Shown here piece after piece: positions 1 through 37,523 of a stretch of DNA of 37,523 nt (position 1 is the first letter of the stretch; the number at the start of each line of letters is the position of its first letter). The DNA comes from an uncultured Bacilli bacterium (GTDB lineage: Bacteria > Bacillota_I > Bacilli_A > RF39 > UBA660), in NCBI GenBank assembly GCA_947629135.1, contig CANRCN010000005.1, positions 1 to 37,523 of the forward strand, written 5' to 3'. Made by a program: the position numbers and the translations under genes. A model generated the notes under the pieces. That model was not told the origin of the DNA. It did no database searches and saw nothing but the letters and a program-made list of their open reading frames with translations.

Positions 1-10
1 TGTGGTATAT

Positions 11-16
11 TATAAT
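11..16 (+). promoter_or_regulatory. Possible -10 box upstream of the aminopeptidase gene
   Basis: TATAAT lies 60 bases before the aminopeptidase start. The window begins too close to it to show a -35 box, so this is a weak call. A transcript from here would carry the hairpin at 23-55 near its 5' end. Confidence 0.4.
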
Positions 17-22
17 TAGTAT

Positions 23-68
23 ACATAAAATACTCCTTTCCAAGATATTTTATGTAACAAAGAAAGGA
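23..68 (+). promoter_or_regulatory. Leader hairpin whose loop is complementary to the Shine-Dalgarno
   Basis: A perfect 10-bp inverted repeat (ACATAAAATA at 23-32, TATTTTATGT at 46-55) encloses a 13-base loop. Bases 34-40 of the loop read TCCTTTC, the exact complement of the Shine-Dalgarno GAAAGGA at 62-68. The RNA could form a loop-to-SD pseudoknot that hides the ribosome site of the aminopeptidase gene. The stem and the complementarity are visible; a regulatory role is inference. Confidence 0.4.
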
Positions 69-76
69 ATGTTAAA

Positions 77-1183
77 ATGGAAAGAATAGAAAAGTTAAGT
101 GAAATTATTGTTAATCATAGTATTAAAGTTAAAGAAAAAGAAAAAGTTTTAATTACTTATCAAAGTAATGAGACAATGCCATTAGTTAGAAGCTTAGTTG
201 ATGATATTTTAAAACATAAAGGAATACCAACTATTAAATATATTGATCCTGAGATAAGTAATTTGGTTAAAGAAAATTTGAATGAAGATATAATCGAAAA
301 TAAGAAAAATACTTTAAAGTTTGAAGTAGAGGAGTATGATTCATTTATTCAAATTAGATATACATTGAGTGATTATTATGATCGAAATGTTGATAATGAA
401 ATGAATAATAAATTAAAGAAAGCATTAAGTAAATATAAAGATATTCAAGTAAATAAGAAAAAATGGGTCTTATTAAATTATCCTAGTCCAATTGATGCTT
501 ATAAGGCTAGAATGACAAATAAAAAATTCTTTGATTTTGCTTTTGATGTTATGACTGTTGATTATGATATGATGTATAAAGATATGTTACCTCTTAAAAA
601 ATTAATGGAGAAGACTGATAAAGTTCGAATTAAGGGTGAAAATACTGATATCACATTTAGTATTAAAGGACTTCCAGCAATTATATGTGCAGGTGAATCT
701 AATATTCCAGATGGTGAAGTGTTTACAGCACCTGTCAAGGATAGTGTCAATGGAACAATTACCTTTAATACAGAATCTCCTTATGATGGATATGTTTTTG
801 AAGAAGTTAGCTTGACATTTAAAGATGGTAAAATAACAGAAGCTAAGTGTAAAAATAATTCTGAAAAATTAAATGAAATTTTAAATACAGATGAAGGAGC
901 TAGATATGTTGGAGAATTTTCATTTGGCTTAAATCCTAAAATATTAACACCTATTGGAGATATTTTATATGATGAAAAGATTGGTGGAAGTATTCACTTT
1001 ACACCTGGATCAGCTTATAAAGAATGTTTTAATGGAAACACTTCAGATATTCATTGGGATATGGTTTTGATTCAAAGAAAAGATTATGGTGGAGGAGAAA
1101 TCTATTTTGATGATGTTTTAATAAGAAAAGATGGCTTGTTTGTTCTTCCTGAACTTGAAAATTTAAATTATGATTTAAGATAA
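77..1183 (+). CDS. ampS: M29-family metalloaminopeptidase
   Basis: Cytoplasmic two-metal aminopeptidase of peptidase family M29 (AmpS/AmpT/PepS), which removes N-terminal residues from peptides. The 368 residues lack a signal peptide. The C-terminal half carries the family's metal-site motifs: Glu214 in NIPDGEVF, Glu280 in GEFSFGLNP, His307 and Tyr314 in IHFTPGSAY, and His326/Asp328 in SDIHWD. The protein is somewhat shorter than the roughly 410 residues usual for the family. The ATG is preceded by GAAAGGA with good spacing. The gene seems to stand alone, with a terminator directly behind it. Assigning metal ligands by comparison with the Thermus enzyme is established family knowledge; substrate preference cannot be read from the sequence. 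Confidence 0.9.
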   Translation: MERIEKLSEIIVNHSIKVKEKEKVLITYQSNETMPLVRSLVDDILKHKGIPTIKYIDPEISNLVKENLNEDIIENKKNTLKFEVEEYDSFIQIRYTLSDYYDRNVDNEMNNKLKKALSKYKDIQVNKKKWVLLNYPSPIDAYKARMTNKKFFDFAFDVMTVDYDMMYKDMLPLKKLMEKTDKVRIKGENTDITFSIKGLPAIICAGESNIPDGEVFTAPVKDSVNGTITFNTESPYDGYVFEEVSLTFKDGKITEAKCKNNSEKLNEILNTDEGARYVGEFSFGLNPKILTPIGDILYDEKIGGSIHFTPGSAYKECFNGNTSDIHWDMVLIQRKDYGGGEIYFDDVLIRKDGLFVLPELENLNYDLR

Positions 1184-1207
1184 TAAGAATAATTTATTAT
1201 CTTTTTT
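1177..1207 (+). terminator. Rho-independent terminator of the aminopeptidase gene
   Basis: AAGATAATAA (1177-1186) pairs perfectly with TTATTATCTT (1194-1203) and a T run continues to 1207. The stem includes the aminopeptidase stop codon. It is AT-only apart from one G-C pair. Confidence 0.7.
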
Positions 1208-1215
1208 CTTGTCAA

Positions 1216-1252
1216 TTTGATTGTATCAAACTATTATTTATGTTATTATAAT
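1216..1252 (+). promoter_or_regulatory. Possible dnaI promoter with a small palindrome
   Basis: TATAAT at 1247-1252 is a good -10 box about 24 bases before the dnaI start. No good -35 box sits at 17 bp. Instead a perfect palindrome, TTTGAT-TGT-ATCAAA (1216-1230), covers that position and could be an operator. The -10 call is moderate and the operator call is speculative. Confidence 0.4.
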
Positions 1253-1275
1253 TATGAATGGTTTAGGAGGTCGTG

Positions 1276-2184
1276 ATGGAGAAGTTAGCATTTAAAAATA
1301 AAAATGAAAATTTACTTAAAGTTAGTTTCTCAAAAGCTTTAGCAGATGATGATTTTAAAGAATTAGTTGATACTTTAGATATAGATTCAAATGTTAAAAT
1401 GTGTTATACATCAAGATTAATGGAAGCTAGTAAAGAGTATAAAAATTGTAAACATTGTAAATCATTACTTGCTTGTAAAAATACTATTAAAGGAACTTGT
1501 TTGACTCCTAAAGTCTTAGGAGAAGGTTTAATATTTTCTTATGTAAAATGTCCATATAAGATAGAAATGGAAGAAAAAAATGCTTATTCTAAAAATATTT
1601 ATTTTTTTGAAATGCCACCTATTTTAAAAGAAGCTTGTTTTAAAAATATATATAAGGATGATAAGAATAGACTTGAAATAGTTAAAAAAATAAAGAATTT
1701 TTATGATAAATATAAAAATGGAGAAAGTGTTAAGGGAATTTATTTAACAGGCAATTTTGGATCTGGAAAATCTTATTTAATAGCAGCTTTATTTAATGAA
1801 CTTGCTAAACTTGGTCGAAAGAGTGCAATTATTTATTTTCCTGAATTTTTAAGAAGTTTAAAGGCTGGTTTTGGTGATGGAGATGAATATAAAGAATTAT
1901 TTGATAGCATTATGAAAGTACCTCTTCTTTTAATTGATGATATTGGAGCTGAACGCCTAACAGATTGGGCCAGAGATGAGATATTAGGAACTATTTTACA
2001 ATATAGAACTGATTATAAATTACCAACTTTCTTTACGTCAAATCTTAATTTAAAAGAATTAGAAAGTCATTTACAAATAACAAATGCTTCTTATAATAAA
2101 GTAAAAGCAAGAAGAATTATGGAAAGAATTAATTATTTAAGTGAAGAAGTAACTTTAATAGGGGTTAATAGAAGGAGTGAATGA
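1276..2184 (+). CDS. dnaI: Primosomal protein DnaI (helicase loader)
   Basis: AAA+ ATPase that loads the replicative helicase at origins and restart sites. Residue numbers count from a GTG at 1273; I prefer the ATG one codon later because AGGAGG (1265-1270) is then correctly spaced. The N-terminal region has the DnaI zinc-binding cluster (Cys59, Cys62, Cys68, Cys76, Cys93 are candidates). The AAA+ domain has Walker A GNFGSGKS (160-167), Walker B LLLIDD (218-223) and a sensor-1-like FFTSNLNL. Length of about 300 residues matches the family. The RNB-domain gene begins one base after the stop, so the two are likely translated together; in Bacillus dnaI instead follows dnaB. Confidence 0.93.
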   Translation: MEKLAFKNKNENLLKVSFSKALADDDFKELVDTLDIDSNVKMCYTSRLMEASKEYKNCKHCKSLLACKNTIKGTCLTPKVLGEGLIFSYVKCPYKIEMEEKNAYSKNIYFFEMPPILKEACFKNIYKDDKNRLEIVKKIKNFYDKYKNGESVKGIYLTGNFGSGKSYLIAALFNELAKLGRKSAIIYFPEFLRSLKAGFGDGDEYKELFDSIMKVPLLLIDDIGAERLTDWARDEILGTILQYRTDYKLPTFFTSNLNLKELESHLQITNASYNKVKARRIMERINYLSEEVTLIGVNRRSE

Positions 2185-2185
2185 A

Positions 2186-4036
2186 ATGGATAAGAGTTTG
2201 TCAAGAATTGAAGAAAAAATATATGAATCATCGGATGTTTTATCTTGTATGAAGAATCTGAAACTTGACGTTGACTCTTATTTTTCATATATGTTAGATA
2301 TCCTTAAAGAAGAAATAATAGATTATAGAGAAGGATATGATTATACTAATTTAAAGAAAGTTGCTAATTACATAAAACATACTTATAACAAATTGAATTT
2401 GACAACGAAAGGGAATTATCGTAAAGAGATAATAAGTATTATTAGAATTTATAAGAAAATGACTTTAGTTGATAATTTTGAAGATGCCGAAGTATTTTAT
2501 TCAGTTGCAAATACTTTAGAAAGTTTATTTAGAACTTTTAATAAAGAAGAAATTGATGATATACCTGAAGATGCTGAAAGTCCTTATATTCCTTTGCTTA
2601 TTGATTATTTATTCGTTTCTTTAAAATTAGAATATATTGATAAAATATTAAAAATAGAACCTAATATTTTAAATATAAAAATAGATAATAAGCCTTTGTT
2701 TGAAATGGTAATAGATTATTATTTAAAGAGTTTATTAAATGAAGATAATTATCAAATATTATTTTATGAAAGAATAATTAATAAGTTTTTAATAAATGAT
2801 AATTTTAAATTAGAAGATAGTATAAAAGATGTTGTTATTAAAAAAATTATTAAATTTCTTAATACTAAAAAGTTAGATAGTTTAAAATTAAATGATATTA
2901 AGATGATAATTGAAAGTATTCGTGATAAGAAGGATTTATTTAGAATGTTTCATATTAATCTTTTAAATGTTTCTATAAGTGCTAAAGAACAAGAAAAGTT
3001 GGCTTTTGATAAAAGTTTAAGTAATAGAGTTAAGTTAAATGATTATATAATCACGATTGATGATGATACAACAACTGTTTTAGATGATGGAATATCTGTT
3101 TCTTTTTTAGAGAATGGAAATATTTTATTTAAAGTTCATATAGCAGATCCTTTAGCTATTTTAGATTATAATTCACCTTTAATAGAAGATGCTAAATTGA
3201 AAACAACAACTATTTATTTAGAAGATAAACAATTACCTATGATAGATTATTCATTAGTTTCAAATGATTTAGCTTTGGTAGAAGGACAAGATAGATATGC
3301 TAAAACTTTTTGCTTTGAATGTGATAAGTCTGGTAATATTTTAAGAACATATTTTTTAAATACTATTGTCAATGTTAGTAAGAGAGAATCATATAAATCA
3401 ATCGATGCTTTATATAATAAAGGCGGTAATAATAAAAAAGAAGAGGAAGTTTTGTTATTTTTAGAAACATTTATAAGTAGACTTAAACATGATTTTAAAA
3501 GAGTTGAAAGATTTATTGAGTATGAAGCTTCAACTGATATTTTAGAGAAGAAGGCTAAGATTGGAGGATTTGCAACTAATTTAGTTACTTACTCCATGTT
3601 ATTAACTGGTAAAACTGTTGCGGATTGGTTTAGTAAAAATGGTTATCCTTATTTGTATAGATGTCATTTGTTAGATGAAAGAAATAGAGAATTAGTAGAA
3701 GGTATCATTAATAGTTTAACTAATAATATTTGTTTAAAAGATTTAAATAATTTAAAAGGAAATACTCCTAAATCATTTTATTCTAGGACTAATATGGGAC
3801 ATTTTGGACTTGGATTTCAGGCTTATTCTCATGTTACTAGTCCTTTAAGAAGATATTCTGATATTATAAATATGAAGTCTCTTGATATGTGTTATTTTAA
3901 AAGATCAACTGATAATGAAATAGAGAGGTTAGATAAAGAAATTGATCAAATTTTTCCATATTTAAATTTAGAAAGAAATACTGTTGAGGATTATGTTAGA
4001 AATTATGAGCAAGAAAAAGTAAAAAAATTATTGTAA
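2186..4036 (+). CDS. RNB-domain protein (RNase II/R family), catalytic site altered
   Basis: The C-terminal part (from about residue 260) is an RNB domain: TIDDDTTTVLDDG (290-302 from the ATG at 2186), VHIADP (317-322), and the hallmark HVTSPLRRYSD (549-559), which contains the RNA-gripping arginine. In E. coli RNase II four Asp (201, 207, 209, 210) hold the catalytic metals. Aligned by eye, they become Asp292, Val298, Asp300 and Asp301, so one ligand is missing. The first 260 residues do not look like cold-shock domains and no S1 domain follows. I chose the ATG at 2186 over an in-frame GTG at 2177 because GGAG (2174-2177) is then 8 bases upstream. The gene is likely cotranscribed with dnaI. 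It may be a weak exonuclease or an RNA-binding pseudoenzyme. Confidence 0.8.
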   Translation: MDKSLSRIEEKIYESSDVLSCMKNLKLDVDSYFSYMLDILKEEIIDYREGYDYTNLKKVANYIKHTYNKLNLTTKGNYRKEIISIIRIYKKMTLVDNFEDAEVFYSVANTLESLFRTFNKEEIDDIPEDAESPYIPLLIDYLFVSLKLEYIDKILKIEPNILNIKIDNKPLFEMVIDYYLKSLLNEDNYQILFYERIINKFLINDNFKLEDSIKDVVIKKIIKFLNTKKLDSLKLNDIKMIIESIRDKKDLFRMFHINLLNVSISAKEQEKLAFDKSLSNRVKLNDYIITIDDDTTTVLDDGISVSFLENGNILFKVHIADPLAILDYNSPLIEDAKLKTTTIYLEDKQLPMIDYSLVSNDLALVEGQDRYAKTFCFECDKSGNILRTYFLNTIVNVSKRESYKSIDALYNKGGNNKKEEEVLLFLETFISRLKHDFKRVERFIEYEASTDILEKKAKIGGFATNLVTYSMLLTGKTVADWFSKNGYPYLYRCHLLDERNRELVEGIINSLTNNICLKDLNNLKGNTPKSFYSRTNMGHFGLGFQAYSHVTSPLRRYSDIINMKSLDMCYFKRSTDNEIERLDKEIDQIFPYLNLERNTVEDYVRNYEQEKVKKLL

Positions 4037-4085
4037 ATTCTTTAATTTTGTTGTATACTTATATAAAGTAAAGGAGAGCTGTGAA

Positions 4086-4844
4086 ATGGAAGAAAAAAAG
4101 GATAGTAAAGGGCTTTTAATAGGTATAATAGCTTTTGTTGCAGGAGTCATTTTTGTAAGTTATGGAGCAATTAGTCTATTAAATTCTAATAAAACCCCTA
4201 CACCAGATGATAATAATCAAGAGGTAGAACAAGATACTGATGAGCCTAGTGTTTCTATAACTGAGGATGGTGTTAAAAATTGGTTAACAGATAATGCAAA
4301 GTTTATAGAATACTTTACAGACTATAATAAGGATTTTGATTTAGGTTCAATGGATCCTGTTAGTATTAGTAATGTGTTTGGATGGTATTTTGTTTTTTGT
4401 TATAATCATGGTGAAGGAGAAGCTTTAAGCAATAGTAAGTATACTTCTAAATATACTATGTCAATAAAAGATGTAGATACGTTTATGAGTAAGTATTTAG
4501 CAATACCAGCAACAATAATTGATGTTGAAAAAATTGATTTTAGTAAAGATGTTTTTAATTTTACTAAAGATGATAACAATTATTATGTTGAGGTTGCAGC
4601 AACTGGTTTAGATCCTATTCAAAATTGTGTTTTAAACGATGTTAATGTTGTATCTGATAGTGATGTTGAAGTTACTTATGGAGTTATGGAACTTGGTAAA
4701 ACTTGTGAAAATAAAAGTGATGAATGCTATACAAAGAAAAGAAAGTTAACTCTACGTAAAGCTGATGATGGATTTACAATTTTATCTGCTGCTGATGTAA
4801 AAGAAGAAGCTGATAACAATCAATCTAATGAAGAGAACAAATAA
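4086..4844 (+). CDS. Membrane-anchored extracytoplasmic protein of unknown function
   Basis: I do not recognise this 252-residue protein. A short charged N-terminus precedes one hydrophobic segment (about residues 10-33). A low-complexity linker rich in Asn, Asp, Thr and Pro follows, then a soluble domain of about 180 residues that should lie outside the membrane. The domain has several cysteines, including a CENKSDEC pair, which may form disulfides. There is no lipobox at the N-terminal segment. A strong AAGGAGAG lies upstream of the ATG. It starts 49 bases after the RNB gene and could be read through from it. A terminator-like hairpin follows. Confidence 0.7.
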   Translation: MEEKKDSKGLLIGIIAFVAGVIFVSYGAISLLNSNKTPTPDDNNQEVEQDTDEPSVSITEDGVKNWLTDNAKFIEYFTDYNKDFDLGSMDPVSISNVFGWYFVFCYNHGEGEALSNSKYTSKYTMSIKDVDTFMSKYLAIPATIIDVEKIDFSKDVFNFTKDDNNYYVEVAATGLDPIQNCVLNDVNVVSDSDVEVTYGVMELGKTCENKSDECYTKKRKLTLRKADDGFTILSAADVKEEADNNQSNEENK

Positions 4845-4857
4845 GAGAAAAGTTAAT

Positions 4858-4913
4858 AGGTTTTAGTTTTAAGAAACAAATGTTTACTGACTGCTAAAAC
4901 CTTTGTCTTATTT
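4858..4913 (+). terminator. Terminator-like hairpin
   Basis: AGGTTTTAG (4858-4866) pairs perfectly with CTAAAACCT (4894-4902), followed by a T-rich but interrupted tail. The loop holds a second small hairpin (AAAC 4874-4877 with GTTT 4882-4885). It sits between two anchored-protein genes and could end or attenuate transcription. Confidence 0.6.
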
Positions 4914-4931
4914 TAAAAGGAGAAATTAATT

Positions 4932-5537
4932 GTGAAAAGTATTAAAAATATAATAATTGGAGTTTTGACTATATTACTTATAATATCTCTAACTTATATT
5001 TGTTATGATAAATTTTTAAATAAAAATAATATATCTGATAATAATGAAGATGAGGTAGATAATAATATAGAGAATGATTATGATATCTATAAAAATAATT
5101 TTATAAATATTAGAGATGAATATTATGCAGAAGTAAAAAATAAAGCATATTTTTCAAGAGATTCACATACATCTATAGGATTAGATAATAAAGGAACTTT
5201 ATATTATTTAAGTGATAATAATAAAGATATAATTGCAACTAATGTTCTAGATTATGAGTTTTTATATTCAGGTAATGGTGGACAGAAATATTTGTACTTT
5301 ATAAGAGAAGATGGAACGGTTAGTTCAACTGATATTTATATAATTCCTAGTAATGATAATGAATTACATTTTGATAAAAATAATATGAATATTCAAGATA
5401 ATATTGGAGGATATATAAATATAATTGGATTTATTGAAGGTATAGTTTCAACTTGTGGAGATGAAATTTGTGATGATGCTGCTTCTCCGATGTTTGTTGA
5501 TATAAATGGTAATATGTATAATATAAATATTAATTAA
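4932..5537 (+). CDS. Small membrane-anchored protein of unknown function
   Basis: I do not recognise this 201-residue protein. It has one N-terminal hydrophobic segment (about residues 5-25), an Asn/Asp/Glu-rich linker, and an extracytoplasmic domain of about 140 residues with repeated beta-like stretches (KGTLYYLSDNN, GTVSSTDIYI, DINGNMYNI). Two cysteines near the end (TCGDEICDD) could form a disulfide. The start is GTG, 9 bases after AAGGAG (4917-4922). Its plan matches the preceding gene (anchor, acidic linker, small domain), so the two may act together. A clear terminator follows. Confidence 0.65.
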   Translation: MKSIKNIIIGVLTILLIISLTYICYDKFLNKNNISDNNEDEVDNNIENDYDIYKNNFINIRDEYYAEVKNKAYFSRDSHTSIGLDNKGTLYYLSDNNKDIIATNVLDYEFLYSGNGGQKYLYFIREDGTVSSTDIYIIPSNDNELHFDKNNMNIQDNIGGYINIIGFIEGIVSTCGDEICDDAASPMFVDINGNMYNININ

Positions 5538-5543
5538 AAATAT

Positions 5544-5572
5544 AATTAGATTTAAAAGTCTAATTTTTTTTT
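5544..5572 (+). terminator. Rho-independent terminator
   Basis: AATTAGA (5544-5550) pairs with TCTAATT (5559-5565), with seven T residues to 5572. It separates the anchored-protein gene from the spoVA operon. Confidence 0.8.
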
Positions 5573-5616
5573 GTATAAAATTACCAATTTAGTTAATAAT
5601 AAAAGTGGTGAATGAT

Positions 5617-6060
5617 ATGGAAAAAAAATTATATAACAAATTAGTAATGGATCATAAACCAAAAGAAAAAAGAGGTCAGAATGCCTTTATCGCTTTTGTA
5701 GTTGGTGGTTTAATGGGAGTAATTGGTCAACTTTTAGTTGAATTTTATTCTTATTATTTGAATATATCATCAAGTGATGCTTCTGTTTTTATGATAGTAA
5801 CTCTTATCTTTTTTGCTAGTTTATTTACAGCTTTAGGTTTTTTTGATAAATGGGTTAAATTTGCAAGATGTGGTCTTATTATTCCAATTACAGGATTTGC
5901 TCATTCCATGACTAGTGCTGCAATTGAATATAAAAAAGAAGGATTTGTAACAGGACTTGGAGCTAATATGTTTAAGTTAGCGGGAACAGTTATTATTTAT
6001 GGTGTAGTTTCTGCCTATATCTTTGGGTTTATAAGATTAATTATTATGGGAGGAGCATAG
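5617..6060 (+). CDS. spoVAC: Stage V sporulation protein AC
   Basis: Integral membrane subunit of the SpoVA channel, which moves dipicolinic acid into the forespore and out at germination. The 147 residues contain several hydrophobic helices and typical family stretches such as FVVGGLMGVIGQ and GFAHSMTSAAIEYKKEG. I place the start at the ATG with GTGGTGA just upstream (5605-5611); two in-frame GTG codons at 5605 and 5608 are part of that Shine-Dalgarno. It is the first gene of spoVAC-spoVAD-spoVAE, one base before spoVAD. The genes spoVAA, spoVAB and spoVAF are not adjacent; many Bacillota have only the C-D-E core. Confidence 0.93.
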   Translation: MEKKLYNKLVMDHKPKEKRGQNAFIAFVVGGLMGVIGQLLVEFYSYYLNISSSDASVFMIVTLIFFASLFTALGFFDKWVKFARCGLIIPITGFAHSMTSAAIEYKKEGFVTGLGANMFKLAGTVIIYGVVSAYIFGFIRLIIMGGA

Positions 6061-6061
6061 T

Positions 6062-7057
6062 ATGACAACTAAGTATAAAAATGTTTATATTGAAGATGTA
6101 GCAACAGTGGTTGGACCTTATGAAGCTAAAGGACCACTTGGAAAAAGATTTGATAAAAAGTATACAGATATGTACTTTGGAAAAGATAGCCTAGAAAGTG
6201 CTGAAGTTAAACTTATGACAGATAGCATTGATTTAGTTTTAAAAAAGACTAAAAAAGAAAAATCTGATGTTGACGTATTTATAGCAGGAGACTTGCAGAA
6301 TCAAATAACAGCAAGTTGTTATGCAGCAAGAGAACTTTCACGACCATTTTTGGGAATTTATAGTGCTTGTGCTACTAATACAGAAGGCTTAATAATAGCT
6401 TCTAATTTAATTGAAAGTAAAACTTGTGATAAGGTGTTAGTTAGTGTTAGTAGTCATAATATGGTATCTGAAAAACAATTTAGAAATCCAACAGAATATG
6501 GGGCTCCAAAACCTGGAACAGCTACTTTTACAGCAACGGGAGGAGCTAGCTGCTTACTTAGTGATTCTAAAGGAAAAGTTCGAATCGAAAGTTCTACTAT
6601 TGGAATACCTGTTGATATGGAGCAAACTGATCCATTACACATGGGAAGTGTTATGGCTCCAGCCGCTGCAGAGACAATAAGTAAACATTTAAGTGATTTA
6701 GATAGAACTATTGATGATTATGATTTAATTTTAACAGGAGATTTAGGTCAATTTGGAAAAGAAATTTTAAAAGATTACTTATTGAAAGAATACAACATTG
6801 ATTTGAAAAATAAGTATAATGATTGTGGAGTTATGCTTTATGATTTAAAAGAACAAAAAGATGTTCAAGCTGGAGGATCAGGTCCAGTTTGTAGTGCCTT
6901 AGTAGTTTATTCTGATATTATTAAAAAGTTAGAAAAAAAAGAATTAAAGAGAGTTTTATATGTAGCAACTGGGGCTTTATTTAATCCAACTATGGTTTTT
7001 CAAAAAGAAAATATTTTAAGTATAGCTCATGCTATTAGTTTGGAGAGTGTCGAATGA
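6062..7057 (+). CDS. spoVAD: Stage V sporulation protein AD
   Basis: Soluble, membrane-associated subunit of the SpoVA complex that binds dipicolinic acid; it has a thiolase-like fold. The 331 residues match the family length (about 338 in B. subtilis). Typical stretches include FIAGDLQNQITASCYAARE, GIYSACATNTEG around the position of the thiolase cysteine, and GDLGQFGKEIL. The Shine-Dalgarno GGGAGGAG lies inside the end of spoVAC. The last four bases overlap the spoVAE start (ATGA), which implies translational coupling. Confidence 0.95.
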   Translation: MTTKYKNVYIEDVATVVGPYEAKGPLGKRFDKKYTDMYFGKDSLESAEVKLMTDSIDLVLKKTKKEKSDVDVFIAGDLQNQITASCYAARELSRPFLGIYSACATNTEGLIIASNLIESKTCDKVLVSVSSHNMVSEKQFRNPTEYGAPKPGTATFTATGGASCLLSDSKGKVRIESSTIGIPVDMEQTDPLHMGSVMAPAAAETISKHLSDLDRTIDDYDLILTGDLGQFGKEILKDYLLKEYNIDLKNKYNDCGVMLYDLKEQKDVQAGGSGPVCSALVVYSDIIKKLEKKELKRVLYVATGALFNPTMVFQKENILSIAHAISLESVE

Positions 7058-7404
7058 TTTATATATATTCATTTTTATTTGCTGGAGCAGTGTGTCTGAT
7101 TGCTCAACTTATATTAGATAATACCAAATTAACCCCAGGACATATTACTAGTATGTTTGTAATAATTGGATCAGCTCTTGATATTTTTAATATTTATGAT
7201 TTAATAGTTGCTCATGTTGGAGCTGGAGCTTTAGTTCCAATTACTTCATTTGGTCATTTATTAATTCATGGAGGTTTAGTAAGAGCTTCAGAAGTTGGTT
7301 TTATGGGACTGGCAATGGGAGTTTTTGATTTAACAGCTTCTGGTATTACATCAGCTATTTTCTTTGCTTTTATATTCTCTTTATTCTTTAGACCAAAAGA
7401 TTAA
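7054..7404 (+). CDS. spoVAE: Stage V sporulation protein AE
   Basis: Small integral membrane subunit of the SpoVA dipicolinate channel (the SpoVAEB type). The 116 residues are almost wholly hydrophobic, with the family stretches KLTPGHITSMFVIIG, PITSFGHLL and RASEVGFMGLAMGVF. The start overlaps the spoVAD stop by ATGA. A perfect hairpin terminator begins inside the last codons, closing the operon. Confidence 0.94.
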   Translation: MIYIYSFLFAGAVCLIAQLILDNTKLTPGHITSMFVIIGSALDIFNIYDLIVAHVGAGALVPITSFGHLLIHGGLVRASEVGFMGLAMGVFDLTASGITSAIFFAFIFSLFFRPKD

Positions 7405-7430
7405 ACAAGTTATGAACTTGTTTTTCTTTA
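7403..7430 (+). terminator. Terminator of the spoVA operon
   Basis: AAACAAGTT (7403-7411) and AACTTGTTT (7415-7423) form a perfect 9-bp stem with an ATG triloop, followed by a T-rich tail. Confidence 0.85.
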
Positions 7431-7575
7431 TATTAAATTAAAAGTTATAGAATAAGGATTTTTCTTTTTTCGACATTTATCATGACAATTATATCAAATT
7501 TAATTTGGTTTATATTATAAACTTTACTATCTTATAATTGTATTAGAAATAAAAAAATATTTTATTTAAAGAACT

Positions 7576-7603
7576 TTGACTTTTCTTAAATTTATGCTAG
7601 AAT
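7576..7603 (+). promoter_or_regulatory. SigA-type promoter of the gene at 7622
   Basis: TTGACT (7576-7581), a 16-bp spacer, then TAGAAT (7598-7603) with an extended -10 TG at 7595-7596. The expected leader is only about a dozen bases and includes the GAGGG ribosome site. The rest of 7431-7575 shows only AT-rich sequence and short palindromes. Confidence 0.7.
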
Positions 7604-7621
7604 AAAATTAAGTGAGGGATT

Positions 7622-8314
7622 ATGAAAGAAGTAGAAAGAGAATTTAAGGAAATTAAGAAAGAATTTTCTAAATGTTATAGTAAAAATAAAGTTACTAAAA
7701 AATTATCATGGCTAAGTTTACCTATATCCATAACAATCTTTGTTATGAGTAGATTAATTATTCCTTTAGGCTTTTTAAACGTAATTCCCATTCTTCTAGC
7801 ATTTTTAAATTTTTTAGTTATACCAACATTTAAGATACTTAAAAAAATAAAACATTTAACTACTACTATTAAAAATAATAAATTAGATTTAGAATTTGAA
7901 AAAATACAAGATATATATTATGAAATAAAAAACTTTTATAGTATAAGTGAAATATCTGATAAATATCTATGGATTTCTTTCTTTACTGTTATTATCTCAA
8001 TTTTGGGAATAGTTTTTAGTGATTATGTGAATTTATTAATTTATTTGTTACCAATTATATCTGTTTCTTTGTTAACCAGTTTGGGTTTATCAGTTAAAGA
8101 AATGAATGAGGCTCAAAGAGAAATAAAAGATATTGGAAAGATAGTTTTAGAGCTTGAAGAAATAGAAGCTAATAAAATAATAAATGAAAAAGAATTAAAT
8201 AAATTTTTTGAATTAGAGACACATAAGAATAATGATTTTGATTATCAAAATACTAATGAACTAACTTTTAATGAAAAGTCTAAAGTATTAAAAAAGGGTT
8301 CAAGATTTTTCTAA
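7622..8314 (+). CDS. Membrane protein of unknown function, four predicted TM helices
   Basis: I do not recognise this 230-residue protein. A basic, probably helical N-terminus (1-28) precedes two hydrophobic helices (about 29-46 and 48-70), a charged helical segment (72-115), two more helices (about 116-133 and 137-156), and a charged C-terminal tail with coiled-coil character (157-200). Both ends should be cytoplasmic. It has its own SigA-like promoter and a GAGGG ribosome site. Its 3' end overlaps the convergent carboxypeptidase gene by 15 bases. Confidence 0.65.
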   Translation: MKEVEREFKEIKKEFSKCYSKNKVTKKLSWLSLPISITIFVMSRLIIPLGFLNVIPILLAFLNFLVIPTFKILKKIKHLTTTIKNNKLDLEFEKIQDIYYEIKNFYSISEISDKYLWISFFTVIISILGIVFSDYVNLLIYLLPIISVSLLTSLGLSVKEMNEAQREIKDIGKIVLELEEIEANKIINEKELNKFFELETHKNNDFDYQNTNELTFNEKSKVLKKGSRFF

Positions 8315-9112
8315 AAATTCATAATAATATTCTTCAAAAGTTATATTATTTTCTTTAATATATTTTGCAATTTTATATCCAACGTATCTATAATGCCATG
8401 GTTCATATATATAGCCAGTTATATTTTCTTTATCTTTGGGATATCTTAAAATAAATCCGTATTTATAGGCATTTTCCTTCATCCAAGTAAATTCTTTAGT
8501 ATTTTCAAAATCTGTAAAAATTTTTGTAATATTGTCAAGATCTATTGCAAGACCTGTATGATGTTCTGAAAATCCTGGTCTAGCAGAGTAAGTATCAGCA
8601 TTGTTAATTCCATCACTTTTAGCATAATTTGAATAAAGATTAGCTTGATAATCATAAGTTCTATAAGTAGAAATAGCTCTTAAATTTAAGTTTTTCTTTT
8701 TAGCATCAGTTGCCATTTTAATAAAAGCATCCTTTGTATCTTTATCTAATTTCATTCCTTCTTTTGCAAAACTATCAACTGAAACTAAAGTAGGGACTTT
8801 AAAATTTTTACTTAAATAGTTATATTTATTAACAAGCATTAAAGGATTAAACTTAGTTACTTCCTTAGTATTTGTATAGAAACTATTATCAAGATTCATA
8901 TTAACTCTTAAAACAATATCTTTAGCAGTTAAATTAGGATAATTTAATTGATATTTTTTATATCTTTCTAAATATTCGTTTTTATAAAAGTTAAATTCTT
9001 GATATGGATTATTACGTTTTTCTTCATTAATTTTTTTATTATTATTTTTAATAACACATAAAGTTGCAACTATAATAATTAATACTATTAAAATAATCAT
9101 ACCTTTTTTCAT
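8300..9112 (-). CDS. VanY-type D-alanyl-D-alanine carboxypeptidase (M15B), membrane-anchored
   Basis: Zinc peptidase that trims the terminal D-Ala from peptidoglycan stem peptides. One N-terminal membrane segment (about 4-22) would place the enzyme outside the cell. The VanY domain (about 100-260) has the STYRTYDYQ stretch with Arg151, the SxHxxGxAxD motif at 182-191 (zinc ligands His184 and Asp191), and EPWH at 237-240 with catalytic Glu237 and zinc ligand His240. All catalytic residues are present. The ATG has AAAGGTGA upstream. The gene is divergent from rsmA. Its presence indicates a peptidoglycan cell wall. Confidence 0.9.
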   Translation of the reverse strand: MKKGMIILIVLIIIVATLCVIKNNNKKINEEKRNNPYQEFNFYKNEYLERYKKYQLNYPNLTAKDIVLRVNMNLDNSFYTNTKEVTKFNPLMLVNKYNYLSKNFKVPTLVSVDSFAKEGMKLDKDTKDAFIKMATDAKKKNLNLRAISTYRTYDYQANLYSNYAKSDGINNADTYSARPGFSEHHTGLAIDLDNITKIFTDFENTKEFTWMKENAYKYGFILRYPKDKENITGYIYEPWHYRYVGYKIAKYIKENNITFEEYYYEFLEKS

Positions 9113-9163
9113 ATAATCACCTTTTATATAATAATATGTTCTTGATAAAAAAATATTTCTTTT

Positions 9164-9193
9164 TTGTAATAAATAATAAATTTATGATATAAT
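9164..9193 (+). promoter_or_regulatory. Promoter of rsmA
   Basis: TTGTAA (9164-9169), an 18-bp spacer, and TATAAT (9188-9193) with an extended -10 TG at 9185-9186. It lies in the 101-base divergent gap between the carboxypeptidase gene and rsmA. Confidence 0.6.
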
Positions 9194-9213
9194 TGTTAGG
9201 AAAGGGTGATACT

Positions 9214-10005
9214 ATGCAAGATTTTAATTATAAAAAGTCTTTAGGTCAAAATTTCTTAAATGATAAAAATGTTTTAACAAGAATTGTTAAGTGTGTACCT
9301 TTTTATGATAATTCTTTAGTGGTTGAAATTGGTCCTGGAAGTGGTAATTTAACAAAAGAGTTAGCTAAAGTTGCAAATCATGTTCTTTGTTATGAAGTAG
9401 ATGAACGTTTAGAAAATGTTCTTGATGAAAACTTAAAGGAATTTCAAAATGTTCAAATAAAATATGAAGATTTTTTGAAAAGTGATATTGAAAATGATAT
9501 AAAAGATTATAAATATGATAGTTTATATTTAGTTGCTAATCTTCCTTATTATATAACAACTCCAATTATTGAAAAAATAATTACATCAGGTCTTGATTTT
9601 AAGTATATAACTGTTATGATTCAAAAGGAAGTGGGAGAACGTTTTAATGCTAAACCAGGAATGCGGGAATACAATTCTTTAACTGTTTATTTAAATTATT
9701 ATTTTGATATCAAAAAAGAGTTTATTGTATCAAGAAATTCATTTACACCTAAACCAAATGTTGATAGCATGGTAATATCTCTTATTAAAAAAGATAATTT
9801 ATTACCTTTAAAAGATGAAAAATTTTTTAATACTTTATTAAGAGATGCTTTTAAATATAAAAGAAAGAATATTAGAAATAATTTAAAAAATTATGATTTA
9901 GATAAAGTTTTAGAAGTATTAAGTAAGTATGATTATGACTTAACAGTAAGAGCTGAAGAACTTAGTTTAGAAATATTTGTAGAACTTGCTAATTATTTAA
10001 GATAG
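9214..10005 (+). CDS. rsmA: 16S rRNA (adenine-N6)-dimethyltransferase RsmA/KsgA
   Basis: Dimethylates the two adjacent adenines in the 3'-terminal helix of 16S rRNA during small-subunit maturation. The 263 residues have the family start KKSLGQNFL, SAM motif EIGPGSGNLT (38-47), the acidic SAM-ribose motif YEVDERL (60-66), and catalytic NLPYY (109-113), followed by a C-terminal helical domain. I use the ATG at 9214 because AAGGGTGAT is 5 bases upstream; an in-frame TTG at 9193 overlaps the promoter -10. The next gene starts 11 bases after the stop, suggesting an operon. In Bacillus rsmA is followed by yabG and veg, which here lie about 5 kb downstream. Confidence 0.95.
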   Translation: MQDFNYKKSLGQNFLNDKNVLTRIVKCVPFYDNSLVVEIGPGSGNLTKELAKVANHVLCYEVDERLENVLDENLKEFQNVQIKYEDFLKSDIENDIKDYKYDSLYLVANLPYYITTPIIEKIITSGLDFKYITVMIQKEVGERFNAKPGMREYNSLTVYLNYYFDIKKEFIVSRNSFTPKPNVDSMVISLIKKDNLLPLKDEKFFNTLLRDAFKYKRKNIRNNLKNYDLDKVLEVLSKYDYDLTVRAEELSLEIFVELANYLR

Positions 10006-10016
10006 GATGTGATAGT

Positions 10017-11123
10017 ATGTTAAAACCTGATTATGATAGAAGTATTTTATCAATAAGCTCTTCCATTTTAAAAAAGTATGGATTAGTTGGTAATTATCTT
10101 TCTTTAAAAGAATTAGATAAAGAATTAGAAGGAGATTATAAGAATATAGTTTTATTGATTTTAGATTGTATGGGTTCTGAAATTTTAGAATTACATCAAG
10201 AAGAAACTAAGTTTTTAAGAAGTCATTTATTAACTAATGTAACTTCAGTTTTTCCACCTACAACTGCCGCAGCAACTACAGCATATCACTCAGGATTATC
10301 TCCTTTAGAATCTGGTTGGGTAGGCTGGATGCCTTATTTTAAAGAGTATGATCGAATGATTGAATTATTTTCAGGATGTGACTTTTATACTGGTGAAAAT
10401 ATTGTTAAAAATGGAGAAATAAATTGTCTTAAATATGAAACTATATATGATAAAATAATTAAGAAAAATAAAGATGTTAAATTTACAAAAGTATTTCCAG
10501 ATTTTGAAAGAGATGATAATTCTTTTGAAAAAATAGTTGATGGTATAAAGACTGTTTGTAATAATTCTTGTAAGAATATAATTTCAGCTTATTGGACTGA
10601 ACCTGACAGTTCTATTCATAAATATGGAACCAAAAGTTTAGAAGTAGCTAAACAATTAAAAAATATAAATGATAATTTAGAGAATTTAGTTAAAGAATTA
10701 AAAAATACAATTTTAATTATTTCAGCTGATCATGGTGGAAAAGATGTTGAAGTTGTTTATTTAAATGAATATAAAGATATTGATGATTGTTTAATAAGAC
10801 CTCCATCAATAGAATCTAGATTTGTTTCGTTTTTTGTAAAAGATGATAAAAAGGAAGAGTTTAAAAAATTAATTATTAACAATTTTGGGGATAAATTTTT
10901 AATTTATTCAAAAGAAGAATTTTTTAAATTAGGACTTTTAGGACGAGGTGTAAAACATCCTAGAATTGATGATTTTATTGGAGATTTTATTTTAATTGGT
11001 GATAGTAATTTAGATATTAGATATATTATAGATGATAAGAGAAAGAAAATAGTAAAAGGAGATCATAGTGGTATTACTAAAGAAGAAATGATGGTGCCTG
11101 TTATAGTTATAAAAGAAAAATAA
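10017..11123 (+). CDS. Alkaline-phosphatase-superfamily phosphodiesterase or phosphohydrolase
   Basis: Predicted two-metal hydrolase of the type I phosphodiesterase/nucleotide pyrophosphatase group. The 368 residues show the superfamily metal-site pattern: Asp50 (LLILDCMG), the nucleophile region PPTTAAATTA (80-89, Thr82 or Thr83), Asp197 and His201 (EPDSSIHKYG), Asp238/His239 (SADHGG), and a final GDHSG near residue 350. No signal peptide is present, so it is probably cytoplasmic. It follows rsmA at 11 bases and may be cotranscribed. The substrate is unknown; the nucleotide-pyrophosphatase and phosphopentomutase-like branches share this pattern, and I cannot choose between them. Confidence 0.75.
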   Translation: MLKPDYDRSILSISSSILKKYGLVGNYLSLKELDKELEGDYKNIVLLILDCMGSEILELHQEETKFLRSHLLTNVTSVFPPTTAAATTAYHSGLSPLESGWVGWMPYFKEYDRMIELFSGCDFYTGENIVKNGEINCLKYETIYDKIIKKNKDVKFTKVFPDFERDDNSFEKIVDGIKTVCNNSCKNIISAYWTEPDSSIHKYGTKSLEVAKQLKNINDNLENLVKELKNTILIISADHGGKDVEVVYLNEYKDIDDCLIRPPSIESRFVSFFVKDDKKEEFKKLIINNFGDKFLIYSKEEFFKLGLLGRGVKHPRIDDFIGDFILIGDSNLDIRYIIDDKRKKIVKGDHSGITKEEMMVPVIVIKEK

Positions 11124-11142
11124 GATTTAGAAAATAAAATGT

Positions 11143-11171
11143 TTGCTTTTTAGAATTTTTTATGTTAAAAT
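11143..11171 (+). promoter_or_regulatory. Promoter of the T-box-valS unit
   Basis: TTGCTT (11143-11148), a 17-bp spacer, and TAAAAT (11166-11171) with an extended -10 TG at 11163-11164. Transcription should begin near 11178, just before the T-box leader. Confidence 0.7.
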
Positions 11172-11177
11172 ATAGTA

Positions 11178-11391
11178 AATCCAAAGAGATTGAGGAGTAT
11201 ATTATTTGAATTTTAAGAGAGTTAGTGGTTGGTGAAAACTAATAAGGAGAATAATAGAAGGTAGCAATTAAGGAGTATATCTGAAATTAAAGTAAGATAT
11301 AATGTTAATCGCATTAAGATTTTAAAGGTAATTAATAATTACAAATTAAGGTGGTACCACGAGACTTCGTCCTTTAGGATGAGGTCTTTTT
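11178..11391 (+). promoter_or_regulatory. T-box riboswitch (valine) controlling valS
   Basis: A leader RNA that binds uncharged tRNA and then antiterminates. The Stem I AGAGAG and GGTTGGTG elements lie around 11215-11235. The T-box core AAGGTGGTACCACG is at 11348-11361. The terminator stem GACTTCGTCC / GGATGAGGTC is at 11363-11372 and 11377-11386, followed by T residues to 11391. The likely specifier codon is GTA (valine) at 11261-11263, followed by a purine. The variable base of TGGN is T, which would pair with the A73 discriminator of tRNA-Val. The downstream gene is a valyl-tRNA synthetase, which agrees. The specifier position was judged by eye without a fold. Confidence 0.93.
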
Positions 11392-11425
11392 ATATGAAAA
11401 GTGCAAAAGAAAGGAAATGATAAAA

Positions 11426-13849
11426 ATGTTAGATAAAAAATATAATGCACAGGAAAAAGAAAATAAATGGTTAGAATACTGGAAAGAAAATAAAATTTAT
11501 GAGTTTAAGCCTGATAAAAGAAAAGTTTTTTCAATTGATACTCCACCTCCAACTGTAAATGGTAAGATTCATATTGGACATATTTTTTCATACTCTCAAA
11601 CAGAAATGATAGCAAGATATAAAAGATTAAGAGGATATAATATCTTTTACCCATTTGGCTTTGATGATAATGGATTACCAAGTGAAAGATTAGTTGAAAA
11701 AGAACAAGGTAAAAAAGCTCATGAAATAGGCCGAGAAGAGTTTTCAAGACTTTGTTATGAGACAACTGATAAATATGAAGAAGAATTTCAAACTTTATTT
11801 AGTAAATTAGGAGTAAGTACTGATTGGGATATTCATTATAAAACGGTAAGTCCTAAAACAATTAAGATTAGTCAAATGTCATTTTTAGATTTAATTGAAA
11901 AGGGACACTGTTATCATAAAGAAAGTCCAGCTTTATGGTGTAATGAATGTTTAACTTCTATTGCTCAAGCTGAACTTGAAACGAAAACAATTAAAACCAC
12001 ATTTAATTATATTAATTTTAAAACAGTTGAAGATGGGGAAGAATTTACAATAGCAACAACAAGACCAGAATTGTTACCAGCTATAGTATGTGTATTTGTA
12101 AATCCTGATGATGATAAACATAATCATTTAATTGGAAAAACGGCTCATATTCCAGTAATTGATGTAGAAGTTCCAATTATGGCTGATGAGAAAGTTGCTA
12201 TTGATAAAGGTACAGGAGTAGTTATGTGTTGTACTTTTGGAGATCAAACTGATATTGAATGGTGGAAGAAATATAATTTACCTTTAAAATACATTTTTAC
12301 TGATAATGGTCGTATTATTGACGAAGTTCCTAATTATGGTGGAATGAAAATAAAGGAAGCTAGAAAGAAAATCATAGAAGATTTACAAGATGGTGGATAT
12401 ATTGTTAAAATTGAAGAATTAGAACATGAAGTACAAACTCATGAAAGATGTGGTAAGGAAGTAGAATACTCTGTTATGAAACAATGGTTTATTGATATTA
12501 TGAACCATAAAAAGGATTTCATTAAAATTGGAAATGAAATTAATTGGTATCCAGAACATATGCATTCAAGATATGAGGAATGGGTAAACAATATTGCTTG
12601 GGATTGGTGTATTTCAAGACAAAGATATTTTGGAGTTCCTTTTCCTGTTTGGTATTGTGAAGATTGTGGAGAGCCAATATTTGCTAAAAAAGAAGACTTA
12701 CCAGTAAATCCTTTAGTAGATTCTCCAAGTCAAAAAGAATGTCCAAAATGTAAATGTAAGAAGTTTATCCCTGAAACTGATGTAATGGATACTTGGGCTA
12801 CTTCATCAGTTACTCCTTTAATAAATATGAGATATGGTGAAAAAGATAATTATGAAGACATATTAAGACCAATGAGTTTAAGAACTAATGCTTCAGATAT
12901 AATTAGAACTTGGGATTTTTATACAATTGTAAAAAGTTTCTATCATTTTGGAGAAAGACCTTGGGATAATGTTATGATATCTGGTTTTGTAATGGCAAAC
13001 AAGGGTGAGAAGGTTAGTAAATCAAAAAGTAATAGTAAACAAGAACCTTTAAAATTAATTGAAGAATATTCTGCAGATGTTATAAGATATTGGGCTGGTT
13101 CAGGAAGACTTGGAACTGATATGTTATTTAGTGAAGAAACTTTGCTTAGAGGTCGTAAGCTAATTAATAAAATATGGAATGTATCAAAATTTATAGAAAT
13201 GCATTTAGCTGATTATAAAGATAAAAAGTTTGATGATTTTGAATATATTGATAAATGGATTTTAGGAACTTTTGAAGAAATGGAAAAAGGATTTATAAAA
13301 TATTTAGATGATTTTGAAGTGGGACTTGCTTTAAATCATTTAGAAAAGTTCTTTTGGAATTTCTGTGATAATTATATAGAAATAGTAAAACATAGATTAT
13401 ATAGACCAGAAGAATTTGGAGAAATCAAAAGATATTCAGGCCAAAAAACAGTTTATCTAATTCTTTACAAATTATTACAAGATTTTAGTATTTTCTTCCC
13501 ATATATTACTGAAGAAATTTATCAAGAATTGTATCATGATAAAAAATCAATTCATATAACCGAAATTAAGCCTTTAACGTTTAATTTTAAAGATGAAATT
13601 AAAAATGGTAATGCTATAGTTGATATTATAAGTATGGCAAGAGGAGAAAAATCAGATAAGAATGTTTCATTAAAAACTCCTATTAAAAATTTAGAATTAT
13701 CTTTAAATAAAGAGTTAAAAGAAGCAATTGAATTATCTATAAAAGATTTTAAAGCAACCTTATTTATTCAAAATTTAAAAATGAATGAAATAAAGAAAGA
13801 TTATAAAATTAAGAACATTGAATTGGAAATTGAAAATACTGATAATTAA
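11426..13849 (+). CDS. valS: Valyl-tRNA synthetase
   Basis: Class I aminoacyl-tRNA synthetase that charges tRNA-Val and edits misactivated threonine. The HIGH motif is at 49-52 (PPTVNGKIHIGH), the editing domain holds TTRPELLPA, the WCISRQRYFG stretch follows, and the KMSKS motif appears as KVSKS at about 529-533. Cysteine pairs (CEDCGEPI and CPKCKC) mark a zinc-binding insert. At 807 residues it is shorter than the roughly 880 of B. subtilis and ends soon after the anticodon-binding domain, so it may lack much of the C-terminal coiled-coil arm. The ATG at 11426 has AGGA 10 bases upstream; another in-frame ATG lies at 11417. Confidence 0.93.
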   Translation: MLDKKYNAQEKENKWLEYWKENKIYEFKPDKRKVFSIDTPPPTVNGKIHIGHIFSYSQTEMIARYKRLRGYNIFYPFGFDDNGLPSERLVEKEQGKKAHEIGREEFSRLCYETTDKYEEEFQTLFSKLGVSTDWDIHYKTVSPKTIKISQMSFLDLIEKGHCYHKESPALWCNECLTSIAQAELETKTIKTTFNYINFKTVEDGEEFTIATTRPELLPAIVCVFVNPDDDKHNHLIGKTAHIPVIDVEVPIMADEKVAIDKGTGVVMCCTFGDQTDIEWWKKYNLPLKYIFTDNGRIIDEVPNYGGMKIKEARKKIIEDLQDGGYIVKIEELEHEVQTHERCGKEVEYSVMKQWFIDIMNHKKDFIKIGNEINWYPEHMHSRYEEWVNNIAWDWCISRQRYFGVPFPVWYCEDCGEPIFAKKEDLPVNPLVDSPSQKECPKCKCKKFIPETDVMDTWATSSVTPLINMRYGEKDNYEDILRPMSLRTNASDIIRTWDFYTIVKSFYHFGERPWDNVMISGFVMANKGEKVSKSKSNSKQEPLKLIEEYSADVIRYWAGSGRLGTDMLFSEETLLRGRKLINKIWNVSKFIEMHLADYKDKKFDDFEYIDKWILGTFEEMEKGFIKYLDDFEVGLALNHLEKFFWNFCDNYIEIVKHRLYRPEEFGEIKRYSGQKTVYLILYKLLQDFSIFFPYITEEIYQELYHDKKSIHITEIKPLTFNFKDEIKNGNAIVDIISMARGEKSDKNVSLKTPIKNLELSLNKELKEAIELSIKDFKATLFIQNLKMNEIKKDYKIKNIELEIENTDN

Positions 13850-13864
13850 AAATTATTCATATAT

Positions 13865-14043
13865 TCTAAATAAAATAGTTGGCATATAATCTCATGGAGA
13901 TGATTATATGCCATTTAATATTGGAGATTTAGTAACTAGAAATTCATATAATAATGATACGGTATTTAAGATGGTTGATAATGATTCAGGAGTTGCCTAT
14001 TTAAAAGGTGTAAATATTAAACTTTTGGCAGATTCAGAACTTA
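13865..14043 (+). repeat. Duplicated yabG leader and 5' end, copy 1
   Basis: This segment matches 15050-15228: the AT-rich leader, the start-codon hairpin and about 42 codons align with mostly silent or conservative changes. It is on the same strand. The YugP-like gene lies between the copies. The ends were judged by eye. Confidence 0.8.
13881..13912 (+). promoter_or_regulatory. Start-codon hairpin, copy 1
   Basis: GGCATATAAT (13881-13890) and ATTATATGCC (13903-13912) form a perfect 10-bp stem. CAT (13893-13895) and ATG (13900-13902) extend it past a two-base bulge, leaving GGAG (13896-13899), the Shine-Dalgarno, as the apical loop. The start ATG (13908-13910) lies in the 3' arm. It is the same structure as at 15066-15097. 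Confidence 0.6.
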
Positions 14044-14141
14044 AGGTTGTATTGGTAAAGAAAAAAGAAATCTTTCGATTCCTTTTTGATTTTGCCTTTA
14101 TGATAGATTATTCTAATTATTTGAATTATTATTTTGTATAA
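13908..14141 (+). pseudogene. Truncated duplicate of yabG (N-terminal fragment)
   Basis: The first 42 or so residues (MPFNIGDLVTRNSY through LLADSE) are about 85% identical to the YabG at 15093. Homology then stops and the frame runs on for about 35 unrelated residues ending in NYYFV. The last 29 bases overlap the 3' end of the convergent YugP-like gene. Only the N-terminal beta-rich domain remains and the catalytic part is absent, so it is probably a remnant. A short product made from the intact start is possible. Confidence 0.75.
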
Positions 14142-14922
14142 TGGCTACAATTTGTAGAATTCTATAAATAAGCTCTAGTAAGGAAATAATCATATCATTT
14201 ACATATTGAATGTTATATAATTTATATAATTTCTTTAGCATTTTTAATTCTTCATCTGTTGCCATTTTGCCATCTTTTAAAACCTCATAGGCTTTATTTT
14301 GGGCTTTAATTTCGGTTTTTAATACTTTGATTGACATTACAAATGAAACTAAATATAAAACTAAGCCTAAAGAAGCGAATAACATTGTAAATGTGAAATT
14401 TTGACTTTTCATAACTAGAATATCGATTAATACACCTATGATGATAAGTGGAAGAAATGCCAAGGGTCCAAAATAGATAATAGGTGTTAATTTAATTCTT
14501 GATTTCATATCAGGATCATTTTCTTTATCAAGAATAGCTAAGCAAGACTTTTGAGATGCCATAGCTAAGGAAGATACGGAACTTTTCTTCCACGTTAATC
14601 GTCTTAATCTTACTTTCTTGAAAAAATGACTATAACTATTTCCAAAAAGTATAGAACCACTTGATTTAACTTTTATATGTTCTAGTCCATTTTCATCTAA
14701 GATTTTTCTAGCAATTTTTTCGCCTGTCATATTTAAGCTATTTTGTTTTTTATTGTACTTATGATATTTAATAGCTAAAACAATTTGAACGATAAAAGCA
14801 ACTATAGATACAATTGCAATTAAAGTTAAAATTATTCCCATTGAAATAATTATGGTATCAGATACGTTATTTAGGCTATATCCAAAAGAGGTTTCTACTA
14901 TTTCTCTAAAAGTTTCCACCAT
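14113..14922 (-). CDS. YugP-like membrane protein lacking the zinc-protease motif
   Basis: The 269-residue layout follows the YugP zinc metallopeptidase family (PF04298): an N-terminal membrane helix (about 25-51), the stretch MTGEKIARKILDENGL (65-80) typical of the family, membrane segments (about 148-170 and 178-200), and a helical C-terminus. The HEVGH of active members falls, by alignment, on QKSCL (124-128), and the upstream DHYDP stretch has also changed. Catalytic and zinc ligands are therefore gone, while a Glu in TEIKAQ (204), near the family's EFNAS, survives. The frame is intact, with a SigA-type promoter and AAAGGAG. It looks like a maintained pseudoprotease; the family assignment comes from memory of YugP. 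Confidence 0.7.
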   Translation of the reverse strand: MVETFREIVETSFGYSLNNVSDTIIISMGIILTLIAIVSIVAFIVQIVLAIKYHKYNKKQNSLNMTGEKIARKILDENGLEHIKVKSSGSILFGNSYSHFFKKVRLRRLTWKKSSVSSLAMASQKSCLAILDKENDPDMKSRIKLTPIIYFGPLAFLPLIIIGVLIDILVMKSQNFTFTMLFASLGLVLYLVSFVMSIKVLKTEIKAQNKAYEVLKDGKMATDEELKMLKKLYKLYNIQYVNDMIISLLELIYRILQIVAIIQNNNSNN

Positions 14923-14946
14923 ATATTTTTACTCCTTTCTTTGAAT

Positions 14947-14975
14947 ATTATACTTTTTTTGTCAAGTTTAGTCAA
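14947..14975 (-). promoter_or_regulatory. SigA-type promoter of the YugP-like gene
   Basis: On the minus strand TTGACT (14975-14970), a 17-bp spacer, and TATAAT (14952-14947). This is close to consensus, suggesting vegetative expression rather than sporulation control. Confidence 0.75.
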
Positions 14976-15049
14976 TAAAATTGCTAACTTGAGTTTCGTA
15001 TTTTTTAAATCTTTTATATAATAGGAAAGTTCGTTAAAATATAGTTATT

Positions 15050-15228
15050 CTAAAATAAAAAAGTTGGCATATAATTTCATGGAGATGATTATATGCCGTT
15101 TAATATTGGAGATTTAGTAACAAGAAATTCCTATGACAACGATACAGTTTTCAAGATACTTGATATTGACTCTGGAATAGCTGTCTTGAAGGGGGTTAAT
15201 ATTAGACTTTTAGCAGATGCCGAAGTGT
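15050..15228 (+). repeat. Duplicated yabG leader and 5' end, copy 2 (intact gene)
   Basis: Partner of the segment at 13865-14043. Here the reading frame continues into full-length yabG, so this is probably the original copy. Confidence 0.8.
15066..15097 (+). promoter_or_regulatory. Start-codon hairpin of yabG, copy 2
   Basis: GGCATATAAT (15066-15075) pairs perfectly with ATTATATGCC (15088-15097). CAT (15078-15080) pairs with ATG (15085-15087) beyond a TT bulge, leaving GGAG (15081-15084) as a tetraloop. The ribosome site is thus displayed in the loop and the start codon (15093-15095) is buried in the stem. The structure suggests translational control. A DNA operator is an alternative. Confidence 0.6.
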
Positions 15229-15869
15229 CGGATTTAAAGAAAGTTGAAGTTAATAAAAATATAAAAGATGATCAAGTTTTCTTAGACAGATTTCAAGTTA
15301 ATTTAGATAGAAATGAATATTTCTATTTGCCTGGAAAGGTTTTACATATTGATGGAGACGAAGAATATTTAGAAAGATGCATGGAATTTTATAAGAATGT
15401 TCATGTTAAGGCAATTGGAGTTCGAATTAAGGAAGATGAAATTAGTAGTAATATTAAAAAATTATTAGAAGAATATAATCCAGATATTTTAGTAATAACA
15501 GGACATGATGCTTATTATAAAAAATTAGGTAATCTTGATGATAATGACAATTATAAAAATACAATTAATTTTATTAAAAGTGTTAAGGAAGCTAGAAAAT
15601 ATGAAAATCATGATAGTTTAATTATTATTGCAGGTGCTTGTCAATCAAATTATGAAGAATTAATTAAAGCTGGAGCTAATTTTGCTAGTAGTCCAAAACG
15701 GATTAATATTCATGCATTAGATCCAGCCATTATTGCTTCAAGTGTTGCTTTAAGTGATAAAAATAAACCAATTGATTTAATAGGAATTTTAGAAAAAACA
15801 AAATATGGTTCTAAAGGAATTGGGGGTATTATTACAAATGGAACTATGTATGTGGGGTATCCAAGATGA
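15093..15869 (+). CDS. yabG: Sporulation-specific protease YabG
   Basis: In Bacillus and Clostridioides YabG is a mother-cell protease that processes spore coat and cortex proteins. The 258 residues (about 290 in B. subtilis) have the N-terminal beta-rich domain (1-45, IGDLVTRNSY), then a Rossmann-like part with FYLPGKVLHIDGD, LVITGHDAYY, IIIAGACQSNYEELIKAGANFASSP (given here across 20-residue pieces of the same stretch) and the closing GIGGIITNGTMYVGYPR. The Shine-Dalgarno GGAG is 8 bases before the ATG. The gene overlaps veg by ATGA. The rsmA-yabG-veg neighbourhood is typical. It supports, together with spoVA, a spore-forming lineage. Confidence 0.93.
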   Translation: MPFNIGDLVTRNSYDNDTVFKILDIDSGIAVLKGVNIRLLADAEVSDLKKVEVNKNIKDDQVFLDRFQVNLDRNEYFYLPGKVLHIDGDEEYLERCMEFYKNVHVKAIGVRIKEDEISSNIKKLLEEYNPDILVITGHDAYYKKLGNLDDNDNYKNTINFIKSVKEARKYENHDSLIIIAGACQSNYEELIKAGANFASSPKRINIHALDPAIIASSVALSDKNKPIDLIGILEKTKYGSKGIGGIITNGTMYVGYPR

Positions 15870-16090
15870 TATCAAAGATAAAAAATGATTTAGAAAAAGA
15901 AATTGGTAAACCTTTACATTTTAGATTTAATGGAGCTAGAAATCAAATTGAAGAATTTGAAGGATGTATAGAGAATACTTATAACTTTATATTCACGATA
16001 AAAACAATAGGTGATACTGAAAGAATTAAATCATTTACTTATAGTGACATTTTAACTTTAAATTTAGAAATTTTAGACTTAAAAGATTGA
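15866..16090 (+). CDS. veg: Veg family protein
   Basis: A small protein of 74 residues matching Veg, which in B. subtilis stimulates biofilm matrix expression. It shows the family pattern: a helical start, the GKPLHFRFNGARN stretch, a beta-rich middle, and the near-invariant FTYSDILT before the C-terminus. It begins in the last four bases of yabG, so the two should be cotranslated. A strong terminator follows. In B. subtilis veg has its own strong promoter; none is evident here. Confidence 0.88.
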   Translation: MISKIKNDLEKEIGKPLHFRFNGARNQIEEFEGCIENTYNFIFTIKTIGDTERIKSFTYSDILTLNLEILDLKD

Positions 16091-16102
16091 AATGATTAAG
16101 AA

Positions 16103-16135
16103 AAGGAGAAATTACTTTAAATTTCTTCTTTTTTT
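16103..16135 (+). terminator. Terminator of yabG-veg
   Basis: AAGGAGAAATT (16103-16113) pairs with AATTTCTTCTT (16120-16130) with one G-T pair, followed by a T run to 16135. Confidence 0.82.
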
Positions 16136-16165
16136 AGATATAATATAGTTGATTGAGGTGGTTAG

Positions 16166-17353
16166 ATGGACTATGTTATAGTTGGGGGTGGAGTAGCTGG
16201 AATGGTAGCTGCTATTAATCTTGCAAGACGTGGAAAAAGGATTACTATCTTAGAAAGAAATAATAAATTAGGTAAAAAATTATTATTAACAGGAAACTCA
16301 AGATGTAATTTTTGGAATCAAAATATTAGTCTTGATTGTTATCATACAAGTAATCAAGAATTATTTAGTAAATTTTTAAATAATAATCAGAATCTAGTAT
16401 TAGATTTTATTAAATCTATAGGGGTAATACCTAAAAATATAAATGGTTATTATTATCCTTATACTAATCAAGCTGTTACAGTTTTGAATGCTTTAATTAT
16501 AACTCTTAAAAATCTTCAAGTGAATGTTGTTTTGGATTGTTTAGTAGAACAGATTGAAAAAAAAGATAAATTTTTAATTTATACTAATAAGGGAATTTAT
16601 AAATCTAATAAAATAGTAATAGCAACTGGTGGATTAAGTTATCCTAAAACAGGAAGTGATGGAAAAGGATATAAATTTGTTAAAGGATTTAATCATAATA
16701 TTAATAAAGTTTTACCTTCTCTTTGTAAATTATATGGAGATTATAATTTTAAAGATTTAAAAGGTGTTAGAGTAGATACTATTTTAACTTTATATGAAAA
16801 TAATAAAAAAATAAAAGAAGAAATTGGGGAATTATTATTTTTAGATGATGGCATAAGTGGTATTTGTACATTTAATTTAAGTGGAATAGTATCGCGAGGA
16901 TTAAATTTAAAGAAACAAGAAATTATTTATCTTAACTTTTTACCTTTTATAAATAAAGATAAAGTAATCAAATTTTTAAATGAACAAGAAAAATTACTTC
17001 CTAATTACACTTTAAGAGATATTTTAGAAGGATTTTTAAATTATAAAATAGTTAATTTAATTTTTAAATTGTTAAAATTAAAAGATAATATTAAATGGAG
17101 TAATGCTCCTCAGGATAAAGTTAAAGATTTATTAGTATCTTTTCCATTTATTCCAAATAGAACTTCTAGCCTTGAAGACTCTCAAGTAGTAACAGGAGGA
17201 GTACCAATTGAAGAAATTAATTTAGATACTATGGAATCAAGGAAAATTAAAGATTTATATTTAGTTGGAGAAATATTAGATGTTGATGGAATATGTGGTG
17301 GCTATAATTTAGGATTTGCTATTATGTCAGGTTTAAGAGTAGGTGGAAGATGA
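16166..17353 (+). CDS. HI0933/YhiN-family FAD-binding flavoprotein (BaiN-like)
   Basis: Predicted NAD(P)/FAD-dependent oxidoreductase of the HI0933 (YhiN/BaiN) family. The 395 residues begin with the FAD dinucleotide fold GGGVAGMVAA and the Glu that binds the ribose (ILERN). The family signature GKKLLLTGNSRCNF follows at about 35-48, then ATGGLSYPKTGSDGKGY, and a C-terminal FAD-contact stretch CGGYNLGFAIMSG. GAGGTGG lies upstream of the ATG. The stop overlaps the next flavoprotein gene by ATGA, so the two are coupled. The substrate is not known for most members; annotations as aminoacetone oxidase or bile-acid reductase are by similarity only. Confidence 0.88.
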   Translation: MDYVIVGGGVAGMVAAINLARRGKRITILERNNKLGKKLLLTGNSRCNFWNQNISLDCYHTSNQELFSKFLNNNQNLVLDFIKSIGVIPKNINGYYYPYTNQAVTVLNALIITLKNLQVNVVLDCLVEQIEKKDKFLIYTNKGIYKSNKIVIATGGLSYPKTGSDGKGYKFVKGFNHNINKVLPSLCKLYGDYNFKDLKGVRVDTILTLYENNKKIKEEIGELLFLDDGISGICTFNLSGIVSRGLNLKKQEIIYLNFLPFINKDKVIKFLNEQEKLLPNYTLRDILEGFLNYKIVNLIFKLLKLKDNIKWSNAPQDKVKDLLVSFPFIPNRTSSLEDSQVVTGGVPIEEINLDTMESRKIKDLYLVGEILDVDGICGGYNLGFAIMSGLRVGGR

Positions 17354-18921
17354 TTAGATTAAGACAAGTTAAAATTAAGGTATTAGAAGATAATTATGAC
17401 AATTTAATTTTAAAGATTACTAAATTATTAAAGATAAAAAAAAGTGATATTATAAATTTTAAGATATTAAAACAATCAATTGATGCTAGAAATAAGAATG
17501 ATATTTATTTTGTTTATGAAATTGATATTAATTTAAAAAATGAAGATTTAGTTTTAAGAAAAAATAAAAATATTTTAAAAGTAGAAGAAGATGAGTTAAG
17601 AATAACCAAAGGAAAAAATAAGTTAAATAAAAAAATAATTATAGTTGGAAGTGGACCAGCTGGATTATTTGCTGGATATTTATTAGCTGAATATGGTTAT
17701 AGTCCTTTAATTATTGAGAGAGGAAAAAAGGTTGAAGATAGGATTATAGATGTTGAAAATTTTTGGAATAACAATATTTTAGATTTTGATAGTAATGTTC
17801 AATTTGGAGAAGGAGGAGCAGGAACTTTTTCTGATGGAAAACTTAATACTTTAATTAAAGATAAGGAACATTTAAAAGAAAAAGTTTTAGATATTTTTAT
17901 TAAAAATGGAGCACCTCCAAAGATTGCTTATGTTTCTAATCCACATATAGGAACTGATATTTTAAGAAATGTAATTAAGAATATGCGAGATAATATTATA
18001 AAAATGGGTGGAGAGATTTGTTATAAAACTAAATTAACTAATATTATAGTAAAAAATAATGAATTAGAAGCTATTGAAATTAATCATAAAGATATTATTC
18101 CATGTTCTAATTTAATTCTTGCGATTGGTCATAGTGCAAGAGATACCTTTTTGATGTTAAGTAAGAAATTAGAAATTATTTCTAAACCATTTGCAGTTGG
18201 ACTTCGAGTAATGCATAAAAGAAGTATGATTGATGATAATCAATATGGTAAATTTAAAGATATTCTAGGTCCTGCAAGTTATAAATTAACTTATACAACT
18301 AAAGATAGGCGAGGTGTTTATTCTTTTTGTATGTGCCCTGGTGGATATGTTGTTAATGCATCAAGTGAAGATAAAGGCTTAGTAATAAATGGAATGAGTA
18401 ATCATTTGAGAGATACAGAAACTTCTAACAGTGCTATTGTAGTTACAGTTACTAAAGATGACTTTGGATCTAATATTTTAGATGGAATAAATTATCAAAG
18501 AGAATTAGAGCAAAAAACTTATAGTCTTGGAAAAGGGAAGATTCCTATTCAATTATTAAAAGATTTTAAAAAAAATAAAACGTCAACATCAATTGGAAAT
18601 GTTAAACCTATTATGAAAGGGGATTATATTTTAAGTAATTTAAGAGATATAGTTCCTGATTATATAGCTAGTTCTATTATAGAAGCTTTCTCTGATTTTG
18701 ATAAAAAAATTAAAGGATTTAATAATGATGATACAATCTTGGCAGCTATTGAAACAAGAACCTCATCTCCAATTAGAATTATAAGAGACGATTATTTTGA
18801 GTCTAATATTAAAGGTGTTTTCCCATGTGGCGAAGGAGCAGGCTATGCAGGTGGAATTACTTCATCTGCAATTGATGGCTTGAAAGTTGCTCGTGAATTG
18901 ATATCAAGATATGAAATTTAA
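17350..18921 (+). CDS. FAD-dependent dehydrogenase-like protein (COG2509 family)
   Basis: An uncharacterised but widespread flavoprotein of 523 residues. After an N-terminal alpha/beta domain of about 90 residues comes the FAD fold IIIVGSGPAGLFAGYLLAE (about 97-115) with ERGKKVEDR, then the family stretches FGEGGAGTFSDGKL and PFAVGLRVMHKR, and the C-terminal FPCGEGAGYAGGITSSAIDG. All elements of the fold are present. It overlaps the HI0933-type gene by four bases, and the pairing of two flavoproteins suggests a linked redox role. Its reaction is unknown. Confidence 0.87.
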   Translation: MIRLRQVKIKVLEDNYDNLILKITKLLKIKKSDIINFKILKQSIDARNKNDIYFVYEIDINLKNEDLVLRKNKNILKVEEDELRITKGKNKLNKKIIIVGSGPAGLFAGYLLAEYGYSPLIIERGKKVEDRIIDVENFWNNNILDFDSNVQFGEGGAGTFSDGKLNTLIKDKEHLKEKVLDIFIKNGAPPKIAYVSNPHIGTDILRNVIKNMRDNIIKMGGEICYKTKLTNIIVKNNELEAIEINHKDIIPCSNLILAIGHSARDTFLMLSKKLEIISKPFAVGLRVMHKRSMIDDNQYGKFKDILGPASYKLTYTTKDRRGVYSFCMCPGGYVVNASSEDKGLVINGMSNHLRDTETSNSAIVVTVTKDDFGSNILDGINYQRELEQKTYSLGKGKIPIQLLKDFKKNKTSTSIGNVKPIMKGDYILSNLRDIVPDYIASSIIEAFSDFDKKIKGFNNDDTILAAIETRTSSPIRIIRDDYFESNIKGVFPCGEGAGYAGGITSSAIDGLKVARELISRYEI

Positions 18922-18978
18922 CTAGACAAAATACATAAAATATTATAAAATATAAGTCGAAAATGAAAGGAGGGAAAA

Positions 18979-20121
18979 ATGGCTAATATAAATGATTATT
19001 TAAGATGGAGAGGGGATATTAAATTTTCAAAAGATTATCCTTTTAATGAAGTAGATAGTATGATTCTAGCTAGATTTTCATACTTATTATTTGATAAAAT
19101 AAAAATGAAGAGGGTTGAAACAATTGAAAGTATTTCTTTAAAAATGAAAGATTTTCCTGATAATGAATTTTTATATAATGGAGATAAAGAATTAATTACT
19201 AATTTAGGAACTAGTTTAAGATTTAAAGATTTAAAAGTAACTGATTATGTAAAAAATAATAATAAAGATAGTGAAGAACAATTTTCAGCTATTACTATAC
19301 ATTTATCATATAGAGAACTATATATTTCTTATCTTGGAACAGATATGTCAATTTTTGGTTGGAAAGAAGACTTTAATATGGGATTTATGGATACGGTTCC
19401 ATGTCAGATTGCAGGACGGGAGTATCTTCATAAGATATCTTTAAAGTATCCTCAGAAAAAAATTCAACTTGGAGGACATTCTAAAGGTGGAAATGTTGCT
19501 ATATTTGCAGCTGTTACATCTCCAAGAAGAATTCAAATGAAAATTGTTAAAGTTTATAACTATGATGGTCCAGGTTTTAGTAAATCAATTATTAATAAAT
19601 ACGAAAATTCTGATATTTTAAAGAAAATTGAAACTTATATTCCTCAAGATTCAATTATAGGAAGAGTTTTAAATCATAAAGAAAAAACAACGATTGTTTA
19701 TAGTCTTGAAAAAGGAATTTTAGAACATGATATCTTTTCATGGCAAGTATTTAAGGATGATGTTATTAGACTTCCTGGAAATACAAAATCAAGTGAAGCA
19801 ATTGATAAAACGTTAACTAATTGGATAGAAACAACAACTGATGAACAAAGAAAAATATTTATAGATGTTATATTTGATTTGTTTTATTCCACTAATGCCA
19901 ATACTTTTATAGAGTTAGCTTCTAATTTAAAAGTAAATATTCCAAAAATTCTAAAGAAATATGGTGAAATATCAAAGGAAGATAAACAAGTATTAACAAC
20001 AATGATTATTAAACTTATTAAATCAAATCTTGGTGTTAGAAAAGATGATGGCATAAAAATGCTTCTTGGCATTAAAGATGAGTATTTAAATAAATTAAAA
20101 AAAGTTAAAGAAAGAGTATAA
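18979..20121 (+). CDS. DUF2974/Mbeg1-like alpha/beta hydrolase
   Basis: Member of the DUF2974 (Mbeg1-like) group, related to lipase-fold hydrolases. The 380 residues start NINDYLRWRGDIKFSKDYPF, which is characteristic. The nucleophile elbow is GGHSKGGN with Ser168. A candidate acid lies further on (YNYDGPGFS, about residue 195) and a His in EHDIFSW (about 253-259) could complete the triad. No signal peptide is seen, so it is probably cytoplasmic. AAAGGAGGG is 5-6 bases before the ATG. It is alone in its unit, 57 bases after the flavoprotein gene. Lipase or esterase activity is a family-level inference. Confidence 0.82.
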   Translation: MANINDYLRWRGDIKFSKDYPFNEVDSMILARFSYLLFDKIKMKRVETIESISLKMKDFPDNEFLYNGDKELITNLGTSLRFKDLKVTDYVKNNNKDSEEQFSAITIHLSYRELYISYLGTDMSIFGWKEDFNMGFMDTVPCQIAGREYLHKISLKYPQKKIQLGGHSKGGNVAIFAAVTSPRRIQMKIVKVYNYDGPGFSKSIINKYENSDILKKIETYIPQDSIIGRVLNHKEKTTIVYSLEKGILEHDIFSWQVFKDDVIRLPGNTKSSEAIDKTLTNWIETTTDEQRKIFIDVIFDLFYSTNANTFIELASNLKVNIPKILKKYGEISKEDKQVLTTMIIKLIKSNLGVRKDDGIKMLLGIKDEYLNKLKKVKERV

Positions 20122-20160
20122 TTAAAACAGATTTAAAATCTGTTTTAATTATTTTAATTT
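20120..20160. terminator. Bidirectional terminator between convergent units
   Basis: A perfect 13-bp stem, AATTAAAACAGAT (20120-20132) with ATCTGTTTTAATT (20138-20150), with T-rich tails on both strands. It serves the DUF2974 gene on the plus strand and the six-gene operon on the minus strand. Confidence 0.82.
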
Positions 20161-22286
20161 TAAATTTTTATTCGATAAGCAATATTAGTACAAATTTTTT
20201 GAATTTCACCATTATCTATTGTTTCTTTAAGTTTTAAAATATCTGGTTCTAAAATAGTTAGAAACTCTTTAACATGAATTGCATCTTCATTTTCCATTAA
20301 ATCATTGTATGTAGTTATAAGTTTATTCTTAGCTTCAATTTTATCACTTGATGCTAAAACTAAAATACTAAGAATTGCAAGTGAGTAAACTTTAATCCCT
20401 AAATCATCTAATTCTAAAGTTATATTATAAGCATAATCTAGGTAAGTTTTAGCTTGATATTTATCTTTACTTAAGAGATAACATCCTAGATTAAAATATA
20501 AAGTTTCAAAGGGATGCATTGTAGTATTACTAATTTTTTCAGGATTATACGTATCTTCATCTTCTTCAATATCAAAAAGATAAAGTGAAGATAGTTCTTT
20601 ATTATTTAAGAAAGCATCATACATTTGATTAGCAATATCATACTTTTTAGAAAAATTAGCCATATTCATAATATAAAAATAAGCATTCATTAAAAAGTGT
20701 TTTGAAAAGTCTTGAATATTAGCAATTTTATTTACCATTTTAGAATAATCTTTGGAAGTAGTATCTAAGCTTTTAGCAAGATATTCTAAGGATAATTCAA
20801 TATGTTCCATAGAAGCTTCTAAAGCACTTCTATATTGATATTGACGTTTCTTATCACTAGTTGAAGAAAAGTTTTTAATAGCTTCTTCAGAATCGTTAAG
20901 GGCTTTTTCATAATATTCTTCTTTTTTATTATTATCAAGATTTGGATAAATTAGATTTGTATAAGATTGAAGCCTAGTTCCATAAGCTTTAGCTAAATTA
21001 TCAGATTGCATATTACCAAATTCTTCAATTTTATTAAAGCTTTTCATTATTTCTTTTAGTCTTTCTATTCCTTCAGTTAAAATCAAAATAGCTTTATCTT
21101 CTTTAAAACAACTACTGTAAGTAATAGCTTCTCTTATTATGAGAATATAATAATAATCCAAAAATTCCCAAGAACCACTTATACTTTTAAGAGTTTCTTT
21201 AGCAATTTCAATTTCTTTAAAGGCATTTACAGTATCACTTTCATGAGTATAAATAGTTAATAAATACAAAGAAACATCTAACTTTAATTTATTAATAACA
21301 TAATCTTTAACAGTTATTTTAGATAATATTCTACTTCTTAATTTAAGTAAGAAATTCTTACATATACTAAGTGATCTTTGAACATCAATTAAACTTCTAA
21401 TTTTTAAAGAAAGAAGATTAAATTGAATTCGCATATTGATAATTGACATATTATTAATATGATTAATAAGTAGGCTTTCTAGTTCATGACTATCTTTTTC
21501 AAGAGCAATTTCATTTAATAAAAGGAAAGCATCAGATATACTATTTTGAGCCAAGTAATTTGAAATTTTCTTTTGAAGGTCTGGCTTTTCTACTCCAAAT
21601 ATATATTTACTTGAATTAAACATTTCATTTAATTCTTCACGTTGCTCTTTAGTAAATTTACCACTTTCTTTAGTTAGCATACTGTTGCAAACAACATCAG
21701 CAAGATCTAATCGAGGATTTTTAGAAACAGAAGCTATTTTGAAAGAAACATGACAGTTTTTAGAAATAAACAAATCTTTTTCAGCAAGATGCATCATGAT
21801 TCTTTCTTTTATTAATTTTGTATAGGTATCAATTTCAGTTATTTCAGCTGGATTATCACTATTTAAGGTTCTTCTTACAGCTGCAGTTATATTAATACTA
21901 ATTTCATCTGGTTTTTCTAAAGATAACTTTTCTAATAAATTCATGATTCCTTCAACTAAAATATGTAAATATAATTTTTCATGGTCTTGGAAATCTAATA
22001 ATTCTTTATTTTGAAAAATAACAAATTGAGCTGGTAAATTTTTAATTTCTCTCATAATATTGATAGCAACGTCCCCAGCTAACTTTGGATTAATTTTAGC
22101 AATATCATTTATATGTTTATAGTTACCATCAACTTTTGAAGTTGCTATTTCCATAATTTTTATAGCTTCTTCTTTAGTTAATTCTTTATTCCTAACTAAA
22201 ATTCCTCCTACTAGAGAAGGAGATTTTTTACCACTGTCATTTATAAATTCTCCACTTTCATCTAAATATAGTTCAAATGTTCTCAT
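20160..22286 (-). CDS. DUF3800-like N-terminal domain fused to helical repeats
   Basis: Last gene of the six-gene minus-strand operon, 708 residues. The N-terminal part (1-230) resembles DUF3800: YLDESGEF at 7-14 with acidic Asp9/Glu10, a central KHIND (57-61), and LDLADVVCNSM (193-203), the position of the family's conserved LAD motif. DUF3800 is thought to have an RNase H-like fold, so a nuclease role is possible but unproven. The rest (240-708) is all-helical with TPR-like pairs, for example AKTYLDYAYNITLELDDLG and IANQMYDAFLNN. No membrane segment is seen, so it is cytoplasmic. Its start overlaps the previous stop by ATGA, with AAAGGAT upstream. It could be the effector or scaffold of the system. 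Confidence 0.65.
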   Translation of the reverse strand: MRTFELYLDESGEFINDSGKKSPSLVGGILVRNKELTKEEAIKIMEIATSKVDGNYKHINDIAKINPKLAGDVAINIMREIKNLPAQFVIFQNKELLDFQDHEKLYLHILVEGIMNLLEKLSLEKPDEISINITAAVRRTLNSDNPAEITEIDTYTKLIKERIMMHLAEKDLFISKNCHVSFKIASVSKNPRLDLADVVCNSMLTKESGKFTKEQREELNEMFNSSKYIFGVEKPDLQKKISNYLAQNSISDAFLLLNEIALEKDSHELESLLINHINNMSIINMRIQFNLLSLKIRSLIDVQRSLSICKNFLLKLRSRILSKITVKDYVINKLKLDVSLYLLTIYTHESDTVNAFKEIEIAKETLKSISGSWEFLDYYYILIIREAITYSSCFKEDKAILILTEGIERLKEIMKSFNKIEEFGNMQSDNLAKAYGTRLQSYTNLIYPNLDNNKKEEYYEKALNDSEEAIKNFSSTSDKKRQYQYRSALEASMEHIELSLEYLAKSLDTTSKDYSKMVNKIANIQDFSKHFLMNAYFYIMNMANFSKKYDIANQMYDAFLNNKELSSLYLFDIEEDEDTYNPEKISNTTMHPFETLYFNLGCYLLSKDKYQAKTYLDYAYNITLELDDLGIKVYSLAILSILVLASSDKIEAKNKLITTYNDLMENEDAIHVKEFLTILEPDILKLKETIDNGEIQKICTNIAYRIKI

Positions 22287-23827
22287 TTTTTATTATCCTT
22301 TCTTACAATACTTGGTTTATATTTTTGTTTACCATTAAAATAATTTAAATAAGTTATTTCTTCATCTTGTAAATTTTCCTCATTTGTATATTTAATTTCT
22401 TTTGGAAATATATAACATAATTCATCGTTTATAAAGATTAAATATTCTCCTAAAGAAACTTTTTCATCATTATCATACCAAACTAAAACTTTATCTTTAT
22501 TTCTTTCATAATGAATATTATTTGCTTTTAAAAAGTAATTTAATTTACTTGTAAAGATATAAAACAAATACCAAATTATATAAACGTTACTATCATTAAT
22601 ACTACCATGAGCTTCAACTTTATTTCTTAATAATCTAATAAGTTTAAATAAACCTAAAAAGCTAAGAGAATCTCCATCTAATTTAACTCCTAAAAAATCT
22701 GCCATATAATTTAAATAAATTTTTTCTTCTTTATTTAATTTAATAGTTTTAGTTTTAAGATCATAAATTAAATCTTCTTTTTTTACTAATTTATAAATAT
22801 TCTCTGCAGTAATTGGAATAGAATCAACTGTTAATTCTCTTAAAATTCCTGTATTTTTATGATATTTATTATATAAATAATAAAGTACCATTTTAGAAAG
22901 AGCCATAATATAATTTAATAAAATTAAAATACTTTGATAAGCTGAGTCAGTTAGATAAGCATTTTTATATAATTCTAATAAAAAGTCATCTTTAGGTAAA
23001 TTAGTATGTTCTAATTTCATTTTTTCTTGAAAATAATATTTTGATTTATTTATTAAATTGAAATCATCTTTCTTAACATAATTTAATTTATCAATACTTA
23101 ATAAATTCTCAACATATTCGAGTAAATTGATATCTTTAGAAACAATTCGTAGTCCTTGTTTATAATTATTTTTAGGAATATCTTTTGATACTACTACAAA
23201 ATAGATAACCTTATCTTTATATAATTCATAATCTTTTATATTTTTACTTATAACTACTAATGTATTTTTTAGAATTATATCTTTTTTACTTTGGAGTTTT
23301 TCTAATTCAGTATCTTTTATATAAAAGTTATTTTTATTAATACTATATTCTAAATTACTATTTAAATCAAATGTTGATGAAATTAAATTATTTTTTATTA
23401 AAATATAATTAAATAAATCAGGATGTTTTTTTAACTTTCTTATCTTTAAACTTTGATTATCTTTTTTAGGCAAAATAAAGTATAAAATATTAAAAACAAT
23501 TATTGTGAATAATTCTAAACTAAAGAATAGAATTGTATTATAAATAATAATATATTTATTTAAGAAAATATAAATTAAAAGAGATTTAATAATAGTCAAA
23601 ATAGGATAAGTAATTATTAAATTATAGTTAGTATCTTTTTTATAACTTAATAGATATAATATATAAACTAAATTGAGTCCTAAGGCAATTACTATAATTC
23701 TAATATAAGACGGTAATGATGAAAAGATAGTTATCCCCATGATAGTGGATAAAAAATAATTTAAGAAAACAAATTCTAGTATTAGAGAACTATATAAGAT
23801 AATTTGATTAGTCTTGGTTAATTTCAT
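22283..23827 (-). CDS. Polytopic membrane protein with a HEPN-like C-terminal region (514 aa)
   Basis: Fifth gene of the operon. About four membrane helices lie in the first 120 residues (roughly 8-30, 41-61, 70-90 and 93-118). A soluble cytoplasmic part of about 395 residues follows. Within its helical section is LLRNKVEAHGSI, which has the Arg401-Asn402-x4-His407 pattern of HEPN domains and is followed by a long hydrophobic helix (415-433). The C-terminus is beta-like. The order of parts matches the gene upstream (23824-25653), and both end in a similar YLxYxNG stretch, so the two look like diverged paralogues. ATGA overlaps at both ends imply coupling. HEPN identity is inference from motif and context. 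Confidence 0.6.
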   Translation of the reverse strand: MKLTKTNQIILYSSLILEFVFLNYFLSTIMGITIFSSLPSYIRIIVIALGLNLVYILYLLSYKKDTNYNLIITYPILTIIKSLLIYIFLNKYIIIYNTILFFSLELFTIIVFNILYFILPKKDNQSLKIRKLKKHPDLFNYILIKNNLISSTFDLNSNLEYSINKNNFYIKDTELEKLQSKKDIILKNTLVVISKNIKDYELYKDKVIYFVVVSKDIPKNNYKQGLRIVSKDINLLEYVENLLSIDKLNYVKKDDFNLINKSKYYFQEKMKLEHTNLPKDDFLLELYKNAYLTDSAYQSILILLNYIMALSKMVLYYLYNKYHKNTGILRELTVDSIPITAENIYKLVKKEDLIYDLKTKTIKLNKEEKIYLNYMADFLGVKLDGDSLSFLGLFKLIRLLRNKVEAHGSINDSNVYIIWYLFYIFTSKLNYFLKANNIHYERNKDKVLVWYDNDEKVSLGEYLIFINDELCYIFPKEIKYTNEENLQDEEITYLNYFNGKQKYKPSIVRKDNKK

Positions 23828-25653
23828 TTAATCACCTCATCTATTTTGATTTTATTGTCTTTAGATTTAACTAAGATATTTCCATTTTTATAATCTAAGT
23901 ATTCTAATAATAAGTCTTTATTTTCTTTTTCTATTCCATAGCTATAAAGATAAAAATCTTTTTCTCCTTTTTCAAGAGCTTGAAAATCTTTAGAAAACAA
24001 TCCTTGAATTAAATCATCTTCTGATATACTTATATTTAAATTTATAAATTCTCTAACTACTATTTCCATCAAATTAAATAAATCATTTACTAAAGATTTA
24101 GAAACTTCATAAGTTAAAATACCATGAACTAAAATATTATTTCTAATTCTTAATAAATATGAGCAAACATCTAAATAATAACAACTTGTTTTATTATCAA
24201 ATTTATGATTTTCATTAAGAATATCATCTATATGATTTAATGATTTAATTATGTTTGGATTATTATATTTATTATTATTTTCATTTTTACCTATTTGATA
24301 ATTAATCCAAATACCTAAGGTAGGAATTCTTAAATTTTCTTTACTATTATTTGGTAAATTACTTAAATCTTTATTAATTATATTTCTTAAAGCTCGATAG
24401 TGAAGACAATATTCAGATACTTTTAAAATAGAGTAGAAATTTTCAATTGGATTATAAGACTTTATAGTTTGATTTAAAGCATATCTTATATATTTATTAG
24501 CAGGATTATCTTGAATATCATTTAATAAAGTCTCGACTTTTTGTTTTAAAATAATATTATTTTCATCTTCAACAACTTCTTTTAAAATAGTGGTTACATC
24601 TAATCTATTTTTGTAATTAAATTTATATTTTTTTTCTAATTCTTTAGCTATTTTAGTAAATCCATATGGAAATATAATTTTAAATTTATAATTATTATCT
24701 TTAATTTCAGCTATTTTATTAAATAGTATTTTTTTTGAATATTTATCAATGAACATAGTAGAAAAATTATTAGTTATTATTAAATAGTAAATATTTTTAT
24801 ATTTAGTTATATCTATTAAATTTAATCTAATAGCTGTAAATGATATTAGATTAAAGCTTTTGTTTTCAATTACTAAGTTATTTAAAATATTATTAGATAA
24901 TTTATTAAAATCTTTTAATTCACTTTTTAAACCTAGATTAAAAAATGAGTTTTCTAAAGTTAAAACAATAAATAGATTTTTGTTGGAATTATTATCTTTA
25001 TTTATTTTTTTTATTGATAATAAAGATATAGTAATTTTTATTAGAAAATAGATTAAGTAAATAACTAATAAAGATAATAATAAGTATTTTATTCTTCTTG
25101 GATAAATGTAGAGATTAGGTACTTGAAATATTATAATACTAAAGAGAATTAAAAAGTTATAACGATGGATTCTTTTATAGATAGATTCTATTATATAAGA
25201 TATATTACCTTTTAAATTTTTATTATCAAATAGAAATGGTATTAGTAAAGTAATAAAGGGAATAATACTAACTGTTATTATGGCTTTTTTTAAATTAAAA
25301 TTTGAATAATAATAGGGTAGAGATATAAAATTATAAAAATTAATAAATATATTTGAATCTTTATGAGTAAGATAGTTAGTATTACTAGGAAACATTGTTA
25401 TAATTATTGGAAAAGTTAACAAAAATATGTAAAGAATAATTCCTAGTAATTTATGATTTTTTAAGAAAGAAAAATTATCAAATAAAAGAATTTGGATAGA
25501 TACAATTAAAGATATTAAGAGAGCAAAGTAGATAAATAATCCTGATTCAAAAGGTAAAAAGTAAAAACCATTTGAGGAAATATTTAAACCTATTAAAAGG
25601 AATAATATTAATATAACAAGATAAATTATTATTTTAAATGATATTTTCTTCAT
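23824..25653 (-). CDS. Polytopic membrane protein with a HEPN-like C-terminal region (609 aa)
   Basis: Fourth gene of the operon. About six membrane helices fill the first 212 residues (roughly 6-24, 36-58, 68-88, 123-142, 166-183 and 188-212). A cytoplasmic part of nearly 400 residues follows. It contains LRIRNNILVHGIL, giving Arg504-Asn505-x4-His510, then an amphipathic helix (515-538), as in HEPN domains. The end (LLLEYLDYKNGNILV) resembles that of the next gene's product. The start has GAGGAT upstream and lies 20 bases inside the preceding gene. No family name is recognised. The RN-x4-H motif is the only direct hint of RNase-type function. Confidence 0.6.
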   Translation of the reverse strand: MKKISFKIIIYLVILILFLLIGLNISSNGFYFLPFESGLFIYFALLISLIVSIQILLFDNFSFLKNHKLLGIILYIFLLTFPIIITMFPSNTNYLTHKDSNIFINFYNFISLPYYYSNFNLKKAIITVSIIPFITLLIPFLFDNKNLKGNISYIIESIYKRIHRYNFLILFSIIIFQVPNLYIYPRRIKYLLLSLLVIYLIYFLIKITISLLSIKKINKDNNSNKNLFIVLTLENSFFNLGLKSELKDFNKLSNNILNNLVIENKSFNLISFTAIRLNLIDITKYKNIYYLIITNNFSTMFIDKYSKKILFNKIAEIKDNNYKFKIIFPYGFTKIAKELEKKYKFNYKNRLDVTTILKEVVEDENNIILKQKVETLLNDIQDNPANKYIRYALNQTIKSYNPIENFYSILKVSEYCLHYRALRNIINKDLSNLPNNSKENLRIPTLGIWINYQIGKNENNNKYNNPNIIKSLNHIDDILNENHKFDNKTSCYYLDVCSYLLRIRNNILVHGILTYEVSKSLVNDLFNLMEIVVREFINLNISISEDDLIQGLFSKDFQALEKGEKDFYLYSYGIEKENKDLLLEYLDYKNGNILVKSKDNKIKIDEVIK

Positions 25654-26755
25654 GATTATCCTCGTTTAATTCTAAATAAGTTAATTTACCCTTTTTTACT
25701 TCTACATATTTAGTAGAATATATTTTATCATTAAGATAACTTTTTATAACATAATTTCCAGGATCAATATTATATGAAACAAAGCATTCTTTGCTTTTAA
25801 GAATTCTAGTATAAATATTAGTTTCATCACTAGTTTTTAAATCCAAATGATTAATTTCTATTTTCAAATCATTAGAACTATTATTATTTATATATAGATT
25901 AGAGCCTCTAAAATCATTTTTAAGAGTAATATTATTTTTAATTTTATATATTTTTTTATTATGTTCAAAAGTAATAATAAGATCAATATTTGTATTAGTA
26001 AATGAGGTAGTATTATTTTCTTTTATGATAAAACCTTCTTCATTAAAGAAAGTATTTTGTTTTTTATTTTTTAAATTTAGTACTTCTTGATTATTATTTA
26101 AAGTATTAGTATCTATTTCTATTTTTTTAATATAAGAATTAGTTATATTAAAATAATATTCTCGTTTAATTGATTTATTTTCTTTTATATCATTTGAAGT
26201 TGTAATTGATAATTTTTCTCCTTTAAATTCATCTTTTAAGAATATATATTCATCTAAATTGAAAGAAATAGAATCTTTAAGAGCTTTTTTTTCTTCACTT
26301 TCTAAAGTAATTCTGTCTCTTTTATTAGGAATTAAATTATCTCCTTTCAAAGTAAAATTACAAACGTCTTTTTCTAAATTAATTTCTTGCATATTAATAA
26401 CATCTTCTGTCTTAAAATAATATGTTACTAACTCTAAATTAGAAATTCCAGCATAACCTTCTTTATTAGTTTTTAAAATTGCTTTTTCATTAAAAGTATT
26501 AAAGAAAGTTATTTCATAATCTCTAATTGGTTTATCATTATTATCTACAACTTTAAATAGACAATAGTTATCTATACTAGAAGTTATAAATGGTAGGCTA
26601 TATTTTTTTTGATCTTTGTAATAATCATTATAACTTTTCATGAATAAACTAGAACTATTTAAACTAGTATAGTCTATAGTTTTTTTGATTAGTAAAATAG
26701 AACTTATTCCAAGTATGATAATTAAAGTAATAATTATTGGTATTATTTTTTTCAT
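25634..26755 (-). CDS. Membrane-anchored extracytoplasmic protein with a Cna-B-like domain
   Basis: Third gene of the operon, 373 residues. One N-terminal membrane helix (about 4-23) leads to an extracytoplasmic region. Residues about 64-115 (CLFKVVDNNDKPIRDYEI, then LKTNKEGYAGISNLE) read like a Cna-B/SpaA-type beta-sandwich, where a variable 'value' strand pair is followed by a T-x-x-x-G-Y turn. The middle is rich in charged residues. The end, SYNIDPGNYVIKSYLNDK, again resembles a Cna-B closing strand. There is no LPxTG or C-terminal anchor. GGAGG lies just before the ATG, 9 bases after the previous stop. The domain call is pattern-based. Confidence 0.6.
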   Translation of the reverse strand: MKKIIPIIITLIIILGISSILLIKKTIDYTSLNSSSLFMKSYNDYYKDQKKYSLPFITSSIDNYCLFKVVDNNDKPIRDYEITFFNTFNEKAILKTNKEGYAGISNLELVTYYFKTEDVINMQEINLEKDVCNFTLKGDNLIPNKRDRITLESEEKKALKDSISFNLDEYIFLKDEFKGEKLSITTSNDIKENKSIKREYYFNITNSYIKKIEIDTNTLNNNQEVLNLKNKKQNTFFNEEGFIIKENNTTSFTNTNIDLIITFEHNKKIYKIKNNITLKNDFRGSNLYINNNSSNDLKIEINHLDLKTSDETNIYTRILKSKECFVSYNIDPGNYVIKSYLNDKIYSTKYVEVKKGKLTYLELNEDNHEENII

Positions 26756-26764
26756 ATAACCTCC

Positions 26765-27739
26765 TTATTCAATAGTTATATTATGTGAAATTGAATCATT
26801 TTCAATTGTATAAATTCTTGCAGCATAGTCAGATGAATTAGCAATATAAGAATTTACTCTTAAATCGTAATATGAAACATTAAGTGTATATTCAAAATTT
26901 TTAATATTTTTAGGAAAAGCTAAATAAAAGTTTTTTTTATGTAAAGTTTTTAAATCTATTACTTTTTCTCCTTTATCGTTATAAAAATCAATTTGTATTT
27001 GATTACCATCTTCATCTTTGGCTTCTAAATTAGCATCTTTAATAATAGCATTTGTTATTTCATATTTGAATGGTCCTGCTAAATATTTAAGATTAGTTTC
27101 TTCTAAGTGAAAAGAGGCTTTATCATCAGTTAATTTTAGGATATTTTTAACTTCATTATCGTTTGGAGCTTTAGTCCATTTTTCAACAAATTGAATTAAT
27201 TTTGAAGCAGCATTATAAACTCTAGCATTTATTCTTGCTTCTCCAACATAGCTTCTAATGGCATTTATTCTAGCTCCTTCAGATGTATACATAGATTCTT
27301 GAGTTCTGTCTGCCATTTCCCATAAGGCAAGTTGGATAGCAAAGTAAGCTTCTTCTTCATTTATAACACCCATTTCTTCTAAAGAAACTAGGGGATAACT
27401 ATTCCTAAATATTAGATAGATTTGATCACTTAAAGCACCTTTATATTTTAAAATATCACCAACTTTTAAATTACTATGATTAAATGATAAACTAAAAATA
27501 TCTTGATCGTTATTACCATAGTAATGTTTATTTAAGGGATCAAATTTAAATTTAGTTTTTAAAGTATTAATTTTATTAATTTTTAAATCTTCTTTTTCAC
27601 CTACATATAAATTAATATCACTACTTAAATTTTTAACAAATACATAATCATTTTTTTCTTCTATTTTTAAAGTTATAAAGATTGTAAAGATAATTATTTC
27701 TAAAGTTATTATAATTAAATATTTAGAATACTTTTTCAT
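26765..27739 (-). CDS. Thioester-domain-like anchored protein without the cysteine
   Basis: Second gene of the operon, 324 residues, with one N-terminal membrane helix (about 7-25). Residues 60-150 resemble the thioester domain (TED) of Gram-positive surface adhesins: FRNSYPLVSLEEMG (111-124) and EEAYFAIQLALWEMADR (129-145), where Gln136 matches the Gln that joins the thioester in the IQ-x-x-x-W motif. The protein has no cysteine at all. At the place of the usual Y-C-I-D-P stretch it reads FKFDP (64-68), so Lys65 may replace the cysteine. A second domain (about 200-324) looks beta-rich. It overlaps the previous gene by ATGA. The TED match is mine by eye. Confidence 0.6.
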   Translation of the reverse strand: MKKYSKYLIIITLEIIIFTIFITLKIEEKNDYVFVKNLSSDINLYVGEKEDLKINKINTLKTKFKFDPLNKHYYGNNDQDIFSLSFNHSNLKVGDILKYKGALSDQIYLIFRNSYPLVSLEEMGVINEEEAYFAIQLALWEMADRTQESMYTSEGARINAIRSYVGEARINARVYNAASKLIQFVEKWTKAPNDNEVKNILKLTDDKASFHLEETNLKYLAGPFKYEITNAIIKDANLEAKDEDGNQIQIDFYNDKGEKVIDLKTLHKKNFYLAFPKNIKNFEYTLNVSYYDLRVNSYIANSSDYAARIYTIENDSISHNITIE

Positions 27740-28422
27740 TCAAGGTACCCCTCATTATTTAAATTAAGTTTTAGTCCAACAGCTCCATCCTTTTTTATTT
27801 GAACAAAAAACTTTTGGGGATTATCTATTCCATCTTGCACTACATAATAAAGATTAGAATCTTTAGTAGATAGTTTTTCAAAAGCAATTACTCCTTTATC
27901 ACTAGATTTGGCAGATAAAACTAATTTAGCTGAATTATCATATAATTTAATTTTTATATTAGGAACTCCATTTCCATTTTCATCAAGTATAAGAATAACT
28001 AAAGCACTTTCATCGATTGAAGAGGGGATGAATTCATAGCTTTTGTTATCTTCTGAGAATTTTAAGTAATATTCATTCATATCTAAATCATCATTACATT
28101 GATTACTTATTTCTCTTAAAGTATATTCTCCGTTTTTAAGTCCGACTAATCCTCCAACACCATCTTTATTTAAACTGAAATTATAAGTTTTTTTAGTTTT
28201 CAAGTTGGTTAGTCTCCAATTAGAATAATCTCCATCATCATGAAAGTATCGTTTAATGTATAAATAATTTTCAGTTACTCCAACTATATCACATTGTTCT
28301 TGTTGTTCATTATAAGTTTTTTTAACTTCTTTTAAATCTTTTTCGTATTGTAAATTTTGATAACTTACTACAATCGAAATTCCTAAAATTAGAATTATTG
28401 AGATAAATATAATTTTTTTCAT
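27736..28422 (-). CDS. Membrane-anchored SpaA/Cna-B-like protein, first gene of the operon
   Basis: The 228 residues have an N-terminal membrane helix (about 3-20), a short coil, and two beta-rich segments. Residues 50-108 end in GLKNGEYTLREIS, the usual closing turn of SpaA/Cna-B domains. Residues 138-210 (ALVILILDENGNGVPNIKI, then SSDKGVIAFEKL) form a second one. The protein should sit outside the membrane, with no LPxTG. I start at the ATG at 28422, since GGAGG is 5 bases upstream; an in-frame TTG at 28434 falls inside the Shine-Dalgarno. A strong SigA-type promoter lies just upstream. It overlaps the next gene by ATGA. Confidence 0.65.
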   Translation of the reverse strand: MKKIIFISIILILGISIVVSYQNLQYEKDLKEVKKTYNEQQEQCDIVGVTENYLYIKRYFHDDGDYSNWRLTNLKTKKTYNFSLNKDGVGGLVGLKNGEYTLREISNQCNDDLDMNEYYLKFSEDNKSYEFIPSSIDESALVILILDENGNGVPNIKIKLYDNSAKLVLSAKSSDKGVIAFEKLSTKDSNLYYVVQDGIDNPQKFFVQIKKDGAVGLKLNLNNEGYLE

Positions 28423-28445
28423 GTATACCTCCAAAATTCAATTTT

Positions 28446-28474
28446 ATTTTAGTATAAATAGTTAAAATTGTCAA
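28446..28474 (-). promoter_or_regulatory. Promoter of the six-gene operon
   Basis: On the minus strand TTGACA (28474-28469) matches consensus, with a 17-bp spacer and TAAAAT (28451-28446). Its -35 box overlaps that of the divergent promoter on the plus strand. Confidence 0.8.
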
Positions 28475-28497
28475 TTATTGTAGATTTTTTTTAGAAT
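28468..28497 (+). promoter_or_regulatory. Divergent promoter of the PF06541 membrane protein
   Basis: TTGTCA (28468-28473), an 18-bp spacer and TAGAAT (28492-28497). The -35 shares five bases with that of the minus-strand operon, so polymerase may be unable to use both at once. Another TATAAT at 28504-28509 would give almost no leader. Confidence 0.55.
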
Positions 28498-28524
28498 AAT
28501 TAGTATAATTAAATAGTGATATTT

Positions 28525-29226
28525 ATGAATGAAGTTGTAATGTTTTTTTTGTTATTTATTATTTATGCCTTTTTAGGTTGGTTGATGGAAGTATGTATTA
28601 CTTTAGTTAATAGTCATAAATTTGTCAATAGAGGATTTTTAATAGGACCTTATTGTCCTATTTATGGATATGGTTGTTTGTTAATAATTATTTTATTAAA
28701 AGATTATATGGATTCACCTGTTGTATTATTCTTTATGGCTATTATTATTTGTTCTATATTAGAGTATATGACTAGTTTTGTTATGGAAAAGTTATTTAAT
28801 GCAAGATGGTGGGATTATAGTGATAAAAAGTTTAATATAAATGGTAGAATTTGTCTTGAAACTATGCTTCCATTTGGAATACTTGGCTGTTTAATTCTTT
28901 ATATAGTTAATCCATTTATAGTTAGTATTTTAGAAAAAATCCCAAGTTTAGCTTTAACTATAATTGCTAGTATATTACTAATTATATTTATAGTTGATAA
29001 TGTTATATCATTCAATGTAGTTTCAAGTTTGAAAACTGAAATTAAGAAAGCCGAAGCTGATCAAACTGAAGAGATTACGAAGAAGATTAAAGCTATTTTA
29101 TCAAGAAAGAGTATTTTACATAAACGTTTAGTAAATGCATTCCCTCATATTAAAACAAAAAATGAATTTTTAATAGAAATTAGAGCCAAAATTGATTCTA
29201 AATTAGAGACTTTAAAAAGAAAATAA
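28525..29226 (+). CDS. PF06541-family membrane protein (putative ABC-transporter permease-like)
   Basis: The family is listed as 'putative ABC transporter permease' (CmpB-like, PF06541), but its function is not established. From the ATG the protein has 233 residues. Five or so membrane helices fill the first 160 residues, with the family stretches FLGWLMEV, NRGFLIGPYCPIYGYG and LEYMTSFVMEKLFNARWWDYS. The C-terminal 70 residues are a charged, coiled-coil-like cytoplasmic tail. I prefer ATG 28525 to the GTG at 28516, though the ribosome site is weak for both. The gene is divergent from the six-gene operon and shares its promoter region. Confidence 0.8.
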   Translation: MNEVVMFFLLFIIYAFLGWLMEVCITLVNSHKFVNRGFLIGPYCPIYGYGCLLIIILLKDYMDSPVVLFFMAIIICSILEYMTSFVMEKLFNARWWDYSDKKFNINGRICLETMLPFGILGCLILYIVNPFIVSILEKIPSLALTIIASILLIIFIVDNVISFNVVSSLKTEIKKAEADQTEEITKKIKAILSRKSILHKRLVNAFPHIKTKNEFLIEIRAKIDSKLETLKRK

Positions 29227-29334
29227 TAGTAAAGATTATTATAATAAAAAATTAATTAAATGAAAAATTATTAAAATTCACTATAACAAATTAAGTTTAT
29301 TAATATACAAATTTAATTTTAAAAAGGAGAAAAG

Positions 29335-30393
29335 ATGAAAGAATTAGAAATTAAAAAAATGTTAGAAATATTTAGAAGTGATAAAAGTATTATTGAAAAA
29401 TTATCTAATTATGATTTAGATAGTATTTTAGATGTTGCATTTAAAGAAAAAATGTATGATATTATTTTAGAACTTTTTAAACCTATTGAAGTAAATGGAA
29501 AAGTAAAAATTTATTTTGATATATTTACTTATATTTCAGACTTTAGTAATAGTGAACATTTTTTTAGTAGATTTGCTGATTATGAGTCACAAGAGAAAAT
29601 AGAAGAAGAATTGTATCAAATTGATATTTCCAAAATAAAGAAAATTAGAATAGGTGATACTATACCAAGGGCAATAAGTGGTTGGGGTCATTCAATAAAT
29701 GATGAAAAAGACGTAATTTATTATTCTGAACCAGCTTTTTTAGAAGCAATGCTTGATTTATTTAAAAAAAATATTTGGACAATTTCGAATGATACAGCTT
29801 GTTGTATAAATGAAGAAAGCATTGGAATGAGTAATATTATAATTGACTATGATTCTTTAAGTTCTGAAAATAAAGAATTAGTTTCAGAATTAGTTTCTAA
29901 AGGAATAGCTAGTATTGATTCAGAAAATGATGGTATAATACTTTCTAAAGTTAATCAAAGAGTAACAATTTATTTTCCTACTAAAAAAGAAGATACAGTA
30001 GAAGAACTAAGTAATAGAATAATGAGTGCAATTGGTAGATTCGAAAAACAATTATTTTTACATGGAAGGTATACTGCTAATGACATGAAGCAATATATAA
30101 TTGAAAAAATTGAAGCAGATTATACTAATCCTTCAACAAATTTTTCTTATACGGATTATATATTTTATCTTATAAAACAGTGTAAGGTAGAAGGAATTGA
30201 GAATAATGAAATAACGAAAGATAAATTAATGGAAATAGTTGATATTTTTTATAAATCCAAAGAATGGAGAGATGAAATTTTTGCATCAGGAATTTACTTT
30301 GATTTAGATAATGATTGCTTTTGGGAAAGTAAAGAATCATATGATAAGTATATTGCATCAAAAAAAGAACTTGAAAGTAAAATGAGAATATAA
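29335..30393 (+). CDS. Cytoplasmic protein of unknown function
   Basis: I do not recognise this 352-residue protein. It has no signal peptide or membrane helix and is rich in acidic and lysine residues with mixed alpha and beta content. A helical N-terminus (1-50) is followed by a middle with a WGHSINDEKDVIYYSEPAF stretch and TACC, then a helical C-terminal half with two conserved-looking YxxxxxWRDE elements. AAAGGAG is well placed before the ATG. It lies 64 bases before the papain-fold candidate gene with no terminator visible between, so they may form one unit. The 108 bases upstream are AT-rich without a clear promoter. Confidence 0.6.
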   Translation: MKELEIKKMLEIFRSDKSIIEKLSNYDLDSILDVAFKEKMYDIILELFKPIEVNGKVKIYFDIFTYISDFSNSEHFFSRFADYESQEKIEEELYQIDISKIKKIRIGDTIPRAISGWGHSINDEKDVIYYSEPAFLEAMLDLFKKNIWTISNDTACCINEESIGMSNIIIDYDSLSSENKELVSELVSKGIASIDSENDGIILSKVNQRVTIYFPTKKEDTVEELSNRIMSAIGRFEKQLFLHGRYTANDMKQYIIEKIEADYTNPSTNFSYTDYIFYLIKQCKVEGIENNEITKDKLMEIVDIFYKSKEWRDEIFASGIYFDLDNDCFWESKESYDKYIASKKELESKMRI

Positions 30394-30457
30394 ATATGGA
30401 TTATAAAATAATAATATGTTTTAATAAAAAAATATGAAAGTGGTGAAATAATAAACT

Positions 30458-31636
30458 ATGTTTGAATGTGATGAAACTTTATTTAAAAATGCTTGTAATA
30501 AAATATTAGAAACATTACTAAGTCTTAAAGGTCTAAAAACTACTATTATAGAATTACAGTCTTTTTCAGAAAATTATGAAGGAAAAGAAATAGTAAATAA
30601 TGTAACTAATGATCTTTTAAAAATAAATAATCAAATATCAACTTTATTTGAGAATATGCAACATACCTTGAGTATTATTTTAGGAAATAATGGTATAATG
30701 AATCAAGAATTAAATCTAGATGATTTAGATACTGCTTTATCTTTTCTTGATGGAACTATTGCTGGTGAATATGGAGTAAATCAAAGTAATCCTTATGACT
30801 TATTTAAAAAATATATAGAAGATCCTAATTCTTTAAGTAAAATAGAAAAACAAAAAATAGATTTAATTTACAAATTATTTAAAGATTATGGCTATGCTGA
30901 TTTTAGTGATAATATGATTAATCTTTCATTAAAGGCTTTTTCAAATGGAGGATGTGGAAATGCAGCTATTTCTAATATTATAATTGATCAATATTTAAAA
31001 ATGGAAAATGGTGTAGAAGAATTTGAAAATAAGTATGGGTTTCCTTTATATTATGTTGATGAGAATGGTAATAAAAGATATAATTATGAAGGATTATTTG
31101 TATCATTATATTTAAATAGGGCTGAAGAACAAGTAAATACAACTCCATTTAAATATATGCTAGGAATGAATAAAGTAGATAACCGAGATTATATTCCTAT
31201 TTTGGATGATTTTAATTCTTTTATATCAAACATAGATAAGGCATTTGGTTTAACTAATAAAGGAATGACTAATTTGTTAGAAAGTGAATTGGATGCAAAT
31301 TCGATTGAATCTAGTGTTAAAAGTTGTAAAATTAGTATACCTTTTACTAATATTAATTGGGATGGGACAAAAAAAATATATGAGGAATCAAAAAATGATT
31401 ATGATTACTGCATTCTTCATGCTACAAATTTTAAATTTAAGGCTTTAGATAAAAATTTTATAGAAGAACATGATGGAAATGAATATTATAGTTATCCAGC
31501 TGGTCACTTTGTCTTAATAACAGGAGTATCTGATAATGGTAATCCCATTGTAACTTCTTGGGGATATCCGTTTGAAGTAATTAATAGTAATACTTCTGAT
31601 TTAATTTTTGTAAATGTAGGTGATAAAAATGAATAA
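30458..31636 (+). CDS. Possible papain-fold effector with a WXG100-like N-terminal domain
   Basis: I recognise no named family. Residues 1-75 form two helices joined by ENYEGKEIV (38-46), which recalls the W-x-G turn of WXG100/LXG proteins exported by type VII secretion, with Tyr for Trp. The C-terminal part resembles a papain-like peptidase: GGCGNAAISNI (164-174, Cys166 as nucleophile) and AGHFVLITGVSDNGNPIVTSWG (His350, then SWG 367-369, here written across two parts of one stretch). The third catalytic residue is unclear. There is no classical signal peptide. The next gene overlaps by 8 bases and could be the cognate immunity protein. No T7SS structural gene is in this window, so export is conjecture. 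Confidence 0.5.
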   Translation: MFECDETLFKNACNKILETLLSLKGLKTTIIELQSFSENYEGKEIVNNVTNDLLKINNQISTLFENMQHTLSIILGNNGIMNQELNLDDLDTALSFLDGTIAGEYGVNQSNPYDLFKKYIEDPNSLSKIEKQKIDLIYKLFKDYGYADFSDNMINLSLKAFSNGGCGNAAISNIIIDQYLKMENGVEEFENKYGFPLYYVDENGNKRYNYEGLFVSLYLNRAEEQVNTTPFKYMLGMNKVDNRDYIPILDDFNSFISNIDKAFGLTNKGMTNLLESELDANSIESSVKSCKISIPFTNINWDGTKKIYEESKNDYDYCILHATNFKFKALDKNFIEEHDGNEYYSYPAGHFVLITGVSDNGNPIVTSWGYPFEVINSNTSDLIFVNVGDKNE

Positions 31637-32150
31637 TGAATTAGAAATATATTATAAAATTCTTTTAACTAATTATATCTTTAATAAATTAAATATAAAA
31701 GATTATGAAAAGAAATTAGAAGAAAATAATAAGGATATTTTAATTTTAAATAATAAAGAATCTAAATATTTTGAACTTGCAAACTATATTTATTTAGATA
31801 AATTATCTGATAATGAATTAAAATATTTAAAAGAAAGTTATATTAATAAAATTAGTTATAATAAAGACTTAGAATATTTTATTGAAAATACTTATAAAAA
31901 AGTTATAAGATATGATTTAGAAGAAAAAAACATGATATATTATGAAACAGATAATGTAGATACTGATAGTTTTATTCTTGATGGTACAATTGTCTTAAAA
32001 ATTTATTATAAAGAAAATATATTTGATGATTTAAAAATGCAATTAGATAAAATTGCTAAATTAGTTAAAGATACTGAAATATATGATGATGAAATGAGTA
32101 AAATTTTAAATAATTCTGTAAAAACAATTTGTATAAGTAAATTAGTTTAA
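31629..32150 (+). CDS. Small acidic protein, candidate partner or immunity protein
   Basis: I do not recognise this 173-residue protein. It is highly charged, with helical heptad-like stretches (for example DKLSDNELKYLKESY), an acidic middle (TDNVDTDSFILDGT) and no membrane helix. I use the ATG at 31629, as AGGTGA (31618-31623) is 5 bases upstream; an in-frame GTG at 31620 overlaps that site. It begins inside the last codons of the putative papain-fold effector, which suggests obligatory co-expression, as in effector-immunity pairs. A role as immunity protein is inferred from position and size only. Rearranged DNA starts directly after its stop. Confidence 0.55.
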   Translation: MNNELEIYYKILLTNYIFNKLNIKDYEKKLEENNKDILILNNKESKYFELANYIYLDKLSDNELKYLKESYINKISYNKDLEYFIENTYKKVIRYDLEEKNMIYYETDNVDTDSFILDGTIVLKIYYKENIFDDLKMQLDKIAKLVKDTEIYDDEMSKILNNSVKTICISKLV

Positions 32151-32298
32151 AAAAATTAATTATATAATATAATAGAACAATGGCTAATATAAAAACTGAT
32201 GTAATAACTAAATTAATATTAAATATATATATGATTAAATAATCTAATCCTGCTTTTAATATTAGGAATTTTCTTATAATGCAACCAATCTCATACAA
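32147..32298 (-). pseudogene. Degenerate copy of the ABC permease 3' end (third copy)
   Basis: Read on the minus strand it encodes about 50 residues aligned to the C-terminus of the permease at 35578-36360: IGCIIRKFLILKAGLDYLI, then FNINLVITSVFILAI and LLYYIINFF. Small in-frame deletions and many substitutions make it the oldest of the three copies. It sits immediately before an ATPase fragment, in the same arrangement as the copy at 33956. Confidence 0.75.
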
Positions 32299-32312
32299 AG
32301 AGAATTTTGGAT

Positions 32313-32465
32313 GATAAAGAAATGGATTTTGTTGCTATGAAAAGAAATGAAAAAATTTATATTCAAGTTTCTGATGATATAGGTAATGATTTTGAATATA
32401 GTAAATTTAGGTGTGAATTAGATTCTTTATTAAAAATAGATATATCAAATTGGTTATCTGAATAA
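32313..32465 (+). pseudogene. C-terminal fragment of an AAA_14/DUF4143 ATPase
   Basis: Fifty codons from DKEMDFVAMKRNEKIYIQV to DISNWLSE match the end of the ATPase at 34283-35479 with few changes. A 24-codon in-frame deletion separates LLKI from DISNWLSE, with ATA at both deletion ends. The 5' part of the gene is missing. After the stop, 32466-32557 resembles the spacer behind the intact ATPase and holds no gene. Confidence 0.82.
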
Positions 32466-32557
32466 ATAATTATTAATAACATTATCTATAATCATACAAA
32501 TGAAACTAAAAATATAGAATCATAGAAAAAATTTACACCAAATTATTTACATACTTT

Positions 32558-32590
32558 AAAACAAGTTTAACGGTTAATTAAACTTGTTTT
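32558..32590. terminator. Terminator hairpin at the end of the metallophosphoesterase gene
   Basis: A perfect 13-bp stem, AAAACAAGTTTAA (32558-32570) with TTAAACTTGTTTT (32578-32590) and a 7-base loop. The minus-strand stop codon lies in the stem. T runs follow on both strands, longer on the plus strand, so it may stop transcription from either side. Confidence 0.78.
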
Positions 32591-33495
32591 TTATAACTTA
32601 AAGTTTTTTGATGCTCAAGAGTTATCGTTTCTATATCATTAGCTGTATACCTTTCAAGAAAATTAAAGAAAAAATTATCATGTGTATATTTGCGAAAACC
32701 TTGTCCAACTAGAATATATCCTCGTCCATATTCATGTATACCTCTTGAATATATATTTTTAAAAGGTGACATATAAGGAGTACAATAAATACCAATTTGT
32801 TTATCAGAAAAGTATTTATCTAAACATTTTGGAAGATATCCATCATGTAAATGTCCAGATACTATTAAATCCATTTTTTGAAGAGAAGTTAATTCTTTCT
32901 TTACATAAGAATCAAATAAAAGAATAGGGGAGTGTGTTAAAAGAATATTATAAGAGTCATCTATAATTTTAAAATTAGAAGTTATAAATTGTTTGATATA
33001 TTTATCACGAATTTTTAAATTTTTTGGTTTTATATAAGTATCATAACTTGGAGAAAAACCATGAAAAGATATATTATCTATTGTTAAAGTTTCGTTTTCT
33101 AAAAAATAAACATTAGGAATATTACTTAGTCCTTTAAACCAAACTAGCATATCTAAAAGACTTTTTTGATATTTTAATTCATGATTACCTAGAACAATAA
33201 TGATTTTACTTGAAAAAGATAATTCTTTAAAAAGGCTTATTAGATAATTCATACTACTTGAATCATATAAAAAATTAGAATTTTCTATTATATCGCCTGG
33301 CATTAATATAAAATCAGGTTTTAGTTCGAATATTTTTTGAATTAAAATTTGATATATTTCTCTTGGAACGTTTTTATGAAAATGAAAATCCGTAAGATTT
33401 AATAATTTTAGGCTTTTGTTGTTGTAAAAAGGTGAAGTTAGTATATAATTATCTATAAAAAATTTATTTAAATAACTAGAAATATTTGATTTCAT
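32578..33495 (-). CDS. Calcineurin-like metallophosphoesterase
   Basis: Two-metal phosphoesterase of 305 residues with the full motif set: TDFHFH (35-40, Asp36 and His38), PGD (66-68), GNHE (103-106), a THSPI stretch, and SGHLHDG near residue 210. It resembles the YkuE-type group. No clear signal peptide is present, though YkuE-like enzymes often act at the membrane. I start at the ATG at 33495, with GGGG upstream and a good promoter; the open frame continues to 33678, but that part runs over the promoter and an IS remnant. It is flanked on both sides by rearranged DNA. Confidence 0.85.
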   Translation of the reverse strand: MKSNISSYLNKFFIDNYILTSPFYNNKSLKLLNLTDFHFHKNVPREIYQILIQKIFELKPDFILMPGDIIENSNFLYDSSSMNYLISLFKELSFSSKIIIVLGNHELKYQKSLLDMLVWFKGLSNIPNVYFLENETLTIDNISFHGFSPSYDTYIKPKNLKIRDKYIKQFITSNFKIIDDSYNILLTHSPILLFDSYVKKELTSLQKMDLIVSGHLHDGYLPKCLDKYFSDKQIGIYCTPYMSPFKNIYSRGIHEYGRGYILVGQGFRKYTHDNFFFNFLERYTANDIETITLEHQKTLSYKKQV

Positions 33496-33513
33496 ATATC
33501 CCCCTATAACTAT

Positions 33514-33541
33514 ATTATAACAGATTTTTAAATTATTACAA
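33514..33541 (-). promoter_or_regulatory. Promoter of the metallophosphoesterase gene
   Basis: Minus strand TTGTAA (33541-33536), a 16-bp spacer and TATAAT (33519-33514) with an extended -10 TG. This supports the start at 33495. Confidence 0.65.
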
Positions 33542-33558
33542 ATGATTATGATTTTTTG

Positions 33559-33950
33559 TAGTTGTAAATTATCGTGAAGCATTAAAGAATATGTTAAATA
33601 GCAAAATAAAAAGAGGATATAAAGACCTTGAAACAATCGTTTACACAGATCAAGGAGCAGTATATTCCTCAGTGTCACTTAATAATATATAACAATTACC
33701 AAAATTATGTCTAGAGCTAGAATGCTAACAGATAATCCAGTTATCGAATCAAGAAATGGTTGGATTAAAAAAGAAATGTATATTGATTTTGACATAAATA
33801 ATTATAATATAGTTCAAGAATTTATTGATGATATTGTATGAAATAATAATTTTAGACAATCATATACACTTCAATATAAAAATCCAGTTGAATATCGAAC
33901 TCAACTAGGTTTTAAATAATCACTTTTTTAGTGTCTACTTTTTGTTGACA
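33559..33950 (+). mobile_element. Remnant of an IS3-family insertion sequence (3' part)
   Basis: The plus strand encodes the C-terminal part of an IS3-type transposase (OrfB) in pieces: NYREALKNML, IVYTDQGAVYSS (DDE second Asp region), then after a frameshift MSRARMLTDNPVIESRNGW, and YTLQYKNPVEYRTQLGF at the end. A frame change near 33690 and a TGA at 33838-33840 break it. The right end AGTGTCTACTTTTTGTTGACA (21 bases, 33930-33950) looks like an IS3 terminal repeat; its outer bases TTGACA end at 33950. The left end and the first part of the element are missing. The permease-derived repeat begins right after it. Confidence 0.82.
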
Positions 33951-33955
33951 ACTTC

Positions 33956-34145
33956 AAAGAAGATTTCTATTTTTTTTCAAAATAATTAATAATATAATAT
34001 AAAATAGTTGAAATAATGGCTAATATAAAAACTGATGTAATAACTAAATTAATATTAAATACTTGGGAACCATACATTATTAAATAACCTAATCCTGCTT
34101 TTGATACTAAGAGTTTGCCCATGATGCAACCGATAATATTCATAC
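33956..34145. repeat. Direct repeat of the ABC permease 3' end, copy A
   Basis: About 190 bases, at least 95% identical to 35567-35756 by eye, in the same orientation and offset 1611 bases. It encodes the last 60 or so codons of the permease on the minus strand. Together with copy B it brackets the AAA_14/DUF4143 ATPase gene. Confidence 0.85.
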
Positions 34146-34208
34146 AGAGAGAAAGTTGTTTCTAAAAAAATTAAAGACTTTATATTCTTCCAGAAATTGC
34201 ATTCTTTT

Positions 34209-34257
34209 ATTTCGCAAAAAAACAAAAAGTTGTAATTTGCGAAATGTATGATATAAT
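34209..34257 (+). promoter_or_regulatory. Promoter of the ATPase gene with a flanking inverted repeat
   Basis: TTGTAA (34230-34235), a 16-bp spacer and TATAAT (34252-34257) with an extended -10 TG. A perfect 10-bp inverted repeat, ATTTCGCAAA (34209-34218) and TTTGCGAAAT (34236-34245), brackets the -35 box. It is a likely operator, and the C/G-containing core stands out in this AT-rich DNA. Confidence 0.65.
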
Positions 34258-34282
34258 ATTAATAGAGGTGACTAATAATAAT

Positions 34283-35479
34283 ATGAAAATAATTAAGAGA
34301 AAATATTTAAATGATATAATCGCTGTTATGGGAACACCAGATATAAAAGTTATTACTGGAGTTAGGCGTAGTGGAAAATCACAATTACTTAATATGTTCA
34401 TAGATTATGTTAAAGCAAATGATAATAAAGCCAATATTATTTATATAGATTATAATCTTGACAAATTTGATAATATAAAACAATATAAAGAGTTAATAAA
34501 ATATGTTTCAGAAAAATATGATTCTAAAAAGAATAATTTTATTATGATTGATGAAGTTCAAATGTGTAATGATTTTGAAAAAGCAGTAAATAATTTTCAT
34601 GCTGAAAGTAAATATGATATTTATATAACTGGCTCTAATGCGTTTCTTTTATCAAGTGACTTAGCTACTTTATTTACTGGAAGAACATATAGTATTGAAA
34701 TATATCCTTTTTCATATAAGGAATTTCTTGAATATTATGATTTAAAAAATAGTGAAGAAAATTTTGATAGATATGTTTTAGAAGGTGGATTTTCTGGTTC
34801 GTATTTATATAAAGATTTAGATAAAAAGTATAATTATATAGCTGATGTCTATAAAACAATGATTGTGAGAGATATAGTTACGAGAAATAAAATACAAAAT
34901 ATTCCTTTACTAGATAGTATTAGTGATTTTCTAATAGATAATATTGCTAGACTTACTTCATATAGAAGTATTACAGATACATTAAATACTTTTAAAACGG
35001 ATACTAATGATAAAACGGTTGGCTCTTATATTAAATATTTATGTGAATCTTTTGCATTTTATAAAATCAGGAGATATGACATTCAAGGTAAAAAATATTT
35101 ATCCACTCAAGATAAGTATTATTTGTCAGATCATGCTGTAAAATATGCTATTCAAGGTACAAAAAATATGAATTATGGTAATATCTATGAAAACATAGTT
35201 GCAATGGAATTAATTAGAAGAGGATATGAAGTATACGTTGGAATTTTATATGATAAAGAAATTGATTTTGTTGCTATGAAAAGAAATGAAAAAATTTATA
35301 TTCAAGTTTCTGATGATATAGGCAATGATTTTGAAAATAGTAAATTTAAGCGTGAAGTAGATTCTTTGTTAAAAATAAAAGATGCATATCCTAAAATACT
35401 AATAGCAAGAACTAAGCATGCCAACTATCAATATGAAGGAGTTCAAATTATAGATATATCAAATTGGTTATCTGAATAG
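34283..35479 (+). CDS. AAA_14/DUF4143-family ATPase
   Basis: ATPase of 398 residues from the large, often accessory AAA_14-DUF4143 family. Walker A is GVRRSGKS (26-33), Walker B is FIMIDEVQ (86-93), followed by ITGSNA (sensor) and FTGRTYSIEIYPFSYKEF, all diagnostic. The C-terminal DUF4143 part (about 210-398) ends in an EIDFVAMKRNEKIYIQV nuclease-like fold segment with the acidic pattern of restriction-type domains. The ATG at 34283 has GAGGTGA 11 bases upstream. The gene is bracketed by two copies of the neighbouring permease's 3' end, and a remnant of a second copy lies at 32313. Its function is not established; mobility or defence links are conjecture. Confidence 0.88.
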   Translation: MKIIKRKYLNDIIAVMGTPDIKVITGVRRSGKSQLLNMFIDYVKANDNKANIIYIDYNLDKFDNIKQYKELIKYVSEKYDSKKNNFIMIDEVQMCNDFEKAVNNFHAESKYDIYITGSNAFLLSSDLATLFTGRTYSIEIYPFSYKEFLEYYDLKNSEENFDRYVLEGGFSGSYLYKDLDKKYNYIADVYKTMIVRDIVTRNKIQNIPLLDSISDFLIDNIARLTSYRSITDTLNTFKTDTNDKTVGSYIKYLCESFAFYKIRRYDIQGKKYLSTQDKYYLSDHAVKYAIQGTKNMNYGNIYENIVAMELIRRGYEVYVGILYDKEIDFVAMKRNEKIYIQVSDDIGNDFENSKFKREVDSLLKIKDAYPKILIARTKHANYQYEGVQIIDISNWLSE

Positions 35480-35566
35480 ACAATTAAATGATAGTTAAGA
35501 ATAATTATCAATAACTCTATCTACATTCATGCAAATGAAAATAAAAATAATTCATTTAAAAAAATA

Positions 35567-35756
35567 GAAAAAGACTTCTATTTTTTTTCAAAATAATTAA
35601 TAATATAATATAAAATAGTTGAAATAATGGCTAATATAAAAACTGATGTAATAACTAAATTAATATTAAATACTTGGGAACCATACATTATTAAATAACC
35701 TAATCCTGCTTTTGATACTAAGAGTTCGCCCATAATACAACCTATTAGATTCATAC
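35567..35756. repeat. Direct repeat of the ABC permease 3' end, copy B (in the gene)
   Basis: This copy is part of the intact permease gene, so it is probably the source of copies A (33956-34145) and the older fragment (32147-32298). Confidence 0.85.
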
Positions 35757-36360
35757 TTACATTAACTTTAATTGTACTAATAATATTTTTTAAATTAGCT
35801 TTTAGAATTACTTTGGTATAAATATCTTTTTTGGTTGCTTTCATGCTTTTTAAAAGGGTTATATAACTTTGATTAGTATTAGAAAAAAATGTATATAAGT
35901 TAATTATAGTTATAAATAAAGATATCATTAGACTCATGACAATTATAGAGTTAGTGCTAGCTCCAACCCAGATAATTATTAAAGGACCAAGAGCAACTTT
36001 TGGTAAGGAATTTAAAATAGTTAAGTAAGGGTCAAATACTTTAGCTAAAAAATCATTTGCCCAAAGAATAGTAGCTATTATAAAGCCTAGTCCAAAAGAG
36101 ATAAAACAACTTATTAATATTTCATATAAAGTTACTAAAATATGATTTGTTAAGTTATTAGCACTTATTAAAACTTTTAAAGTTGATATAATAGAAGTAG
36201 GAGAAGAGAAGAGGAAAGTATTAATTAAATTAAATTTTGCTAGTAGTTCCCAAATTAAAAATAAGAATACTATAATACTAAGTTGAGTTATGTAAACTAG
36301 ACACTTTTTTAATTTTGTTTTTTTTAAAAATTTTATATGTTCTTGACTATATGTGGACAT
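35578..36360 (-). CDS. ABC transporter permease, NitT/TauT (SsuC-like) type
   Basis: Inner-membrane subunit of an importer for small anions or thiamine-like compounds (TauC/SsuC/ThiX group). The 260 residues have about six membrane helices, the family stretch LNSLPKVALGPLIIIWVG (116-133), and the EAA loop LLKSMKATKKDIYTKVILK (169-187) that contacts the ATPase. KAGLGYLIMYG (217-227) near the end is typical. It overlaps the upstream ATPase fragment by 14 bases. That ATPase gene is truncated and no substrate-binding protein is present here, so the transporter is likely inactive or uses another ATPase. Its 3' end is copied twice upstream. Confidence 0.88.
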   Translation of the reverse strand: MSTYSQEHIKFLKKTKLKKCLVYITQLSIIVFLFLIWELLAKFNLINTFLFSSPTSIISTLKVLISANNLTNHILVTLYEILISCFISFGLGFIIATILWANDFLAKVFDPYLTILNSLPKVALGPLIIIWVGASTNSIIVMSLMISLFITIINLYTFFSNTNQSYITLLKSMKATKKDIYTKVILKANLKNIISTIKVNVSMNLIGCIMGELLVSKAGLGYLIMYGSQVFNINLVITSVFILAIISTILYYIINYFEKK

Positions 36361-36690
36361 CTAAATCCCTCCATATCTTATCATAATATATACTAAATTC
36401 TGGAGCTTTTCGATTATCAATTGGTAATCCTTTGTTTGTTAAGTTTACATTATATATTTTTTTAATTTTACATGGTCTTTTAGATAGAACAACAATTCGA
36501 TCGGCCATTGAAATCGCTTCTGCAATATCGTGAGTTATAATTAAAACGGTTTTGCCTTCTTCTTTGATAATTTTATATAAGTCATTCGAAAGTGCAAGTC
36601 TTGTTTGATAATCAAGGGCACTATAAGGTTCATCTAAAAGTAATATATCAGGGTTTGTTGCAAGGGTTCTAATTAAAGCAACTCTTTGAA
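36347..36690 (-). pseudogene. Truncated ABC transporter ATPase (C-terminal half)
   Basis: The fragment begins at QRVALIRTLA, just after the LSGGQ signature would end, and continues with Walker B PDILLLDEPYSALD, the H-loop ITHDIAEAIS and VVLSKRPCKI, matching SsuB/TauB-type proteins. The whole N-terminal half, with Walker A, Q-loop and signature, is absent. At the break the sequence changes to unrelated DNA (TATAGACACACTTGG at about 36697-36711). It cannot form an ATPase by itself. The reading frame otherwise stays open to the normal C-terminus. Confidence 0.88.
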
Positions 36691-36891
36691 TCTTGTATAG
36701 ACACACTTGGTAATAATTATAAATATAGTTAATTTTACGGTAAGTTCTTTTTATATTTCCTTTTTAGATAAGGTAAATATAAAAAAGAGATGTTGAACAA
36801 AAGTGTTAGGTTATTCAGCATTCCCTTTTAAAATATTGTTTAGCATAATAAATTTCAATTTTATAATGTAAGCTAAGCAAATAAATAAAGA
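36691..36891. other. Intergenic stretch beyond the ABC ATPase break
   Basis: I see no gene here. An imperfect hairpin with TGTTGAA/TTCAGCA at its core lies at about 36785-36835, with T-rich tails, and may be a terminator. The DNA next to the break may be what remains of an insertion. Confidence 0.4.
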
Positions 36892-37152
36892 TTAATGGTT
36901 ATTTACATCTTCTTCTAAACCTTCAAATAACTTCATTATAGGTATTTCAAGAGTTTGTGCAATATGATATAAATTATTAAGACTTATAGTTTGAAAGGCA
37001 TTATTTTCTAAATTGCTTATAAAAGTATCAGTAAAATTACATTCAGTTGCTAGTTTTGATTGACTCTATCCTTTTAATTTTCTATATTTCTTAATCTGTT
37101 TTCCAACCCAGTAATAAATATAGTTATTATCATTTTTATCAATAGTAGGCAT
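36892..37152 (-). pseudogene. XRE-family helix-turn-helix regulator interrupted by an amber codon
   Basis: From an ATG at 37152 (GGAGG upstream) the minus strand reads MPTIDKNDNNYIYYWVGKQ, then IKKYRKLKG, a TAG stop at codon 29 (37068-37066), then SQSKLATECNFTDTFISN and the rest of a typical XRE fold to codon 86. In intact relatives the position after KG is usually Leu, Met or Trp before SQ, so a one-base change (TTG or TGG to TAG) explains it. The remaining frame is undamaged, so the mutation is recent, or the codon is read through. No target can be named. Confidence 0.8.
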
Positions 37153-37226
37153 AATTTTTCCTCCATTTATATTATTAAATAAAAAATGATTATTTGTTAT
37201 ATAATGAATAATTGTATAACGGTTAG

Positions 37227-37256
37227 TTGCACTTTTTTGAATTTTTATGTTATAAT
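37227..37256 (+). promoter_or_regulatory. Promoter of the secreted-protein gene at 37279
   Basis: TTGCAC (37227-37232), an 18-bp spacer and TATAAT (37251-37256) with an extended -10 TG at 37248-37249. Confidence 0.65.
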
Positions 37257-37278
37257 GTTAATATAATTGGAGGTAATT

Positions 37279-37523
37279 ATGACTAATCATAAGAAATTAA
37301 TAATTATGGTAATAACCTTAAGTTTAATATTAATATTATCATCAAGTTATGCTCTTTTAAGGAGTACTAAAATAAGTAAGAATAGTTATGTTATTAATGT
37401 AGGAGATTTAAAAGTTAATTTTCAAAATTCAACTGAAACTTTAACAGCATCTAATATGTATCCTATGACAGATGAAGAAGGTAGAGAAGTAGAACAGGAG
37501 TTAGTTTTTACAGTTAAAAATGA
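37279..37523 (+). CDS. Secreted TasA/CalY-like protein (5' part, runs off the window)
   Basis: The first 81 codons are visible. A basic start (MTNHKKL) and one hydrophobic stretch (about 8-24) end in SSSYALLRSTK, resembling the SipW-type signal peptides of TasA/CalY (camelysin) proteins. The mature start, YVINVGDLKVNFQNSTETL, has the V-G-x-L-x-V strand typical of that group, then YPMTDEEG, which is common in small Bacillota relatives. GGAGG is well placed before the ATG. TasA-type proteins form extracellular fibres; that this one does is inference. The 3' end lies outside the window. Confidence 0.6.
   Translation, partial: MTNHKKLIIMVITLSLILILSSSYALLRSTKISKNSYVINVGDLKVNFQNSTETLTASNMYPMTDEEGREVEQELVFTVKN

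Follow-up and report, generated by a model that had tools for sequence, protein, structure and literature searches.

Thioester domains (TEDs) mediate the covalent attachment of bacteria to their targets. The bond joins the cysteine of a [YFL]C-Phi-zeta motif on strand C to a glutamine late in the domain, on strand Q, as in the pairs Cys71-Gln266 of BaTIE, Cys296-Gln467 of SaTIE, and Cys88-Gln292 of EfmTIE86, and these two residues have been called the only ones universally conserved among TEDs (PMC6194298). Another motif, TQxxPhiW, sits on helix alpha2 (PMC6194298), and its glutamine and tryptophan form hydrogen bonds to the cysteine backbone and are dispensable for bond formation (PMC4450167). 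In the class II TED of pLS20, a Cys-to-Ser change abolishes the role of the domain in conjugation (PMC8092201). Ester and isopeptide domains are frequent in TIE proteins (PMC4450167).

The window (the whole 37,523-nt stretch of DNA that was analysed) encodes a TED-like protein of 324 aa, here referred to as pseudo-TED, which in translation occupies the minus strand at 26765..27739, where the plus strand is rich in stop codons; the window's genes and motifs located below are likewise on the minus strand. Pseudo-TED matches the Pfam TED family PF08341 over residues 98-160 (34.5 bits, cut-off 22; E = 2.9e-8) and the TQXA domain at E = 1.4e-6, slightly below the cut-off of the latter, while among PDB sequences it has two clear matches, 6fwy (E = 1e-8) and 6fwv (E = 6e-7), both of them class II thioester domains. 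Judged from these matches, the resemblance to TEDs is well beyond chance. The PF08341 match spans profile positions 25-75 of 102 and thus leaves uncovered the first part of the profile with its cysteine site.

Not a single cysteine is found in the 324 residues, so the preliminary description of a TED-like domain without its cysteine holds. This alone is unremarkable, because the four neighbouring operon proteins have 9 cysteines per 1728 aa and about 18% of 324-aa proteins with that cysteine frequency would have none. What is remarkable is that cysteine is missing at a column which is cysteine in 65/65 other readable TEDs. The count comes from HMM columns in a sample of 68 TED segments, among them fragments and proteins of the pseudo-TED trio described below, and the sample was drawn mostly from higher-scoring Pfam matches, which favours canonical members. 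The Cys column is cysteine in 65 of the 68 segments, and the three gaps belong to pseudo-TED, one of its homologues (G395), and part of a gene whose reading frame is broken. Glutamine occupies the Gln column in 58/68, with at least three more segments having it one residue off. The open-licence literature searched contained no report of a Cys-less TED.

Two homologues were identified. One (L002 in genome G009, contig CANRDV010000003.1 of an uncultured Bacilli MAG) belongs to the same genus and is 67% identical, and the other (L039 in G395, contig CANRGI010000066.1) belongs to another genus of the same family and is 44% identical. Both isolate names start with "Lapin", which suggests a rabbit gut origin. 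Both bond residues are missing in all three proteins and thus in two genera. Fifteen further genomes of the genus yielded no homologue, nor, beyond the known ones, did the rest of the 386 sampled family genomes. A scan of genome contigs with a single-sequence query returned no relatives, the same scan with a three-row profile recovered the two known homologues, and scans of viral contigs found no relatives of pseudo-TED. Between the window and G009, dN/dS was 0.40 over the full gene, falling to 0.29 in residues 81-190 and to 0.21 in the anchor region, which points to purifying selection.

The position of the missing cysteine was assessed via alignments, forced-register scoring, and homologue conservation, and is taken by the segment FSLS (Phe82, Ser83, and Ser85; 27485..27496), which stands in place of [YFL]C-Phi-zeta. 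Of the 25 class II-like TEDs that MAFFT aligned with it, 18 come from this bacterial family, five from Bacillus plasmids, and one from G022, and the remaining one is EfmTIE86 of E. faecium. Ser83 falls on the column that is cysteine in 25/25 of these TEDs and Lys65 on a mostly gapped column. HHalign, which aligned the profiles at a probability of 97%, places Ser85 at the Cys position. When each residue in turn was placed on the Cys column, Ser83 ranked first (40.6), Ser85 second (36.1), and Lys65 24th (21.5). The counterpart of Ser83 also ranked first in G009, and in G395 there was a near tie between three positions that fall within five residues. Phe82, Ser83, and Ser85 are invariant across the three homologues. 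By sequence, the strand-C cysteine is thus replaced by serine (Ser83, possibly Ser85), with an uncertainty of two or three residues in the register. The preliminary description had instead seen the stretch FKFDP where Y-C-I-D-P-like stretches occur, with the cysteine perhaps replaced by Lys65 (27545..27547). The Cys position lies about 18 residues downstream of Lys65, and Lys65 was rejected as a cysteine substitute on its forced-register rank and because it is Pro in the G395 homologue. The sole cysteine of the G395 homologue is at position 105, the counterpart of Ser104, away from the TED Cys site.

The helix motif has been kept. AIQLALW (residues 134-140; 27320..27340), recognised by Pfam, TQXA, and alignment, is the TQxxPhiW motif of helix alpha2 (PMC6194298) with Thr replaced by Ile, and reads ALQLAIW in G395. 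Gln136 is therefore not the bond glutamine, although the earlier placement of FKFDP at 64-68, YPLVSLEEMG at 115-124, and AIQLALW with Gln136 was itself correct. For annotation, this means that the TQxxPhiW glutamine of TEDs should not be taken for the reactive one. Within the survey, it is substituted in L003, L050, L051, and L073, TEDs that retain the cysteine and the bond glutamine. In G022 (L003/L047), a TED with intact cysteine and strand-Q glutamine has the motif altered to TKHATY.

The expected site of the thioester glutamine is SDYAAR (residues 303-308; 26816..26833) at the start of strand Q, within the P/Q-like hairpin of the model described below, and it lacks glutamine. The bond glutamine aligns to Arg308 by MAFFT, to Ala306 by HHalign, and to the counterpart of Tyr305 when the G009 homologue is aligned with hmmalign. 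Across the three homologues the segment at this site reads YAARI, YAARI, and YVVRG, with glutamine in none, and pseudo-TED is free of glutamine beyond residue 249. By alignment, the strand-Q glutamine is replaced by an Ala-Ala/Val-Val-type segment, again in a register uncertain by two or three residues.

Two AlphaFold2 models, built with two and three homologues, reached a mean pLDDT of about 51 and 54. Confidence was found mainly in the C-terminal beta-sandwich, where residues 170-296 are mostly at pLDDT 60-90 and lower at the hairpin turn, and the half expected to form the six-stranded beta-barrel of the upper lobe in class II folds (residues 30-115) was at about 20-30. The sole Foldseek matches below E = 1e-3 were the class II TEDs 6fwv and 6fwy. 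These also ranked first and second in VIA-align (6fwv, Z 9.7, rmsd 12.0 over 178; 6fwy, Z 9.3, rmsd 3.9 over 119), with all others at 7.3 or below. As in class II domains, a beta-sandwich is inserted in the model between alpha3 and strand P, and the model terminates in a long beta-hairpin (residues 281-322) that matches the expectation for class II strands P and Q. Pseudo-TED is thus, by sequence and predicted fold, a true relative of class II TEDs.

Pseudo-TED is the second of five genes that overlap or almost abut and form an operon. Gene 1 (27736..28434) encodes a SpaA/prealbumin-like protein of 232 aa (Pfam SpaA, E = 3.2e-6) with an N-terminal membrane segment, and gene 3 (25634..26755) a 373-aa exoprotein, also with an N-terminal membrane segment, which has no PDB relative; both are conserved in L038 and L039. 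Cys48 of gene 1 and Cys65 and Cys132 of gene 3 are invariant. Homologue comparison and hydropathy identify genes 4 (23824..25653, 609 aa) and 5 (22283..23827, 514 aa) as polytopic membrane proteins whose C-terminal parts contain RNNILVHG and RNKVEAHG, respectively, and these R-N-x4-H motifs are conserved in 3/3 operons. HEPN nucleases carry an R-x4-6-H motif, which the C-terminal motifs of genes 4 and 5 resemble, making them putative HEPN-like domains. Neither protein showed HEPN in Pfam, any Pfam or PDB relative, or a solved HEPN relative, and PADLOC gave zero defence matches for the operon proteins. Upstream of gene 1, TTGACA-17-TAAAAT (28446..28474) resembles a promoter but is a consensus match only, such sites occurring in the region in the number expected by chance.

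The five-gene operon was present in three genomes (the window's, G009, and G395) of the several hundred sampled, and the 514-aa protein occurs, among the sampled family genomes, only alongside the pseudo-TED gene. The operon moves together as a unit. The genes that flank it, Mbeg1-like and CmpB-like, are found in G006 (L091; 89% identical) about 10 bases apart, whereas the same genes are 8.4 kb apart in the window (20122-28515) and 6.2 kb apart in G009, and the cassette is therefore an insertion immediately behind the Mbeg1-like stop codon. It is accompanied by neither a recombinase nor a clear target duplication. Gene 6 (20160..22286, 708 aa), with weak Pfam similarity to DUF3800 (E = 0.069) and a 4-base overlap with gene 5, forms the cassette end in the window and is missing from the G009 cassette.

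We consider it likely, with a probability of about 0.8, that pseudo-TED is a class II TED fold without a thioester that acts non-covalently within a membrane complex, the complex and binding roles being suggested by gene context. With cysteine and glutamine both lost and the core and alpha2 motif retained, a thioester cannot form. Selection keeps the TED fold despite the lost bond, and a non-covalent role is therefore the most likely one. The probable anchor is a single N-terminal hydrophobic segment in the hydropathy profile (residues 8-26; 27662..27718). TIE adhesins have a distal TED, a stalk, and an LPxTG anchor; in the 324 aa of pseudo-TED an LPxTG signal was sought and is absent, as is a stalk of its own, which would place the domain near the membrane and not distally as in a TIE adhesin. 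A domain that follows so soon after its anchor would suit a subunit of a membrane complex better than a distal adhesin. Its partners in the compact operon are two further exoproteins anchored in the membrane and two polytopic proteins with C-terminal R-N-x4-H. Within the membrane complex that this cassette would build at the cell surface, pseudo-TED most likely works as a subunit that is structural or binds protein or glycan. The preliminary description had offered a plain binding module as one of two options, and this is the better one.

Its other option, an amide-type crosslink between Lys65 and Gln136, deserves next to no credence. Both residues are there and are conserved in the closest homologue, but Gln136 is the non-bonding TQxxPhiW glutamine (PMC6194298, PMC4450167), Lys65 is off the Cys site and unconserved, and strand Q has no glutamine to offer. 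Another intramolecular bond could have replaced the thioester, such as an ester or isopeptide formed via Ser83 or an invariant lysine and the invariant Asp304. Ser83, Ser85, Lys63, and Asp304 are all invariant in the three homologues, and TIE proteins often contain ester and isopeptide domains, yet neither Gln nor Asn is found at the partner position and we know of no ester or isopeptide within a TED head, which makes a replacement bond very unlikely. It is extremely unlikely that the bond cysteine is supplied by another protein in an intermolecular bond; the SpaA-like protein and the third exoprotein do have invariant cysteines, but the acceptor glutamine is absent too and the cysteine pair of gene 3 could form an ordinary disulfide.

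That pseudo-TED is the decaying pseudogene of a covalent adhesin would account for the loss of both bond-forming residues, but is highly unlikely and was rejected, because dN/dS is about 0.4. Moreover, its minimum falls in the membrane anchor and TED head, the ORF is intact in three genomes, and the operon is conserved. A broader alternative, unlikely but carrying more weight than these, is that the TED fold serves as the extracellular sensor or scaffold of a membrane system of five genes that signals to cytosolic HEPN-like domains, perhaps in a defence or contact-sensing cassette, or that serine in place of cysteine supports a novel crosslink. Any tie of pseudo-TED to the putative HEPN-like domains is one that we infer.

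Pseudo-TED shares with the class II TEDs BaTIE (6fwv), EfmTIE86 (6fwy), and Bacillus subtilis TIE_pLS20 the sequence match in the helical core, TQxxPhiW, the beta-sandwich insert, and the long P/Q-like hairpin, but unlike them lacks the thioester cysteine, the strand-Q glutamine, the CnaB stalk, and LPxTG, and has an N-terminal anchor instead. Like the TIE_pLS20 C68S laboratory mutant (PMC8092201), it has serine in the place of the thioester cysteine, but whereas that mutant is non-functional in conjugation, pseudo-TED is natural and conserved, and its glutamine is missing as well. It can thus be regarded as a natural counterpart of the Cys-to-Ser and Cys-to-Ala laboratory mutants. A TED fold under selection without either bond residue implies that the fold has a use independent of the thioester. 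Complement C5 likewise retained the thioester-protein fold of C3/C4 after loss of the bond residues, which is an analogy only, as fold and organism are unrelated.

TEDs above the cut-off were found in 202/291 family genomes, and the window's genome contains three TEDs besides pseudo-TED. In G235, one TED gene (L053) is interrupted by an in-frame TAA, with both parts still recognisable. The TED match at G183:C1:176726-176941 lies in an open frame of 24409 codons, which is probably either a giant surface protein or a run of N.
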